Assembly (NCBI RefSeq): GCF_001298265.1
Contig: NZ_LGSZ01000052.1
Span: 1 to 64,000 of the forward strand
DNA: 64,000 nucleotides
Direction of reading: 5' to 3'
Source: Allobosea vaviloviae
Lineage (GTDB): Bacteria > Pseudomonadota > Alphaproteobacteria > Rhizobiales > Beijerinckiaceae
Shown: positions 1-64,000 of the stretch, piece by piece
How positions within the stretch are numbered: position 1 is the stretch's first letter
How the letters are laid out: each line of letters begins with the position of its first letter
Position numbers and translations under genes: made by a program
The notes under the pieces: generated by a model
What the model saw: the letters and a program-made list of their open reading frames with translations, nothing else
The model's database searches: none
Told to the model about the DNA's origin: nothing

Positions 1-324
1 GCCTGTCGTAAAGTATAGATGATGATGTAGATGGATGTTTTTTTTTTTCACGCAAAAGACGGCATCCAAGAGGACGCCGATCCTGGTGGGCCCGAGATTT
101 TTTAAAAGGGCCAGGGGCTGGGGTGGGGGGCAGTGCCGCTCGACGAGACGATGACGGACAAAGCTCCGGCTTTCCGGCCCCCCATCCCTAACCCTTCCCC
201 ACCGCAAGCGGGGGGAAGGGAATGAGCTTGAACTGCAAGCCACCGCCGCTCTCGCACATGCGGCACCCTTGACGACTCAGAGCTGTCGCGCGATTCCGCC
301 GCCGCTTGCGGGAGAGTGTTGCGG
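1..324. other. Non-coding left edge with T-tract and hairpin
   Basis: No convincing gene is seen here. An uninterrupted run of 11 T residues occupies 38-48, followed by a second AT-rich patch (TTTTTTAAAA) near 99-108. A long hairpin lies at 192-220. The gene to the left is outside the window, so whether this is its terminator or a dispersed palindromic repeat cannot be decided. Confidence 0.5.
192..220. repeat. 13-bp stem hairpin, REP-like or terminator
   Basis: CCCTTCCCC (192-200) pairs with GGGGAAGGG (212-220), and inside it CCGC (202-205) pairs with GCGG (208-211), with one bulged A. There is no T-run on either side, so a palindromic repeat is as likely as an intrinsic terminator. Confidence 0.5.
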
Positions 325-696
325 ATGCGGTTGGCGATTGTTGCGGTGGTGATGGCGACGAGCGGGATCGCTCACGCTCAGGACGGCGCGCATATGATGA
401 CGCTGGCCGAGGTCAGGCAGCGGCGGGCGGAACTGGCAGGCCTGTTCGTACGCGTCGAGAACGTCACGATCTCCGGATTCTCGATGGCGCGCGGCGGCCT
501 TGCCAGCGATTCCAGCGGCGGTGTCCGTCTCGACGATTCCGGCATGCCCACGGACACGATCAGCTATCTCGAACGCAACTGCGCGAAGCCCGGCACCTCG
601 GCGTCAACAGCCTGCCGCGGCGCTCTGGAGTTCACGGTCGCCGCGACGCATGGCGCCTTCACCATCAGCGACGCGCAGTTCATCCCGCAGCGCTGA
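325..696 (+). CDS. Hypothetical secreted protein
   Basis: Small protein of about 123 residues, not recognised. It begins with a basic residue and a hydrophobic stretch ending in AHA-Q, a classic Sec signal peptide, so the mature ~100-residue domain is probably periplasmic. The mature part alternates polar and hydrophobic residues (VRVENVTISGF) and contains two cysteines that could form a disulfide. The ATG at 325 was chosen because GGAGAG at 311-316 sits about 8 nt upstream; an in-frame GTG at 316 overlaps that site. It is monocistronic and convergent with the next gene. No function is proposed. Confidence 0.6.
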   Translation: MRLAIVAVVMATSGIAHAQDGAHMMTLAEVRQRRAELAGLFVRVENVTISGFSMARGGLASDSSGGVRLDDSGMPTDTISYLERNCAKPGTSASTACRGALEFTVAATHGAFTISDAQFIPQR

Positions 697-753
697 CTGG
701 TTGCAGCCTACCATGGCGCAACGCATCCCGTGGCAAGGCCGCCGATGGACCAC

Positions 754-1449
754 TCATCTCACGAAATGTCCCAGCATAGGTACATAGCGACCAAGCTGCG
801 ACGACTGCCTGTATAGCTGCTCGCGATGGCTTGCGAGAAAAGGGATTCTCTTCTCGATTTCTGACGTAAATGGCGTCCCAAAAAGCCGGAGGAGATTGAA
901 CGGCCACAGTCCCGCAGGCACCATTTCCAATGTCGCACGCCTGAACCTGTATCCCTCCCCGAATACTACCGCAAAATTGGAGCCATCGGGATTGAGAACG
1001 CGAGCGGTCATGGGGTCGCTCAGGTCAGCAAAGGTTACCATGGTGGGAATTCGGTTACCCACAAGCGGCCGCTTCTCGCGCCATTTGGGAGCCTGCGAGA
1101 ACCAGCCGCCGTCAGCCCCTCCCCCCTTGAACCCCAAGGCGCGCGGAGCGGTATCGTAGATATCGACCCCTTGGCCTTTGGGTCCGTAAGCCATCAAACC
1201 GATCAAGGCTTGCCCGTTGGGGAGCGACACGAAGATCGCCTCGCCGTGAGCACTGCAGCCCCCGGTCATCGAGCGAAGGGCGCTGATAGGCTCCGAACAG
1301 AAGACCGACCAGACCGATGAGCCGCTGCGCGGTCCATCCGGAGTCTCGACCTCCAGCGTGATACGAAAACGGTGCTCATAGGTCGGCTGCAGAAATACCG
1401 CCCACAGCACCGCGGCTACCACGGGGAATCCCACCAGCCAGCGCAGCAT
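754..1449 (-). CDS. Hypothetical membrane-anchored protein
   Basis: About 231 residues, family not recognised. The N-terminus (LRWLVGFPVVAAVLWAVFL) is one transmembrane segment or uncleaved signal anchor, with the rest predicted to lie in the periplasm. The soluble part has two cysteines near residues 52 and 66 and a glycine/tryptophan-rich centre. ATG at 1449 is preceded by GGAG at a 5-nt spacing; an in-frame GTG lies 6 nt further out. It is downstream of recN on the same strand with a ~107-nt gap, so read-through is possible but a functional link is not evident. Confidence 0.55.
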   Translation of the reverse strand: MLRWLVGFPVVAAVLWAVFLQPTYEHRFRITLEVETPDGPRSGSSVWSVFCSEPISALRSMTGGCSAHGEAIFVSLPNGQALIGLMAYGPKGQGVDIYDTAPRALGFKGGGADGGWFSQAPKWREKRPLVGNRIPTMVTFADLSDPMTARVLNPDGSNFAVVFGEGYRFRRATLEMVPAGLWPFNLLRLFGTPFTSEIEKRIPFLASHREQLYRQSSQLGRYVPMLGHFVR

Positions 1450-1556
1450 GGTCACTCCAGACGCTCTGTCGACACGTCTTTACATGATGGGCGGTTAAAC
1501 AATGTCACCGACAGTTGCAGCGCCATCCGAGCAGCGCGACGATTACGCAAGGGTGT

Positions 1557-3242
1557 TCACCCCCTTAACCCTGCCGCCTCCAGCAGCCGCCCAGCGGCTG
1601 CCCTCGCCTCTTCGGTGATGCTCGCGCCGGCCAGCATGCGGGCGATCTCCTCGCGCCGCGCCTGATCTTCAAGCGCCGTCACCCGCGTCACGGTGCGGGA
1701 GGCCGCGTCGCCAGCAAGCGCCGATTTGGCGATCAGGAAATGCTGGGCGGCCTTAGCGGCAACCTGCGGGGCATGCGTCACCGAAATCACCTGGACCTTG
1801 CCGGCGAGCCGCGCCAGCCGCTCGCCGATGGCGTCCGCGACCGCGCCGCCGACGCCCGTGTCGATCTCGTCGAAGACCAGCGTCGGGGCCGAGCCGCGCT
1901 CCGCCAGCACGACCTTCAGCGCCAGCATGAAGCGCGAGAGCTCGCCGCCGGACGCCACCTTCATCATCGGGCCGGGCCGCGTGCCCGGATTGGTCTCGAC
2001 CCAGAACTCGACGCGGTCGAAGCCCTCGGGGCCGCGCGCCGTGCCGTCGCTGTCGATCTTGGTGATGAAGCGCGCCCGCTCCAGCTTCAGCGGCGGCAGC
2101 TCGGCCTTGACGGCAGCGTCGAGCTTGGCGGCGGCCTTTTGGCGCGCGAGCGAGAGCTTGGTCGCCAGCGACACGAAGGCGGCCTCCGCCTGCTTCAGCT
2201 CGTCTTCCAGCCGGCCGAGCGAGGTCTCGCTCTCGTCGAGCGCCGCGAGATCGTCCGTCATGCTCTGCGCCAACGGCACCAGCCCGTCGACCGGCACATC
2301 GTATTTCCGCGCTGCGCCGCGCAGGGCAAACAGCCGCTCCTCGACGCGCTCCTGCTCGCGCGGATCATATTCGGCGGCGCGCATGCCCGCCGACAGCGTC
2401 TCGCCCGCCTCCTCCAGCGCGACGATCGCGGTGTTGAGAGCAGCCAGCGAGGGATCGATCAATTCGGGCGCCTGCCCGGCCCGGCGTTCGAGGCGACGCA
2501 GCACGGCCGACAGCGCGGGAATCGGCGAGCCCTGCCCGGCCACGGCCTCATGGGCGTCGATCAGGTCGCGGGCGACCTTCTCGGCCTGCATCATGCCCTG
2601 GCGGGCGGAGGCGAGCGCCTCCTCCTCCCCGGGCTTTGGAGCGAGCTTGCCGAGTTCGGCCACCGCATGGCGCAGGAAATCGGCTTCCTTGCGCGCGGCC
2701 TCGACACGCATTCGCTGCGCCTGCAGGGCCTGTCGAGCGCGCTTCAACGTCTCGCTCGCCGCCGCAACGGCATCGGCCTGCATCTCGAAACCGCCGAAGC
2801 CGTCGAGGATCATGCGGTGCTGGGCCGGGTCGGTCAGCGCCCTGTCGTCATGCTGGCCATGGATCTCGACGATCGTGGCCCCGATCATCCTGAGGATCTG
2901 CACGCTGACGGGCTGATCGTTGACGAAGGCGCGGGTGCGACCGTCCGCGTATTGCACGCGGCGCAGGATCAGATCGCCATCAGTGTCGATTTCCTGCGCC
3001 TGGGCGAGCTTGCGGGCGGCATGCTCATGCGGCAGGTCGAAGACCGCGCTGACCTGGCCTTGCGCCTCGCCATGGCGCACGAGACCGCCATCGCCGCGCC
3101 CGCCGAGCGCCAGCGCGAAGCCGTCGAGCAGGATCGATTTGCCGGCCCCGGTCTCGCCTGTGAGCACACTGAGGCCGTCGCGAAACGTCAGGTCGAGACG
3201 GTCGATCAGGACGATGTCGCGTATCGACAGTTGGACCAGCAT
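1557..3242 (-). CDS. recN: DNA repair protein RecN
   Basis: SMC-like ATPase of 561 residues that acts in recombinational repair of double-strand breaks in the cytoplasm. The Walker A motif GETGAGKS lies at residues 29-36, followed by a long charged, alanine-rich coiled-coil middle, the ABC signature SGGELSRFMLALK and Walker B TLVFDEIDTGVGG in the C-terminal third. The length matches the family (about 550). The start at 3242 gives the conserved MLVQLSIRDIVLIDRL; the frame stays open for 66 more codons upstream, but that extension is low-complexity and not RecN-like. It lies 59 nt downstream of bamD, the usual order in this group. Confidence 0.95.
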   Translation of the reverse strand: MLVQLSIRDIVLIDRLDLTFRDGLSVLTGETGAGKSILLDGFALALGGRGDGGLVRHGEAQGQVSAVFDLPHEHAARKLAQAQEIDTDGDLILRRVQYADGRTRAFVNDQPVSVQILRMIGATIVEIHGQHDDRALTDPAQHRMILDGFGGFEMQADAVAAASETLKRARQALQAQRMRVEAARKEADFLRHAVAELGKLAPKPGEEEALASARQGMMQAEKVARDLIDAHEAVAGQGSPIPALSAVLRRLERRAGQAPELIDPSLAALNTAIVALEEAGETLSAGMRAAEYDPREQERVEERLFALRGAARKYDVPVDGLVPLAQSMTDDLAALDESETSLGRLEDELKQAEAAFVSLATKLSLARQKAAAKLDAAVKAELPPLKLERARFITKIDSDGTARGPEGFDRVEFWVETNPGTRPGPMMKVASGGELSRFMLALKVVLAERGSAPTLVFDEIDTGVGGAVADAIGERLARLAGKVQVISVTHAPQVAAKAAQHFLIAKSALAGDAASRTVTRVTALEDQARREEIARMLAGASITEEARAAAGRLLEAAGLRG

Positions 3243-3301
3243 GGCACTCGGCGCAGGCTCAAGGATCAGGGCAGGCGCGGACGACCCCCATGGACGCGAC
3301 C

Positions 3302-4228
3302 CTAGGTGCGCCCACCGAACCCGACGATTCCCGTGACAACACGCGAGAAGCCCTGGAAGGCGCGGCTGATATAGGAGCCGCGATCCTCGCGCGGCTCGAG
3401 ACCGCCGCTCTGCAGCAGGACATAGGCGTCCTTGTACCACGGGCTGTCGGGGAAGTTGTGCCCGAGCACGGCGGCGGCCGTCTGTGCCTCGTTGGTGATG
3501 CCCAGCGCCATATAGGCCTCTGTCAGGCGCATCAGCGCCTCCTCGACGTGGCGCGTGGTCTGGTACTTGATGATGACGTCGCGGAAGCGGTTCACCGCGC
3601 CGGTGTAGTTGCGCTTCTCGAGATAGAAGCGCCCGACATTCATCTCCTTGCCCGCGAGCTGGTCGCGCGCAACCAGGAGCTTTTCCTTGGCGTCGAGCAC
3701 ATATTCGGACTTCGGATATTTCGCGATCAGCTCCTCGAAGGCGGCGATGGCGAGCTGGGTGCGCTCCTGGTCGCGGGTCGCGTCAGGGATCTGGTTGAAA
3801 TAGGACATCGCCATCAGATACTGCGCATAGGCGGCATCGGGGCTGGCCGGGTTCTGGGCAATGAAGCGCTTGGAGGCGGTGATCGTCTCCTCCCACTTCG
3901 ACGCCTGGTAATTGGTATAGGCCGCCAGGATCAGGCCCTTCTTGGCATAGGGCGAGAACGGCGCGCTCTTGTCGATCTCGTCGAACTTCTTCGACGCACC
4001 TTCGCTGTCGCCGTTCTGCAGCCGCGCGAGCCCCTCATTGTAGAGCTTGTCGGCCGGAACGACATCCTTGACCTCGGGCTTGTAGACCTCGGGCCGGTCG
4101 AAAGGGTTCAACGCCGAGACGGTGTCGCAGCCGCCAAGCAGCAAGGCAGCACCCAGGGCCAGGGCGGTACCCTTCCAGATCGATTCGGCGCGCTTGGATG
4201 TCGGGGTGTTCAGCCGCATGACGCTCAC
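3302..4228 (-). CDS. bamD: Outer membrane assembly lipoprotein BamD
   Basis: Essential lipoprotein of the BAM complex, which inserts beta-barrel proteins into the outer membrane. A lipoprotein signal peptide ends in the lipobox LLGGC, with the acylated Cys at residue 34. The remainder is a string of TPR-like helical hairpins (YNEGLARLQNGDSEGASKKF; YPKSEYVLDAKEKL; Y(L)EKRNYTGAVNRF) typical of BamD/ComL. The 308-residue length is slightly longer than E. coli BamD (about 245), as usual in alphaproteobacteria. The GTG start at 4228 has AGAGGA five nt upstream; ATG at 4219 is an alternative. It lies between lpxC and recN on the same strand. Confidence 0.93.
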   Translation of the reverse strand: MSVMRLNTPTSKRAESIWKGTALALGAALLLGGCDTVSALNPFDRPEVYKPEVKDVVPADKLYNEGLARLQNGDSEGASKKFDEIDKSAPFSPYAKKGLILAAYTNYQASKWEETITASKRFIAQNPASPDAAYAQYLMAMSYFNQIPDATRDQERTQLAIAAFEELIAKYPKSEYVLDAKEKLLVARDQLAGKEMNVGRFYLEKRNYTGAVNRFRDVIIKYQTTRHVEEALMRLTEAYMALGITNEAQTAAAVLGHNFPDSPWYKDAYVLLQSGGLEPREDRGSYISRAFQGFSRVVTGIVGFGGRT

Positions 4229-4414
4229 GTCGTCCGTCCTCTTGTCATCGTCCCCGCTCGTGGGGATGCATGCCTTACCTCAGACGCCTCGGGCGCGCCA
4301 CTGCCGAAAGCGCAAGCCCACGGCGGCAGCGTCGTCTATTCGACAAAAACCCGGCGATAGGAAGGCGCGCGCGGCAGGATGATGTGTGCAGCGGGACGGC
4401 GAGCGAAACCGCGC

Positions 4415-5362
4415 TCAGTGCACGTCCGGCGCGAAGGCGGCCGGCGCGGCCGCAGCCATCTGCACGGCGCGCGGCGCGGCATAGACCGGCTGCGATTCGA
4501 CGATCGCGTAATTGGCACGGTCTGCGAAGAGAGCTTCGAGAATCCGGACGTTCAAGCGATGCCCGCCGCAATAGGAGCGGAATTCGCCCTGGATCGGATG
4601 GCCCGCCAGAGCGAGATCGCCGATCGCATCGAGAACCTTGTGGCGCACGAACTCGTCGCCATAACGCAGGCCCTCGGGGTTGATCACCTTGTCCTCGCCG
4701 ATGGCCACCGTGTTGTCGAGCGAGGCGCCCAGCGCAAAGCCGGCCTTCCAGAGCTGCTCGACATCGCGCATGAAGCCGAAGGTGCGGGCGCGCGAAATCT
4801 CGGTCGCATAGGCCGAAGGCTCCAGATCGAAGACCTTGCGCTGGCGGCCGATCACCGTCGTGTCGAAATCGATCTCGACATCGAGGCGGAAGCCAGCCTC
4901 GGCCGGAACCAGCTCGGCGAAGGCGCGGCCATTCTCGACGCGTACCGGCTGCAGGATCTTGAGATAGCGCCGCGGTGCGGCCAGACCGACGATGCCCGTC
5001 GCCTCGATCGCGGTCACGAACTCGGCGGCGCTGCCGTCCATGATCGGCATTTCCGGCCCGTCGATTTCGACGAGCGCATTGTCGAGTCCGAGACCGGCGC
5101 AGGCCGACATCAGATGCTCGATCGTCGCGACCGAGGCCGAGGCGCGGTCGCCGATCACCGTGCAAAGCTCGGTCGCGCTCACCTTGGTGTGCTTGGCGTG
5201 GATCAGTTGGGCTGCGCCGTCATCGAGCCCCTTGCGGAGGAAGACGATGCCGGAATTGGCGCTGGAAGGTCTCAGGCAGATCGTCGCAGGAGCCCCGGAG
5301 TGAACGCCGATCCCCGTCAGGGTCAGGGCGGCGCGCAGGGTCGTCTGACGATCGAAGCTCAT
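4415..5362 (-). CDS. lpxC: UDP-3-O-acyl-N-acetylglucosamine deacetylase LpxC
   Basis: Zinc amidase catalysing the committed step of lipid A synthesis at the cytoplasmic face of the inner membrane. The zinc-binding and catalytic residues are visible: His in VATIEHLMSA (about residue 83), His and Asp in RHKVLDAIGDL, and the late His in LAGHPIQGEF. The opening TLTGIGVHSG is the conserved N-terminal motif. With the start at 5362 the protein is 315 residues, close to the E. coli 305; 17 further codons are open upstream but are not conserved. Its position after ftsZ is the standard alphaproteobacterial arrangement, though here 311 nt and a terminator separate them. Confidence 0.95.
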   Translation of the reverse strand: MSFDRQTTLRAALTLTGIGVHSGAPATICLRPSSANSGIVFLRKGLDDGAAQLIHAKHTKVSATELCTVIGDRASASVATIEHLMSACAGLGLDNALVEIDGPEMPIMDGSAAEFVTAIEATGIVGLAAPRRYLKILQPVRVENGRAFAELVPAEAGFRLDVEIDFDTTVIGRQRKVFDLEPSAYATEISRARTFGFMRDVEQLWKAGFALGASLDNTVAIGEDKVINPEGLRYGDEFVRHKVLDAIGDLALAGHPIQGEFRSYCGGHRLNVRILEALFADRANYAIVESQPVYAAPRAVQMAAAAPAAFAPDVH

Positions 5363-5610
5363 TCCGGTATCCAATCCTGATCGCGAACAGCGCCGTCTCA
5401 TGTGCTCACGCACGGATGAAGGCAGGTCGCCTGCGATACCTCTGAAGCGTGGAGCAGGCCGTGGCCCGACTCCGGTATTCCATGGTGCGTCTGCAACATA
5501 AGCTTTTGGAGCAGGCTCACAAAATCACGCTTTCTTTCGGTCTGTTACAACTTTCCGCATCGACCGAAGTGGCAACAGTGCATTGGAATCGTTACGTTTT
5601 CCTATATCGC
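5363..5610 (-). other. lpxC upstream region
   Basis: About 250 nt between the ftsZ terminator and the lpxC start. It is less GC-rich than the flanking genes, as expected for a promoter region, so lpxC-bamD-recN probably has its own promoter here. No -35/-10 pair was clear enough to annotate. Nothing coding is seen. Confidence 0.4.
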
Positions 5611-5641
5611 AAAAACCCCGGCGCACGATGGCGCGCCGAGG
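5611..5641 (-). terminator. Intrinsic terminator after ftsZ
   Basis: Read on the minus strand, CCTCGGCGC pairs with GCGCCGGGG (one T-G wobble) around an 8-nt loop and is followed directly by TTTTT. It starts 33 nt after the ftsZ stop and marks the end of the dcw transcription unit before lpxC. Confidence 0.75.
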
Positions 5642-5673
5642 CTCGTTACAGACCGCCGGGGATCGGCGACGCG

Positions 5674-7359
5674 TCAGGTCGCCTGCCTGCGCAGGAAGGC
5701 CGGGATCTCGAGATGATCCTCCTCGCTCGCCCGGTTCGGAGCGGCGCGACCGAGCTGGTCGAGCTGACCCTGCGGCGGGCGGGCTGCGGCGGGAGCAGCG
5801 GGGCGGCGCATATATTCGGCATGGGCCGCGCTCGGAGCCTGCGGCATCGCAGGCGCAGACGGAACCTGACGCAGCGGCATCGGCTGCGGCTCCTGCATCT
5901 CCTCGTCCTTGCGGCCGAAGCCCACGGAAGCAAGACGCTGCATCAACGACATCCGCTTCTGGTCGGCGGCATTCGGCGCGGCGGGCGCGCCCGGAACGAC
6001 GCGGCTGGCAGCGATCTGGTTCTGAGCCGGCATCGGAAGGTCTTCGATCCGCGGCATGCGCGTCGGGCGCACGACCGAACGCTCCGGCATCGGCGGGATG
6101 AAGCTTTCCTCCAGCATCGGCGCAGGCTCGGGCTGCATCGTCGGCGCGGGCGCGGCTGTCATCACCGGGCGCGGCTGCGCCGGCTCGATGCGAATGTCCT
6201 CGGACAGGCTGGCGCGACCCTGGGTGTCGATCGAGATCGGCATCCGCATCGGCTCCTCGATCGGGGCGGGAGCAGGCGCGGGTGCCGCCTGGCGAACCGG
6301 AGCAGTGGTGCGCAGGCGGGCTTCGGCCTTGAGGCGCTCGGCGACCTGGGCGATGCGGGCCTCGGTCTCGTCCATCTCGGCCTGCGTGGTCTGCGGCTTA
6401 TCGATGCCGGTGGCCACGACCGAGACGCGCACGATGCCTTCCAGGCCCTCGTCGAAGGTGGCGCCGACGATGATGTTGGCCTCGGAATCGACCTCCTCGC
6501 GGATGCGGGTGGCGGCCTCGTCGACCTCGTAGAGCTTCATGTCGCGGCCGCCGGTGATCGAGATCAGCAGGCCGCGGGCGCCCTTCATCGAGACGTCGTC
6601 GAGCAGCGGGTTGTTGATTGCAGCCTGGGCGGCGGTCAGCGCGCGCTTCTCGCCCTGCGCCTCGCCGGTGCCCATCATCGCCTTGCCCATGCCGCGCATC
6701 ACGGCGCGCACGTCGGCGAAGTCGAGGTTGATCAGACCGGGACGGACCATCAGGTCGGTGATGCAGGCGACGCCGGAGTAGAGCACCTGGTCGGCCATGC
6801 CGAAGGCGTCGGCAAAGCCCGTCGTCTCGTTGGCGACGCGGAACAGGTTCTGGTTCGGGATCACGATCAGCGTGTCGACCGCTTCGTTGAGCTCGCTGAT
6901 GCCGGCTTCCGCCATCCGCATGCGGCGGTGGCCCTCGAACTGGAACGGCTTGGTGACGACGCCGACGGTCAGGATGCCCATGTCGCGAGCGACCCGGGCG
7001 ATCGCGGGAGCAGCACCGGTGCCGGTGCCGCCGCCCATGCCGGCGGTGATGAAGACCATGTGAGCGCCCGCCAGATGGTCGCGAATCTCGTCGATGACCT
7101 CCTCGGCAGCGGCGCGGCCGACTTCCGGCTGCGAACCGGCACCGAGGCCCTCGGTGACCTGCAGGCCCATCTGGATGATCCGCGAGGCGCGCGACAGCGC
7201 CAGCGCCTGGGCATCCGTGTTGGCGCACACGAAGTCGACGCCGTCGAGACCGGCCTCGATCATGTTGTTGACCGCGTTGCCGCCAGCGCCACCGACGCCG
7301 AACACCGTGATCCGGGGCTTCAGTTCCCGGATGTCCGGGGCTTGCAGATTCATCGCCAT
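5674..7359 (-). CDS. ftsZ: Cell division GTPase FtsZ
   Basis: Tubulin homologue that polymerises at midcell into the Z ring. The GTP-binding glycines ([14 protein letters not shown]) are near the N-terminus and the tubulin signature [10 protein letters not shown] near residue 108-117. The GTPase core ends near residue 320 and is followed by a ~220-residue Pro/Ala/Met-rich disordered linker, then the C-terminal peptide EIPAFLRRQ that binds FtsA. The 561-residue length reflects the long linker usual in Hyphomicrobiales. Start at 7359 was chosen for AAGAGG five nt upstream; ATG at 7380 and 7353 are alternatives. Last gene of the dcw run, followed by an intrinsic terminator. Confidence 0.97.
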
Positions 7360-7471
7360 GGTTGCCTCTTTTTGATCCATTGTCCGGCGCCTGGCGGGAG
7401 CCGTCCCGATTGCTACGTTCGACGCCGTCCCCGAAGGGCCGTTACTCACTCGTTTTTCGACCGCTACGCGG

Positions 7472-8800
7472 TCAGAAACTTTCCTTCAGCCACCGGCCGA
7501 CGCGGGAGAAGTACCCGTCCGTGCCCGTGGCGAAATACGCAGCCCCAGCGCGGGGCTCGAAATGCTCGACATGCGCGACCTGCGGATAGACCAGCAGGCC
7601 GACCGCCGCCGCGAAGGCAGGCCCCTTGCCTGCTTCGGGCAGGCCCTTGATCCCGAGCGGGCGCCCCGTGCGGACCTGGCCGCCGAGGATGCGCCGCGCC
7701 ACCTCGGGCAGGCCGGTGAGCTGGCAGGCACCGCCGGTCAGGACGACGCGCCGCCCGGCCTGAGCCGAATATCCCGCCTGAGTCAGCCGATCGCGCACGA
7801 GTTCGAGGATTTCCTCAACGCGCGGCTTGATGATCCGCACCAGATGCGACTTGGCGAGATGGTTGGGCGTGTCGCGCTCGTCGTCGTCGACCTGCGGCAC
7901 GGAGATCATGTCGCGCTCGTCCGACGCGCTGGCGATACAGGAGCCGTGCAGCGTCTTCAGCCGCTCGGCCGCCGCGACCCGGGTCGAGAGCCCGCGCGCC
8001 ACGTCCATGGTGATGTGGTTGCCGCCGACCGCGATCGCGTCGGCATGCATCAGATGCCCGCCAGAGAACACGCCGAGGCTGGTGGTGCCGCCGCCGAGAT
8101 CCACGACCACGACGCCCATCTCGGCCTCGTCGTCGACGAGCACGGACAGTCCCGAGGCGTAAGGTGTCGCGACCACGGCCTCGACCTCGAGATGGCAGCG
8201 CTCGACCGCCAGCATGACGTTGCGCGCCGCCGAGGCCTCGCTGGCGACGACATGCATGTCGACCGAGAGTTTGCCGCCGATCAGCCCGCGCGGATCGAGC
8301 ACGCCGGGCACGCCGTCGAGCGCATAGCCTGTCGGCAGGGCATGGAGCACGGCCTTGCCGGGCCGGATCGCATGGGTCGCGGCATGGGCCAGCACGCGCT
8401 TGACGTCGCTGTCGCCGACGGAGCCGGCCCGCAGATCGACGCTGGCGGCGTAATGCTGAGAGGCGATGCGCCCGCCCGTCAGGTTGACGATGACCGACTG
8501 CACCTCGACCTTGGCCATCCGTTCGGCAGCGTCCACCGCCGCCCGGATCGCGCGCTCCGCGCTTTCGAGGTCGATGATCGCGCCGCCCTTGAGGCCGAGC
8601 GAACGCTGGTGCCCGATGCCGATGATGCGAGCGACATGGGTACGGCCGCGCAGCCGCTCATTGGCTTCGGCCGGGTTCAGTTCGGCGATCAGGCAGACGA
8701 CTTTGCTCGTGCCGATGTCCAGAATCGACAAGGTCGCGCTCTTGCGCGACGAGAGCGGCCGCATCCGCGGCGTCAGGCCCTGGGAGGTGACGTGGTTCAC
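7472..8800 (-). CDS. ftsA: Cell division protein FtsA
   Basis: Actin-like ATPase that tethers FtsZ to the inner membrane and recruits later division proteins. Actin-fold motifs are present: phosphate 1 ([12 protein letters not shown]), [15 protein letters not shown] in the middle, and [13 protein letters not shown] near the C-terminus. The protein ends in a short amphipathic helix (VGRWLKESF) that would be the membrane-targeting sequence. 442 residues, standard length. GTG start at 8800 overlaps the ftsQ stop by 4 nt and is preceded by a strong GGGAGG. The spacer to ftsZ is 112 nt, where a further ftsZ promoter is common in bacteria but not proven here. Confidence 0.96.
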
Positions 8801-9762
8801 GCCTCGCCTCCCTTCTTCTTGGTCTTGCTCTTGAGCTGGTCGGCGCGGGCAGCGGCGCCCTCTTCCGTCAGTCGCATCACCACCCGGTCGGTCTGGCGCA
8901 GATCGATCGCCAGCAGGTCCTTGTCCATGATGCGGTAATCCGCCTGAAGCGAGGCGAGGCGCTTCACGGCCGCGGCCGGAGCGGTCTCGGGCAGGCGCAC
9001 ATCCATGCCGTTGTCGAGCTTGAGCGTCCAGCGCCGGCCGGAGACCAGCGTCGCCGCGCGAATATGGGACGCCATCGTGCCGGCCTCGGCCCGCAATGCG
9101 ATGTATTCGCCTGCCCGAAGATTGGCGTCGGGGCCGACGACCAGCGGCAGGTGGGCGAAACGTCCGTCATCCATCTTGTCGATCACGGTCCCGTCCGCTG
9201 CGATGACGAAAAGCTCGCCCTTGACCTGCCAGAGCGCGAAGGGCGCACGTTCCACGAGCGTGATCGAAACCTCGCCCGGATAGAGCTTGCGCACGGCCGC
9301 CTCGCGAATCAGCGGAGCGGCCTCAAGGCGCTTGCGAGCCTGGTCGGCATCGAAAAACACCAGCGAGGTCTTCGAATCGATTCCCGCCGCAACCAGAACC
9401 TCGACCTCGGACAGCTCGGCGATGCCCGAAATGGTCACGCGATCGATGCCGAAGCCGACGAGGCGGGCCAGCATGTGATGCGGCTCGCCGTAATTCTCCC
9501 GCAGCGTCTCCAGATGGCCGCCGAGCACCGTGCCGCTGCCGGCGCTGAGCCCGAGAAAGCAGAGCGCCAGCCAGGTGCCGATCCGCCGCGGCAGCCGCTG
9601 CGCGAGCGGCACCGCGACCGCGCTGCGGCGCGAGCGGCGCAGCCAGCGTCCGGTCCGCTCGCCGACGAGCAGTTGCGGCCCGGGAGCCGGGACCGGCAGA
9701 CGAGAGGCAGCCACCGCCGCCACTGTCTTCACCGATCGAGGGAGGCGTCCTCCACCATCCAT
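8797..9762 (-). CDS. ftsQ: Cell division protein FtsQ
   Basis: Bitopic inner-membrane protein that links early and late divisome components through FtsL (and normally FtsB). A basic cytoplasmic region (RRSRRSAVAVPLAQRLPRRIG) precedes one transmembrane segment (about residues 62-82), then a POTRA domain starting VDRVTISGI-type (here IDRVTISGIAELSEVEVL) and the FtsQ beta domain. 321 residues. The ATG at 9762 lies inside the surviving tail of ddlB, as expected from the usual ddlB-ftsQ overlap. Upstream sequence beyond that tail has been replaced, so ftsQ may have lost its normal transcriptional input. Confidence 0.93.
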   Translation of the reverse strand: MDGGGRLPRSVKTVAAVAASRLPVPAPGPQLLVGERTGRWLRRSRRSAVAVPLAQRLPRRIGTWLALCFLGLSAGSGTVLGGHLETLRENYGEPHHMLARLVGFGIDRVTISGIAELSEVEVLVAAGIDSKTSLVFFDADQARKRLEAAPLIREAAVRKLYPGEVSITLVERAPFALWQVKGELFVIAADGTVIDKMDDGRFAHLPLVVGPDANLRAGEYIALRAEAGTMASHIRAATLVSGRRWTLKLDNGMDVRLPETAPAAAVKRLASLQADYRIMDKDLLAIDLRQTDRVVMRLTEEGAAARADQLKSKTKKKGGEA

Positions 9763-9800
9763 GTGACGAGCTCACCGAAGTTCAGGCCCGCGTGGGCAGC
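9729..9800 (-). pseudogene. ddlB: ddlB C-terminal remnant (D-Ala-D-Ala ligase)
   Basis: Read on the minus strand, the last 23 codons before the TGA at 9731-9729 encode a DdlB C-terminus: AAHAG followed by LNFGELVTWMVEDASLDR and stop. This is the expected end of D-alanine-D-alanine ligase and is in the expected place, overlapping the ftsQ start. The frame continues open for about 45 more codons upstream, but that sequence (for example TARFDSRQAAGALERPKLRV) does not resemble the ATP-grasp domain and ends at an in-frame stop near 9933. About 280 residues of the enzyme are therefore missing, and no start or catalytic part remains. Confidence 0.8.
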
Positions 9801-10086
9801 CAATCCGTGCATCACGCGGAGTTTCGGTCGTTCCAGGGCGCCCGCCGCCTGTCGAGAATCGAACCTCGCGGTGTCGTCTCTCTCAGGTCGCATTGCTGAC
9901 GTCCCGGCACCCGATTGCTTGATGCGCCGTTAACGCCACTCTTCGATCTGCTGGTAAATTTTTGGTAAAGTTTGAGCCGGGCAGATGTGGATCGCGCGCG
10001 CTTTCGTGAATTTCGCGGCGTCGCCGCAGGACGCGCTCACGCAGGCGGATTTCGATGACATGGTGAGGTTCAACAGCGCATGCGAC

Positions 10087-10110
10087 CCCAGACCGTCGTG
10101 TCGGTCTGGG
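10087..10110. repeat. 9-bp stem hairpin
   Basis: CCCAGACCG (10087-10095) pairs perfectly with CGGTCTGGG (10102-10110) around a TCGTGT loop. There is no T-run. It could be a processing or attenuation hairpin for transcripts entering ftsQ from this side, or debris of the event that removed ddlB. Confidence 0.45.
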
Positions 10111-10182
10111 CTAACGCACGTGCAAAACGGCCGCGGAAGTCATGGAGCCGACGACGTCGATTGCCGGCGCTTTTGATATGGC

Positions 10183-10190
10183 GTATATAC
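10183..10190 (+). promoter_or_regulatory. Possible brnTA promoter/operator
   Basis: A perfect GTATATAC palindrome lies 7 nt before the brnT ATG in an otherwise GC-rich setting. BrnA-type antitoxins repress their own promoter, so this is the best operator candidate; it may also contain the -10 element, which would make the transcript nearly leaderless. Inference only. Confidence 0.3.
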
Positions 10191-10197
10191 AGGATTA

Positions 10198-10446
10198 ATG
10201 AAAATCGTCTGGGACGAGCGAAAGCGGCAGGCCAATCTGCTGAAGCATGGGCTGGATTTCGCGCTGCTCGATGCGGAGTTCTTCGCGGCGGCCTATATCG
10301 GGGCGGCTAGGCGAGACCGGCTACTGGCCGTCGGCGAAATCAACGGCATCGTTACCGTCATTTTCATCAGACTTGGCACCGAAGGTCTTTCGGTGATCAG
10401 CATGCGACCCGCTTCACGACGGGAAAGGAGGCTGCTCGATGGCTAA
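10198..10446 (+). CDS. brnT: BrnT-family ribonuclease toxin
   Basis: 82-residue toxin of a type II toxin-antitoxin system. BrnT folds like RelE-type ribonucleases and inhibits translation by cutting RNA. Family features are visible: the opening IVWDERKRQANLLKHGLDF, a central strand pair (VTVIFIRLG) and the ending ISMRPASRRERRLL with its conserved Arg and Ser-Arg-Arg-Glu motif. Length is typical (80-95). It overlaps brnA by 8 nt, toxin first, as in the Brucella prototype. It is inserted on the opposite strand within the cell-division cluster where ddlB should be. Confidence 0.9.
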   Translation: MKIVWDERKRQANLLKHGLDFALLDAEFFAAAYIGAARRDRLLAVGEINGIVTVIFIRLGTEGLSVISMRPASRRERRLLDG

Positions 10447-10747
10447 ACTGCTCAAGGAATTCGAGCCAGGCCATGGCTTTTCGCAAGAAGACTGGGACGA
10501 GGTCTCGGACAACCCTGAATTGACCGACGAGCAAATCGCCGGCCTGCGGCCTATGAAGGAGGCGCTTCCGGAACTCTATGCCGCCCTGCAGGCGGACATC
10601 GGAAAACGCGGCCCGGCGAAGACCAAGGAGGCGATCTCGATCCGCCTCGACATCGACCTCGTCGAAAAGCTGCGTGCCTCGGGTCCCGGCTGGCAGTCGC
10701 GCGTCAACGAGGCGCTGCGGGAATGGATCGACAAGCCCGCGGCGTGA
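10439..10747 (+). CDS. brnA: BrnA-family antitoxin
   Basis: 102-residue antitoxin. The C-terminal half is a ribbon-helix-helix DNA-binding domain (ISIRLDIDLVEKLRASGPGW followed by QSRVNEALREWI), matching BrnA, which dimerises, neutralises BrnT and represses its own promoter. The N-terminal half (residues 1-45, acidic) is likely the toxin-binding segment. It overlaps brnT by 8 nt, so the two are translationally coupled. Its stop is 3 nt from the murB stop on the opposite strand; no terminator fits between them, so transcription could read antisense into murB. Confidence 0.9.
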   Translation: MAKLLKEFEPGHGFSQEDWDEVSDNPELTDEQIAGLRPMKEALPELYAALQADIGKRGPAKTKEAISIRLDIDLVEKLRASGPGWQSRVNEALREWIDKPAA

Positions 10748-10750
10748 CGC

Positions 10751-11677
10751 TCAGGCTGCGACGCCGATTCGCTTGATCTCCCAATGCAGGTCGTAGCCGG
10801 AGTTCTCCTTGACCCGCCGGCGGACCTCCTCGCCCAGCCCCTCGACATCGGCTGCCGTGGCGCCGCCGGTGTTGATCAGGAAGTTGCAGTGCATTTCCGA
10901 GACCTGCGCCCCGCCGATGCGCAGGCCCCGGCAGCCCGCCGCATCGATCAGTTGCCAGGCCTTGCCGCCCTCCGGGTTCTTGAAGGTCGAGCCGCCGGTG
11001 CGCTCCTTGATCGGCTGCGCCGCCTCGCGGGCCGCGGTGACGCGGTCCATCTCGGCCTGGATCTGCGCCTTGTCGCCCGGCCGTCCCTGGAACAGCGCCG
11101 AGGTGAAGATGATCCCCTGCGTCGAGGCCCCGCTGCTGCGATAGGCAAAGCCCATATCGGCATGGGAGAGCGTCACGATCTCGCCTGCGCGCGTGACACC
11201 GCGCGCCTCGACCAGAACATCCGTCGTCTCGCCGCCATGGGCACCGGCGTTCATGCGCAGGGCGCCGCCGATGCAGCCGGGAATGCCGCGATAGAAGGCG
11301 AGCCCATCGAGCGAGGCATCGGCTGCGGCGCGCGCGACCTTCACATCAGGGACCGCCGTGCCGGATCGCAGCCGGTCGCCATCCTCGATCGCGATCTCGC
11401 CGAAAGCCTTGCCGCCGAGCCGGATCACGAGGCCGGGAATGCCGCCGTCGCGCACGATCAGATTGGAGCACAACCCGACCACGGTTAGCGGGATCTCCCG
11501 CGGCAAATGGGCCAGCAGATAGGCAAGGTCGGCTTCGTCGGCCGGCGTGAACAGCGCCTGCGCGGGACCGCCGACCCGAAACCAGGTCAGCGGCGCCATC
11601 TCGGCATTGGCGAGCAGGCGGCCGCGCAGCTCGGGCGCGGCGGCGCGGAGGTCTTGGGTGATGTCGGGGAAGGTCAT
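10751..11677 (-). CDS. murB: UDP-N-acetylenolpyruvoylglucosamine reductase MurB
   Basis: FAD enzyme that reduces enolpyruvyl-UDP-GlcNAc to UDP-MurNAc with NADPH in the cytoplasm. FAD-binding motifs include [10 protein letters not shown], the glycine-rich [21 protein letters not shown] region (19-20 residues apart in two blocks) and the catalytic Ser in GGSTFKNP. 308 residues, standard for the shorter alphaproteobacterial form. The usual LGxGSN loop reads [14 protein letters not shown], with Cys in place of Gly. The start at 11677 has only a weak ribosome site. It lies 46 nt after murC; the next gene downstream should be ddlB but is a brnTA pair facing it. Confidence 0.94.
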
Positions 11678-11723
11678 GGCGCTCGCTTTAGCCGATCTCC
11701 CTCGAGGGGAGAAGGATCAAGCG

Positions 11724-13130
11724 TCAGCCCTTCAGCGCCGCCAGTTCACCCGGCAGCGCATAGGCCCATTGCGTGATGTTGCCCGCACCCAGGAACACGA
11801 CATAGTCGCCGGGTTCCGCGAACTCGGCCACCATGCCGGCGAGCTCTGCAGGTCCCTCCAGCGGCAGCGCGTGGCGATGCCCGCGCGCCTTGATGCCGGA
11901 GACCAGCGAATCGCGGTCGGCGCCCGCGATCGGCGCCTCGCCCGCCGCATAGGTGTCGGCCACGATCACCGTGTCGGCATCGTTGAAGCAGGCGGCGAAA
12001 TCGTCGAACAGGCTGGCGAGCCGCGTATAGCGGTGCGGCTGCACGATCGCGATGACCTTGCCCTTGGTCGAGGCCCGGGCCGCCTTGAGCACGGCCGCGA
12101 TCTCGACGGGGTGATGGCCGTAATCGTCGAAGATCAGCGCGCCGTTCCACTCGCCGGTCTTGGTGAAGCGCCGCTTCACCCCGCCGAAGCCGGCCAGCGC
12201 CGCCCGGATGCTCTCGACGGGAATGCCGAGGTCGTAGGCCACGGCAATGGCCGCAGTGGCGTTCAAGGCATTGTGGTGGCCCGGCATTGGCATGATCAGG
12301 TCGCGCACCACCTCGTCGCGGCCGCGCTTGCGGTCGCGGATCAGCAGCGTGAATTTGGCTTGCCCGCCCGAAAGATCGATGTCGATCAGCCGGAAATCCG
12401 CCTGCGGGTTCTCGCCATAGGTGACGACGCGGCGATCCTCGATCTGGCCGACAAGGCCCTGCACCGTCGGATGGTCGATGCACATCACGGCGAAGCCGTA
12501 GAAGGGCAGGTTCTCGACGAAGGTCCGGAACGCCGCCTTGATCGCGTCGAACGTGCCGAAATGGTCGAGATGCTCGGGGTCGATATTGGTGACGATCGCG
12601 ACATCCGCCGGCAGCTTCAGGAAGGTACCGTCCGATTCGTCGGCCTCGACCACCATCCAGTCGCTCTCGCCCATGCGGGCATTGGTGCCGTAGGCGTTGA
12701 TGATGCCGCCATTGATCACGGTCGGATCGAGCCCGCCCTTTTCCAGCAGCGTCGCGACGAGCGAGGTCGTGGTGGTCTTGCCATGGGTGCCGGCGATGGC
12801 GACGCAGCTTTTCAGCCGCATCAGCTCCGCCAGCATCTCGGCGCGGCGCACCACCGGCAGGCGCCTTTCGCGGGCGGCGACCAGCTCGGGATTGTCGCGC
12901 TTGATCGCGGTCGAGACCACGACCACCTCGGCATCGCCGAGATTCTCCGCCTTGTGGCCGACAAAGGTCTTGATGCCCTTCTCGGCGAGGCGCTTGACGT
13001 TGGCGCCGTCGGCCGCGTCCGAGCCCTGCACCTTGTAGCCGAGATTGTGCAGCACCTCGGCGATGCCGGACATGCCGATGCCGCCGATGCCGACGAAATG
13101 GATGGAGCCGAGTTCGACCGGCAGCTTCAT
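11724..13130 (-). CDS. murC: UDP-N-acetylmuramate--L-alanine ligase MurC
   Basis: Mur ligase adding L-Ala to UDP-MurNAc. The N-terminal Rossmann segment ([18 protein letters not shown]), ATP-binding [14 protein letters not shown], the central domain containing EADESDGTF, and the late [10 protein letters not shown] motif are all present. 468 residues, normal. AAGGA lies about 13 nt before the ATG. It is 21 nt downstream of murG and in the standard order murG-murC-murB. Confidence 0.96.
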
Positions 13131-13151
13131 GGTTCGGTGATCCTTGGAAAT

Positions 13152-14273
13152 CTAGGAATTGGCCACGCCGATGACGAGGCGGGCGAGACGGTCGGCGGCG
13201 TCGGGAATTCCGGCGCTCTTGGCGTTCTCGGCCATCACCGTCAAGTGCGAGGGCTGCTGCAGCAGCTCGGACAGCTCGTTGGCGAGCCGGCTTGGCGTGA
13301 ACTCGGGCTGCAGAATGCGGATCGCCCCGCCGACGCCTTCGAGAAACGCGGCGTTGGCAGCCTGGTCCTGGTCGAGCGCACCGGGCAGCGGCACCAGGAT
13401 CGATGGCCGACCCATGACGCTGAGCTCCGCAATGGTCGAGGCGCCGGAGCGACCGATGACGAGATGCGCCTGCGCCATCCTCGTGGGCAGATCCTTGAAG
13501 AAGGGCGCGACCTCGTGCTGCAGGCCGAGCCGCTCGTAGATGCCGGCCACGCGCTCGTGATCTTCGGCACGCGCCTGCTGCGTGATGACGAGCCGCACGC
13601 GCTCTTGCGGCGTCAGGAGCTCGATCGCCGGCGGCACGATATCGGCCATGATGCGCGCGCCCTGGCTGCCGCCGAAGACGAGCAGGTGGAAAGTGCCCTC
13701 GCCCGGCGGGCGATAGGGCGACGCCGCCTGAACGACAGCCGGCCGCACCGGATTGCCGACATGCCGGCACTTGCCGGCCAGTGCGGGCGAAAGACCGCCG
13801 AGCTCGGCAAAACCCGTCGCGATCAAGGTCGCGCGCCCCGCGAGAAAGCGGTTCGCGCGGCCCAGCACCGCGTTCTGCTCGTGGATGATGCAGGGGACCC
13901 CGGCGAAGGACGCACCCAGGACGGGAGGCACCGTCGGATAGCCGCCGAAACCGACCACGACGCTGGGCCTGATCTGTTTGAGGAGCCGGCGCGCCGCCAG
14001 AACGCCCTTTGCGAGGGTAGACGCCGCTTCGGCCCGCCGGAGAAGTGAGCGGCCGGACGGGGTCGCGGCCGGCACGGCATGCACCGCCTCGGCCGGGAAG
14101 CCTCCGGCGAATTCCGCCGCGCGTGTGTCGGTCATCAGCACGACGCGTCGGCCATGCGCCCGCAGCGCGTGCGCGAGTGCCTCGGCGGGGAACAGATGCC
14201 CCCCGGTTCCCCCGGCGGCGACCACGATCGGCCTGGCGGGTGCGAGGATACCCTCCACGGGATCGTCCACCAT
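13152..14273 (-). CDS. murG: Lipid II synthase MurG (GlcNAc transferase)
   Basis: Peripheral membrane glycosyltransferase (GT28) converting lipid I to lipid II on the cytoplasmic face. Signature motifs: the N-terminal G-loop AAGGTGGHLFPAEA, IHEQNAVLGRANR, and the C-terminal GGSQGA and RSGASTIAEL motifs that bind UDP-GlcNAc, followed by a Gln-rich DQDQAANA. 373 residues, normal for the family. Its ATG lies 5 nt after the ftsW stop, consistent with coupling. Confidence 0.95.
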   Translation of the reverse strand: MVDDPVEGILAPARPIVVAAGGTGGHLFPAEALAHALRAHGRRVVLMTDTRAAEFAGGFPAEAVHAVPAATPSGRSLLRRAEAASTLAKGVLAARRLLKQIRPSVVVGFGGYPTVPPVLGASFAGVPCIIHEQNAVLGRANRFLAGRATLIATGFAELGGLSPALAGKCRHVGNPVRPAVVQAASPYRPPGEGTFHLLVFGGSQGARIMADIVPPAIELLTPQERVRLVITQQARAEDHERVAGIYERLGLQHEVAPFFKDLPTRMAQAHLVIGRSGASTIAELSVMGRPSILVPLPGALDQDQAANAAFLEGVGGAIRILQPEFTPSRLANELSELLQQPSHLTVMAENAKSAGIPDAADRLARLVIGVANS

Positions 14274-14278
14274 CGCGA

Positions 14279-15412
14279 TCAGTTCCCGAAGCGGCCGAAA
14301 TCGACCGCGCGCGGCCGCTTGCGCGTCAGGGCGAGCAGGAAGCCGGTGCCGATGGCCAGCGAGATCAACGACGAGCCGCCATAGGAGATGAAAGGCAGCG
14401 TCATGCCCTTGGCCGGCATCATGTGCAGGTTGACCATCATGTTGATCGCGGCCTGGATGCCGAAGAGCAAAGCGAGCCCCGTGACCGCCAGACGGATGAA
14501 CGGATCCTCAGCCTTCTGCGCCACGGCGAGCGAACGCAGCACGATCAGCGCAAACAGCATGACCAGCAGGATGCAGACGACGATGCCGAACTCTTCGGCC
14601 GTGACGGCGAAGATGAAATCGGTATGGGCATCGGGCAGGATGCGCTTCACCGTGCCCTCGCCCGGCCCCTTTCCGAGCCAGCCGCCCTGGGCGAAGCTCT
14701 CCAGCGCGGTGTCGATCTGGAAGGTGTCTCCCGAGCCCTTGTCCATGAAGCGCTCGATGCGGGCGCGCACATGCGGCACCAGCTGATAGGCGATCAGGAT
14801 GCCCATGGCGCCGATGCCGCCGAGCCCCAGCACCCAGAACCAGTGCAGCCCGGCGACGAAGAACAGCCCGGCCCAGACCAGCGTGACCAGCATGGTCTGG
14901 CCGAAATCAGGCTGCAGCACCAGCGGCGTGATCGTCGCCGGCAGCAGCAGCATGGCAAGCCAAGTGCCCGGCAGGTCGGGACGGCGGCCGCCTTCGGCAA
15001 AGGCCCAGGCGGCGAGCACGACGAAGGCCGGTTTGATGAATTCGGAAGGCTGGACCGAGCCGAGCGGTCCCAGCGTCAGCCAGCGTCGCGCGCCCTTGAC
15101 CTCGATGCCAAGATAAAGCGTCGCCACCACCATGGCCAGCGACACCGTGAAGATCAGCAGGGCGGCGCGGCGGACCTGGCGCGGCGTCATGAAGGAGACG
15201 CTGATGAAGATCGTCATCGCGACGACGAGATAGGCCGCCTGCCGGTTGACGAAATGGAAGGTCGAGAGCCCGAGCCGCTCCGCCACCGGCGGCCCGCCCG
15301 CCATCAGCAGCACGACGCCCGACACCATCAGCGCCACGAGGCCGCTCAGGATGACGCGGTCGATCGACCACCACCAGCGGCCGCTGAGAGAGGGTTCGGC
15401 GCGCGAGACCAT
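14279..15412 (-). CDS. ftsW: Septal peptidoglycan glycosyltransferase FtsW
   Basis: SEDS-family polytopic protein that polymerises lipid II at the septum together with FtsI. About ten transmembrane segments are evident, with the conserved GPLGSVQPSEFIKPAFVV segment, the QPDFGQTML motif carrying the family's functional Asp, and the C-terminal ISYGGSSL. The ATG at 15412 was preferred over the GTG at 15433 because AAGGGA lies 9 nt upstream and MVSRAEPSL is the usual start in this order. 377 residues. It is separated from the preceding murD by an inserted PLP-enzyme gene; the spacer before it is about 98 nt. Confidence 0.94.
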   Translation of the reverse strand: MVSRAEPSLSGRWWWSIDRVILSGLVALMVSGVVLLMAGGPPVAERLGLSTFHFVNRQAAYLVVAMTIFISVSFMTPRQVRRAALLIFTVSLAMVVATLYLGIEVKGARRWLTLGPLGSVQPSEFIKPAFVVLAAWAFAEGGRRPDLPGTWLAMLLLPATITPLVLQPDFGQTMLVTLVWAGLFFVAGLHWFWVLGLGGIGAMGILIAYQLVPHVRARIERFMDKGSGDTFQIDTALESFAQGGWLGKGPGEGTVKRILPDAHTDFIFAVTAEEFGIVVCILLVMLFALIVLRSLAVAQKAEDPFIRLAVTGLALLFGIQAAINMMVNLHMMPAKGMTLPFISYGGSSLISLAIGTGFLLALTRKRPRAVDFGRFGN

Positions 15413-15510
15413 GCTTGGCTTCCCTTCAGGCACGGCGCGAGCGACGCGCCATCGTGACGAATCACTCTGTCAATGAAGGGTTAACGGAATGATTCCGAAG
15501 CGCCCGATCG

Positions 15511-16695
15511 CTACTGCAGATCGGCGAAGGCCTGCTTCAGCCGCACCACCGATTCCGCCACGACCGCACGCGGCGTCGCGAGGTTGAAGCGCAGGAACGA
15601 GCCCCCTCCGGCGCCAAAACTCGCACCATGATTGGCCGCGATCCGCGCCTGCTTCTCGACCCGCGCGGTGAATTCGGCCGGCGCCATCCCGGTCCCCGCG
15701 AAATCAATCCAGGCGAGATAGGTCGCCTCGAGTGCCATCGGGCAAAGGCCGGGAATCGTCGCGACACCTTCCTCGAAGAGCCGGCGATTGCCGTCGAGAT
15801 ACGCAACCAGCGCATCGAGCCAGGCGGCCCCGTCGGGGCTGTAGGCCGCCGTTGCCATGACCATGCCGAAGGTGTTGGGCGAGACGCCCTGCGCATTGAT
15901 GCTGGCCTGGAACCGGGCCCGCAGCGCCTTGTCGGGAATGATGACATTGCCGACATGGCAGCCGGCGATGTTGAAGGTCTTGGTGGTGGCGGTCATCATG
16001 ACCAGCCGGTCCTGGATCTCGGGCGCAGCGAGCGCCATGACCGTATGCTTGTGGCCGGGCATGACCAGGTCGTGGTGGATTTCGTCCGAAACCAGGATCA
16101 GGTCGTGGCGAACGCAGAACGCCGCAATCTCGCGCAGTTCGTCGCCGGTCCAGACACGGCCACCGGGGTTATGGGGCGAGCACAGGACGAGCATCCGCTC
16201 GCTGCCCGTCATCTGCGCATCCCAGCCGGCGATGTCGAGGACATAGCGGCCGTCCTCGATCGCGAGTTCGCATTCGACCACGCGCCGGCCGCCCGCCGCA
16301 ATCACGCGGGCGAAGGCATGATAGACTGGCGTCATCAGGACGACGCCGTCGCCGGGCTTGGTATAGGCGTCGACGCAGAGCGCCGTGCCGTTGACGAGCC
16401 CGTTGGTGGTGAAGATCGCGGCGGCCTCGACCACCCAGCCATGGCGGGTCTTCATCCACCAGGCAATGGCGTCGTGATTGGCCCGGGCATCGCCGAAATA
16501 GCCGTAGAGGCCATGCGCCGCCATGCCCTCGATGGCAGCCTGCACGCAAGGCGGCGGCCGGAAGTCCATGTCGGCCACCCACATCGCGATGCCGTCGGAC
16601 GCCGGCACACCGTAGATCGGCTCCATCATGTCCCATTTCGAGGAATGCGTGCCGCGGCGCTCGATCCGTTCGTCGAAATTCGGGGCGGTGCTCAT
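15511..16695 (-). CDS. PatB/MalY-type PLP-dependent C-S lyase or aminotransferase
   Basis: Fold-type I PLP enzyme of 394 residues. The N-terminus (RRGTHSSKWD, then VADMDFRPPPCV), the central CSPHNPGGRVW and SDEIHHDLVMPGHKH motifs, and the Schiff-base Lys in TATTKTFNIAG match the MalY/PatB group, whose members are often cystathionine beta-lyases (releasing homocysteine, pyruvate and ammonia) though some are aminotransferases. ATG at 16695 has AGGAGC at 5 nt; a GTG at 16707 is in frame. It starts 8 nt after the murD stop, so it is almost certainly part of the dcw transcript. This position between murD and ftsW is not part of the standard cluster. Exact substrate unknown. Confidence 0.85.
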   Translation of the reverse strand: MSTAPNFDERIERRGTHSSKWDMMEPIYGVPASDGIAMWVADMDFRPPPCVQAAIEGMAAHGLYGYFGDARANHDAIAWWMKTRHGWVVEAAAIFTTNGLVNGTALCVDAYTKPGDGVVLMTPVYHAFARVIAAGGRRVVECELAIEDGRYVLDIAGWDAQMTGSERMLVLCSPHNPGGRVWTGDELREIAAFCVRHDLILVSDEIHHDLVMPGHKHTVMALAAPEIQDRLVMMTATTKTFNIAGCHVGNVIIPDKALRARFQASINAQGVSPNTFGMVMATAAYSPDGAAWLDALVAYLDGNRRLFEEGVATIPGLCPMALEATYLAWIDFAGTGMAPAEFTARVEKQARIAANHGASFGAGGGSFLRFNLATPRAVVAESVVRLKQAFADLQ

Positions 16696-16703
16696 GCTGC
16701 TCC

Positions 16704-18140
16704 TCACGCGGTCGGCGTCCCAAAGGCTTCGAAACCCGGCAGAGCCTTGACCAGCGCCCGGAACGCCTCGCCGCGCACCTCGAAATTCGGGAACTGGTCG
16801 AAGGAGGCGCAGGCCGGCGAGAGCAGCACGGCGATCTCGCCCTCGCCCGGCTTGGCCAGCGCGTCGCGCGTCGCGGCCGCCAGCGCGATGTCGAGCGTGC
16901 CGCTGCGCTCGTAAGCGACCCGGCCGTCATCGTCGAAGGTCGCCGCGAACAGGTCGCTCGCCGCACCGATCAGATAGGCCCGGGCGATGTTGGGGAAATA
17001 GCGGCGCAGGCTCTCGATGCCGCCCTCTTTGGCCTTGCCGCCCAGGATCCAGAAGATGTCGCGGAAGGAGGTCAGCGCCTTCTCGGTCGAATCCGCATTG
17101 GTCGCCTTGGAATCGTTGATGAAGACGACGCGGCCGATCCGGCCGATCTCCTCCATCCGGTGCGCCAGCCCAGGATAGCTCTTGAACCCTGACGCAATCT
17201 CGTCAGTCGACAGCCCGAGCGCGAAGCAGGCCGCGAAGGCCGCAGCCGCGTTCTGGGCATTGTGCGAGCCGCGCAAGCTGCCGATGCCGGCGAGGTTGGC
17301 CACGATCCGCGGCTTGCCGTCCAGAACCTGCACGATCCGCGTCTCCAGCGTGCCGGCATTGGCTGTCACGCCTGCGAAGACGCCCTCATCCACCGGCTGC
17401 TCGCCGCTGATCCTGACCAGCTTGCGCCCCGAAGCCGCGCGCCGCCGCGCCATCTGCTTGGAGGCCTCGTCATCGACGCCGATCACGGCGACATCGGCAC
17501 TGGCGACGAGCCGCTCCTTGATCGCGCCATAAGCCTCGAAGGTGCCGTGCCGGTCGAGATGATCCGGCGTCAGGTTCATCTGGATGCCGACGCTCGGCGC
17601 CAGCGAGGGCGCGAGATCGATCTGGTAGCTGGAGCATTCGATGACGTAGATGCGCCCCTGCGCCGGCGGCTCCAGTGCGAGCACGGCCGTGCCGATATTG
17701 CCGCCCATCTGCACATCGCGCCCGGCGGAACGCAGCACATGCGCGATCAGGGCCGTCGTCGTCGATTTGCCGTTGGTGCCGGTGATGCAGACGACCGGAG
17801 CGGCAGGCGCGATCTTGGCCCGCTCGCGGAAGAACAGCTCGATATCGCCGATGACCGCGATGCCGGCGGCCTTGGCCTTCTCGACGGTCCAGTGCGGCAC
17901 CGGATGGGTCAGCGGCACGCCGGGCGCGAGCACCAGCGCAGCGAAACCGGACCAGTCGGCGGCAGCCAGATCGACGACCGGGATGCCCTGCCCCGACGCC
18001 TTGTCGCGGCTGGCCTGGCTATCGTCCCAGGCGGCCACGTCGGCACCGCCGGCCTGCAGCGCCCGCGCCGTGACAAGCCCCGAGCCGCCGAGCCCGAACA
18101 GCGCGACCTTGCGGCCGGCGAAGACAGTCACAGGCGTCAT
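16704..18140 (-). CDS. murD: UDP-N-acetylmuramoylalanine--D-glutamate ligase MurD
   Basis: Mur ligase adding D-Glu to UDP-MurNAc-L-Ala. Motifs: N-terminal [19 protein letters not shown] loop [19 protein letters not shown] (19 residues), the central [21 protein letters not shown] and late [11 protein letters not shown], which is MurD-specific. 478 residues, typical. The ATG lies 2 nt after the mraY stop. Downstream is the PLP enzyme rather than ftsW. Confidence 0.96.
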
Positions 18141-18142
18141 GA

Positions 18143-19225
18143 TCAGCGCAGCTTCAGCGTCGACAGGCCGATCAGCGCCAGCACGACGGAGATGATCCAG
18201 AACCGGATCACCACCTGCGGCTCGGTCCAGCCCAGCTTCTCGAAATGGTGGTGGATCGGCGCCATCAGGAAGACGCGCCTGCCGGTGCGCTTGTAGACAA
18301 AGACCTGAATGATCACCGAAAGCGCCTCGATCACGAACAGCCCGCCGACGATCGCCAGCACGATCTCATGCTTGGTCGCCACAGCGACGACGCCGAGAAG
18401 GCCGCCGAGCCCCAGCGAGCCGGTATCGCCCATGAAGATCTGGGCGGGCGGCGCGTTGAACCAGAGGAAGCCGATGCCGGCCCCGATCACCGCGCCACAG
18501 ACCACGGAGAGTTCGCCCGCGCCCGGCACATGGTGGATCTGGAGGTAGTTGGCGAAGATGGCGTTGCCGGTCAGATAGGAGATGAAGCCGAAGGTCGCCG
18601 CCGCGATCATCACCGGCACGATCGCAAGACCATCGAGACCGTCGGTCAGGTTGACGGCATTGCCGGCGCCGACGACGACGAATGCGGTCACGATGGGGAA
18701 GAAGATGCCGAGCGGGATCACCAGCTCCTTGAGAAAGGGCATGGCGAAGCCCGAGGCGATGCCGGGCGGGCCGAGCTGCATCACGATCCAGCAGGCGACG
18801 AGCGCGATCACCATCTCCAGGCCAAGCCGCGCCTTGCCCGAGAAGCCCTTGTGGGACTGCTTCGTCACCTTCAGGAAGTCGTCATAGAAGCCGATCGCGC
18901 CATAGCTGACCGTCACGCCGAGCACGACCCAGACATAAGGGTTGCGCAGGTTTCCCCAGAGCAGCGTCGCCACCAGAAGCCCGCCGAGGATCATCAGCCC
19001 GCCCATGGTCGGCGTGCCGCGCTTGGCGAGGTGGGATTCCGGCCCGTCGCTGCGGATCGGCTGGCCCTTGCCCTGCTTCAGCCGCAGCCAGGAGATCGCG
19101 GCGGGGCCGAAGAAGAACACCACCAGAAGCGCCGTCGCGGTTGCGCCGCCAGCACGGAAAGTGATGTAGCGGAATACGTTCAGGATCGGGAACGTGCCGG
19201 AAAAATCCGCGAGCCAGACGAGCAT
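18143..19225 (-). CDS. mraY: Phospho-MurNAc-pentapeptide translocase MraY
   Basis: Integral membrane enzyme making lipid I from UDP-MurNAc-pentapeptide and undecaprenyl phosphate. Ten hydrophobic segments; the catalytic Mg-binding aspartates lie in [16 protein letters not shown] and [11 protein letters not shown], and the uridine-binding loop in [12 protein letters not shown]. 360 residues, exactly the family length. Start [10 protein letters not shown] is canonical. It lies 20 nt after murF and 2 nt before murD. Confidence 0.97.
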
Positions 19226-19245
19226 CTGATTTTACGTCTCTTGTT

Positions 19246-20670
19246 CTAGTCTTGCGCCGGCACGGCGGGAAAGCGCGCCACGACCGCCTTGACGATCGGC
19301 CCCATGCGCGAGCCCAGCGATCCCTTGACGGTGACGACGTCGCCGGCCCGGATCGCATCCAGCACGAGGGGTTCGAGCCCGCTCGCCTGCGCGGCATAAG
19401 CCCCCCGCAGGGTCGATGGCAAGCCGTCATAGAGTCCGCGCATCAGCGGCCCGCAGGCAAAGACCGTATCGACGCCATTGGCGATGATCGCTTCAATGAG
19501 CCCCTTGTGCAGCTCCGGCCCCGTCGGTCCTAGTTCCAGCATATCGCCGAGCACGGCGATCCTGCGACCCCGGCCGGCGACCGGAATCCGGCCGAGATTC
19601 TCGATCGCCGCCCGCATCGAGGCCGGGTTGCCATTATAGCTCTCGTCGATCAGCGTGAAGGGTCCGCCCGGCCCTTCGAGCCGTTGCTGCGCGCCCCGCC
19701 CGGCCGGGGGCCTCAGGTCGCCCAGCGCCAGCGCCGCCAGCGCGAGATCGGCGCCGAGCGCCGTCACCGCGGCGAGAACCGCCAGCGAATTCAGCACGAT
19801 ATGCTTGCCGGGGCTGCCAAGCCTATAGGTCACGGGCTGCCCCATCACCACCGCATCGACGGTCGAGACATCGGATTTGAGCGCGCAGGAGATCAGCCGG
19901 ACATCGGCACCGGGGCTTTCGCCGAAGCGGATCACGCGGCCCGCCGGCCCGGCCTTGGCGATGCGCTCCAGCAGGTCGGCCTGGGGAATGTCGGCGTTGA
20001 CGATCGCGGTGCCGCCCTTTTCGAGCTCCCAGAACACACCAGCCTTTTCCTCGGCGATGCCTTCCAGCGACTCGAAGGCCGCCAGATGCACCGGCTGGAT
20101 CGTGGTGATGATCGCGACCTGCGGCCGGACCAGCCTCGCCAGCGGCAGGATCTCGCCGGGATGGTTCATGCCAATCTCGTAGACCGCATAGTCCACGTCG
20201 CGGGGAGTCCGACACAACGTCAGCGGAACGCCCCAATGGTTGTTGTAGGAGGCGACGGGCGCATGCGTCTTGCCCTGCCGCGACAAAACCAGCCGCAGCG
20301 CATCCTTGGTGCCGGTCTTGCCGACAGAGCCGGTGACCGCGACGACGCCGGCCTTCAGTTCGGCTCGACGCGCGCTACCAGCCTGCTCCATCGCCTTGAG
20401 CACGTCGGGCACGACAGCCAGAGCGCCCTTGCCGGCGAAATCAGCCGCATGCGCCTCGTCGACGACGGCGAGCGCTGCGCCCTTCTCCAGCGCGCCCGCG
20501 ACGAAGTCATGCCCGTCGCGGGCCTCGCCGGTGATCGCGAAGAAGGCGTCGCCCGGCTCCAGCGTGCGGGTGTCGATCGAGATGCCGGTCACGGCTCCCG
20601 GCACCGTTCCCTCGGCCCGCGCGCCAAGCGCCGCGACCAGTTCGTCTCCGCTCCAGAGGGGGGCGCTCAT
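19246..20670 (-). CDS. murF: UDP-MurNAc-tripeptide--D-Ala-D-Ala ligase MurF
   Basis: Mur ligase joining the D-Ala-D-Ala dipeptide to the tripeptide. ATP loop VTGSVGKTGTKDALR, YEIGMNHPGEI, and LIDESYNGNPASM with the downstream LGDMLELG are all MurF-diagnostic. 474 residues. The ATG overlaps the murE stop by 4 nt. Its dipeptide substrate is made by Ddl, whose usual gene in this cluster is reduced to a remnant, so a Ddl must come from elsewhere in the genome. Confidence 0.96.
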   Translation of the reverse strand: MSAPLWSGDELVAALGARAEGTVPGAVTGISIDTRTLEPGDAFFAITGEARDGHDFVAGALEKGAALAVVDEAHAADFAGKGALAVVPDVLKAMEQAGSARRAELKAGVVAVTGSVGKTGTKDALRLVLSRQGKTHAPVASYNNHWGVPLTLCRTPRDVDYAVYEIGMNHPGEILPLARLVRPQVAIITTIQPVHLAAFESLEGIAEEKAGVFWELEKGGTAIVNADIPQADLLERIAKAGPAGRVIRFGESPGADVRLISCALKSDVSTVDAVVMGQPVTYRLGSPGKHIVLNSLAVLAAVTALGADLALAALALGDLRPPAGRGAQQRLEGPGGPFTLIDESYNGNPASMRAAIENLGRIPVAGRGRRIAVLGDMLELGPTGPELHKGLIEAIIANGVDTVFACGPLMRGLYDGLPSTLRGAYAAQASGLEPLVLDAIRAGDVVTVKGSLGSRMGPIVKAVVARFPAVPAQD

Positions 20671-22181
20671 CCTGCGATCTCCGCGATAGCCGTCCGCACC
20701 ACGTCCTGGTCGGAAAAGGGATAGGTCCGGTCGCCGATGATCTGGCCGGTTTCATGGCCCTTTCCGGCCACGACCAGAACATCGCCGGGGGCGAGCATGC
20801 GCACGGCGGCCCTGATCGCCTCGGCACGGTCGCCGATTTCCGTCAGCTTCGGGGAGGCCGCCAGCACCGCGGCCCGGATCGCCGCTGGATTTTCGCTGCG
20901 CGGGTTGTCGTCCGTGACGATGGCGATGTCGGCCCCCTTTGCCGCGATCGCGCCCATCAGGGGACGTTTGCCGGTGTCGCGGTCACCGCCGCAGCCGAAA
21001 ACGCAGATCAGGCGTCCGGAGGCGGAGCCGCGAAGCGTCGAAAGAACCGCGGCCAGTGCATCGGGCTTATGGGCGTAATCGACCACCACGAGCCCGCCAT
21101 TCGCCTCACCGACACGTTCCAGGCGGCCGGGAACCCCAGTCAGTCCGGAGATGGCCCGCAACGCGGCTACGGTATCTTCCCCCGTGGCGATGGCGAGACC
21201 TGCCGCGGCAAGCGCGTTGCTGGCCATGAAATCGCCGGCCAGGGGCAGAAGAACCTCGATTCGTCCTTCATCGACGGTGATGGTCAGCCGCTGCGAAAAG
21301 CCGGCCCGCTCGATCGGCTCGAGAGACAGAACCCGGCCGCGCCCGCCGGTGTCACGTATGAAATCCGATCGCGTCCCCGCCCGTAGGGTGGCAGAATCCT
21401 CCATCGTGATCCCAATCGCAGACAATCCCTTTGCCAGCGCGGCCGAAAGCGCCGCCTTCGCCGACGGGTCGTCGAGATTGATCACGACTGGCGCCCCCTC
21501 CGGCAGCAGCGCCCAGAGCCGCAGCTTGGCCGCGAGGTAATCCTCCACCGTCGGATGATAATCGAGATGGTCGCGTCCTAGATTCAGGAAGGCGCCAGCT
21601 TTTAGCCGCACGCCGTCGAGCCGGCGCTGGTCGAGGCCATGGGACGAAGCCTCCATGGCGAGATGCGTGACACCCTCGCCGGCCAACCGGTCGAGCGAGG
21701 CGTGCAGGGAGAGAGGATCGGGCGTCGTCAACGAGCCGTATTGGGCCGCTTTCGCGGTGACGATGCCAACGGTGCCGAGGCTGGCGGCCTCATGCCCCAG
21801 CGCCTGAAAGATCTGGCGGGTGAAATCGGCGACGGAAGACTTTCCGCTGGTGCCGGTGACCGCGACGATCGTGCCGGGCTGGCGCGGATGCACCACCGCA
21901 GCAGCGAGCGAGAGGGCGAGCCGTGGGTCGTCGACCTGCGCGAAGGCCATGGAACCATCAAGATCGGCGGGGCGCGGCTGGCCCGAGACGACCGCGACCG
22001 CCCCTTTTGCGACCGCGTCGGCGATGAAGCGCGCGCCGTCCGCCTTCACGCCGGCCAGCGCCACGAAGACCTGACCGGGCTCGACCTTGCGGCTGTCGAA
22101 GGCGACGCCGGACACGGCCCGGGCCGCATCGGCAGCGAAGGCTCCTGGAAACAGGCGGCCGAGGCTCAGGGGCTGTGTCAT
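20667..22181 (-). CDS. murE: UDP-MurNAc-tripeptide synthetase MurE (meso-DAP)
   Basis: Mur ligase adding meso-diaminopimelate. ATP loop VTGTSGKSSVADFTRQIF, the central HLAMEASSHGLDQ, and the DNPR motif in VTDDNPRSENPAAIR, which specifies meso-DAP over lysine. GHETGQ lies near the C-terminus. 504 residues. Overlaps murF by 4 nt and follows ftsI after 38 nt. Confidence 0.96.
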   Translation of the reverse strand: MTQPLSLGRLFPGAFAADAARAVSGVAFDSRKVEPGQVFVALAGVKADGARFIADAVAKGAVAVVSGQPRPADLDGSMAFAQVDDPRLALSLAAAVVHPRQPGTIVAVTGTSGKSSVADFTRQIFQALGHEAASLGTVGIVTAKAAQYGSLTTPDPLSLHASLDRLAGEGVTHLAMEASSHGLDQRRLDGVRLKAGAFLNLGRDHLDYHPTVEDYLAAKLRLWALLPEGAPVVINLDDPSAKAALSAALAKGLSAIGITMEDSATLRAGTRSDFIRDTGGRGRVLSLEPIERAGFSQRLTITVDEGRIEVLLPLAGDFMASNALAAAGLAIATGEDTVAALRAISGLTGVPGRLERVGEANGGLVVVDYAHKPDALAAVLSTLRGSASGRLICVFGCGGDRDTGKRPLMGAIAAKGADIAIVTDDNPRSENPAAIRAAVLAASPKLTEIGDRAEAIRAAVRMLAPGDVLVVAGKGHETGQIIGDRTYPFSDQDVVRTAIAEIAG

Positions 22182-22219
22182 CGTTGCTCGCTATCGTGCG
22201 GACGCACCGGCGGCAAGCC

Positions 22220-23989
22220 TCAGCGCGTGCCCCAGGCGCCAAGCCTTGCCATCAGCGGGAAGGGTGCGATCGGCGGCTCGAAGCGTGGCGACAGGCCGAG
22301 GATCGGCGCGGTGCGTTCGATCACCTTGCCGGTGGTGATGCCGGCGTTCCAGGCCGCTGTCGAATAGCCGCCGCTCTCGGCATAGCCCTTCGGCTCGTCA
22401 TAGATCGCCAGGAACAGGTATTTCGGCTTGTCCGAGGGGGCGATCGCCGTAAAGGTCGTGAAGTTGCGGTTCTTCGCGTAGCGGCCGTTGATAACCTTTT
22501 CGGCAGTGCCGGTCTTGCCGCCGACGAAATAGCCCGCGACATCCGCCTTCCGGGCCGAGCCCTTCTCGCCATTGAGGCGCATGATGTAGCGCATCGCCTC
22601 GGAGGTCTCGGGCTTGATCACGCGGACGCCGCCCTTCTTCGCCTCCTCCTCCGAGCGCTTCAGGAAGGTTGGGGTCATCAGCGTCCCGCCATTGACCAGC
22701 GCGGCGACCGCTGCCATCGCCTGGATCGGCGCCACCGCGAGGCCGTGACCGAAGGCGATCGTCGCCGTGTTGATCTCGCCCCAGCGGCCGGGCACGATCG
22801 GGGCCGCGCTTTCCGGCAGTTCAGTCGGCATCCGGTCGAGCTGCATCATCTTGCGCAGGAAGGCCTTGTGGCCTTCGACGCCGACCGACAGCGCCATCTT
22901 GATCGAACCCATGTTCGACGAATGCAGGAAGACCTCCGGCACCGTCAGCGTGCGACCGGTACCATGATATTCCTTGATCACTTGGCGACCGAAATGCATC
23001 GCCCCGCCAGCAGTCGAATAGCTCGAATTGATGTTGGCCTTGCCGGAATCCAGCGCCATCGCGATGGTCAGGGCCTTGAAGGTCGAGCCCATCTCGTAGA
23101 CGCCGACGCTCATCCGGTTGATCCGGTCCTTTTCGAGCGCGTCCACGGGATTGCCGGGGTCGAAATCGGGCAACGACACCAGCGCGATCATCTCGCCGGT
23201 GTTGACGTCCATGATCGCGCCGGCCGCCGCGATTGCCTTGTACTTCTCCATGCCTTTCGTGAGTTCGTCGCGCAGCGCATGCTGGACGCGCAGATCGATC
23301 GACAGCGTCATCGGCTTGAGGTCGGAGGCTTGAGTCGCGAGGCCGGCGCCGTTCAAATCCTGCAAGCCCTGCGTATCGATGTACTTCTCGATGCCGGCGA
23401 TGCCGACATTGTCGACATTGGCGAAGCCCAGCACATGGGCGGCGGCCGTGCCGTTGGGATAGACGCGCTTGTTCTCGGGCACGAACCCGACGCCGGGAAT
23501 GCCGAGGCGATGGACCTCGGCCTGCTGGCGCGGCGTGATCTCGCGCTTGACCCAGACGAAGCCCTTCTTGGTGTTAAGCTTGTCGCGCAGATCCTTGGCA
23601 TCGAGTTCGGGCAGGACCGCGGTGAGCAATTCCGTCGCCTCGTCCTTGTCGAGGATCTTGCGCGGCTCGGCGAAGACCGAGACGGTGCGAATGTCGGTGG
23701 CGAGCACGTCGCCATTGCGGTCGACGATGTCGGGCCGTGCCGCCGAGATCGCGGTCGAGGTCGCGCGGCGCAGGCCGACCTGCTCGTTGCCGACGGTCGC
23801 CAGCATGACCAGCCGGCCGGTGATCGCCAGGAACAGCGCCGAGAAGCCAAGGATGACCAGGCCGACGCGCGGCTGGCTCTTCTCGCCGCTCATGCGGAAG
23901 ACGTTGCGCAGCATGGAGAAGCGGCGGGTGGGAGCAGGATCACCCTCGGGCCGGTCTGGTGCCTCGCCCCGTGTCTTTGCCTCGCTCAT
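22220..23989 (-). CDS. ftsI: Septal peptidoglycan transpeptidase FtsI (PBP3)
   Basis: Class B penicillin-binding protein that cross-links septal peptidoglycan, paired with FtsW. A ~45-residue charged N-terminus precedes one transmembrane segment (VGLVILGFSALFLAITGRLV), then the dimerisation domain and the transpeptidase domain with the active-site STFK (in MGSTFKALTIAM), SSN (HSSNMGSI) and KTG (GKTGTAEK) motifs. 589 residues. ATG at 23989 has GGAGG at 6 nt and overlaps the ftsL stop by 4 nt; the frame is open further upstream only as antisense-like low-complexity sequence. Confidence 0.96.
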   Translation of the reverse strand: MSEAKTRGEAPDRPEGDPAPTRRFSMLRNVFRMSGEKSQPRVGLVILGFSALFLAITGRLVMLATVGNEQVGLRRATSTAISAARPDIVDRNGDVLATDIRTVSVFAEPRKILDKDEATELLTAVLPELDAKDLRDKLNTKKGFVWVKREITPRQQAEVHRLGIPGVGFVPENKRVYPNGTAAAHVLGFANVDNVGIAGIEKYIDTQGLQDLNGAGLATQASDLKPMTLSIDLRVQHALRDELTKGMEKYKAIAAAGAIMDVNTGEMIALVSLPDFDPGNPVDALEKDRINRMSVGVYEMGSTFKALTIAMALDSGKANINSSYSTAGGAMHFGRQVIKEYHGTGRTLTVPEVFLHSSNMGSIKMALSVGVEGHKAFLRKMMQLDRMPTELPESAAPIVPGRWGEINTATIAFGHGLAVAPIQAMAAVAALVNGGTLMTPTFLKRSEEEAKKGGVRVIKPETSEAMRYIMRLNGEKGSARKADVAGYFVGGKTGTAEKVINGRYAKNRNFTTFTAIAPSDKPKYLFLAIYDEPKGYAESGGYSTAAWNAGITTGKVIERTAPILGLSPRFEPPIAPFPLMARLGAWGTR

Positions 23990-24372
23990 GGACGGCCTCC
24001 CGGCGTGGTCGCGCTCGCCTTGCGATCCTTGGGGGTCTCGGTCGGCAGGCCCAGGCCCAGATCCTCGAGCTTGCGGCCGATCGCATCGACCTTCGGCCCG
24101 CGATTGGGGATGTCGGAGGCGCGCACGACCTGCGTCACCGAGAAGGCCTGCAGGTCGAGATGGCGGTCGGCCAGCGCCTGCAGGCGGTCGGGCCGGTTGA
24201 GGAACTGCCATTCGGCCTTCAGCACGGCGATGGCGTCGCGCTCGCGCTGTGCCTTCATCCGGATCTTCTGGAGCTGCTCGGCCTCGAGCGTGGTCTCGTA
24301 TTTGATCCCGTAGGCATAGAAGGCCGACGAGACCAGCGCGCCGATGGCGATGACATGCAGCAGCTTGATCAT
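23986..24372 (-). CDS. ftsL: Cell division protein FtsL
   Basis: Small bitopic divisome protein of 128 residues. One N-terminal transmembrane helix ([20 protein letters not shown]) is followed by a periplasmic coiled coil rich in Glu/Gln/Lys ([17 protein letters not shown]) and then the [17 protein letters not shown] segment typical of alphaproteobacterial FtsL. The Pro/Lys-rich tail is not conserved. It overlaps rsmH upstream and ftsI downstream by 4 nt each. The match rests on position and topology more than on sequence motifs. Confidence 0.88.
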
Positions 24373-25424
24373 GCTCGGGGCCTCCGGCGGGTCTGCGGCT
24401 CGGGGATGCCGGCGAGCGCGACGAGATCGGGCTCGGGCTCCCTCGCCGGAGCGGCATTGCGCTCGGCTGCCCTGAGCTTCGCCGACCGCGCCCGCGGGTT
24501 GATCCGCATCTCGGCCTCCGACGGCGCGACCGGCCCCCGACTGACGAGGCTGAAGGTCGGCCGCGCCACATCCACCACGGGCGCATGGCGCGAGCCGGCT
24601 GGCGCACGCCCGGAGCGCTCGGCGAGGAATTGCTTGACGATCCGGTCTTCCAGCGAATGGAAGGTCACGACGACGAGCCGTCCGCCCGGGGCCAGCACGG
24701 CTTCCGCCGCATGCAGCGCCGAGACCAGCTCGCCGAGTTCGTCATTCACCGCGATGCGCAGCGCCTGGAACACCCGCGTCGCCGCATGCGGGCCGCCGGG
24801 CTCCGCCCAGACGATGCTGGCGACGAGATCCGCGAGTTGCTTGGTCGTGGTCAGCGGCGCCTTGCGCCTGGCCTCGACGATGGCGCGCGCCACCGCCCGC
24901 GAGCGGCGCTCCTCGCCGTAATGGTAGAAGATGTCCGCGAGCAGCCCCTCCTCCGCCTCGTTGACGAGGTCGGCGGCGCTTTGCCCCGCGCCGCTCATCC
25001 GCATGTCGAGCGGGCCGTCGAAGCGGAACGAGAAGCCCCGCTGCGCCTGGTCGATCTGCATCGAAGACACGCCGATGTCGAGCACGACGCCGTCGAGCGG
25101 CACCATCCCAAAACGCTCCGCTTCCTCCGCAAGCTCGCCGAAGCGCGCCTGTGCCAGCGTCAGGCGGCCGGCCATCGCCGCGACGAGATCGGCACCGCCC
25201 GCAATCGCGGTCGGATCGCGGTCGAGCGCCAATAGGGTGACGTCCGGCGCGGCATCGAGAATGGCGCGCGCATAGCCGCCCGCCCCGAAGGTCCCGTCGA
25301 GATAGCGTCCGCTGGCTTTCGGCGCGAGCGCTTCAAGGACCTCGGCCAGCAGCACCGGCACATGCGCAGCGGCATCGACCGTCGAACCGGCGGCATCGTC
25401 CTCGTGACGGCTGCGACGCTTCAT
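24369..25424 (-). CDS. rsmH: 16S rRNA (cytosine1402-N4)-methyltransferase RsmH
   Basis: SAM-dependent methyltransferase (MraW) that N4-methylates C1402 in the ribosomal P site. Motifs: [13 protein letters not shown], the SAM-binding [35 protein letters not shown], and [17 protein letters not shown]. 351 residues, slightly longer than E. coli because of an N-terminal basic leader and a C-terminal Arg-rich tail. ATG at 25424 overlaps the mraZ stop by 4 nt. Confidence 0.95.
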
Positions 25425-25900
25425 GCTCCCACGACCCCATGGGTCGCCGGCGGCTGCGAGCCGAGCGCCCGCTTCACGTCGCGCAGCTTGGCCTTCGCCG
25501 CTTCGAGATGCGCCTGGAAGCGCTGCGGCTCCCAGATCTGGAATTTGTGGCCGTGCCCGACGAAGGTCACGGTATCGGTGATCCCCGTATGCGCCTTGAG
25601 AGCCTCGCTCAGCATGATGCGACCCTCCGGATCGACCTTCAGCACCTCGGAGGTCCCGTTCAGCGCCGTCGACAGCGACTCCCATTCCTCCGAGAAGGGC
25701 GAGAAGCGCGCCAGGATGTCGTCGATGGTCTTGCGCAGCGCATGGCCGCCGGCATCGAAAGCGGCGAGATCCAGCGCGGGATGGACGTAAAGGCCCTCGT
25801 AGCCATCCTTCGCCAGCACGGCGCGAAAGCCCGACGGTATCGAGACGCGGCCCTTGGCATCCAGCCGGTTGGTGAAATTCGAGACGAAGCGGTCCGTCAA
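25421..25900 (-). CDS. mraZ: Transcriptional regulator MraZ
   Basis: Double SpoVT/AbrB-fold DNA-binding protein that represses the dcw operon in studied bacteria. Both half-domains are visible: [20 protein letters not shown] near the N-terminus, and [20 protein letters not shown] about residues 88-107. 159 residues. The best start is a TTG at 25900, with GGGAGG about 4-5 nt upstream and the conserved TDRFVSNF directly after it; no ATG or GTG fits. First gene of the cluster; its likely operator lies 158 nt upstream. Confidence 0.92.
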
Positions 25901-26058
25901 CGCCGCCTCCCGGCCTGTTCTCGACGCACGAGCCCAGCCGCGAAACGGGCGGGGCCGAAGCCTCCCGTCGAAGCAGGCAAAGCGAGAGGGCCGACCGGAA
26001 TCCGCGCGGCACACGGACCCTGATCTGACTGTCGCCTGCCGGTTTCGACGGGATGATT

Positions 26059-26083
26059 TGGGATAGCATGGGTCTTTATGGGC
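26059..26083 (+). promoter_or_regulatory. Putative MraZ operator: three phased TGGGN repeats
   Basis: TGGGA (26059-26063), TGGGT (26069-26073) and TGGGC (26079-26083) occur at exact 10-bp intervals with 5-nt spacers, and a degenerate TGGAA follows at 26089. E. coli MraZ binds TGGGN direct repeats with 5-nt spacers near its own promoter, so the match is specific. The repeats read on the strand opposite to mraZ. The rest of the 25901-26252 spacer holds no gene; the dcw promoter should lie nearby but was not resolved. Confidence 0.75.
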
Positions 26084-26252
26084 GTCAATGGAATCGGGCA
26101 TGCGAAGGCATGGCTGCGGGAGCCTCGAAGCATCACAGCCCGTTAAGGTTAAGTATCCGTAACCGCGCGGGATTTCCCTCCCGGGCGGCAAGCGCACGCC
26201 TCCGCTGGGCCGCTCGCGGCAGCAGCTTGGCGCGAAAGTTTTTTGCGCGCGC

Positions 26253-26714
26253 CTAGCTGTGGTCGGAAGCTTTCAACAGCGCCTCGCGCAGCGCCTTGAG
26301 ATCGCCGAGAAGGCGGCCGTCGGAATTGACGATCTCGCCGATCGCCTCGCCCATCGCTGCGGGCACGCAGGCGCCCTTCTCGCGAAGCGCCTCACCCGCG
26401 TCTGTGAGATACAGGTGGACCTGCCGCTCGTCCTGCCGGCTGCGCTCGCGGCGGATCAGGCCCGCGGCCTCCAGGCGCTTCAGCAGCGGAGTGAGCGTTC
26501 CCGAATCCAGCGAGAGCCTCTCGCCGAGCGCCTTCACCGTCACGCCATCGCCATCCCAGAGCACCAGCATGGCCAGATATTGCGGATAGGTCAGGCCGAG
26601 TTCGGCGAGCGCCAAGCGGTACATCCGCGTGAAGGCATGGCCGGCTTGATAGACCGCGAAGCAAAGCTGCTCCTCCAGCCTGGCTGTCCGTTCGGGAACC
26701 TTCGTCTCTGTCAT
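26253..26714 (-). CDS. ohrR: Organic hydroperoxide sensor OhrR (MarR family)
   Basis: Winged-helix repressor of 153 residues that senses organic peroxides through cysteine oxidation and controls ohr. The sensing Cys is at residue 18 in LEEQLCFAVYQAG, the OhrR hallmark, with the partner tyrosines in the same region (FTRMYR). A second Cys at residue 116 (KGACVPAAM) indicates the two-Cys, disulfide-forming type. The winged helix spans residues 40-105 (LTYPQYLAMLVLW to ERQVHLYLTDAG). It is divergent from ohr across 215 nt containing a palindromic operator. Confidence 0.93.
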   Translation of the reverse strand: MTETKVPERTARLEEQLCFAVYQAGHAFTRMYRLALAELGLTYPQYLAMLVLWDGDGVTVKALGERLSLDSGTLTPLLKRLEAAGLIRRERSRQDERQVHLYLTDAGEALREKGACVPAAMGEAIGEIVNSDGRLLGDLKALREALLKASDHS

Positions 26715-26817
26715 GGCTTCCCTGTTCGGTTGCAGGCGCAGAGGGCCAGCTTAGCCGATACCGCCCGAATGCGCCCCCACGATCAGACAGACCGGATCGA
26801 CGTTGATTTGATCGTTG

Positions 26818-26830
26818 ACAATTTAATTGT
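26818..26830. promoter_or_regulatory. OhrR operator between ohrR and ohr
   Basis: ACAATTTAATTGT is a perfect inverted repeat (6+1+6) in an AT-rich patch between the two divergent genes. OhrR sites are typically built on ACAATT/AATTGT half-sites, so autoregulated control of both genes is likely. It lies 100 nt before the ohr start. Confidence 0.75.
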
Positions 26831-26929
26831 GCGCAATATAAATCATGGTCGCAAGTCCACCGATCGGCGATCCGATACCAAGGTGGACAGGCCGATCCGC
26901 GACCGATCCCCAAACCAAGGAGAGACCCG

Positions 26930-27352
26930 ATGAAGATTCTCTACACCGCTCACGGCTCCGCCACCGGCGGCCGCGAAGGCAAGGCCGCGACGGACACCGG
27001 CAACATCGCCGTGGTGCTCAACACGCCCAAGGAGATGGGCGGCAGCGGCGGCGACGGCACCAATCCCGAGCAGCTGTTCTCGATGGGCTATTCGGCCTGT
27101 TTCCTCGGCGCGCTGAAATTCGTCGCCGGCAAGGAGAAGGTTAAGATTCCCGACGATGCGAAGGTCAGCGCCGATGTCGGCATCGGCCCGCGCGACGATG
27201 GCGGCGGCTTCGGCCTTGAGGTCACGCTCACCATCTCGGTTCCGGGCGTCGACAAGGCCGTGGTCGAGGACCTCGTCCAGAAGGCCCACATCGTCTGCCC
27301 GTATTCGAATGCGACGCGCGGCAACATCCCGGTGGAACTGAAGGTTGCGTGA
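26930..27352 (+). CDS. ohr: Organic hydroperoxide reductase Ohr
   Basis: OsmC/Ohr-family thiol peroxidase that reduces fatty-acid and other organic hydroperoxides in the cytoplasm using lipoylated proteins as reductant. The two catalytic cysteines are at residue 57 (SMGYSACFLGAL) and residue 123 (AHIVCPYSNATRGN), and the Arg/Glu partners sit in TNPEQLFS and nearby. 140 residues, standard. GGAGAG precedes the ATG. Divergent from its regulator. Confidence 0.96.
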   Translation: MKILYTAHGSATGGREGKAATDTGNIAVVLNTPKEMGGSGGDGTNPEQLFSMGYSACFLGALKFVAGKEKVKIPDDAKVSADVGIGPRDDGGGFGLEVTLTISVPGVDKAVVEDLVQKAHIVCPYSNATRGNIPVELKVA

Positions 27353-27362
27353 TTTGCCGGCA

Positions 27363-27388
27363 TGCCTGCCTTGGCAACGAGGCAGGCA
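27363..27388 (+). terminator. Hairpin after ohr
   Basis: TGCCTGCC (27363-27370) pairs with GGCAGGCA (27381-27388) just after the ohr stop codon. No T-run follows, so it is either a weak terminator or an RNA 3'-end stabilising hairpin. Confidence 0.45.
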
Positions 27389-27414
27389 CATGCGCGAAAA
27401 TACGCTCTGGTGAG

Positions 27415-27516
27415 GCAGCTGGAGCGGCTTTCGAGAACCGGAGCGCAGCGGACATCAAGTCCGTGAGCACCGGAAGCGCGGAAAGCTGCTTCAGATGCCC
27501 ACCGGAGTAGAATTTG
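27415..27516. repeat. Dispersed repeat, copy 1 (flanks rnpB)
   Basis: About 100 bp, matching the copy at 28015-28117 over most of its length. Shared blocks include TTCGAG-ACCGGAGC, AGCGGAC, GTCCGTGAGCACCGGAAGCG, and CGGAGTAG near the end. A core hairpin is formed by CGGAC and GTCCG around 4-5 variable bases. Both copies have the same orientation on the plus strand and bracket the RNase P RNA gene. Confidence 0.7.
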
Positions 27517-27520
27517 CGAG

Positions 27521-27935
27521 GTGCCAGTCGGCCTGTAAGCCGGGTTCTGGATGGCCGGAGGATCGCTCCCCCGACGTGACGGCCATTCCTCTGGGGCGCG
27601 CATTGCTGCGTGCCTCGAGCAACCAACCCGGACGACAAGGCCCAGAAACAGGCCCCTCCCCGCTTGCGCGGAAAGCATCGTCCCTATTCGGTTTTGCTCC
27701 CGGTGGGGCTTGCCATGCCGTCCCCGTTGCCGGGTCCGCGGTGCGCTCTTACCGCACCTTTTCACCCTTACCTGCGGACGGAAGCCGAAACTTTCGGCCG
27801 CAGGCGGTTCGATCTCTGTGGCGCTTTCCCTGGGGTCACCCCCGCCGGACGTTATCCGGCACCGTGTTTCCGTGGAGCCCGGACTTTCCTCCCTCGCAAG
27901 CGAGAGCGGCCGTCCGGCCGACTGGCGCGAGGGCT
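27521..27935 (-). ncRNA. rnpB: RNase P RNA (class A)
   Basis: Catalytic RNA of ribonuclease P, which removes 5' leaders from tRNA precursors. On the minus strand the 5' end begins GCCAGUCGGCC, which pairs with GGCCGACUGGC at the 3' end to form helix P1. Conserved core blocks are present: GAGGAAAGUCCGGGCUCC after P3, AGGGUGAAAAGGUGCGGUAAG in the centre (written in two blocks, it matches the conserved P11 region), and AACCCGGCUUACAGGCCG near the 3' end. The ~415-nt length fits alphaproteobacteria. Ends are set from the P1 pairing and may be off by a few bases. Confidence 0.95.
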
Positions 27936-28014
27936 AGTGCGCGTTCGCAGCGCCAGCGTCAAGCATCGCAGGTGAAGCACTGCGGACGAGGCCACGATGG
28001 AACGCGCTCCGACG

Positions 28015-28117
28015 AGTCGGCTGGGGCGGCCTTCGAGCACCGGAGCGGAGCGGACTTTTGTCCGTGAGCACCGGAAGCGCAGAAGGTCGCGTCAGGCGGC
28101 CGTCGGAGTAGCGTTCA
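28015..28117. repeat. Dispersed repeat, copy 2 (flanks rnpB)
   Basis: Second copy of the element at 27415-27516, same orientation, roughly three quarters identical by eye. It contains TTCGAGCACCGGAGCGGAG, GTCCGTGAGCACCGGAAGCG and GTCGGAGTAG. It ends at the stop codon of the transglycosylase gene, whose last codon it overlaps, so it could act as that gene's 3' untranslated structure. Confidence 0.7.
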
Positions 28118-28738
28118 GTTGCGGGCCGTGATCGTGCGGACCTTGGCACAGTAGGTCCGGTTGGCACCGCTCATGCGCTGGGCCATGTGGCCGCTTTGGT
28201 ATTTCATGATGGTGCGGCAGGTGTCGCCACCGGCGGCGCGATAGGCCAGCGCCAGATATTTCATGCCGAAGCGGGCATTGGTCTCGGCATCGAGAAGCCC
28301 GCCGGCCCCGCCGGCATAGCCCATGCCGCGCGCCGTCTGGTGGCGGATCTGCATCAGCCCGTAGTTGCCGGCATGAGACGCGCGGGGATTGTAGCGGCTC
28401 TCCACCCGCACGATCGCGTCGGCCAGCGAGAACGGCACGCCATTGGCGGCGGCATGGCGCGCAACGAGCGCCTTGAGACCGTCCGATCCGGCCGGCGCGA
28501 CCATCGGCCCCGCCTTCGTCTTCTCGGCCTGCACCGGCTCGCTCGCGGTGGCGCCTTGCTGCGGCGTCTCATCACCTTCGGCCACGGCCTTGGCTCGCTG
28601 GATTTCCGCCTCCTTGACGATGAAGGCCCGGGCATCGGTCTCGTCGTTGACCTGGGTTTGGACCTGGGCGTGGACCGGCTGGAGGGAGCCGAGGCAAATC
28701 GCAAGCGCGGCAATGGCGCCGCTGGAGGTATACCGCAT
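28115..28738 (-). CDS. SLT-family lytic transglycosylase
   Basis: Periplasmic enzyme cleaving MurNAc-GlcNAc bonds to form 1,6-anhydroMurNAc ends. A Sec signal peptide (ending PVHA-Q, about residue 24) is followed by a low-complexity acidic linker (residues 30-80) and a compact SLT domain. The catalytic Glu is at residue 113 in VRVESRYNPRA, followed by GNYGLMQIR and the late TIMKYQSGH. 207 residues with the start at 28738; a TTG 27 nt upstream is in frame. It may be the trimming enzyme or part of a secretion apparatus; no such apparatus is nearby. Confidence 0.85.
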   Translation of the reverse strand: MRYTSSGAIAALAICLGSLQPVHAQVQTQVNDETDARAFIVKEAEIQRAKAVAEGDETPQQGATASEPVQAEKTKAGPMVAPAGSDGLKALVARHAAANGVPFSLADAIVRVESRYNPRASHAGNYGLMQIRHQTARGMGYAGGAGGLLDAETNARFGMKYLALAYRAAGGDTCRTIMKYQSGHMAQRMSGANRTYCAKVRTITARN

Positions 28739-29117
28739 CGTTGACTGAACCCTTACTACCGCCAATTGGCTGGAGGGGGCAGTCCAGTGACCAGTAAATG
28801 TGACGAGAATCTGTTCGCATTTAGGGTAATTCGAAACAAATCCATTACATCAAAGAGGATATACGATGACTTGCTATCAAGTATTCTCCATGTAATCGGT
28901 CATGCCTTTCGGGGGAGCGCCGCGACAAAGCCGGGTATTGATGCCGGCTCAGGACTTTCTGCCCCTTTTTTGCCACAATGTCGCTGAGCCAGCACAATTT
29001 GATCGATTCTCGCCCGTGATCGGCGAGGCCTTCGGTCGCGCGAGCCCAGGCTGTCCGTGCCGGCCGCTTGCCGCTATCATCGCCACGTCGGCATGGAGCC
29101 GGAGGATTCCTGCGAAG
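28739..29117. other. AT-rich divergent promoter region
   Basis: Spacer of 379 nt between the divergent transglycosylase and DjlA-like genes. The part at about 28795-28895 is clearly AT-richer than anything nearby and should hold promoters in both directions. No coding sequence is supported, although a frame is open from 28902 into the DjlA-like gene. Confidence 0.4.
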
Positions 29118-29867
29118 ATGGTTTCGTCATTCTGGGGCGCGCTGGGCGGCGGCGGACTGGGGCTGGCGCTGGGCGGCCCGCTCGGTGCGCTCGTCGGCGC
29201 GCTCGCCGGCCACATTCTCGTCGACCGCGAAGGCGCTCCTTTCGGGCCGCCTCCGCGCGAGCTGGTCTTCACCACCGGGCTCGTCGCGCTCGCCGCCAAG
29301 ATGGCACGATCGGACGGCGTCGTGACGCGTGACGAGGTGGCCGCCTTCAACCGCATCGTCACGGTGCCGCCGGAGCAGCGCCACCGCATCGAAATGCTGT
29401 TCGACCTCGCCAAGCAGACCAGCGCCGGGTTCGAGGCCTATGCCGGGCAACTCGCTGAGGCCTTCCGCGACGAACCGGCGCTGCTCGAGGACGTGCTCGA
29501 CGGGCTCTTCCTGATCGCCGCCGCCGATGGCGCGATCCACCAGGACGAGCACGCCTATCTGCGTGAGGTCGCGGCGATCTTCGGCATCGGCGACGAGGGT
29601 TTCGCGCGGATCGAGGCCCGCCATGTCCGCCGCGCCGACGATCCCTATCTCGTGCTGGGCGCCGCGCGCGAGATGAGCGACGGCGATCTGAAGCGGCACT
29701 ACCGCCAGCTGGTGGCAGAGACCCATCCCGATCGCGAGATCGCACGCGGCCTGCCCGAGGAAGCCGTCGCCATCGCCACGCGCCGCCTCGCCGCCATCAA
29801 TGCCGCCTGGGACCGCATCGAGAAGGAACGTGGCCTTTCGGCGCCGCTGGCGAGCGAGCCTGCGTGA
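29118..29867 (+). CDS. DjlA-like protein (TerB + J domain)
   Basis: Co-chaperone-like membrane protein of 249 residues. A glycine-rich hydrophobic N-terminus (GALGGGGLGLALGGPLGALV) forms the membrane anchor, as in DjlA. Residues about 45-165 are a TerB-like helical domain (VALAAKMARSDGVVTRDEV; LFLIAAADGAIHQDEHAYL). A C-terminal J domain (about residues 180-245) has the HPD motif in AETHPDREIARG that stimulates DnaK. The ATG at 29118 is preceded by GGAGG at 12 nt. The downstream amidase starts 10 nt later, implying an operon. Confidence 0.88.
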   Translation: MVSSFWGALGGGGLGLALGGPLGALVGALAGHILVDREGAPFGPPPRELVFTTGLVALAAKMARSDGVVTRDEVAAFNRIVTVPPEQRHRIEMLFDLAKQTSAGFEAYAGQLAEAFRDEPALLEDVLDGLFLIAAADGAIHQDEHAYLREVAAIFGIGDEGFARIEARHVRRADDPYLVLGAAREMSDGDLKRHYRQLVAETHPDREIARGLPEEAVAIATRRLAAINAAWDRIEKERGLSAPLASEPA

Positions 29868-29877
29868 GCGAGCCGAG

Positions 29878-30669
29878 ATGAGCCTGACGACAGCGCCCGA
29901 CAGCCGCTTCGCGGCCAAGATCTTCCCCTCGCCCAATCACGGCGAGCGCAAAGGCGGCGCGACCGATGGCGCGCCCCGCCGGCCGGACATGCTGATCCTG
30001 CACTATACCGGGATGGCTGATGCCGGCTCGGCGCTGCAATGGCTCTGCAACCCGGTCTCGCAGGTCTCCTCGCACTACTTCGTCTTCGAGAACGGCCACA
30101 CGCTCCAGCTCGTGCCGGAAGCGCGCCGCGCCTGGCATGCCGGCGCCTCGCACTGGGCCGGCGAGAGCGACATCAACTCCTGCTCGATCGGCATCGAGAT
30201 CGCCAATCCCGGCCACCCCGGCGGCCTGCCCGATTTCCCGGCCGAACAGATCGCCGCCACGCTGAACCTCTGCCGCGACATCTGCGAACGCTGGGCCATT
30301 CCGCCTGAGCGCGTGCTCGCCCATTCCGACATCGCCCCGGGGCGCAAGATCGACCCCGGCGAGAAATTCCCCTGGCGCCACTTCGCCGAAGGCGGCGTCG
30401 GCCTCTGGAGCGAACCGCCCCCGATCCGCAGCGGCCGCTTCTTCGCGAAAGGCGATAGCGGCCAGCCGGTCGAAGCGCTGCAGGCGATGTTCGCGATGCT
30501 GGGCTACGGCGTCGCGGTCGACGGCATCTATGACGAGAAGCTGGAAGCGGTCGTCGCCGCCTTCCAGCGCCACTGGCGCCAGGCGAAGGTCGACGGCGTG
30601 GCGGATGCCTCGACGATCACGACGCTGCGGGATTTGCTGGCGGCGACGCAGGGGGGAAGGACAGGGTGA
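29878..30669 (+). CDS. N-acetylmuramoyl-L-alanine amidase with peptidoglycan-binding domain
   Basis: AmiD/AmpD-type zinc amidase of 263 residues that removes stem peptides from (anhydro)muramic acid. The Amidase_2 domain covers residues 25-185: zinc ligands appear in LILHYTGM, and HSDIAPGRKIDPG, with Glu in SIGIEIANPG. A C-terminal PG_binding_1 repeat (residues about 195-260, GQPVEALQAMFAMLGYGVAV) anchors it to the wall. No clear signal peptide, so it may act on recycled muropeptides in the cytoplasm like AmpD. It follows the DjlA-like gene by 10 nt. Confidence 0.88.
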   Translation: MSLTTAPDSRFAAKIFPSPNHGERKGGATDGAPRRPDMLILHYTGMADAGSALQWLCNPVSQVSSHYFVFENGHTLQLVPEARRAWHAGASHWAGESDINSCSIGIEIANPGHPGGLPDFPAEQIAATLNLCRDICERWAIPPERVLAHSDIAPGRKIDPGEKFPWRHFAEGGVGLWSEPPPIRSGRFFAKGDSGQPVEALQAMFAMLGYGVAVDGIYDEKLEAVVAAFQRHWRQAKVDGVADASTITTLRDLLAATQGGRTG

Positions 30670-30862
30670 GGAAGGAGCAGTTCTAGAGAGAAATCGGTCT
30701 GAACGTCGTTTCCGCCCTTATACCGGCTGCCCCAACCCACCGCGATGGCAGAACCGGGCAGTCATGCTACAGGCTGGTATGCGTTCAGGTGAAACGATTG
30801 GATTTTTCGGTCATCCGCAGCAGGCCGTAGGTCCCAAACAAGACGACGAAGACAGGACCTTG

Positions 30863-30891
30863 TTGACACGCCTCGCTTAAACTGGCGCTAT
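30863..30891 (+). promoter_or_regulatory. Candidate sigma-70 promoter of the BchE-like gene
   Basis: TTGACA (30863-30868) and CGCTAT (30886-30891) with a 17-nt spacer. The start site would fall about 27 nt before the TTG start at 30925. No FNR-type palindrome or TGT-N12-ACA (PpsR/CrtJ) site was found here. The rest of 30670-30924 shows no gene. Confidence 0.45.
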
Positions 30892-30924
30892 GGTGAATAA
30901 GCTCCCAGATATCGAGCCGTTATC

Positions 30925-32475
30925 TTGAACATCCTTCTGGTCAATGTGCCCCACCCGGCTATCGGCAGCCGCATTCCAAAGGAGCAACTGCCTCCATTCG
31001 GTTTGCTGTGTATCGGCGGACCGCTCATCGACGACGGCCACCATGTCGAGTTGATCGACGCCGAGTTCGGCCCCCTCTCATTGCCGGACCTCATCGCGCA
31101 GATTGTGCGACGATCTCCGGATGCCGTTCTGTTCGGCCATTCCGGCTCGTCATCGGGACATCCGATCATCACCCAGGTTTCGGCGGCCGTTGCACAGGCG
31201 ATGCCGGCAGCCACCATCGTTTATGGTGGCGTCCACCCCACGTATTTCTGGCGGGAAATTCTTGCGAACGAACCGCACGTCAAGGCGATTGTCCGGGGAG
31301 AAGGCGAGGAAACGGCTCGACGTCTCATGCGGGCGATCGAACAGGGGAAACCTCTCGATACGGTTTCGGGCATTGCTTGGCGGCTAGACGGCCTGCCGAC
31401 TGCGAACCAAGTCGCACCCGTCATCACGGACCTCGATGCCTATCGCGTCGGATGGGAACTGATTGACCATGCCCGCTATAGCTATTGGGGGGGCAAACGT
31501 GCCGTGGTGATCCAGTTCTCCCGCGGTTGTCCCCATTTGTGCAACTATTGCGGCCAACGCGGTTTCTGGACGCGCTGGCGCCACCGCGATCCCGTTCGCC
31601 TTGCTCGGGAGATTGCCCGGCTGAACCGCGAGCATGGCGTCGAGGTCTTCAACTTCGCCGATGAGAATCCGAGCGCCGGCCGCAAGCCTTGGCGGAAATT
31701 TCTGGAAGCGCTGATAGCAGAAAACGTGTCGGTTACGTTGGTCGGCTCCACGCGCGCAGATGATATCGTGCGCGACGCAGACATTCTGCACCTCTACAAG
31801 AAAGCCGGTTTCGAACGCTTTCTTATGGGTATGGAGAATACGGACGAAGCGACCCTGAAGCTGATCCGGAAGGGCGGCGCGATAGCGAGCGACCGAGAGG
31901 CCATTCGCCTTCTGCGGCGCCACAACATTCTCTCGATGGCCACTTGGGTCGCGGGCTTCGATGACCAGACGGATGCCGACCTGTTCCGCGGGTTGCGGCA
32001 GCTCGTTTCCTACGACGCGGACCAGATACAGGCGCTATACGTTACACCGCATCGCTGGACCCCGTACTACCGTCTTGCGCAAGACCGTCCGGTCGTGCAG
32101 CGGGATCCGACGAAATGGGACTACAAGCATCAAGTCCTCGGGATGTCCCGCATGTCACCGGGCCGGCTTTTCGTGTGGGTCAAATTGATCGAGGCCGTCG
32201 CGCAGCTTCGCCCGAAAGCTCTCATGCGCTGGGCATGGCACCCCGATCCGAAGATCCGCCATGCGATCCGGTGGTATTACCGCATGGGCCGGCGAGTATG
32301 GCTGCATGAGATCGCGGGCTTCCTTTTCCGCGACCGTGTCGGTGGTGACGGCAGATCGGTTGCAGATCACCTAGGCGCCGCACAGGACCATGAGGAAGAG
32401 GCGTCGCTCGTTGTGCGTCGGCCAAGAGCTCACGGTGCGACGGACACGACGCTAAAACCTGTCAGTTCCGTTTGA
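30925..32475 (+). CDS. bchE: BchE-type radical SAM/B12 protein (anaerobic Mg-protoporphyrin ester cyclase family)
   Basis: 516 residues with an N-terminal cobalamin-binding domain (1-150; FGLLCIGGPLIDDGHHVELI, VYGGVHPTYFWREIL, RGEGEETARRL) and a radical SAM domain whose 4Fe-4S cluster ligands are Cys202, 206 and 209 in RGCPHLCNYCGQRGFW. Long stretches such as VGSTRADDIVRDADILHLY and YVTPHRWTPYYRLAQDR match BchE, which forms the isocyclic ring of chlorophyll under anoxia. The TTG start aligns with MNILLVNVPHPAIGSRIP. No other bch, crt, puf or hem gene is in the window. It could be a true BchE or a paralogue with another substrate. Confidence 0.8.
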   Translation: MNILLVNVPHPAIGSRIPKEQLPPFGLLCIGGPLIDDGHHVELIDAEFGPLSLPDLIAQIVRRSPDAVLFGHSGSSSGHPIITQVSAAVAQAMPAATIVYGGVHPTYFWREILANEPHVKAIVRGEGEETARRLMRAIEQGKPLDTVSGIAWRLDGLPTANQVAPVITDLDAYRVGWELIDHARYSYWGGKRAVVIQFSRGCPHLCNYCGQRGFWTRWRHRDPVRLAREIARLNREHGVEVFNFADENPSAGRKPWRKFLEALIAENVSVTLVGSTRADDIVRDADILHLYKKAGFERFLMGMENTDEATLKLIRKGGAIASDREAIRLLRRHNILSMATWVAGFDDQTDADLFRGLRQLVSYDADQIQALYVTPHRWTPYYRLAQDRPVVQRDPTKWDYKHQVLGMSRMSPGRLFVWVKLIEAVAQLRPKALMRWAWHPDPKIRHAIRWYYRMGRRVWLHEIAGFLFRDRVGGDGRSVADHLGAAQDHEEEASLVVRRPRAHGATDTTLKPVSSV

Positions 32476-32606
32476 AATTCCGCGGGTATTGCCGCGCGAG
32501 ACCATTCGTCGATTGGCGGATAGGTGATGCGCAGTCTCTTGTCTGAAACAAAACCACTTGAGCCGCCCCCTGCGTCATAGCTTAGACGAGTCTTCAGGAG
32601 GCCTGG

Positions 32607-33701
32607 ATGAAGACCAAACGGCGAAATGACGAAACACTGCTGGCAGCGAATGAATGCGCCGCCCGCATCGGTCTTAGTGTGCGGGCCTTGCGCCTCTACG
32701 AGCAACGGGGGCTGATCCGGCCCCCACGAACCGCGAAGGGCTGGCGGCTCTACGGCGCAGCTGAAATCGCTCGGCTGCACGAGATCCTAGCGCTGAAGCT
32801 GCTTGGGCTCAGTCTATCCCGAATTACAGAGCTTTTGCAGGGCAAGGCGGTCGATCTCGCCGGCACGCTTGCCTTGCAGCACGCAGCGCTCTCGCAACAG
32901 AGGGTTCGCATCGAGCGCGGTCTTTCGCTGGTTGGGGCCGCACGTGCCGCCCTTGCAGAGGGTCGCTCGGTCTCGACCGAAGATCTGATCAAGCTCGCAA
33001 AAGAGGCCAACATGACCGAAATCCCGACTGATGAGATCGCTTGGCGCCGCTACGAGCAGGCTCGCCCCAGAACGGCGATCCAAATAAAGCCGGTGCACCT
33101 GGAAAACTACGTCGGCTACTATCGCTATAATGCCGGACCTGTATTTGAGGTCACCGCCAAAGAGGGAAGGCTTTTCATTCGCGGCCCCGGGGACGACGTC
33201 GCGGTTGAAGTGTTTGCAGAGAGCGAGCGAACGTTTTTCCGCAAAGCCGCTCCGGTTCAAGTCAGCTTCCCAGCAACCGCAAATGGTCTTGCAAATGAAT
33301 TGGTTCTCCACACCAATGGCCACGAGCGAAGGGCCATACGCATCGACGCTGACGAGGCGATTAAGGCCGCCGAGGCTCTCGATGCCCGTATCAAAAGCGG
33401 GACCCCGAACCCCCACAGTGAAGCAACGCTCCGCCACCTGATTTCGGAGTACCAGTCTGGGCGGCCCTGCGTCGATCGCATGACGCCTGAACTGGCCCAA
33501 GCAGTGCGTGAACAATTTGACGCGGTCTACGCAAATCTAGCGGCTAGAGGGCCGTTAAGAACCCTGCAATTCAGACGTGTCGGAGCAGGTGGTCACGATG
33601 TTTACAAGGCTGCATTCGATACAGGGGTGCTAAAATTCCGCATCGCCTGGTCGGAGGAGAGCAAGATCATAGGTCTTCGGTACAGAGACTATAATTCTTA
33701 A
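32607..33701 (+). CDS. MerR-family regulator fused to DUF3471-like domain
   Basis: 364 residues. Residues 10-80 form a MerR winged helix (CAARIGLSVRALRLYEQRGL, then RLYGAAEIARLHEI), followed by a dimerisation helix to about residue 140. Residues ~152-240 (YVGYYRYNAGPVFEVTAKEG; FFRKAAPVQVSF; LVLHTNGHERRAIRID) resemble DUF3471, usually found at the C-terminus of serine hydrolases. Residues ~265-364 (RHLISEYQSGRPCVDRMTPE to GLRYRDYNS) match the domain that often follows it there. No hydrolase domain is present. AGGAGG precedes the ATG. Likely a ligand-sensing regulator; target unknown. Confidence 0.85.
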   Translation: MKTKRRNDETLLAANECAARIGLSVRALRLYEQRGLIRPPRTAKGWRLYGAAEIARLHEILALKLLGLSLSRITELLQGKAVDLAGTLALQHAALSQQRVRIERGLSLVGAARAALAEGRSVSTEDLIKLAKEANMTEIPTDEIAWRRYEQARPRTAIQIKPVHLENYVGYYRYNAGPVFEVTAKEGRLFIRGPGDDVAVEVFAESERTFFRKAAPVQVSFPATANGLANELVLHTNGHERRAIRIDADEAIKAAEALDARIKSGTPNPHSEATLRHLISEYQSGRPCVDRMTPELAQAVREQFDAVYANLAARGPLRTLQFRRVGAGGHDVYKAAFDTGVLKFRIAWSEESKIIGLRYRDYNS

Positions 33702-33880
33702 CCGCGCTGCGACACTCCTATTACGTTCTGGGTCGATGAGCGGCTATCAGCGCGATACGACTTCCTGTTGGCGAACGTGAGCCTGACACATGCAGAAAAT
33801 CGGCTTCTCCCACCTCTCCGCAACATTGCGGTAAGTTAATTCGCTGTTCGCACGCCCTTCTGGCATGATCCGCTAACTAG
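33702..33880. other. Spacer before macA-like gene
   Basis: About 180 nt, less GC-rich than the efflux genes, with no gene, tRNA or clear inverted repeat. It probably contains the promoter of the MacAB-type operon and the right edge of the less GC-rich islet. Confidence 0.3.
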
Positions 33881-35608
33881 ATGCAGGCCGCCTCGCCTGC
33901 GCGACGAATGGGGACGACCTTGCGCAAGTGGTTGATTGGATCGGGACTGGCGGCGCTCGTCGCGGCTGGCGGCTACTGGGCTTTGCGCCCGGCCGGCGGC
34001 TCGGCGAATGAGGCGGCCTACCGCACCGCGCCGATCGATCGCGGCCAGATCACCGCCGCCGTCCGCGCCACCGGCACGCTGACGCCGATGACGACCGTGC
34101 TGGTCGGTTCGCAGCTTTCAGGGCAAATCGTCGAGATCCTCGCCGACTACAACTCGCAGGTGAAGGCCGGCCAGATCGTCGCAAGGCTCAATAGCGACCA
34201 GATCAAGACGCGCCGCGACGCGGCCCAGGCCGATGTGGCGCAGGCCAAGGCCGATCTCCAGGTCAAGCGCGCCCAGCTCGACCGCGCCCGCTCGACCAGG
34301 CTAAAGGCCAATTCGACGGTCAAGGACCTCGAAGCCCAGCGCGACCGCGTCGCAGCGCAGCTCGCCGACGCCAAGCGCACCTTCGAGCGCCAGAACGAGC
34401 TCTTCAGCCGCAACACCGGCTCGCAGCAGGCACTGGACACAGCCCGCACCCAGGTCGAGGTCCAAACCGCGACGCTCGCCTCCAGCGAGGCGCAGATCGC
34501 CTCGGCGAAGGCGGAGCTCAACGGCCTCGACGCCGACATCCTGCTAGCCGAGGGCCAGGTCCAGTCCGGCCAGGCGCTGATCTCGCAGCGCGGGGCCAAG
34601 CTCAAGGACATCTTGATCGACCTCGAGCGCACCGACATCCGCTCGCCGGTCGACGGCGTCGTGGTCCAGCGCCAGGTCGATCTCGGCCAGACCGTCGCCG
34701 CCTCGCTCTCGACGCCAACCCTGTTCCAGATCGCGCAGGATCTGCGCAGCATCGACATCTACGCCAATGTCGACGAGGCCGATGTCGGCCGGATGAAGCG
34801 TGGCCAGCCGGTCACCTTCACCGTCAACGCCTATCCGAGCCGCACCTTCGAAGGCCGCGTCGAGATGGTCCGTCTCGGGGCGCAGACGATCCAGAACGTC
34901 GTCACCTATACCGGCGTCATCCGCGTCGCCAACGCCGACATGGCACTGTTGCCCGGCATGACCGCCAATCTCCAGGTCGTCACGGAGGACCGCAGCGACG
35001 TGCTGCGCGTGCCCAATGCGGCGCTGCGCTTCCGCCCGGCCGGCACTGCGGTGGCGAGCGCGCCTCCGCCGGTGTCGCGCGGCGGCGAGGGCCAGGGCGC
35101 CGGCCCCGCAGCCGGTGGCCGCGGCGGAGCGCAGGGTGCTGCGCTGCGCGAGCGTATCGAGACCGAATTGCAGCCCACGCCGGAGCAGAAGCAGGCGATC
35201 GCCGCCGTGATGCAGGAGCGTCGCGCAGGCGGCCGCGAGGCGATGGCCGGCCTCTCCGACGAGGAGCGCCGCGCTGTCTTCCGCAAGGCCCGCACCGAGA
35301 TGATCGCGAAGGTCTCAGCCGTGCTCGATCCGGAGCGCAGGGCGAAGTTCGAGGCGATGATGCAGGAGGGCCGCCCGGGCCGCGCCGCGCCCCAGCAGGG
35401 CACGCCGGGCCGTGTCTATGTGCTGGGTGACGACGGCCAGCCCAGGGCCGTCCTGATCATGCTCGGACCGACCGACGGCGCCTATACCGAGCTGGTCTCC
35501 GGCGACCTGAAGGACGCACAGGCGGTCATCATCGGCGGCGGCCCGCGCACGACCGCCGCCCCCGCGCCCGCCGGAGGCCCGCCGGTGCGTGGCTCGCGGC
35601 TGTTCTGA
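33881..35608 (+). CDS. macA: MacA-like periplasmic adaptor with CpxP/Spy-like insert
   Basis: Membrane-fusion protein of a tripartite ABC efflux pump. It has one N-terminal transmembrane helix (WLIGSGLAALVAAGGYWAL), a split lipoyl domain (VGSQLSGQIVEILADYNSQV; ERTDIRSPVDGVVVQRQVD), a long coiled-coil hairpin between them (residues ~105-235), and beta-barrel and membrane-proximal domains. Between about residues 387 and 508 is a Gly/Pro-rich and helical insertion (LQPTPEQKQAIAAVMQERR; LDPERRAKFEAMMQEG) resembling CpxP/Spy LTxxQ repeats; the adaptor resumes at GRVYVLGDDG. 575 residues versus about 370 for MacA. The start is uncertain: ATG 33881, ATG 33908 or TTG 33920. Confidence 0.88.
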   Translation: MQAASPARRMGTTLRKWLIGSGLAALVAAGGYWALRPAGGSANEAAYRTAPIDRGQITAAVRATGTLTPMTTVLVGSQLSGQIVEILADYNSQVKAGQIVARLNSDQIKTRRDAAQADVAQAKADLQVKRAQLDRARSTRLKANSTVKDLEAQRDRVAAQLADAKRTFERQNELFSRNTGSQQALDTARTQVEVQTATLASSEAQIASAKAELNGLDADILLAEGQVQSGQALISQRGAKLKDILIDLERTDIRSPVDGVVVQRQVDLGQTVAASLSTPTLFQIAQDLRSIDIYANVDEADVGRMKRGQPVTFTVNAYPSRTFEGRVEMVRLGAQTIQNVVTYTGVIRVANADMALLPGMTANLQVVTEDRSDVLRVPNAALRFRPAGTAVASAPPPVSRGGEGQGAGPAAGGRGGAQGAALRERIETELQPTPEQKQAIAAVMQERRAGGREAMAGLSDEERRAVFRKARTEMIAKVSAVLDPERRAKFEAMMQEGRPGRAAPQQGTPGRVYVLGDDGQPRAVLIMLGPTDGAYTELVSGDLKDAQAVIIGGGPRTTAAPAPAGGPPVRGSRLF

Positions 35609-35642
35609 TGGCGATGGCGGGTGAACCCACCCTCCCCCGTCA

Positions 35643-35764
35643 TTCCGGGGCGTTGCGCAGCAACGAACCCGGAACCCACGACCGGGTGAAGCCCGTTTGG
35701 AGCACCGTCAACCGCGCGCGCCCAGTCATGGGTTCCGGGTTCGACCCTTCGGGCCGCCCCGGAA
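35643..35764. repeat. Nested palindromic dispersed repeat in the macA-macB spacer
   Basis: Outer arms TTCCGGGGCG (35643-35652) and CGCCCCGGAA (35755-35764), inner arms GAACCCGGAACCCA (35665-35678) and TGGGTTCCGGGTTC (35729-35742), all perfectly complementary. The RNA would fold into a two-tier hairpin. It fills nearly the whole gap between the adaptor and ATPase genes and may tune their relative expression. Confidence 0.75.
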
Positions 35765-35783
35765 AGACAAGGGAACGTCCGCC

Positions 35784-36572
35784 ATGCCCCTGATCGAAGC
35801 CCGCGAACTCTCCCGCGTCTACGATCTCGATTCCGGCCGCGTCACCGCGCTGGACCGGGTCTCGCTCGACATCGAGGCGGGCGATCTGGTGGCCGTGATG
35901 GGCCCGTCCGGCTCGGGCAAGTCGACCTTCATGAACCTGATCGGCTGCCTCGACCGGCCGACCGGCGGGCATTACCGGCTCGACGGCGTCGCGGTCGAGA
36001 CTTTGGGCAGCGACGGGCTGGCAGAGCTTCGCAACCGCAAGCTCGGCTTCGTCTTCCAACAGTTCAACCTGCTGCCGCGCGTCGATGCCTGCGCCAATGT
36101 CGAATTGCCGATGGTCTATGCAGGCGCGGACCGCAAGACGCGCCGCGAGCGGGCGCTTGCCGCGCTCGGCCGCGTCGGCCTCGCCGAGCGCGCCCACCAC
36201 CGCCCGATGCAGCTCTCGGGCGGCCAGCAGCAGCGCGTCGCCATTGCCCGCGCACTGGTCAACGAGCCGCGCCTGCTGCTTGCCGACGAGCCGACCGGCG
36301 CGCTCGACAGCCGCACGGCGCTCGAAATCCTGGCCCTGTTCCAGGATCTCAACCGCGAGGGCGTCACCGTCGTCCTCGTCACCCATGACGCCGAGGTCGC
36401 GCGCCACGCCCGCCGCGTCATCCGCTTCCGCGACGGGCGCCTTCTGAGCGACCAGCGCCAAGAGCCGGCCGATGCCCGCGCGGCGCTGGCCGCGCTCGAT
36501 GCGGCACCGCCAGCCTATCCGGAGACCGTGCCCCAGGCGGACGCCGGTCTCCTGACGGAACCCATGGCATGA
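35784..36572 (+). CDS. macB: MacB-type ABC transporter ATPase
   Basis: ATP-binding subunit of 262 residues. Walker A GPSGSGKST, Q-loop FVFQQFNLLPR, signature LSGGQQQRVAIARAL, Walker B LLLADEPTGALD and H-loop VTHDAEVARHA are intact. It belongs to the LolD/MacB branch, and the permease follows as a separate gene, overlapping by 4 nt; in E. coli MacB both parts are one polypeptide. A ~40-residue Ala/Pro-rich C-terminal tail lies where a fused protein would continue into the membrane domain. Substrate unknown. Confidence 0.9.
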   Translation: MPLIEARELSRVYDLDSGRVTALDRVSLDIEAGDLVAVMGPSGSGKSTFMNLIGCLDRPTGGHYRLDGVAVETLGSDGLAELRNRKLGFVFQQFNLLPRVDACANVELPMVYAGADRKTRRERALAALGRVGLAERAHHRPMQLSGGQQQRVAIARALVNEPRLLLADEPTGALDSRTALEILALFQDLNREGVTVVLVTHDAEVARHARRVIRFRDGRLLSDQRQEPADARAALAALDAAPPAYPETVPQADAGLLTEPMA

Positions 36573-37801
36573 GCATCTTCGAAGCCGTCCGCTCCGCCCT
36601 GACCGCGATCGGCGCCAATGCGCTGCGTTCGGCCCTGACCATGCTCGGCATCATCATCGGCGTCGCCGCGGTCATCGCGATGGTCGCGATCGGCTCGGGA
36701 GCCCGCGAGCGTGTCACCTCGCAGATCAAGTCGCTCGGCGCCAATCTCGCGATCATCCAGTCCGGCAACGTCACGCAAGGCGGCGCGCGGCTCGGCGCCG
36801 GCGCGTCATCGACCCTGACCGACGAGGATGCCGGTGCCATCATCAAGGAGGTCGAGGACGTCGTCGCGGCAGCGCCCGTGATCTTCACCCGCGCCCAGGC
36901 CGTCTATGCCGGCACCAACTGGTCGACGCAGATCACCGCGACCGATCTCGATTTCTTCGCCGCGCGTGAATGGGACGTCGCGGAAGGGCGGCTGTTCGAG
37001 CCGGAGGAACTGCGCAAGGGCGAGATCGTCGCGATCATCGGCCAGACCGTGGCGAAGAACCTGTTCGGCGAGCAAAATCCGCTCGACCAGCAGTTCCGCA
37101 TCCGCAACGTGCCCTTCAAGGTCATCGGCGTGATGGCGCCCAAGGGCCAGTCCGCGCTCGGCCAGGACCAGGACGACGTCATCTTCGTGCCGCTCGACAC
37201 CGGCCGTCGCCGCATCATCGGCCGCAACTACGCCCGCGACCGCTCGGTCCAGACGATCATGGTGAAATTCGCCAGCGAGGGCGCGATCGCGCCCGGCATC
37301 GAGCAGACCGGCGCCCTGCTGCGCCAGCGCCATCGGCTGATGGCCGACCAGGACGACGACTTCATCGTCCGCAACCTTACCGAGATCGCCAACACCGCGA
37401 CGCAGGCGGCGACAACCCTCTCCTGGCTGCTGGCGGCGGTGGCGGGCGTGTCACTGCTGGTCGGCGGCATCGGCATCATGAACATCATGCTGGTCTCGGT
37501 GACCGAACGCACCCGCGAGATCGGCCTGCGGCTGGCGGTGGGTGCAAGGCAGCGCGACGTGCTGGCTCAGTTCCTGATCGAGGCGACGACGCTGGCCACG
37601 ATCGGCGGCGCGGTGGGCATCGCGCTCGGCGTCGGCTCGGCCCTGACCATTGCCAACATCGCGGGCTGGCCCTCGGTGGTCTCGATAGAGACCATTCTGA
37701 TCGCGGTCGGCGTCTCCGGGATGATCGGCGTGTTCTTCGGCTTCTACCCTGCAAGGCAGGCAGCGCGGCTCGACCCGATCGAGGCGCTGCGGCGGGAATG
37801 A
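36569..37801 (+). CDS. macB: MacB-type ABC transporter permease
   Basis: 410-residue membrane subunit with the MacB topology: one N-terminal transmembrane helix (LTMLGIIIGVAAVIAMVAIG), a large periplasmic domain (residues ~45-280, MacB_PCD), and three C-terminal helices (FtsX domain, including LLAAVAGVSLLVGGIGIMNI and the cytoplasmic TREIGLRLAVGAR motif). It completes an adaptor-ATPase-permease operon. The outer-membrane partner (TolC) is not in the window. Exports of macrolides, peptides or lipopeptides are known for relatives. Confidence 0.9.
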   Translation: MSIFEAVRSALTAIGANALRSALTMLGIIIGVAAVIAMVAIGSGARERVTSQIKSLGANLAIIQSGNVTQGGARLGAGASSTLTDEDAGAIIKEVEDVVAAAPVIFTRAQAVYAGTNWSTQITATDLDFFAAREWDVAEGRLFEPEELRKGEIVAIIGQTVAKNLFGEQNPLDQQFRIRNVPFKVIGVMAPKGQSALGQDQDDVIFVPLDTGRRRIIGRNYARDRSVQTIMVKFASEGAIAPGIEQTGALLRQRHRLMADQDDDFIVRNLTEIANTATQAATTLSWLLAAVAGVSLLVGGIGIMNIMLVSVTERTREIGLRLAVGARQRDVLAQFLIEATTLATIGGAVGIALGVGSALTIANIAGWPSVVSIETILIAVGVSGMIGVFFGFYPARQAARLDPIEALRRE

Positions 37802-37839
37802 GACGCCTTTAACGCATCGGATCAAGGGTCGCTTAACCG

Positions 37840-38853
37840 ATGCCGGTTAGCCTGCGGGCATCATGCTCAACGCCCCCTTTTCGGGACTGGACCTTGAACC
37901 ACACCCCCAGCCAGGCTCTTGTCGCCAGCCGCCTCTATGACCAAGCGAGACTCGGCCCTGGCGGCACATGGGCCTGCGATCTGGCGACGGAAAATCTGAC
38001 CTGGACCGATGGCGTCTACGACCTGTTCGGCCTCACGCGCGGGTCGACGCTCAAGCGCTCCATGTCGCTGGACGTCTATCAAAGCCAAAGCCGCAGCGAG
38101 ATGGACCGGCGTCGCGCCGACGCCATCAGGACGGGCAAGGGCTTCTCTCTGGACTGCCAGTTGCGCACCGGGGGCAGCAGCCGCTGGATGCGCCTTCAGG
38201 TCGGCGTGACATATGACCAGGGCCGGCCTGTCCGCATCTTCGGCTCGAAGCAGGACATCACCGCCGAAAAGAAGATGTGGGACGGTCTGGTCACGCTCGT
38301 CGGCAGCGACCCGCTGACGGGGCTGGCGAACCGCCGCGCTTTCGAGGAGGCAGCGCGCGAACTCAGCCGCCATGCCGACGGGTCCCATGGCTTCGCGCTA
38401 GTCGTGCTGACCGTCGACGAGTTCGATGCCATCCGGTCTCTCTACGATCACGCCGGCGCGCTTGAATGTCTGCGCTGCATCGGCGAGCGGCTGGCACGGC
38501 TTTTCCCGGATGCCGTCCTGGTCTCACGCATCGGCGGTTGCGAATTCGCGCTGCTGCTGCGGGTTCCCGGTGGGCACACCGCGCTCGCCACGATGCTCAA
38601 AGGCGCCCACAGGCTGCTTGCCCGCCCGGTCCCGCGCGATCGGCAACCGATCGCGATCGGCATCTCCGTCGGGGCGGCATTCCTGAAATCGGCGCACCAG
38701 CATGAACCGAAAAAGCTGTTCGCAGAGGCCGACTCCGCGCTTTATGTCGCCAAGGCGGCAGGTGCGAACCGTGTTCGTGTCTTCGACGGCATGGTCGCGA
38801 AGCCGATAGCGCAGTCCCAACTCCAGCAGGCCGCAGGCCTGCGCGCCAGCTGA
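37840..38853 (+). CDS. PAS-GGDEF protein with degenerate GGCEF site
   Basis: 337 residues. Residues ~35-145 form a PAS domain (WACDLATENLTWTDGVYDLF to VRIFGSKQDIT), then a GGDEF domain beginning DPLTGLANRRAFEEA. The active-site motif reads RIGGCEFALLL, with Cys234 replacing the Asp/Glu that binds metal for c-di-GMP synthesis, so the domain is probably not an active cyclase and may bind GTP or act as a partner. No EAL domain and no membrane segment. Start uncertain: ATG 37840 lacks a good ribosome site; TTG 37894 is an alternative. Confidence 0.82.
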   Translation: MPVSLRASCSTPPFRDWTLNHTPSQALVASRLYDQARLGPGGTWACDLATENLTWTDGVYDLFGLTRGSTLKRSMSLDVYQSQSRSEMDRRRADAIRTGKGFSLDCQLRTGGSSRWMRLQVGVTYDQGRPVRIFGSKQDITAEKKMWDGLVTLVGSDPLTGLANRRAFEEAARELSRHADGSHGFALVVLTVDEFDAIRSLYDHAGALECLRCIGERLARLFPDAVLVSRIGGCEFALLLRVPGGHTALATMLKGAHRLLARPVPRDRQPIAIGISVGAAFLKSAHQHEPKKLFAEADSALYVAKAAGANRVRVFDGMVAKPIAQSQLQQAAGLRAS

Positions 38854-38921
38854 ACCGGCGCGCAGGAAGCCACAGAGGGAAGCCTGACGATCCTCTCTCT
38901 GGGCGGCCGACCTTCTAGCGA

Positions 38922-38962
38922 GGTCGTGTTCGATCCGCCCGCGGATCGAACTCCGCGCGACC
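38922..38962. repeat. Palindromic repeat downstream of the GGDEF gene
   Basis: GTTCGATCCGC (38928-38938) and GCGGATCGAAC (38941-38951) form perfect arms around CC, and outer GGTCG (38922-38926) pairs with CGACC (38958-38962). It has the form of a dispersed palindrome rather than a terminator, since no T-run follows. Confidence 0.6.
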
Positions 38963-38994
38963 GGTTCAGGGAGCAGGACAAACGACGCCGCGTT

Positions 38995-39043
38995 CGAACA
39001 GGCAGGGCCGCGATCCTGCTGGGGATCGCGGCCCTGCCCGTTC
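38995..39043. terminator. Long bidirectional terminator hairpin
   Basis: GGCAGGGCCGCGATCC (39001-39016) pairs perfectly with GGATCGCGGCCCTGCC (39023-39038), and flanking GAAC/GTTC extends the stem. It lies between two convergent genes, so it likely stops transcription from both, even though T-runs are absent. Confidence 0.6.
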
Positions 39044-39084
39044 GCTATCCTCGAATGTAACGCGCAAGACGCGTTGAAAGACCC

Positions 39085-39654
39085 TCAGCCCTTCACGCTC
39101 TTCACCACCTCGGCGACGCTCGCGCCAAAGGCTTCCGCCGTCTTCAGGTCGCCTAGGATCATCTCGTCGACGCCGGCATCCGACGGCGAGACCACCAGCA
39201 GCCCCTGATAGCCGCCGAGATTGTTGAGGTCGTCGCGCGTGCTTGACTTGGCGTTGGAGGGGTGCATGCCGGTGCCGGTCCACAGCATCTTGTGCTGGGC
39301 GGCGAAGAGGGCGAGATAGGCAATCGTCGAGCCCTTGTCACCGTTCAACGTCGCCGAATTGGTGAAGCCTGCCGCGATCTTGCCTTTCCAGTCCATCGTG
39401 TGCCAGGGCTTGCTGGAGGCATCGGCGAACTTTTTGAACTGCCAGGAGACCATGCCCATATAGGTCGGCGAGCCGAAGACGATGCCGTCGGCGGCTTTCA
39501 GTGTCTCCCAGCCGGCGTCCGGAATGGTGCCCTCGGCATCGATCGCGACCAGATCGACACTGGCGCCCGCCGCGGCCGCACCGGCCCGCACGCTTTCGGC
39601 GACCTTCTTGGTGTGGCCGTAGCCGGAGTGAAAGACGATGGCGATCTTGGTCAT
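39085..39654 (-). CDS. Flavodoxin-like NAD(P)H-dependent oxidoreductase (WrbA-like)
   Basis: 189-residue FMN-binding protein of the flavodoxin fold. The phosphate-binding loop is HSGYGHTKKVA near residue 9-19, and the second FMN loop GSPTYMGMVSWQFKKF sits near residues 61-76, followed by TNSATLNGDKGST, the region that contacts the flavin ring in WrbA-type quinone reductases. Likely a cytosolic two-electron quinone reductase; quaternary form and partner unknown. Monocistronic, convergent with the GGDEF gene. Confidence 0.85.
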   Translation of the reverse strand: MTKIAIVFHSGYGHTKKVAESVRAGAAAAGASVDLVAIDAEGTIPDAGWETLKAADGIVFGSPTYMGMVSWQFKKFADASSKPWHTMDWKGKIAAGFTNSATLNGDKGSTIAYLALFAAQHKMLWTGTGMHPSNAKSSTRDDLNNLGGYQGLLVVSPSDAGVDEMILGDLKTAEAFGASVAEVVKSVKG

Positions 39655-39783
39655 GGCGGAGCCTTTGGTCGGGGTGAAATCTGTGTCCGCGCCAAGATGT
39701 TGCGGCGCCGCGAACGCTTCAATGGGCTTGCCATTGCAGCTGCGCAGGACCGCGATGGCACAGCCGCAAACTGGCCGCCTTCG

Positions 39784-40209
39784 TCAGTCCAGAGGCTTGA
39801 CGAAGACCACATTGCCGTCGAGCGAGTGGCCCATGTCCTGCCAGCCATGGCGGAGATAGAAGCGCTCGGCGCGGGTTCCCGCTCCGGTCGTCAGCCAGGC
39901 CTGCGCATGGCCGGCGGCGGACAGCCGATCGAGCGCCGCATCGAGCAGCGCACGGCCGAGCCCGCGCCCCTCATGCGCCTTGTCGATGAACAGCGCCCAG
40001 ACCAGGCCGGTCTGATGATTGGCGCAGGTGAAGCCCGCGACAGCGCCATCGACCTCGGCAACGAGGAAGATCGCTTGCTCGCGATACCAGGCGACCTCTT
40101 CGTCAGTCACCTTCGAGGGATCGGAGAGGACATTCTCGCTCACGCCCATCCGGATCGCGTGGATGCGTGGCTGGTCCGTCGCGGTCGCCTTGCGGATGCG
40201 AAAGGACAT
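39784..40209 (-). CDS. GNAT-family N-acetyltransferase
   Basis: 141 residues. The acetyl-CoA loop is VWALFIDKAHEGRGLGRALL (pyrophosphate-binding EGRGLGRA), followed by a C-terminal GTRAERFYLRHGWQDMG motif typical of small GNATs. Substrate unknown. The start at 40209 gives MSFRIRKATATDQPRIHAIR, the usual GNAT N-terminus. The PhnA-like gene lies 8 nt upstream on the same strand, so the two are probably co-transcribed. Confidence 0.87.
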   Translation of the reverse strand: MSFRIRKATATDQPRIHAIRMGVSENVLSDPSKVTDEEVAWYREQAIFLVAEVDGAVAGFTCANHQTGLVWALFIDKAHEGRGLGRALLDAALDRLSAAGHAQAWLTTGAGTRAERFYLRHGWQDMGHSLDGNVVFVKPLD

Positions 40210-40217
40210 CGGCCCCC

Positions 40218-40517
40218 TCAGCGCTTGCGGACGAATTCCGTGCGCAGGACGAGGCCCTTGATGGATTCGTGGCGGCAGTCGATCTCTTCGGGATCGTCGG
40301 TCAGGCGGATTGATTTGATCACAGTGCCCTGCTTCAGGGTCTGCCCGGCACCCTTGACCTTCAGGTCTTTGATCAGGACGACGGAATCGCCGTCGGCCAG
40401 CGCGTTCCCTGCGGCATCGCGAACCTCGACACGCCCTGGAGCCGCTGCCGCGGCCATTTCCGAGGCCGGACGCCACTCACCCGTGATCTCGTCATAGACG
40501 TAGTCGTCGTCGGCCAT
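40218..40517 (-). CDS. PhnA/YjdM-like protein lacking the zinc ribbon
   Basis: 99 residues. The C-terminal part (GNALADGDSVVLIKDLKVKG, then TVIKSIRL and LRTEFVRKR) is a clear PhnA (YjdM) domain, a small barrel named after the alkylphosphonate operon but of unproven function. The family's N-terminal four-cysteine zinc ribbon is absent; instead there is an acidic DDDYVYDEITGEWRPASEM segment without cysteines. No phn genes are nearby, so a role in phosphonate use is not supported by context. Confidence 0.8.
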   Translation of the reverse strand: MADDDYVYDEITGEWRPASEMAAAAAPGRVEVRDAAGNALADGDSVVLIKDLKVKGAGQTLKQGTVIKSIRLTDDPEEIDCRHESIKGLVLRTEFVRKR

Positions 40518-40616
40518 GTCCGCCCCATATCGCCACGCCGGCTGTCCCGGCCCGGCTCGCCTATACGAGCCGCGCGGGGAATTCAACACATGCGGGCTGT
40601 GGAACCTCCGGCTGCG

Positions 40617-44372
<3,756 letters not shown>

Positions 44373-44413
44373 CGTCACGCTTTCATCGAACCCGGATCAG
44401 TCCGATCCTCTGC

Positions 44414-44526
44414 CCTCATCCTGATGAGGTCGCGGCAGCGACCGTCTCGAAGGATGCTCCAGGGTGCTCCGGAAACATCTGGAGCATCCTTCGAGACGCC
44501 GCCTTCGGCGGCTCCTCTGGATGAGG
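44414..44526. repeat. Nested palindromic dispersed repeat between metF and metH
   Basis: Inner arms GTCTCGAAGGATGCTCCAG (44444-44462) and CTGGAGCATCCTTCGAGAC (44479-44497) are perfectly complementary over 19 bp; outer arms CCTCATCC (44414-44421) and GGATGAGG (44519-44526) also match. Similar CCTCATCC-type palindromes are dispersed in Hyphomicrobiales genomes. Nearly the whole metF-metH spacer is this element. Confidence 0.8.
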
Positions 44527-44538
44527 ACTTGTTGAAAA

Positions 44539-45450
44539 TCACTCAGCCGCAGCAGCTTGCGCCGCTACTGCTTCAGGCTTGACCCCGACCAGATGGCAGA
44601 TCGCATAGACCAGGTCGGCCTTGTTCATCGTGTAGAAATGCAGGTCGCCGGCGCCGCGATCGATCAGGTCGAGCGCCTGCTCGGCGCAGACGGCAGCGGC
44701 CACCAGACGGCGCGTCGCGGCGTCGTCCTCCAGCCCCTCGAAACGGTCGGCGAGCCATTGCGGCACGCTCGCCCCGGTCTTGCGGGCGAAGTTGGCAGTC
44801 TGCTTGAAGTTCTGGACCGGGACGATGCCCGGCAGGATCGGGATGTCGATGCCGGCCGCACGAACCTTGTCGAGATAGCGGAAATAGACGTCGTTATCGA
44901 AGAAGAACTGGGTGATGGCGCGCGTCGCGCCCGCATCGACCTTCTTCTTCAGCGCGTCGATGTCGGCATCGAGCGAGGCGGCTTCCGGATGCTTCTCCGG
45001 ATAGGCCGAGACCGTCACCTCGAAATCGCCGATGCGCTTGAGGCCCGCAACGAGATCCGAGGTCTGGTGATAGCCCTGCGGATGCGGCTCGTACGCCGTG
45101 CCGAGCCCGCCGGCCGGATCGCCGCGCAGCGCCACGACATGGCGCACGCCCGCATCCCAATAGGCACGGATGACCTCGTCGACTTCGTCGCGGGAGGCCG
45201 AGACGCAGGTCAGGTGGGCGGCAGGCTTGAAGCCCGTCTCCTCGACCATGCGCTTGACCGTCGCATGCGTACGCTCGCGCGTCGAACCGCCGGCACCATA
45301 GGTCACCGAGACGAAGGAAGGCCCTAGGGGCTCGAGCCGGCGCACGCTCTCCCAGAGCGCAACCTCCATCTCGTCGCTCTTTGGCGGAAAGAACTCGAAG
45401 GACACTTTCGGACGGCGCGAGCCGTGCCGGCTGGGGCGAAACGCGTTCAT
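44539..45450 (-). CDS. metF: 5,10-methylenetetrahydrofolate reductase MetF
   Basis: FAD-dependent TIM-barrel enzyme producing methyltetrahydrofolate for MetH. VSFEFFPPKSDEME near the N-terminus carries the catalytic Glu, followed by FVSVTYGAGGSTRERT, HLTCVSASRDEVDEV, and VALRGDPAGG, which are diagnostic. 303 residues. ATG at 45450 overlaps the stop of the upstream regulator gene by 4 nt and has AGGTGG at 4 nt. Separated from metH by a palindromic repeat. Confidence 0.95.
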   Translation of the reverse strand: MNAFRPSRHGSRRPKVSFEFFPPKSDEMEVALWESVRRLEPLGPSFVSVTYGAGGSTRERTHATVKRMVEETGFKPAAHLTCVSASRDEVDEVIRAYWDAGVRHVVALRGDPAGGLGTAYEPHPQGYHQTSDLVAGLKRIGDFEVTVSAYPEKHPEAASLDADIDALKKKVDAGATRAITQFFFDNDVYFRYLDKVRAAGIDIPILPGIVPVQNFKQTANFARKTGASVPQWLADRFEGLEDDAATRRLVAAAVCAEQALDLIDRGAGDLHFYTMNKADLVYAICHLVGVKPEAVAAQAAAAE

Positions 45451-46463
45451 CAGGCCACCTCTAGATTGTTCTGCCGTGCCATCGGATCGGACTGGACGCG
45501 CCGGTCGCAACCCCGCCAGAGCATGACCGGCAACTGGCCGGAGCCACCCCCGGCCAGCGTGATTTCGTCGGACAGGTCGCAGCTCAGTCCGGCTTCGGAA
45601 AACCAGCTCGCGATCTGGGCCCGCGAGAAGCCGAGCCGGCGATGGGCATGCTCCGTCCGCAGGAATTCCATCTCGTGGGGCGCGAAATCGACCACGATCA
45701 ATCGCCCGCCGGGGCTCAGCATCGCAGCCGCCTCGCGCACCGCCCGGCCCGGATCGTCGAGGAAGTGCAGCACCTGGTGGATGATCACGACGTCGAAGGA
45801 ACCGCGTGGGAACGGCAACGCATAGATGTCGCCCTGGCGCAGTTCGACGCGGGAGAGCCCCGCCTTCTCCAGATTGGCGCGCGCGACCGCGAGCATGGCG
45901 TGGTTGGCGTCGACGCCGACGGCGCGGCCGAATTTGGGCGCGATCCGCTCCAACATACGGCCCGTGCCGGTGCCGAGATCAAGCACGCTGCCGGGCGTGC
46001 CCTTGCCGACGGCCGCCTCGATCGCCGCTTCGACCGCCTCATCGGGCACATGCAGCCGGCGCAGACGGTCCCAGTCGCGGGCGACGCTGGCGAAATAGGT
46101 CTGCGCCACCTCGGCCCGCGCACCGCGCACCGCGGCAAGCCGCTCGCGATCGGCTGCCAGAACCGGATCGGCCCGGTCTAGCCAGGCAGCCAGAGACGCC
46201 GCGAAAGCCCCGCCTGCCCCGGTTTCGTCCAGCCGGAAGAAAGCCCACGCCCCCTCGCGTGACCGCCGCACCAGGCCGGCCTCGGTCAGCAGCTTGAGAT
46301 GGCGCGAGATGCGCGGCTGCGACTGGCCGAGGATGTCGGTCAGGTCCGACACGGACAACTCCCCCTCCGACAGCAGCGCGAGGATGCGCAGCCGCGTCTC
46401 CTCGCCGGCGGCGCGCAAGGCCGCGAGCAGCACATCGGCAGAAAGGGTGGTGAGCTGGCGCAA
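45450..46463 (-). CDS. ArsR-family regulator fused to SAM methyltransferase domain (SahR-like)
   Basis: 337 residues. The N-terminal ~90 residues are an ArsR winged helix (ETRLRILALLSEGELSVSDL; QSQPRISRHLKLLTEAGLV) without the metal-binding cysteines of arsenic sensors. Residues ~135-300 are a class I methyltransferase fold with VLDLGTGTGRMLE and GGRLIVVDFAPHEME. Such fusions precede metF/metH in alphaproteobacteria, and SahR repressors of the methionine cycle respond to S-adenosylhomocysteine. The Rossmann domain may serve as the sensor. TTG 46463 has GGAG at 8 nt; TTG 46490 is an alternative. First gene of the operon, coupled to metF by a 4-nt overlap. Confidence 0.85.
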   Translation of the reverse strand: MRQLTTLSADVLLAALRAAGEETRLRILALLSEGELSVSDLTDILGQSQPRISRHLKLLTEAGLVRRSREGAWAFFRLDETGAGGAFAASLAAWLDRADPVLAADRERLAAVRGARAEVAQTYFASVARDWDRLRRLHVPDEAVEAAIEAAVGKGTPGSVLDLGTGTGRMLERIAPKFGRAVGVDANHAMLAVARANLEKAGLSRVELRQGDIYALPFPRGSFDVVIIHQVLHFLDDPGRAVREAAAMLSPGGRLIVVDFAPHEMEFLRTEHAHRRLGFSRAQIASWFSEAGLSCDLSDEITLAGGGSGQLPVMLWRGCDRRVQSDPMARQNNLEVA

Positions 46464-46496
46464 GCCACAAACTCCGCAAGACGGTCCCAAAAAGAT

Positions 46497-46512
46497 ATAA
46501 AGATATCTTTAT
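46497..46512. promoter_or_regulatory. SahR-type operator, 16-bp perfect palindrome
   Basis: ATAAAGATATCTTTAT is fully self-complementary, sits in GC-rich DNA just before the regulator gene, and overlaps the candidate -10 element. A third partial half-site (AAAGATAT at 46491-46498) adjoins it. This is the expected place and form of an ArsR-family autorepression site. Confidence 0.75.
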
Positions 46513-46534
46513 GTCAGATAGTCTAGGCGTGCAA
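46506..46534 (-). promoter_or_regulatory. Candidate promoter of the sahR-metF-metH operon
   Basis: Minus strand: TTGCAC (46534-46529) and TAAAGA (46511-46506) separated by 17 nt. The -10 element lies within the 16-bp palindrome, so repressor binding would exclude RNA polymerase. Confidence 0.5.
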
Positions 46535-46536
46535 GC

Positions 46537-47961
46537 TCAATCTGACGCGGTGCTGCCCTGCGGCGCGCCAGCTGCCATCGCCCGGCCGAGCGCGCTGAAC
46601 AGGCGCGGATCGCCGGACTGCGCGACGTTGAAGCGGAGAAAACGGCCAGCTGACTGCGACAGGCTGTAGACATTGCCTGGCGCCAGCACGATGTCCTCGG
46701 CCAGCAGCTGCCGCGCGATTATCGCGGAATCCAGCCCTTCGGGCAGCTCGCACCACAGGAACATGCCGCCCCTCGGCTCGATCCAGGGCCGCACGCCCAT
46801 GGCCTTGAGCCGCGCCGAGGTCTCGCCCATGGCGCGCGCCAGACGGCCCCTCAGCCCGTCCATATGCTTGCGATAGCTGCCATCCCTGAGGATCGTCAGG
46901 ACCATGTCGGCCGCCAGGCGGCCCGTGCCGAAAGAGGCCGCGATCTTGAGATCGATCAACCCCTCGATCCAGTCCTGCCGCGCGGCGATGTAACCGCAGC
47001 GGACGGAGGCCGAGAGCGATTTGGAGAAGCTGCCGATCTGGACGACGCGGTCGAGCCCGTCGAAGGCGGCCAGGCGCGGCGCCGGCTCCGGCTCGAAATC
47101 GGCGAAGATGTCGTCCTCGACAATGGTCAGTCCGAACTGGTCCGCCAGCTTCAGTACGCGATGCGCGACGACCGGCGACAACGTCGCGCCGGTCGGGTTG
47201 TGAAGCGCCGAATTGGTGATGTAGAGCCGTGGGCGCTGTTCTGCCAGAACACGCTCGAGTTCCACGGGATCGGGACCGCTGCGCGTATAGGGCACGCCGA
47301 CGATGCGGACGCGGTGGGCCCGCAGCAGGGCGTGAAAGTTGAAATAGCAGGGGTCGTCGACCAGGACGCTATCGCCGGGCTCGATCAGGAAGCGGCAGAC
47401 GATGTCGAGAGCCTGCGTACCCGATTCCGTCAGCATGATCTGGGCCGGCGATGCATCGATGCTGTGCAGCCCCATGCGGCGGGCCAGAACCTGCCGGAGC
47501 GGCGCCAGCCCCAGCGGTGTACCGTAGTCGCCCAGCGTCTCGGCCGGTGCCCGCGACGCCGTCCGTAGCGCCCGGCGCAAGGCCTCCTGCGGCAGCCAAT
47601 CGGCCGGCAGCCAGCCGCAGCCCGGCTTCAGCACGCTGTCGCCGGCGTCGAGCGATTGCCTGGACACCCAGAACGGATCCACGGCGCGCTCAAGCCGCGG
47701 GCCGAGATCGGCGACCGAGAAGGGCGGCGCATGGCCGGCGACATAAAAGCCGGAGCCGCGCCGTGCCTGGATGACGCCCTCGGCCGCGAGCCGGTCATAG
47801 GCCTCCACCACCGTCGATTTCGACACGGCCATCGTCTCGGAGAAGCGCCGGATCGAGGGCAGCTTCGCACCCGCGGCCAGTTCGCGCCCGGCAATGCGTG
47901 AGCGGATCGCCTGCATGACGCGCCCGACGCGCGTCCCCTCATCTGCTTCCACCCTGTTCAT
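46537..47961 (-). CDS. MocR/PdxR-type GntR regulator with aminotransferase domain
   Basis: 474 residues. A GntR winged helix (residues 10-75: QAIRSRIAGRELAAGAKLPS; SKSTVVEAYDRLAAEGVI) is joined to a fold-type I aminotransferase-like domain with SNPTG-like HNPTGATLSP, DDIFADF, and the PLP Lys in GSFSKSLSASVRCGY. MocR proteins bind PLP or PLP adducts and activate or repress an adjacent gene. It is divergent from an EamA transporter across 111 nt containing phased direct repeats, so control of that transporter and itself is likely. Confidence 0.9.
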   Translation of the reverse strand: MNRVEADEGTRVGRVMQAIRSRIAGRELAAGAKLPSIRRFSETMAVSKSTVVEAYDRLAAEGVIQARRGSGFYVAGHAPPFSVADLGPRLERAVDPFWVSRQSLDAGDSVLKPGCGWLPADWLPQEALRRALRTASRAPAETLGDYGTPLGLAPLRQVLARRMGLHSIDASPAQIMLTESGTQALDIVCRFLIEPGDSVLVDDPCYFNFHALLRAHRVRIVGVPYTRSGPDPVELERVLAEQRPRLYITNSALHNPTGATLSPVVAHRVLKLADQFGLTIVEDDIFADFEPEPAPRLAAFDGLDRVVQIGSFSKSLSASVRCGYIAARQDWIEGLIDLKIAASFGTGRLAADMVLTILRDGSYRKHMDGLRGRLARAMGETSARLKAMGVRPWIEPRGGMFLWCELPEGLDSAIIARQLLAEDIVLAPGNVYSLSQSAGRFLRFNVAQSGDPRLFSALGRAMAAGAPQGSTASD

Positions 47962-47990
47962 CGATCATCCGTACCGCCTGTGTGAGCAGC

Positions 47991-48018
47991 ACAGTTTGCC
48001 TGAACTGTATTGAACTGT
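47991..48018. promoter_or_regulatory. Candidate MocR operator: phased direct repeats
   Basis: TGAACTGT at 48001-48008 and again at 48011-48018 (exact 10-bp period), preceded by the inverted half-site ACAGTT at 47991-47996. MocR regulators characteristically bind pairs of direct repeats plus an inverted repeat between divergent genes. Confidence 0.6.
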
Positions 48019-48072
48019 CTCTGGCAACCAGCGCTGCGCGCGCCGATGCAGGAACCAAATGGAGCGACGGTG

Positions 48073-48936
48073 ATGGACAAGATGGCGAGCGGCTGGATCA
48101 ACGGCTTTCTCGGAGTACTGATCTTTGCCGGCTCCCTGCCCGCGACGCGGGTCGCGGTTGCGGATTTCGATCCCGTCTTCCTGACGCTGGCCCGGGCCGC
48201 CATCGCCGGCCTCGTCGCACTCGGCCTCCTGCTCGCTTTCCGGCAAAAGCGGCCCGAGGGACGTGACGTCCTGCCGCTGCTGGTGGTGGCGCTCAGCGTG
48301 GTCATCGGCTTCCCGCTGCTGACGGCGCTCGCCCTGCAACACGTGACGTCCGCGCATTCGATCGTCTTCATCGGCCTTCTGCCGCTGGCGACCGCGCTGT
48401 TTGGCGTCCTGCGCGGCGGCGAGCGCCCGCGTCCAGCCTTCTGGCTGTTCTCCTGCCTCGGCAGCGGCCTCGTTGCGGGCTTCGCCGCGAGGCAGGGCTT
48501 TGCCGCAGCACCTGTCGGCGATCTCCTGATGCTCGCGGCCATCATCGTTTGCGGGCTCGGCTATGCCGAGGGCGCAGCCCTCTCGCGAAGGCTCGGCGGC
48601 TGGCAGGTCATCTGCTGGGCGCTGCTGTTGTCGCTCCCGGTGACGGCCGGGCTGGCCCTGGCGACAAGGCCGGCCTCGCTGATGCTTGTCGGTGCGCCGG
48701 CCTGGCTCGGTCTCGCCTATGTCTCACTCTTCAGCATGCTGATCGGCTTCGTGTTCTGGTATCGCGGCCTCGTCCAGGGCGGCATCGCCGCCGTCGGTCA
48801 GCTGCAGCTGCTGCAGCCCTTCTTCGGTCTGGCGCTGGCAGGCCTTCTGCTGGGTGAAACCGTGAGTTGGCAGATGCTCGCCGTCTCGGCTGCGGTCGCG
48901 GCCTGCGTCGCTGGCGCGAAGCGCTTCTCAAGGTAG
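48073..48936 (+). CDS. EamA/DMT-family transporter
   Basis: 287-residue inner-membrane protein with ten hydrophobic segments in two EamA repeats (LTLARAAIAGLVALGLLLAF in the first; LQLLQPFFGLALAGLLLGET in the second, the typical C-terminal EamA signature). Members export amino acids, nucleosides or other metabolites. The ATG at 48073 has GGAG at 8 nt; an earlier in-frame ATG at 48010 would put the operator repeats inside the gene. Divergent from the MocR regulator, which probably controls it. Substrate unknown. Confidence 0.88.
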   Translation: MDKMASGWINGFLGVLIFAGSLPATRVAVADFDPVFLTLARAAIAGLVALGLLLAFRQKRPEGRDVLPLLVVALSVVIGFPLLTALALQHVTSAHSIVFIGLLPLATALFGVLRGGERPRPAFWLFSCLGSGLVAGFAARQGFAAAPVGDLLMLAAIIVCGLGYAEGAALSRRLGGWQVICWALLLSLPVTAGLALATRPASLMLVGAPAWLGLAYVSLFSMLIGFVFWYRGLVQGGIAAVGQLQLLQPFFGLALAGLLLGETVSWQMLAVSAAVAACVAGAKRFSR

Positions 48937-48938
48937 GC

Positions 48939-49547
48939 TTAACCCCTCTTCGGCGCGACCGGCGGGATCAGCACCACCGCGTCGCCCGGTGCGATCGGTC
49001 CGGCGAGATCGACGGACAGCACGAGCCCGCGCAACGCTGCGGCGGCCTTGACGAAGGCGAATTCCAGTCCCTTGCGGCCGGTCGCGGCGGCGACGGCCCG
49101 TCCGGCCCGTCGACACGGCATATTGTAGGCCTCGACACGCAGGATCGCGCGGCCGTCGAAGCGCCCTTTCCCGCCCCAGTCCCCGCCGAAGGCGAGGCGG
49201 CTGCCGGGCGCGATCCGGGAAAAGTCGGGCAGCCCGTCGATCAGGAGGTTGGCCCCGAGCCATTCGGGTGGCAGCGTCGGCAGATCGAGCCGGCCGGCGA
49301 TCTCCGCCAGTTCGACCGGGCACAGCGCCGACAATTGCCGGTCGTTGCGTAGGCGCAACCCTCGCGGCAGCCATGGCTCGCGGGGCCCCGAACGTCGCGT
49401 CAGGCCGGCATGCAGGTCGCCGGGAATGCCCGCATGGTCCAGCGTCAGAGCCGCGGCGGGCACTGTGACGAAGCCGTGCAGAGACGACGAGCCATCCCTC
49501 GCGACGAAGACGCCGGTGACGACGCCTTTGGCACGCTCATCTGTCAT
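48939..49547 (-). CDS. MOSC-domain protein
   Basis: 202 residues, a stand-alone MOSC domain as found in YiiM and the C-terminus of molybdenum-cofactor sulfurases. Family features: GIPGDLHAGLTRRSG, the central LRNDRQLSAL, and a conserved Cys in NMPCRRAGR that could carry or transfer sulfur. It lies 2 nt from the EamA stop on the opposite strand. Related proteins reduce N-hydroxylated compounds or handle MoCo; no specific role is assigned. Confidence 0.87.
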   Translation of the reverse strand: MTDERAKGVVTGVFVARDGSSSLHGFVTVPAAALTLDHAGIPGDLHAGLTRRSGPREPWLPRGLRLRNDRQLSALCPVELAEIAGRLDLPTLPPEWLGANLLIDGLPDFSRIAPGSRLAFGGDWGGKGRFDGRAILRVEAYNMPCRRAGRAVAAATGRKGLEFAFVKAAAALRGLVLSVDLAGPIAPGDAVVLIPPVAPKRG

Positions 49548-49595
49548 GCCGGCGGCATGGCTGCGCGCGCCGGCGGTGTCAAGAAGCCGACGAAC

Positions 49596-49799
49596 TCACT
49601 TCAACTGAAGCGAGCCCGCTGCCGTCTTGCCGCGTTCGGTCTTGAGTTCGAACGAGACGGCCTGTCCTTCCGTCAGCGTCATCAATCCCGCTTCCTTTAC
49701 GGCAGTGATGTGCACGAACACGTCCTTGCCACCATCCGCAGGCTGAATGAAACCAAAGCCCTTCTCAGTATTGAACCATTTGACGGTTCCCGTCGCCAT
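49596..49799 (-). CDS. Cold-shock-domain protein
   Basis: 67-residue OB-fold RNA chaperone. RNP1 is KGFGFIQP and RNP2 is DVFVHI, with [15 protein letters not shown] at the start, as in CspA. GAGGG lies about 7 nt before the ATG at 49799; a further 7 codons are open upstream. A 132-nt spacer separates it from bglX, longer than most here, and could hold a structured 5' leader as in other csp genes. Confidence 0.93.
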
Positions 49800-49931
49800 C
49801 GCCGCATCCCTCGAAGCCAAGCGTCTTCGCGCCCGGCGGATGCAAGCGTCCGCAGGGCGCGCACGACAAGAATTGACCGAAACGAAATGCTTGTCGAGAC
49901 CAAACGACAGGCAGGCCAGAAGTGAAAACGA

Positions 49932-52169
49932 TCAAGACGTGGTCAGAAGCACTTGCGTCATGACCGAGGTTTGCGAGGAACCGCCGAGATATATCTCGAT
50001 CTGCCCTGGATCGACCTTGTAGCGACCGTTCTCGTCATGAGCGCCGAGCTTTGCCGCATCGAGCCGGAGGCGGACGCTGCGCGTCTCGCCCGCCCGCAGC
50101 AGCACCTTGTCGAACGCCTTCAATTCCCGCACGGGCCGGGAGCGGCTGGCGACCGGCTGGCGGATGTAGAGCTGCACCACCTCCTGCCCGTCACGCGCTC
50201 CCGCATTGGTGACGTCGACGGACACCTCGACCGTGCCGTCGAGGGGCATGCTCGGCTTCGACACCCGCGCATTGGCATAGGTGAAGCGGCTGTAGGAGAG
50301 ACCATGGCCGAAGGGGTAGAGCGGCTCGTTGGCCTCGTCGATATAGATCGATTCATAGCGCTGGCGGATCTTCTGCGGGCGCCCCGTCGGCAACTGGTCG
50401 TAATAGACCGGGATTTGCCCGACCGAGCGCGGAAAGCTCATTGGCACGCGGCCCGAGGGATTGACCTTGCCGGTCAGGATGTCGGCGATCGCCGCGCGCC
50501 CCTCCGTGCCGCCATGGAAAGTCTGCAGGATGGCCGCCACATGGGCGTCGGCCCAGGTCAGGACCAGGGGCCGCCCCGTCGCCAGCACCAGCACCACCGG
50601 CTTGCCGGTGGCCACCAGCGCCTCGAGCAGCTCCTGCTGCACGCCCGGCAGGTCGAGCTTCGTGCGAGAGGCGCCCTCGCCCATGAACTCGCAATCCTCG
50701 CCCAGCATGGCGACGACGAGGTCGCTCGCGGCAGCCGCGCGGACCGCCGCATCCTTGTCGGCGAACTCAGTGCCGCAGGCCTTTGTGAAGGCAGGCTCAT
50801 AGGCAACCGAGACATCCGCCGGCAGCCGCTGCTTCAGCGCCTCGGGCAGCGCCTGCACGACGCGGCGGCCGAGGCCAGCAGGGTCGGTCCAGACGCGCTC
50901 GTCCTCGGGCACCGCCATCGCGCCGATGACGGCGACGGACTTGACAGTAGCCCCGATCGGCAGCGTCTCGTTGGCGTTCTTCAGCAGCATCGCGCCGTCC
51001 TGCGCGGCCTTGAGCGCGACGTCGCGCGCGGCTTGCGTCTGCATCAGCGCAGGCGCGGCAGCAGGATCGACATCGGCGCGCTCGAACAGGCCGAGATGGA
51101 ACTTGACCCGCAAGACGCGCCGCACCGCCTCGTCCAGCGCCTTCATCGGCACGCGCCCGGCTGTGACCTCGCCAGCGAGGTGCTTGTGATAGACATTGCC
51201 CATCATGTCCATGTCGATGCCCGCCAGCAGCGCCTTGCGGGCGGCTTCCGCGTCGTCCTTGGCGATGCCGTGGAGGCGCAGCTCCGTGATCGAGCCGAAA
51301 TCGGAGGTGACGAAGCCCTTGAAGCCCCATTTGCCCCGCAGGAGATCGGTCAGCATGCCCTTATGCGCCGTCGCCGGCACGCCGTTCAAGGCGTTGAAAG
51401 CGGCCATGGCCGTCATCGAGCCCGCCTCGAACGAGGCCTTGAACGGCGGCAGATAGAGGTCGAAGAGCTGGCTCGTCGGAATCCAGGTGGAGTTGTAGTC
51501 GCGCCCGGCCTCGGCCGCGCCATAGCCGACGAAATGCTTCACCGAGGTCGCGACCCCGCCGCGCTGATAGCCGCGCGTGCGCGCAGCCGCCACGACCGAA
51601 CCCAGATATGCGTCCTCGCCCGCGCCCTCGAGCACGCGGCCCCAGCGCGGATCACGGGAGATGTCGACCATCGGCGCGAAGGTCCAGTTGATGCCGGCGG
51701 CAGAGGCCTCGCGGCCGGTCCAGTACGCCGCCTCCTCGATCAGCGCCGGATTCCAGGTCGCGGCCTGGCCGAGCGGCAGCGGGAAATAGGTCGAGAAGCC
51801 GTGGACGGCGTCGAGGCCGATGATCAGCGGGATCTTCAGCCGCGTCGCCCGTGCCGCCTTCTGCACCGTGAGAACCTCCGCCGGCACCACGAAGTTCATC
51901 ACCGCGCCCATGCGGCCCGCCTTGATCTGCTCGATGTCGAAGCCGTCGCCGCGTCCCGACAGGTGCAACTGACCGACTTTTTCATCCAGCGTCATCTGCT
52001 TGAGCAAACCGTCGATGCGGCGCTCGATCGCGGCGGCTTCCCCCCCGGTCTTCCAGCCCACGCCCTGCGGGGCGGGCGAAGGCTGCGCCGAGACCGGCGG
52101 CGCGAAGGCCGGGATGGCAAGGCAGCAGGCGAGGAGCGTGGCGACGAGCCGCAAGGTCATATCGGGCAT
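49932..52169 (-). CDS. bglX: Periplasmic beta-glucosidase BglX (GH3)
   Basis: 745-residue glycoside hydrolase family 3 enzyme releasing terminal beta-linked glucose. A Sec signal peptide (about residues 1-29, ending VSA-QPS) exports it. The TIM-barrel domain contains VGQLHLSGRGDG-type start, SVKHFVGYGAAEAGRDYN, and the nucleophile Asp in GFVTSDFGSITEL. The second domain holds the likely acid/base Glu in EDCEFMGEGASRTKLDL, followed by a fibronectin-III-like C-terminal domain (YPFGHGLSYSRFTYANARVS). ATG at 52169 or 52160. Divergent from yitT. Confidence 0.93.
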   Translation of the reverse strand: MPDMTLRLVATLLACCLAIPAFAPPVSAQPSPAPQGVGWKTGGEAAAIERRIDGLLKQMTLDEKVGQLHLSGRGDGFDIEQIKAGRMGAVMNFVVPAEVLTVQKAARATRLKIPLIIGLDAVHGFSTYFPLPLGQAATWNPALIEEAAYWTGREASAAGINWTFAPMVDISRDPRWGRVLEGAGEDAYLGSVVAAARTRGYQRGGVATSVKHFVGYGAAEAGRDYNSTWIPTSQLFDLYLPPFKASFEAGSMTAMAAFNALNGVPATAHKGMLTDLLRGKWGFKGFVTSDFGSITELRLHGIAKDDAEAARKALLAGIDMDMMGNVYHKHLAGEVTAGRVPMKALDEAVRRVLRVKFHLGLFERADVDPAAAPALMQTQAARDVALKAAQDGAMLLKNANETLPIGATVKSVAVIGAMAVPEDERVWTDPAGLGRRVVQALPEALKQRLPADVSVAYEPAFTKACGTEFADKDAAVRAAAASDLVVAMLGEDCEFMGEGASRTKLDLPGVQQELLEALVATGKPVVLVLATGRPLVLTWADAHVAAILQTFHGGTEGRAAIADILTGKVNPSGRVPMSFPRSVGQIPVYYDQLPTGRPQKIRQRYESIYIDEANEPLYPFGHGLSYSRFTYANARVSKPSMPLDGTVEVSVDVTNAGARDGQEVVQLYIRQPVASRSRPVRELKAFDKVLLRAGETRSVRLRLDAAKLGAHDENGRYKVDPGQIEIYLGGSSQTSVMTQVLLTTS

Positions 52170-52346
52170 CTTTCGGGCAGGCGCGGACGCGGACGGAGGT
52201 TGGCTGGCGGCGCGTGACGATCCATGACGGATCCCGAGCGCCGCCCTACAGGATCGCACCGACCGGCTCAACCTGGGGCTGGACGGGCTGGCTCGCCCGT
52301 TGCATCGCAGGCGTCGCCTGAACATTGTCTGAATCGGATCGCGCGC

Positions 52347-52976
52347 ATGTCGCAGACCACCGCCCCCCTCGCCTCGTCGACGGAGCGGCACCGCCTCTAT
52401 GAGGACGCGCTGGCGATCCTGTTGGGAACGCTGATGGTGTCTGTCGGTATCGCGCTGTTTTCAAAGGCGATGATCATGACCGGCGGGGCGGCGGGCCTGG
52501 CCCTGCTGCTGCAATATGCGACCGGGCTCGAATTCGGCCTGCTCTTCTCGCTCATCAACCTGCCCTTCTACTGGCTCGCCTTCAGGCGCATGGGCCTGCG
52601 CTTCACGCTGCGCACCTTCGTCGCCGTCGGTGTGGTCTCGCTCCTGGTGCAGGCGACACCGCTCTGGCTCGACATCGCCTCGGTCCAGCCGATCTACGCC
52701 GCGCTGGCCGGCGGCAGCATCATGGGCCTCGGCCTCCTTGCGCTCGCCCGGCACCGAACGGCGATCGGCGGGGTCAACATCCTCGCGCTCTATCTGCAGG
52801 AGAAGCGTGGCTGGCGCGCCGGCTGGACCCAGCTTGCGATCGACGCCGGCATCTTCGCCGCCGCCGTTTTCGTCCTCCCCCTCGACAGGCTGGCCGTTTC
52901 GCTGCTGGGCACGCTCGTGCTGAACGCGGTGCTGGGCATGAACCACAAGCCGGGGCGCTATATGGGCATTTCCTGA
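52347..52976 (+). CDS. YitT-family membrane protein
   Basis: 209 residues with six hydrophobic segments. The opening ALAILLGTLMVSVGIALFSK and MTGGAAGLALLLQY, and the later GLLALARHRTAIGGVNILAL, match YitT_membrane (DUF161). The C-terminal DUF2179 domain seen in Bacillus YitT is absent, as usual in proteobacteria. Proposed as transporters; substrate unknown. Divergent from bglX. Confidence 0.82.
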   Translation: MSQTTAPLASSTERHRLYEDALAILLGTLMVSVGIALFSKAMIMTGGAAGLALLLQYATGLEFGLLFSLINLPFYWLAFRRMGLRFTLRTFVAVGVVSLLVQATPLWLDIASVQPIYAALAGGSIMGLGLLALARHRTAIGGVNILALYLQEKRGWRAGWTQLAIDAGIFAAAVFVLPLDRLAVSLLGTLVLNAVLGMNHKPGRYMGIS

Positions 52977-53073
52977 GCCTTGGGAGATGCCGGCCGCAGG
53001 GCACGTCTTGCGCCTCGGCGCGCGGCATGCGAGCAACCCCGCCGGGTGATCCAACGCATCGAGGCTCGACACC

Positions 53074-54243
53074 ATGGCCCAGCCCCTGACCATCGAAGAC
53101 CTGCGCCTGCTGGCGAAGCGCCGCGTGCCGCGCATGTTCTACGATTACGCCGATTCCGGCGCCTGGACCGAGGGCACCTATCGCGCCAACGAGACCGATT
53201 TTGCCGGAATCAAGCTGCGCCAGCGCGTCGCTGTCGACATGACCAACCGCACGCTGGAATCGACCATGGTCGGCCAGACGGTCGCAATGCCGGTCGCGCT
53301 CGCGCCGACCGGGCTGACCGGCATGCAGCACGCCGATGGCGAGATCCTCGCCGCCAAGGCCGCGGCCAAGGCCGGCGTGCCCTTCACCCTCTCGACGATG
53401 AGCATCTGCTCGATCGAGGACGTCGCCAACCACACCGGCTCGCCGTTCTGGTTCCAGCTCTATGTGATGAAGGACCGCGACTTCATCGCTCGCCTGATCC
53501 AGCGCGCCAAGACCGCCGGCTGCTCGGCGCTGGTGCTGACGCTCGACCTGCAGGTGCTGGGCCAGCGCCACAAGGACATCCGCAACGGCCTCAGCGCGCC
53601 GCCCAAGCCGACGCTCGCCAACCTGATCAACCTGGCATTCAAGCCGCGCTGGTGCCTGAAGATGCTCGACACGCCGCGCCGCGGCTTCGGAAACATCGTC
53701 GGCCACGTCTCGGGCGTCGCCGACATGTCCTCGCTCTCGTCCTGGACCGCCAGCCAGTTCGACCCGGCCCTGAGCTGGGACGATGTCAAGTGGATCAAGG
53801 ACCAGTGGGGCGGCAAGCTGATCATCAAGGGCATCCTCGACCCCGAGGATGCCGAACTGGCCGCGCAAAGCGGTGCCGACGCGCTGATCGTCTCCAACCA
53901 TGGTGGCCGCCAGCTCGACGGCGCGCTATCCTCGATCGCGGCCCTGCCGGCGATCGTCGATCAGGTCGGCAACCGCATCGAGGTCCTGTTCGACGGCGGC
54001 ATCCGCTCAGGCCAGGACGTCATCAAGGCCCTCGCCTTGGGCGCGCACGGCACCTTCATCGGCCGCGCCTTCCTCTACGGACTGGGCGCCATGGGCGAGA
54101 AGGGCGTGACGCTCGCGCTCGACATCATCCGCAAGGAGCTCGACATCACCATGGCGCTGTGCGGGCTGCGGGACGTGAAGGATGTCGACCAGCGCATCCT
54201 TCTCGGCGGACGCGAGGAGGCGGTCCGGCGTCTTTCCCTGTAG
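53074..54243 (+). CDS. lldD: FMN-dependent L-lactate dehydrogenase (alpha-hydroxy acid oxidase family)
   Basis: 389-residue FMN TIM-barrel enzyme oxidising L-lactate or a related 2-hydroxy acid at the inner membrane. Motifs: FYDYADSGAWTEGTYRANE near the N-terminus, LAPTGLTGMQHADGE, LTLDLQVLGQRHKDIRNG, and the catalytic His in VSNHGGRQLDGA followed by FDGGIRSGQDVIKALALGA. It fits LldD in length and motifs; glycolate or mandelate oxidation by a paralogue cannot be excluded. No lldP permease or LldR regulator adjoins. Confidence 0.9.
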   Translation: MAQPLTIEDLRLLAKRRVPRMFYDYADSGAWTEGTYRANETDFAGIKLRQRVAVDMTNRTLESTMVGQTVAMPVALAPTGLTGMQHADGEILAAKAAAKAGVPFTLSTMSICSIEDVANHTGSPFWFQLYVMKDRDFIARLIQRAKTAGCSALVLTLDLQVLGQRHKDIRNGLSAPPKPTLANLINLAFKPRWCLKMLDTPRRGFGNIVGHVSGVADMSSLSSWTASQFDPALSWDDVKWIKDQWGGKLIIKGILDPEDAELAAQSGADALIVSNHGGRQLDGALSSIAALPAIVDQVGNRIEVLFDGGIRSGQDVIKALALGAHGTFIGRAFLYGLGAMGEKGVTLALDIIRKELDITMALCGLRDVKDVDQRILLGGREEAVRRLSL

Positions 54244-54273
54244 TGGCCTTAAGTCTCTACCCGGAGTTTCGGT

Positions 54274-54705
54274 ATGCCCCTCATCGTCAAGCAGCCGGGT
54301 AAGACACCTTATTTGAGCGGCGTGACGGCGCAGGAAACGATGCTCGGCATCGTCGACGTGACCATTCGCGTCGCGGCATATGAGGAGGCGGGCGAACACT
54401 GGAAGCGCGTGCTCTCGGGACCGCGCCATGGCGGCTACGGCCGCATCTTCATCCAACGCTACGGCATCAATCGCCGCCGCTATCTCAACTGCTACGACTG
54501 GCGCGGCATGTATCGCGGCCAGCCGGCCAATATCGATGAGTGTCCCGGGGCGATGTTCATCTGGCAGGGCAAGAAGGAAGCATCGACCGAGCCCGTCTTC
54601 GCCCATAACAACCAGCGTCTTGGCCGTGATATGGGCTGGGCGCTCAGACCCTTCCAGCAGACCGGCGAAACCGATTTCTGGGAAGTCCGGTTCAAGTTCG
54701 TCTGA
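54274..54705 (+). CDS. Conserved-looking hypothetical protein
   Basis: 143 residues, not recognised. No signal peptide or membrane segment; rich in aromatic and arginine residues (GYGRIFIQRYGINRRRYLNCY; DWRGMYRGQPANID), with a single Trp-rich block near the end (MGWALRPFQQTGETDFWEV). GGAG precedes the ATG at about 10 nt. It lies 30 nt after lldD and could be co-transcribed, though the sequence does not suggest a metabolic role. A terminator follows. Confidence 0.6.
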   Translation: MPLIVKQPGKTPYLSGVTAQETMLGIVDVTIRVAAYEEAGEHWKRVLSGPRHGGYGRIFIQRYGINRRRYLNCYDWRGMYRGQPANIDECPGAMFIWQGKKEASTEPVFAHNNQRLGRDMGWALRPFQQTGETDFWEVRFKFV

Positions 54706-54715
54706 AAGAGCAAAA

Positions 54716-54735
54716 CGGGGCGCAGCCGTGCCCCG
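54716..54735. terminator. Bidirectional hairpin between convergent genes
   Basis: CGGGGC (54716-54721) pairs with GCCCCG (54730-54735). It lies in the 39-nt gap between the convergent hypothetical gene and ettA; AAAA precedes it, giving a short U-run for the minus-strand transcript. Confidence 0.55.
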
Positions 54736-54744
54736 CCAGCCACC

Positions 54745-56397
<1,653 letters not shown>

Positions 56398-56559
56398 AAG
56401 CGTGCGGGCTCCGCTTTCGGACTGTTGGTCTGGCGTGTCGGGAAATCTGGCGCGTATGTAGCGAGGCGCACCGCAAGCCGCAACCGGCGGCGCGATTGTA
56501 CACAGGCGCCGGCGACCTGAATATTGCCGAAACCAGCAAGGATCGAAGGGGCATCCGAC

Positions 56560-57108
56560 GTGTCAGATGAAACAGGCCGCGCCACCATCGAGTTGCGGCT
56601 CGCCAGCAGCGCCCAGTTGTTCAACACGCTCGACCCCTTCCCTTTTCGCGAGGGCGACATCGATGCCGATGCCGAGCGCTACATCGTCGAATGGGCGCAG
56701 GACCTGCCCAAGGATGCTGCTCTTGCGATCGTCGTCCATCTGCCGGGCGCCGACGACCCCGCCAAGCCTTGTCCCGATCTGTCCGTCGCCCTCACCGGCT
56801 GGTTCGCCGCCAAGGCCCGCGCGGAGTCCCACGCCCTGCGTGCCCTGTTCCGCGACGGCCGCCTCGCCTTTCTGATCGGCTTTGCCGGGCTGGCGGTCTG
56901 CCTCTTCCTCAGCTTCTTGCTGACGCAGCGCTCCGAGGGCCCCTTCGCCCGCGTCGTGCAGGAAAGCCTCGTGATCATCGGCTGGGTGGTGATCTGGCGC
57001 CCGGCGGAAATGTTCCTCTACGACTGGCTGCCGCTGCTGCGGCGCAAGCGGCTTTACCAGCGTCTGGCGCAGGCCACGGTGACGGTGAGGATGGAGACCT
57101 GCGGCTGA
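56560..57108 (+). CDS. Hypothetical membrane protein, two transmembrane helices
   Basis: About 182 residues, family not identified. The N-terminal ~100 residues are acidic and soluble ([38 protein letters not shown]), followed by two hydrophobic helices (about 112-132 and 145-162) and a basic tail. It could be a small envelope or signalling anchor. GTG at 56560 has AAGGGG about 10 nt upstream; a TTG at 56524 is in frame. Monocistronic, convergent with the serine hydrolase gene. Confidence 0.6.
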
Positions 57109-57115
57109 AGCCCCC

Positions 57116-58111
57116 TCAGGCCGCCTCGACCAGCCCGGCCAGGAAGCGCACGAACCGCTTCGTCCGGCCGGGTCCGGCAAAGGGACGCCGGGCCATCTGC
57201 ACGACGACGAGCCGGTGGGCGGGGACCACCGCGATGAACTGGCCGCCGAAGCCCGCCGCGAAACCGGCGCCGGGGCCAAACCGCGACATCGGCAGCGTCC
57301 ACCAGAGATAGCCATAGCCGAGATCGCCCCGATCCGTCGTTGAATGCGCTTTCAGGGACTGGTCGATCCATGTGGCGGGGATGATCTGACGCCCGCTGGC
57401 AATGCCGCGATCGAGGATGAGTTGACCGAAACGGAGCGCGTCGCGCGCCGTCAGCTTGAAAGGATAGGCCTCATGGCTGGAGTGCGGGTCCCTGACGAGG
57501 CGGCCATCCCCGGGCTCGAAATCGACCATCCCGATGGGCCGCGCGATGCGATGGGCGAAGCTGGCGAAGATGTCCTCGCCGGTCTGCCGTCGATAGATGG
57601 TGCCCAGAGCGTTGAAGTCCCAGTTGTTGTAGAACCAGAACGTGCCGGGGGCATGGCTGCCGCGCGCCGGCCTCTTCTCGCGCATATCGGCGGTCTCGTG
57701 GGCGGACACATGATAGACCCCTGAGCGCGCTCCCAGCAGATCGCGCACCGTCGCCTGCTTTTCGACCTCGGTCAGGGCAGGCGGCAGATCGTCGATGCCG
57801 AGCTGCGCGAGCGTCGCCGACGGATCGATCCGCTTTTCGGCGATGGCGATCCCGTAAAGCGCGCCGAGCAGGCTTTTGCGCACCGAGGCCACGTCGACCT
57901 TGAGCCGGTCATTCCCCAGGCTCGCCAGCGTCTGGCCGTCGCGGGTGGCGATCAAGGCCGCCAGGGCCTCACCCCGAAAATGCTCGTCCGCCAGGCTGGC
58001 GGCGGCACCACCTCCTGCCGAGCCTTGCGCATGCCCGGCCGATGCCGCGCCGAGCCAGGGAAGAGCCGCCAGCGCAAACAGGTGGCGACGCGTAGGTTCA
58101 AACATGCTCAT
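57116..58111 (-). CDS. Exported serine hydrolase (beta-lactamase/class C PBP-like)
   Basis: 331 residues. The N-terminus (TRRHLFALAALPWLGAASAG) looks like a twin-arginine signal. The catalytic SxxK is SVRK at residues 76-79, followed by YNN (WFYNNWDF) as the YxN motif and GFGGQF near the C-terminus in the KTG position. The fold is shared by class C beta-lactamases, esterases and D-amino-peptidases, so resistance to beta-lactams should not be assumed. Confidence 0.85.
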   Translation of the reverse strand: MSMFEPTRRHLFALAALPWLGAASAGHAQGSAGGGAAASLADEHFRGEALAALIATRDGQTLASLGNDRLKVDVASVRKSLLGALYGIAIAEKRIDPSATLAQLGIDDLPPALTEVEKQATVRDLLGARSGVYHVSAHETADMREKRPARGSHAPGTFWFYNNWDFNALGTIYRRQTGEDIFASFAHRIARPIGMVDFEPGDGRLVRDPHSSHEAYPFKLTARDALRFGQLILDRGIASGRQIIPATWIDQSLKAHSTTDRGDLGYGYLWWTLPMSRFGPGAGFAAGFGGQFIAVVPAHRLVVVQMARRPFAGPGRTKRFVRFLAGLVEAA

Positions 58112-58288
58112 GGCCGAAATCCGGGGGCGCTTGCCGTGAGTGAAGATATTGCCGGGGATATGGCGAAGCGATCCACAGCTTCTTTATGACGCGCGTGCTT
58201 CACGAACGCGCCAGACCCGTGTCCCGGCCCTTTCCTCGGCCCGGCTTTTGCCTCAGCTTGAACGGGCTGGGCAGCACGGGAGCCGTCG

Positions 58289-59110
58289 ATGACGAAGTCG
58301 AAGCCTCTGGTCAGGTTGACACTGGCATTGGCCGGACTGGCCGCGGCGGCGTGCTTGCAGCCCGCGTCTCCCGCTCTCGCCCAATCCGACGAGCCGGGAT
58401 GCCGACCCGACATGGCTGCGCTGCGGCTGCCCATCCAGCGCGCCAATCTGGCAAAGGACGAGGTTCGCCTCACCTTTGCGGGCCATGCCACCTTCCTGAT
58501 CGAGACGCCCGGCGGCGTGAAGGTCGCCACCGACTACAACGATTATGTCCGGCCGCAGGTGACACCCGACATCGCCACGATGAACAAGGCGCATTCCACC
58601 CATAATTCGCGCAATCCCGACCCTGCCATCAAGCAGGTTCTGCCGGGCTGGGACCCGACGGGCGCAGGCCCCGCAAAGCACGACGTGACGATGGGCGACC
58701 TGCGCGTGCGCAACGTGCCGACCAATATCCGCTCCTATTCCGGATCGACCGATTTCGACGGCAACTCGATCTTCGTCTTCGAGATCGGCGAACTTTGCAT
58801 CGCCCATCTCGGCCATCTTCATCACCCGCTGGAGCCCGGCCATCTGCGCGCGCTCGGCCGCGTCGACGTCGTGCTGTTTCCGGTCGACGGCAGCTACACG
58901 CTCGACCAGGAGGGTATGCTCGACGTGCTGAAGTCGCTGCAGGCGCGGGTGATGATCCCCATGCATTTCTTCGGCGGCGGCACGCTGAACCGCTTCCTCG
59001 CCCGCTCGCAGGATCTTTGGCCCGTCGAGCGCCGCGAGCAGCCGGTCATCACCGTGACCAAGGCCGGCCTACCGGCGAAGCCGACCGTAATCGTACTACC
59101 GGGCAACTGA
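58289..59110 (+). CDS. Exported metallo-beta-lactamase-fold hydrolase (UlaG/L-ascorbate lactonase-like)
   Basis: 273 residues with a Sec signal peptide (LTLALAGLAAAACLQPASPA; the Cys at about residue 22 could make it a lipoprotein). The metal site is atypical: VRLTFAGHATFLIET supplies one His, THNSRNP and LGHLHHPLEPGHL supply others, and an Asp lies in VLFPVDGSYTLD; MIPMHFFGGG gives the last His. This resembles the UlaG-like branch of the fold. Substrate unknown. GGGAG precedes the ATG. Confidence 0.82.
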   Translation: MTKSKPLVRLTLALAGLAAAACLQPASPALAQSDEPGCRPDMAALRLPIQRANLAKDEVRLTFAGHATFLIETPGGVKVATDYNDYVRPQVTPDIATMNKAHSTHNSRNPDPAIKQVLPGWDPTGAGPAKHDVTMGDLRVRNVPTNIRSYSGSTDFDGNSIFVFEIGELCIAHLGHLHHPLEPGHLRALGRVDVVLFPVDGSYTLDQEGMLDVLKSLQARVMIPMHFFGGGTLNRFLARSQDLWPVERREQPVITVTKAGLPAKPTVIVLPGN

Positions 59111-59131
59111 GGCGCGACAGGGCGGCGCTGT

Positions 59132-60142
59132 TCAGCCCGTGCGCGCCGGCCGACCTTCCACCGGATAGGCCGGGTCGCTGTAGCCCGGCGTCGAAGGGTG
59201 GCCCGCCGGGACCAGCGCATCCACCAGCGCCTCGTCCTCGGCCGTGAAGGCGACGTCGAGGGCTGCGAGATAGGCCTGCCACTGCTCCATCGTTCGGGGA
59301 CCGGCGATCGCCGCCGTCAGCAGCCTGTTGTTGAGCACCCAGCCGACCGCGAACTGGATCGGCGTCAGGCCGCGCTCGGCGGCGTGGCGCTTGATCGTCT
59401 GGGCAATGACGAGGCTCTCCTCGCGCCATTCCGTCTGCATGATGCGCTTGTCGCCCCGCGCGGCCCGCGTGCCCTGCTGCGGCGCCTCACCCGGCTCGTA
59501 TTTTCCCGTGAGCACGCCGCGCGCCAGCGGCGAATACGAAGCCACGCCCAGCCCGTAATAGCCGCAGGCCGGCAGATGCTCGACCTCCGGCATGCGGTTC
59601 ATCGCATTGTAGTAGGGCTGGCTGACGACGGGGCGGTCGATGCCAAGCTCGTCGCAGAGCCGGCAGATTTCTGCCACCCGCCAGGAGCGATAGTTCGAGA
59701 CGCCGAAATAGCGGATCTTGCCTTGGCTGACGAGCAGCCCGATGGCGCGCACCGTCTCGGCCAGAGGCGTCGTGTGATCCTCCTTGTGAAGGTAGTAGAT
59801 GTCGATGAAGTCGGTGCCGAGCCGGACGAGGCTGTCGTCGCAGGCCTGGAGCACGCGCTTCCGCGAGAGCCCGCCCTGGTTGGGCCCGGGGCCGACGGGA
59901 TTGGCAAGCTTGGTCGCCAGCACCCAGTCGTGCCGGTTGTCCGCGATGGCGCGCCCGGTGATCTCCTCCGAGCGTCCCTCGGTATAGACGTCCGCCGTAT
60001 CGATGAAGTTGATCCCGGCCTCGCGGGCATGGTCGACGATGGCGCGCGAGGCGACCTCGTCGGTCGCGCCGCCGAACATCATCGTCCCCAAGCAAAGCGG
60101 AGATACCTTGAGGCCGGACCGGCCGAGCTGGCGATAGTCCAT
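59132..60142 (-). CDS. Aldo/keto reductase
   Basis: 336-residue NADPH-dependent reductase, (beta/alpha)8 barrel. Catalytic tetrad: Asp and Tyr in FIDTADVYTEGRSEE, Lys in VLATKLANP, His in DIYYLHKED. Cofactor-binding AIAGPRTMEQW lies near the C-terminus. Start at 60142 has GGGAG at 8 nt. It belongs with YajO/PdxI-like open-chain aldehyde or ketone reductases. The long open frame further upstream is low-complexity and not included. Confidence 0.92.
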   Translation of the reverse strand: MDYRQLGRSGLKVSPLCLGTMMFGGATDEVASRAIVDHAREAGINFIDTADVYTEGRSEEITGRAIADNRHDWVLATKLANPVGPGPNQGGLSRKRVLQACDDSLVRLGTDFIDIYYLHKEDHTTPLAETVRAIGLLVSQGKIRYFGVSNYRSWRVAEICRLCDELGIDRPVVSQPYYNAMNRMPEVEHLPACGYYGLGVASYSPLARGVLTGKYEPGEAPQQGTRAARGDKRIMQTEWREESLVIAQTIKRHAAERGLTPIQFAVGWVLNNRLLTAAIAGPRTMEQWQAYLAALDVAFTAEDEALVDALVPAGHPSTPGYSDPAYPVEGRPARTG

Positions 60143-60350
60143 CGAAACACTCCCATTCCATCGGGCGGCCTGGCCAAGCCCGGCCAAGGCCAGCAGCCTG
60201 GCGGCCCTGCAGACCCTGCCCCAGCCCCGCCGGCTCCGCCAGCGGCCCGCGCGCAGCCGCACCTTGCAAGGCGCGCGCCCGAAAGGCTGCCGCAAGGAAA
60301 TGCTTAACCTTTCGTGGCAGGATTCGGCATTGCCCTTCCGGTTGGAGCCG

Positions 60351-61934
60351 ATGAACCTCGCCACGCTCGCCCAAAGCCAGGCCCTGGCCACGCTGTTGCA
60401 GGCGCTGGCGCCGGCAACAGAGCTTGTCCCCGGCAGGACGGTGGAAGCGCGCCTGATCGCGCTCGGAGGTGATGGCACCGCAACGGCACAGCTCGGCAGC
60501 GAGACGATCGCGCTTGTCCTGGCCGGCCCCGCCGGCAAGCAGGCCGCACTTCAGCCCGGCGCCACTCTTGTGCTGAAACTCGACGTCCCCGAACAGCCCG
60601 GCGCGGGCTTGCGAGCAACCTTGGTCGAGGTCCGCCCCCCTTCCCCGGCAAACGTGCCTGCCCAGCAAGGCCTGCCCGCGACGCCAGTCCCTGCCTCCAC
60701 ATCGACTCCGCTGCCCGGCCCGCCGGTTCAGGCGACCGCAGCGGCCCCCTCCCCAACCCTGCCAGCCCAGCAGCAGCCCGCCACCTCTGCCCCTGCGCCA
60801 GCCTCACTTCCGTCCCAGACCCTGGCCGGCACTGCGGCACAAACGACGTCCGCGACGCAGCCGGTCACGCTGCGCATCGAGACGGCCTCCGCGCCCGGAC
60901 CGAGCGTGGTGCAGCAGGCTGGTCCACCGGCAGGCGTCCAGGCCGCATCGCCCCGGACGCTGGCCGGGCCCCTGCTGGGACCGGCACTGGCACGGCAGGA
61001 TAGCCTCGCCCCGCTTCTCGCCAATCTGCGCGGCCTGGCCAACGGCTCGGTCTCGACCGTCCTGCCCAGGCCCTTGCTGACGCTGATCGACCAGGTGCTC
61101 TCCCAGTCGATCCCCGTCGATCGAAGGCCTGTCACGGGGCAGGTGCTGAAGACGGCGATCCAGAACTCCGGCCTTTTCCTCGAAGCCCAGCAGGCGGAAG
61201 GCCGGCCGGCGCCGCCGGGCGCTGACCTCAAGGCCAGGCTCCAGGCCCTGCGCACCAGCCTTGCGCCGCTGGTCGAAGCGCTCTCCCTGCCCAATGGCGC
61301 CAGGCCGGCCCTGGCAGGAAAACCGAGTCCCACGGCCGACCTGCCGCTGCCTGCTTCGGATCAGGCAGCACGGCCGGCTCCGCCTCGGCGCGATGGCGCG
61401 CTTGTGCCCCAGCCGATCGCCGAGCCGAGCCTGTCGGCCGGCGACAAGCCGCTCGCCGTCGTCGAGACGCTGCTGCAACAGACCGACGCCGCGCTCGATC
61501 GCATCAAGCTGTCGCAATACGCCTCTCTGCCACCGGAGGGACCGCGCACGGAGGCTCAGGCCGGCCAGCGCTGGCTGACCGAACTTCCGCTGGCCTTCCA
61601 CAACGGCGCCGCGATGCTGCCGCTGCAGATCGAGAAGGAGCCGCCCCGTCGAGACGTCGATGGCGCAAGCGGGCCGCTCTGGCGCGTCCGCTTCGCGCTG
61701 GATGTCGAGCCGATAGGGCCTCTGCAGGGCCTCGTCACGCTCCAGGGTCGCAAGGTCGGGATCACGCTCTGGGCCGAGCGCGAGGAGACCAGCAAGCTGC
61801 TGCGCGGCGCCTCGCCCGGTCTGGAGGCCGCGCTGGTGGACGCCCGCTTCGAGAACGGCACCATCGACATCCACACCGGCCAGCCCCGCGTCGCCCAACC
61901 GACGGCCGGCCAGTTCCTCGACCGCATGTCATGA
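60351..61934 (+). CDS. FliK-like protein (flagellar hook-length control C-domain)
   Basis: About 527 residues. The N-terminal 60-100 residues look structured (ARLIALGGDGTATAQLGSET), the centre is a long Pro/Ala/Gln/Ser-rich disordered stretch, and the last ~120 residues (WRVRFALDVEPIGPLQGLVT to FENGTIDIHTGQPR) match the FliK C-terminal domain that signals substrate switching to FlhB. Start: ATG 60351 with GGAG nearby, or ATG 60300. It overlaps the FlhB-tail-like gene by 4 nt. No other flagellar gene lies in the window. Confidence 0.75.
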   Translation: MNLATLAQSQALATLLQALAPATELVPGRTVEARLIALGGDGTATAQLGSETIALVLAGPAGKQAALQPGATLVLKLDVPEQPGAGLRATLVEVRPPSPANVPAQQGLPATPVPASTSTPLPGPPVQATAAAPSPTLPAQQQPATSAPAPASLPSQTLAGTAAQTTSATQPVTLRIETASAPGPSVVQQAGPPAGVQAASPRTLAGPLLGPALARQDSLAPLLANLRGLANGSVSTVLPRPLLTLIDQVLSQSIPVDRRPVTGQVLKTAIQNSGLFLEAQQAEGRPAPPGADLKARLQALRTSLAPLVEALSLPNGARPALAGKPSPTADLPLPASDQAARPAPPRRDGALVPQPIAEPSLSAGDKPLAVVETLLQQTDAALDRIKLSQYASLPPEGPRTEAQAGQRWLTELPLAFHNGAAMLPLQIEKEPPRRDVDGASGPLWRVRFALDVEPIGPLQGLVTLQGRKVGITLWAEREETSKLLRGASPGLEAALVDARFENGTIDIHTGQPRVAQPTAGQFLDRMS

Positions 61935-62236
61935 CGACCGCTCCCGACCGCCCCTCGCCAAACAAGATCGCCGTCGCTCTCGAATATGACGGACAGGGCG
62001 CACCGCGTGTCACCGCCAAGGGCCGTGGCGAACTGGCCCAGCGCATCATCGAGACCGGCCGCGAGCATGACGTCGCGATCGAGGAGAACGCCGTGCTGGC
62101 GCAGGCGCTCTCGGCGGTCGAGCTCGACGACCAGATCCCGGAGGAACTCTACCGCGCCACGGCACAGGTGATCGCCTTCGTGCTCTCGCTGCGCGGCGAG
62201 ATGCGCCGCCTGCGACCTGCCGGCCGCTCGTCTTGA
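61931..62236 (+). CDS. FlhB C-terminal-domain-like protein (FlhB2/YlqH type)
   Basis: 101-residue cytoplasmic protein. IAVALEYDGQGAPRVTAKGR and the ending IPEELYRATAQVIAFVLSLR match the C-terminal cytoplasmic domain of FlhB/EscU export-gate proteins, without the membrane part and without the NPTH autocleavage site (here the equivalent is before the start). Such stand-alone proteins can partly substitute for the FlhB tail. It overlaps the FliK-like gene and the downstream GNAT gene by 4 nt each, so all three are translated together. Confidence 0.82.
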   Translation: MTTAPDRPSPNKIAVALEYDGQGAPRVTAKGRGELAQRIIETGREHDVAIEENAVLAQALSAVELDDQIPEELYRATAQVIAFVLSLRGEMRRLRPAGRSS

Positions 62237-63378
62237 ACCAGCTCGGGGCGAACACCGGCATCATCGTCAGGCGCATCAGGCCCGCCGATTATGCAAGCTA
62301 CGGCCCGGCCTTCGCCGACCTGGCCACGCGCGCGCTCGAACCCAATCCGCATATGTCGCCGGCCGCCGTCACAGCCTCCCGCGTCATCGTGCCGGAGGAC
62401 GCGATCGTCATCCTCACCGCCTGGCTCAGCGAGGCGCTCGGCTCCGAGCGCCTCGCCGGCATCTGGGCGCTGCGCCGCCAGCGCGACTGGCGCACGGGCT
62501 TTGCCGCCGCTCTGACCTGCCCGATCCTGCCGCTCTACGAGGTCTCCTCGCTGCCCGTTCTCGACGCAGACCATGGCCAGGACGCCACGCAGGCCATGCT
62601 GCGCCATCTTCTGGCGGCCGGAGACCTGCCGCGCACGCTCACCTTGCCCGTGCTGCCGCTGGAGGGGCCGACCTTCCTGGCGCTGGAGGAAGCCTGCCGC
62701 GTCACCGGCAGTCGTCTGCGCATCTGCGAGCGCTGGCAGCGCCCGGTGATGCGACCGCAGCCCGGAGACGACTCCGAGCGCTATCTGCGGCGCACGCTGG
62801 GCCAGAGCTACAAAAAGCGCATGCAGCAGTTCCGCGCCATCGCCCGCCATGGCGAGGTCGGCTTCCAACGCCTGCGCGGCGAAGCGGCGCGGGTCGCGCT
62901 TCCGGATTTCCTCGCGCTCGAAGCAGCCGGCTGGAAGGGCCGGGCCGGCACGGCCATCGCCCGCCTGCCGCAGGCCTCGGCCTATTTCGACAGCCTGGTC
63001 ACGCTGTCCGCCGCCGCCGACTCCTTGCAGATCGACACCTTGTTGCTCGACGGCCGCCCCCTCGCCATGGGCCTGCTGGTCGAGAGCGCCGGCACCCGCC
63101 ACTTCCTCAAGATCGCCTATGATGAAAGCCAGGCGCGCCATTCGCCCGGCCGCGCCCTGACCATCGCCATGCTCCAGGCCGATTTCGCCGGAACGCCGCC
63201 GGACCTCTTCGACAGCGGCGCCGGGGACGGCGTCGATGCCGGCACCTATGTCTGGGGCGAGCGTCGCGCGATGGGTAACGCCATCATCGGACTCGGCAGC
63301 ACCTCACCCAGCCTGCCTGAGGCCGCCGCACGGCTGCGTCAGGGCCTGCGCCTCGCCCGGACGCGGCTACGGCGCTGA
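62233..63378 (+). CDS. GNAT/BioF2-like acetyltransferase domain protein
   Basis: 381 residues. The C-terminal half (RYLRRTLGQSYKKRMQQFRA; LALEAAGWKGRAGTAIA; LLVESAGTRHFLKIAYDES) matches the Acetyltransf_6 (BioF2-like, FemAB-related) group found in cellulose and exopolysaccharide loci; the N-terminal half is a divergent duplicate. The TTG start overlaps the upstream stop by 4 nt. Substrate unknown; no polysaccharide genes are adjacent. Confidence 0.78.
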   Translation: MNQLGANTGIIVRRIRPADYASYGPAFADLATRALEPNPHMSPAAVTASRVIVPEDAIVILTAWLSEALGSERLAGIWALRRQRDWRTGFAAALTCPILPLYEVSSLPVLDADHGQDATQAMLRHLLAAGDLPRTLTLPVLPLEGPTFLALEEACRVTGSRLRICERWQRPVMRPQPGDDSERYLRRTLGQSYKKRMQQFRAIARHGEVGFQRLRGEAARVALPDFLALEAAGWKGRAGTAIARLPQASAYFDSLVTLSAAADSLQIDTLLLDGRPLAMGLLVESAGTRHFLKIAYDESQARHSPGRALTIAMLQADFAGTPPDLFDSGAGDGVDAGTYVWGERRAMGNAIIGLGSTSPSLPEAAARLRQGLRLARTRLRR

Positions 63379-63451
63379 CGCCGGAAAAATCTGGCGTCGG
63401 CGCCGATGATCGGCCACATCTTCGCCAGCACGTCAGCACGAGGACCATCAG

Positions 63452-63997
63452 ATGAGCACCCCGATCAGGATCGGCATCGTGACCGTGTCCGACCGCGCCT
63501 CGGCCGGCATCTATGAGGATGAGGGCGGCCCGGCCATCAAGGCTTATCTCGACAGGGCGCTGGCCTCGTCTTGGGCGGCCGTCGCGCGCGTCATTCCAGA
63601 CGATCGCGCCCTGATCGCCAGGACGTTGACCGCGCTCGCCGACGACGAGGGCTGCTGCCTGATCGTCACCACCGGCGGAACCGGCCCGGCGCCGCGCGAC
63701 GTGACGCCGGAGGCGACGGAGGACGTGATCGACAAGCCGATGCCTGGCTTCGGCGAACTGATGCGCCAGGTCAGCCTTCAGAAGGTGCCGACTGCGATCC
63801 TCTCGCGCCAGACCGCAGGCATCCGCGGCAAGTCCCTGATCGTCAACCTGCCCGGCCGCCCCCGCGCCATCGCCGAATGCCTCGACGCGGTGATGCCGGC
63901 GATCCCCTACTGCATCGACCTGATCGAGGGGCCGTATCTCGAGACTGACCCCGCAGTCATCGTCGCGTTCCGGCCGGGGCAGAAGGCGAAGGGGTGA
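63452..63997 (+). CDS. mog: Molybdopterin adenylyltransferase Mog
   Basis: 181 residues. Adenylates molybdopterin before molybdate insertion. Motifs: IGIVTVSDRASAGIYEDEGG, TTGGTGPAPRDVTPEAT, and PGFGELMRQVSLQKVPTAIL with the LIVNLPGRPRA ending. It belongs to the MogA rather than the MoaB subgroup by length and motif order. Complete; its stop lies 4 nt from the window edge. Confidence 0.93.
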   Translation: MSTPIRIGIVTVSDRASAGIYEDEGGPAIKAYLDRALASSWAAVARVIPDDRALIARTLTALADDEGCCLIVTTGGTGPAPRDVTPEATEDVIDKPMPGFGELMRQVSLQKVPTAILSRQTAGIRGKSLIVNLPGRPRAIAECLDAVMPAIPYCIDLIEGPYLETDPAVIVAFRPGQKAKG

Positions 63998-64000
63998 TCC

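Follow-up and report, generated by a model that had tools for sequence, protein, structure and literature searches.

An internal stretch of the decayed ddlB of Allobosea vaviloviae is kept almost letter for letter, probably as a switch for the neighbouring division genes

In the 64,000 nt of Allobosea vaviloviae DNA analysed here (the window), ddlB has decayed but an internal stretch of the gene has been kept nearly letter for letter, probably as a switch for the division genes beside it. Its retention suggests that ddlB had carried a hidden control site. The block is selectively retained in the remnants of the Bosea genus, to which this genome belongs, its synonymous sites are constrained in intact genes, its repeat is widely distributed in Hyphomicrobiales, which include Sinorhizobium and Agrobacterium, and the same motif stands before other cell-cycle and motility genes. 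From this we infer a role of the block in driving ftsQA transcription, with CtrA as its likely binder.

The ddlB remnant and its 67-nt block

As the initial annotation stated, no intact ddlB is present between murB (10751–11677, minus strand; Pfam MurB_C, 118.3 bits) and ftsQ (8797–9762, minus strand; FtsQ_DivIB_C 64.6 bits, POTRA_1 54 bits). The interval holds a ddlB pseudogene (9729–10032, minus strand) assigned by homology in the syntenic place, namely the decayed 3' third of the gene with its frame destroyed by frameshifting gaps. The window DNA up to ~10032 aligns over 338 columns with the intact ddlB of a congener, G010 (82% identity, E 4e-87), which makes a remnant of ~300 nt; a further alignment took in 8 remnants and 3 genes still intact. 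Hence the annotation's view that only the C-terminus remains was not borne out, and of the ~400 nt it had left unrecognised the DNA up to ~10032 is ddlB, the ~165 nt separating the remnant from brnT being unrecognised.

The in-frame C-terminus overlapping the ftsQ start is real, although it counts 24 codons plus stop (9729–9803, minus strand) and not 23. It ends with the stop codon TGA at 9729–9731, which gives an overlap of 34 nt with the start of ftsQ. A chance match, a possibility raised with the initial annotation, is rejected for the tail: its peptide, LAAHAGLNFGELVTWMVEDASLDR (24 residues), is identical to the C-terminal end of the intact DdlB of G010, and its DNA differs from that of the sister species G015 at 0 of 72 columns. 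Within these codons GGTGAG (9771–9776, minus strand), as read from the sequence 8 nt 5' of the ATG, is a putative ftsQ ribosome-binding site, and GGTGA is retained in 8/8 Bosea remnants.

Two pieces of ddlB are preserved, the last 24 codons with their overlap of the ftsQ start and a block of 67 nt (9903–9969, minus strand). The survival of this block after the loss of ddlB had been overlooked in the initial annotation. The putative control block, supported by its retention and by a minimum of synonymous diversity in intact genes, runs from TTTACC-N5-TTTACC through GCGTTAAC to GTGCCGGG. The direct repeat TTTACCAAAAATTTACC (9953–9969, minus strand), an exact instance of the pattern with an 11-nt period, is a candidate response-regulator site of the CtrA type. 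The second part that is invariant in Bosea, GCGTTAAC (9929–9936, minus strand), is conserved in intact genes and remnants; it is not conserved across the order, its conservation ending beyond the neighbourhood of Bosea. Of 57 intact ddlB from the Bosea genus, 55 have CGTTAACGGCGCATCAAGCA, as do 8/8 remnants.

The window block differs from the intact gene of the sister species at 1 of 68 columns; immediately downstream of it, 49 of 107 columns differ. All 8 readable Bosea remnants have 1–4 of 68 block columns changed, and their DNA from block to tail is 25–50% different. For seven of them the figures are 1–2 of 68 versus 38–54 of 106–107 (Fisher 8e-8 to 1e-12, taking columns as independent), and in the same 7 the DNA flanking the block on both sides is 20–62% diverged; the eighth, G077, shows 4/68 versus 26/105 (p 0.002). 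A T-to-C change precedes the first half-site in 8/8 Bosea remnants, and one T is deleted inside the block in 5/8, one of these five being a probably independent loss of the gene. The block is located ~200 nt 5' of ftsQ, on the ftsQ strand, in both intact genes and remnants.

An RNA element was rejected as the nature of the block, given the lack of a fold signal (z -0.78) and of any Rfam match. No sigma-70 consensus promoter was found: a scan of 9600–10760 for -35/-10 pairs at 16–18 nt spacing, a search that leaves activator-dependent alphaproteobacterial promoters outside its reach, returned 0 sites with 0.1 expected.

Constraint in intact genes and distribution of the repeat

Among the 58 intact Bosea ddlB, G031 was dropped as its ftsQ start lies elsewhere, which gives the 57 used above, and removal of 7 deep-branching genomes left 50 for the synonymous analysis. 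Codons 223–244 display a synonymous-codon diversity of 0.057 versus 0.275 gene-wide, with a permutation p of 5e-5, which is the floor of 20,000 draws, and a GC3 of 0.51 versus 0.84. They form the lowest 22-codon window of the gene, the next lowest outside block and tail being at 0.179. A shorter, unexplained dip is seen at codons 257–264 (0.091 in an 8-codon window).

Outside the genus, THHACC-N5-TTTACC is present in 32/40 ddlB of other Hyphomicrobiales versus 0/20 of other alphaproteobacterial orders, and the TTTAC half-site alone in 35/40 versus 1/20. Neither set was random, the 40 coming from the higher-scoring of 113 matching genomes and the 20 from the higher-scoring of 55. Eight of the 40 are without the repeat and 5 without even the half-site. 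Ile codon 227 is ATT in 26/27 cases versus 116/439 for Ile elsewhere (Fisher 1e-13), and the DdlB stretch is [KSL]PNIYQ-like in most of the order versus PxxVY-like in other orders.

Besides the window's own, 7 genomes of the order gave no DdlB match, of which G180 was left out for want of an ftsQ match. In the six that remain, which have no normal ddlB at ftsQ, the block alignment beats all 300 shuffles in four, 95% of them in one and fails in one. Nothing of the block is detectable by alignment in G174, and in G116 the alignment covers the CGTTAA part only, with a score between the 95th percentile and the shuffle maximum. The alignment of G132 requires a 7-nt gap, the repeat of G153 departs from the exact pattern by one mismatch, and in G101 and G178 a divergent ddl lies immediately upstream of the block relic.

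The genome of the window (5.6 Mb) has 4 exact TTHACC-N5-TTTACC sites versus 1 for the reversed-pattern control, the other sites preceding cpdR and a podJ-like gene. Over 12 genomes, 11 of them picked by hand, there are 30 exact sites versus 8 for the control, or 19 versus 8 once ddlB, the source of the pattern, is excluded. The 30 precede or lie at ftsQ/ddlB (11), podJ-like (6), cpdR (4) and chemotaxis-like genes (3), with one each at ccrM-like, flhA-like, GGDEF and DUF805-like genes and 2 unassigned. The same motif is thus found before several established CtrA targets, where that status comes from the available portions of two papers and covers cpdR1, ccrM and mcpZ (PMC4433202) and podJ and ftsQ (PMC4287350) only, the chemotaxis-like genes being candidate orthologues of mcpZ. 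In Sinorhizobium, according to the available text, CtrA binds the promoters of ccrM, cpdR1 and mcpZ, and cpdR1 expression is unchanged upon CtrA depletion (PMC4433202). In Caulobacter, CtrA motifs are described in the ftsQ and podJ promoters (PMC4287350, available portion). The published motif TTAA-N7-TTAA(C) is not matched by the window repeat, TTTA-N7-TTTA, which has one mismatch per half-site; the period of 11 nt is the same. CenR was considered as the binder and rejected, its motif being given as TGA-N8-TGA in the part of the source available (PMC9275681), unlike the repeat.

The brnTA pair, the second ddl and losses of ddlB

The toxin-antitoxin pair announced on the opposite strand is borne out by Pfam: brnT (10198–10446, plus strand; BrnT_toxin 51.4 bits, cut-off 34.5) and brnA (10439–10747, plus strand, convergent with murB; BrnA_antitoxin 84.4 bits, cut-off 26.1) are adjacent and overlapping, and neither was matched by NCBIfam at E 0.001. 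The initial annotation had proposed that this pair replaced ddlB and left a 23-codon scar, a second ddl having taken over. Such an account, which we regard as very unlikely, draws on the position of brnTA between murB and the remnant and on the existence of a second full-length ddl. However, G020, G033 and G065 have brnTA between murB and an intact ddlB, with 10–11 nt left between its match and that of murB, a spacing that the window shares, and this arrangement in relatives is the one that the annotation itself had named as counter-evidence. Because the same murB junction exists in these three Bosea with intact ddlB, brnTA neither fills nor needs the ddlB slot, and on synteny we reject the replacement as such. 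Moreover, no brnT or brnA match adjoins the remnants of G028, G085, G032 and G077, and what is left of ddlB is ~300 nt and not 23 codons.

The other half of the proposal, loss of ddlB compensated by a second ddl, held up. The genome contains one further full Ddl (373 aa, at G000:C36) that scores 444 bits against NCBIfam NF002528 (D-Ala-D-Ala ligase subfamily; cut-off 262), a full-length D-alanine--D-alanine ligase. The observation made initially is therefore partly confirmed and its interpretation partly supported. Intact ddlB is absent in 9/67 Bosea genomes, with G084 counted by absence alone since its contig ends inside ftsQ, and 9/9 have a full-length close copy of the second ddl; ddlB is retained in each of the 11 Bosea genomes for which the search gave no second ddl.

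In a tree of the remnant region, which is unrooted and has long branches, the 8 remnants all fall on one side (99/95), but a topology that joins G077 to G089, its intact sister, was not rejected (p-AU 0.248). The between-block identity of G077 is 71–75% to five intact genes, 55–61% to class-A remnants and 48–49% to G085 and G009, which favours at least two losses of ddlB in Bosea. The remnant class of the window has derived bases in common with G035, G019 and G028, yet G015 and G010, which carry intact ddlB, fall among these three in the dcw tree (FastTree); recombination is likely in the history of this class.

Possible functions of the block and comparison with known systems

The explanation that we hold to be rather probable is that the codons of ddlB contain a control site for ftsQA, probably one for a regulator of the CtrA type, and that this site outlives the gene. 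In Hyphomicrobiales, ddlB codons ~222–229 (to 244 in Bosea) would double as a control site for ftsQ-ftsA(-ftsZ). The tandem half-sites THHACC-N5-TTTACC would be the target of a response regulator of the OmpR type, most likely CtrA, and in Bosea a second conserved piece, GCGTTAAC, lies further downstream. The coding sequence decayed, presumably once a second ddl had made the DdlB enzyme dispensable, and selection would have kept two pieces for non-enzyme reasons: the block, ~200 nt 5' of ftsQ, and, in the last codons, the stretch where ftsQ has its start overlap and putative ribosome-binding site. Against this explanation speak the half-site, TTTACC versus the published TTAA, and the Sinorhizobium work, which in its available text assigns the control of division by CtrA to minCD and mentions that of ftsQA for Caulobacter only (PMC4433202). 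The failure to find a sigma-70-like promoter at 9600–10760, the 8/40 ddlB without the repeat and an excess of 19 versus 8 without ddlB also count against it. A broader version strikes us as possible but tentative: early in Hyphomicrobiales a response-regulator site may have been written into the codons of this essential enzyme, changing its sequence in most of the order, and may have outlived the gene in several independent losses, the parallel post-loss changes in Bosea revealing a regulatory optimum forbidden by the reading frame.

Retention and synonymous constraint show a function at the DNA level but not which one, and no consensus promoter was found; the block could be another cis-acting element, such as a site for a different regulator, an operator of a distant gene or a chromosome-organisation motif. 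We judge this unlikely, though deserving of some weight, given the constant place of the block ~200 nt 5' of ftsQ on its strand and the recurrence of the exact repeat before cell-cycle and motility genes. Continued production of a short peptide, or of a DdlB fragment with partial function, would fit the in-frame tail identical to intact DdlB, but frameshifts separate block and tail, the 1-nt deletion falls within the block in 5/8 remnants and synonymous sites are nearly invariant in intact genes, which renders it extremely improbable. Conservation might also be only apparent, through recent loss or through recombination with intact donors restoring the block. Indeed, the window looks like a mosaic, in which an 80-nt stretch that begins 30 nt 5' of the start of ftsQ resembles the intact sister allele at 99% and the DNA further upstream is closer to other remnants; both block flanks are nevertheless strongly diverged in the seven remnants, and recognisable versions of the block also persist after the ddlB losses of other families, so that we give this explanation hardly any credence.

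The ddlB–ftsQ pair belongs to one of the most conserved clusters of bacteria, and why these genes cluster is an old question. A natural removal of ddlB with a piece of its DNA kept separates the enzymatic from the putative regulatory role of the same sequence. The block would offer a concrete candidate for where ftsQA comes under cell-cycle control in Hyphomicrobiales, in contrast to the minCD control described in the available Sinorhizobium text (PMC4433202), and deletion or recoding of ddlB in this order may upset division through the DNA and not the enzyme. In the open-access papers searched we found nothing on Bosea with ddlB, no TTTACC direct repeat in Alphaproteobacteria and nothing treating ftsQ, ddlB, promoter and CtrA together.

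Compared with type II BrnTA systems the pair of the window shows nothing unusual, with the toxin gene first, the antitoxin second, an 8-nt overlap and Pfam cut-offs passed; it is an insertion adjoining murB. In Escherichia coli, where the ftsQAZ promoters are located within ddlB, transcription of division genes likewise begins inside ddlB, but regulators and sequence differ, and we know of no relic of ddlB loss for promoters of that type. Loss of ddlB from the dcw cluster is itself not new, since murB and ddlB are reported lost from it in the FBC superphylum, ddlB often lying outside the cluster; the available part of that report does not mention a retained control element, unlike the Bosea case (PMC8871954). 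A close likeness is to the ftsQ promoter of Caulobacter crescentus, for which the available text describes a cell-cycle response regulator with its motif upstream of ftsQ, either halved or in tandem (TTAA-N7-TTAA) with a period of 11 nt (PMC4287350). Compared with that promoter, the Bosea-type repeat is absent from 20/20 sampled ddlB of other alphaproteobacterial orders, and its half-sites are TTTACC-like, lie inside ddlB codons and outlive ddlB.

The ddlB remnant and the gap between murB and ftsQ

On the minus strand of contig C2 of this 5.6-Mb genome the gene order is murG, murC, murB, a gap, ftsQ, ftsA and ftsZ, where Pfam identifies murB and ftsQ and the remaining genes are named from similarity and position. 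Within the gap, brnT and brnA lie on the opposite (plus) strand. Adjoining ftsQ, a ddlB remnant (9729 to ~10032, minus strand) was delimited by alignment to the intact ddlB of the congener G010, with 82% identity and frameshifting gaps. The initial annotation had described a 23-codon ddlB scar next to unrecognised DNA; since this alignment reaches ~10032, the scar stands as the end of a longer pseudogene and not as the whole remnant, and the supposedly unrecognised DNA contains the retained block that is the point of interest here. The final 24 ddlB codons (the tail, 9729-9803, minus strand) are undamaged, identical to the DdlB end of G010, and run 34 nt into ftsQ. Within them lies GGTGAG, 8 nt 5' of the ftsQ ATG, plausibly the ftsQ ribosome-binding site, of which GGTGA is retained in 8/8 remnants. 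Between murB and ftsQ, terminator-like sites are observed on the minus (ftsQ) strand at 10205-10217 and 10628-10648. Counting both strands, the region holds three such sites, against 0.9 expected; those on the ftsQ strand might stop transcription from upstream before it reaches ftsQ.

Among 67 genomes of the genus, our own included and the others mostly named Bosea, 58 have an intact ddlB and nine do not, eight losses being shown by a remnant and that of G084 by absence alone, its contig ending inside ftsQ. Loss of ddlB from the dcw cluster is already known in other phyla (PMC8871954). It had been proposed that brnTA took the place of ddlB and that a second ddl allowed the loss, and only the latter half is supported. 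Replacement is rejected, since in G020, G033 and G065 brnTA separates murB from an intact ddlB, and as in the window 10-11 nt lie between the end of its match and that of murB. Traces also stand next to intact ddlB in G011 (brnA) and in the sister species G015 (half a brnA, adjoining murB; L007/L066), where brnTA itself seems to be decaying, and no brnT or brnA match was found in the remnant genomes G028, G085, G032 and G077. The murB-ddlB interval of Bosea genomes (loci L066-L131) varies from ~70 nt to ~2.7 kb and, where its proteins were scanned (three genomes), contains MarR, nitroreductase or dehydrogenase genes, MarR and nitroreductase occurring in the same genome; it is a variable slot with brnTA as one tenant.

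As anticipated, the genome encodes one further full Ddl (373 aa, contig C36). A full-length copy of this type is present in 9/9 genomes without ddlB (at least 88% identity to it) and in 25 of the 58 with ddlB (at least 73%); 22 of the 58 have a more distant second Ddl (43-49%), eight of these matches crossing a stop codon, and in 11, some of them incomplete, no second ddl was found. None of the 67 genomes misses both, and loss of the enzyme is covered by the second Ddl.

In a six-gene dcw tree, losses fall in G077, whose sister G089 is intact, and in the clade with intact G010 and G015. The decayed DNA of G077 shares 71-75% identity with five intact genes, but 55-61% with the class-A remnants and 48-49% with G085 and G009; being thus closer to intact genes than to other remnants, it makes at least two losses in Bosea likely. 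Derived bases common to the window, G035, G019 and G028 indicate that their remnant is probably of single origin. An 80-nt stretch of the window, counted from position -30 relative to the ftsQ start, matches G015 at 99%, G010 at 96% and other remnants at 85-91%, while from -110 the match is 61% to G015 and 70-76% to G035, G019 and G028. Over 9712-9872 the window thus resembles G015 around the ftsQ start, and ~70-110 nt upstream it is closer to other remnants. This suggests a likely recombination junction near the scar, which would explain the unchanged tail of the window against 5-9 changed tail columns in six related remnants.

A retained block within the decayed gene

Inside the remnant, 67 nt at 9903-9969 (minus strand; TTTACCAAAAATTTACC...GCGTTAAC...GTGCCGGG), starting with the repeat TTTACC-N5-TTTACC (9953-9969), align near-identically across the eight remnants and intact genes, with decayed flanks on both sides. 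Between the window and intact G015, changed columns number 1/68 in the block, 49/107 from block to tail and 0/72 in the tail (Fisher 5e-12). For six other remnants, compared with G015 or G010, the corresponding counts are 1-2/68, 38-54/106-107 and 5-9/72, and G077 against G089 gives 4/68 in the block and 26/105 from block to tail (p 0.002), these tests treating columns as independent and remnants of common origin not being separate events.

The protein is an unlikely reason for this retention, because the frame is broken in the remnants and synonymous sites are constrained in 50 intact Bosea genes. Indeed, codons 223-244 are the 22-codon window of minimum synonymous diversity in ddlB (0.057 versus 0.275 for the whole gene; permutation p 5e-5, the floor), with a GC3 of 0.51 versus 0.84. 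An RNA element finds no indication within the block either (fold z -0.78, no Rfam match). We rather favour, with reasonable confidence, a control site for ftsQA written into ddlB codons, probably for a CtrA-type regulator, which has outlived the gene.

In the intact genes synonymous diversity dips a second time where ddlB overlaps ftsQ (0.113), and a third time, briefly, at codons 257-264 (0.091 over 8 codons); the latter dip lies between block and tail, and its sequence is not kept in the remnants. The base 5' of the first TTTACC (9953-9970) is C in 8/8 remnants, those of the window, G035, G019, G028, G077, G085, G009 and G032, and T in all intact genes readable with the pattern (50 of 57). 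Ahead of GCGTTAAC, 5/8 remnants are short of one T, among them G077, whose ddlB loss is probably independent. Both changes arose in parallel once the frame was gone.

The repeat in other Hyphomicrobiales

At the same ddlB codons, THHACC-N5-TTTACC occurs in 32/40 other Hyphomicrobiales versus 0/20 from other orders of the class, and the TTTAC half-site in 35/40 versus 1/20, the samples being drawn from the higher-scoring of 113 and 55 genomes with a match, respectively. Ile codon 227 is ATT in 26/27 genes, compared with 116/439 for their other Ile codons. Across the 40 Hyphomicrobiales the synonymous dip covers the repeat only (0.315 at codons 225-232), with none over the GCGTTAAC part (0.585). 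From incidence by order, codon bias and dip, the repeat therefore seems built into the codons of the enzyme in Hyphomicrobiales, and it predates Bosea.

In six other Hyphomicrobiales the ftsQ locus, without a normal ddlB, was readable; G180 had no ftsQ match. Alignment to the Bosea block beats 300/300 shuffles of the region in G153, G101, G178 and G132, the last doubtful (AT-rich, with a 7-nt gap); G116 falls between the 95th percentile and the shuffle maximum, through the CGTTAA part only, and G174 does not stand out from the shuffles. As G153 and G116 belong to one genus and G101 and G178 to another, survival of the block after ddlB is convincing in two further lineages. Upstream of ftsQ, G101 (L217) and G178 (L218) carry a divergent ddl (34% to DdlB) and, directly after it, a relic that contains TTTACC-N5-TTTACC; here a different ddl has possibly replaced ddlB in place.

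Genome-wide sites and a candidate regulator

The exact pattern TTHACC-N5-TTTACC has four sites in our genome, against one for the reversed control. One site is that of the ddlB relic; the others lie upstream of cpdR (NCBIfam equivalog, 198 bits vs 180), of a 1153-aa Sel1-repeat protein that we take to be a PodJ lookalike, and of a presumably DUF805-like gene adjoining what we take to be dapE, the DUF805-like frame having no NCBIfam match. The latter three loci (L222, L223 and L224) are a candidate small cell-cycle regulon. Eleven more genomes add 26 sites (reversed control, 7), and G153 has none. The 30 sites of the 12 genomes fall at ftsQ/ddlB (11), podJ-like (6), cpdR (4) and chemotaxis-like genes (3, one by Pfam scan and two by similar start), at one ccrM-like (603 bits, curated 830), one flhA-like (a fragment, 631 bits, curated 772), one GGDEF and one DUF805-like gene, and at two places with no gene assigned. 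As the pattern was derived from ddlB, the fair comparison sets those sites aside and leaves 19 against 8 controls; the excess outside ddlB is modest, but the company of the repeat is telling.

Sinorhizobium CtrA binds the ccrM, cpdR1 and mcpZ promoters, cpdR1 expression being unchanged upon CtrA depletion (PMC4433202), CtrA motifs are present in the Caulobacter ftsQ and podJ promoters (PMC4287350), and Hyphomonas ftsAKQZ are under CtrA regulation (PMC7200025). There is moderate support for the repeat working as a CtrA site does. Its 11-nt period fits the published CtrA motif; each half-site is one base off, which places the repeat outside the motif proper.
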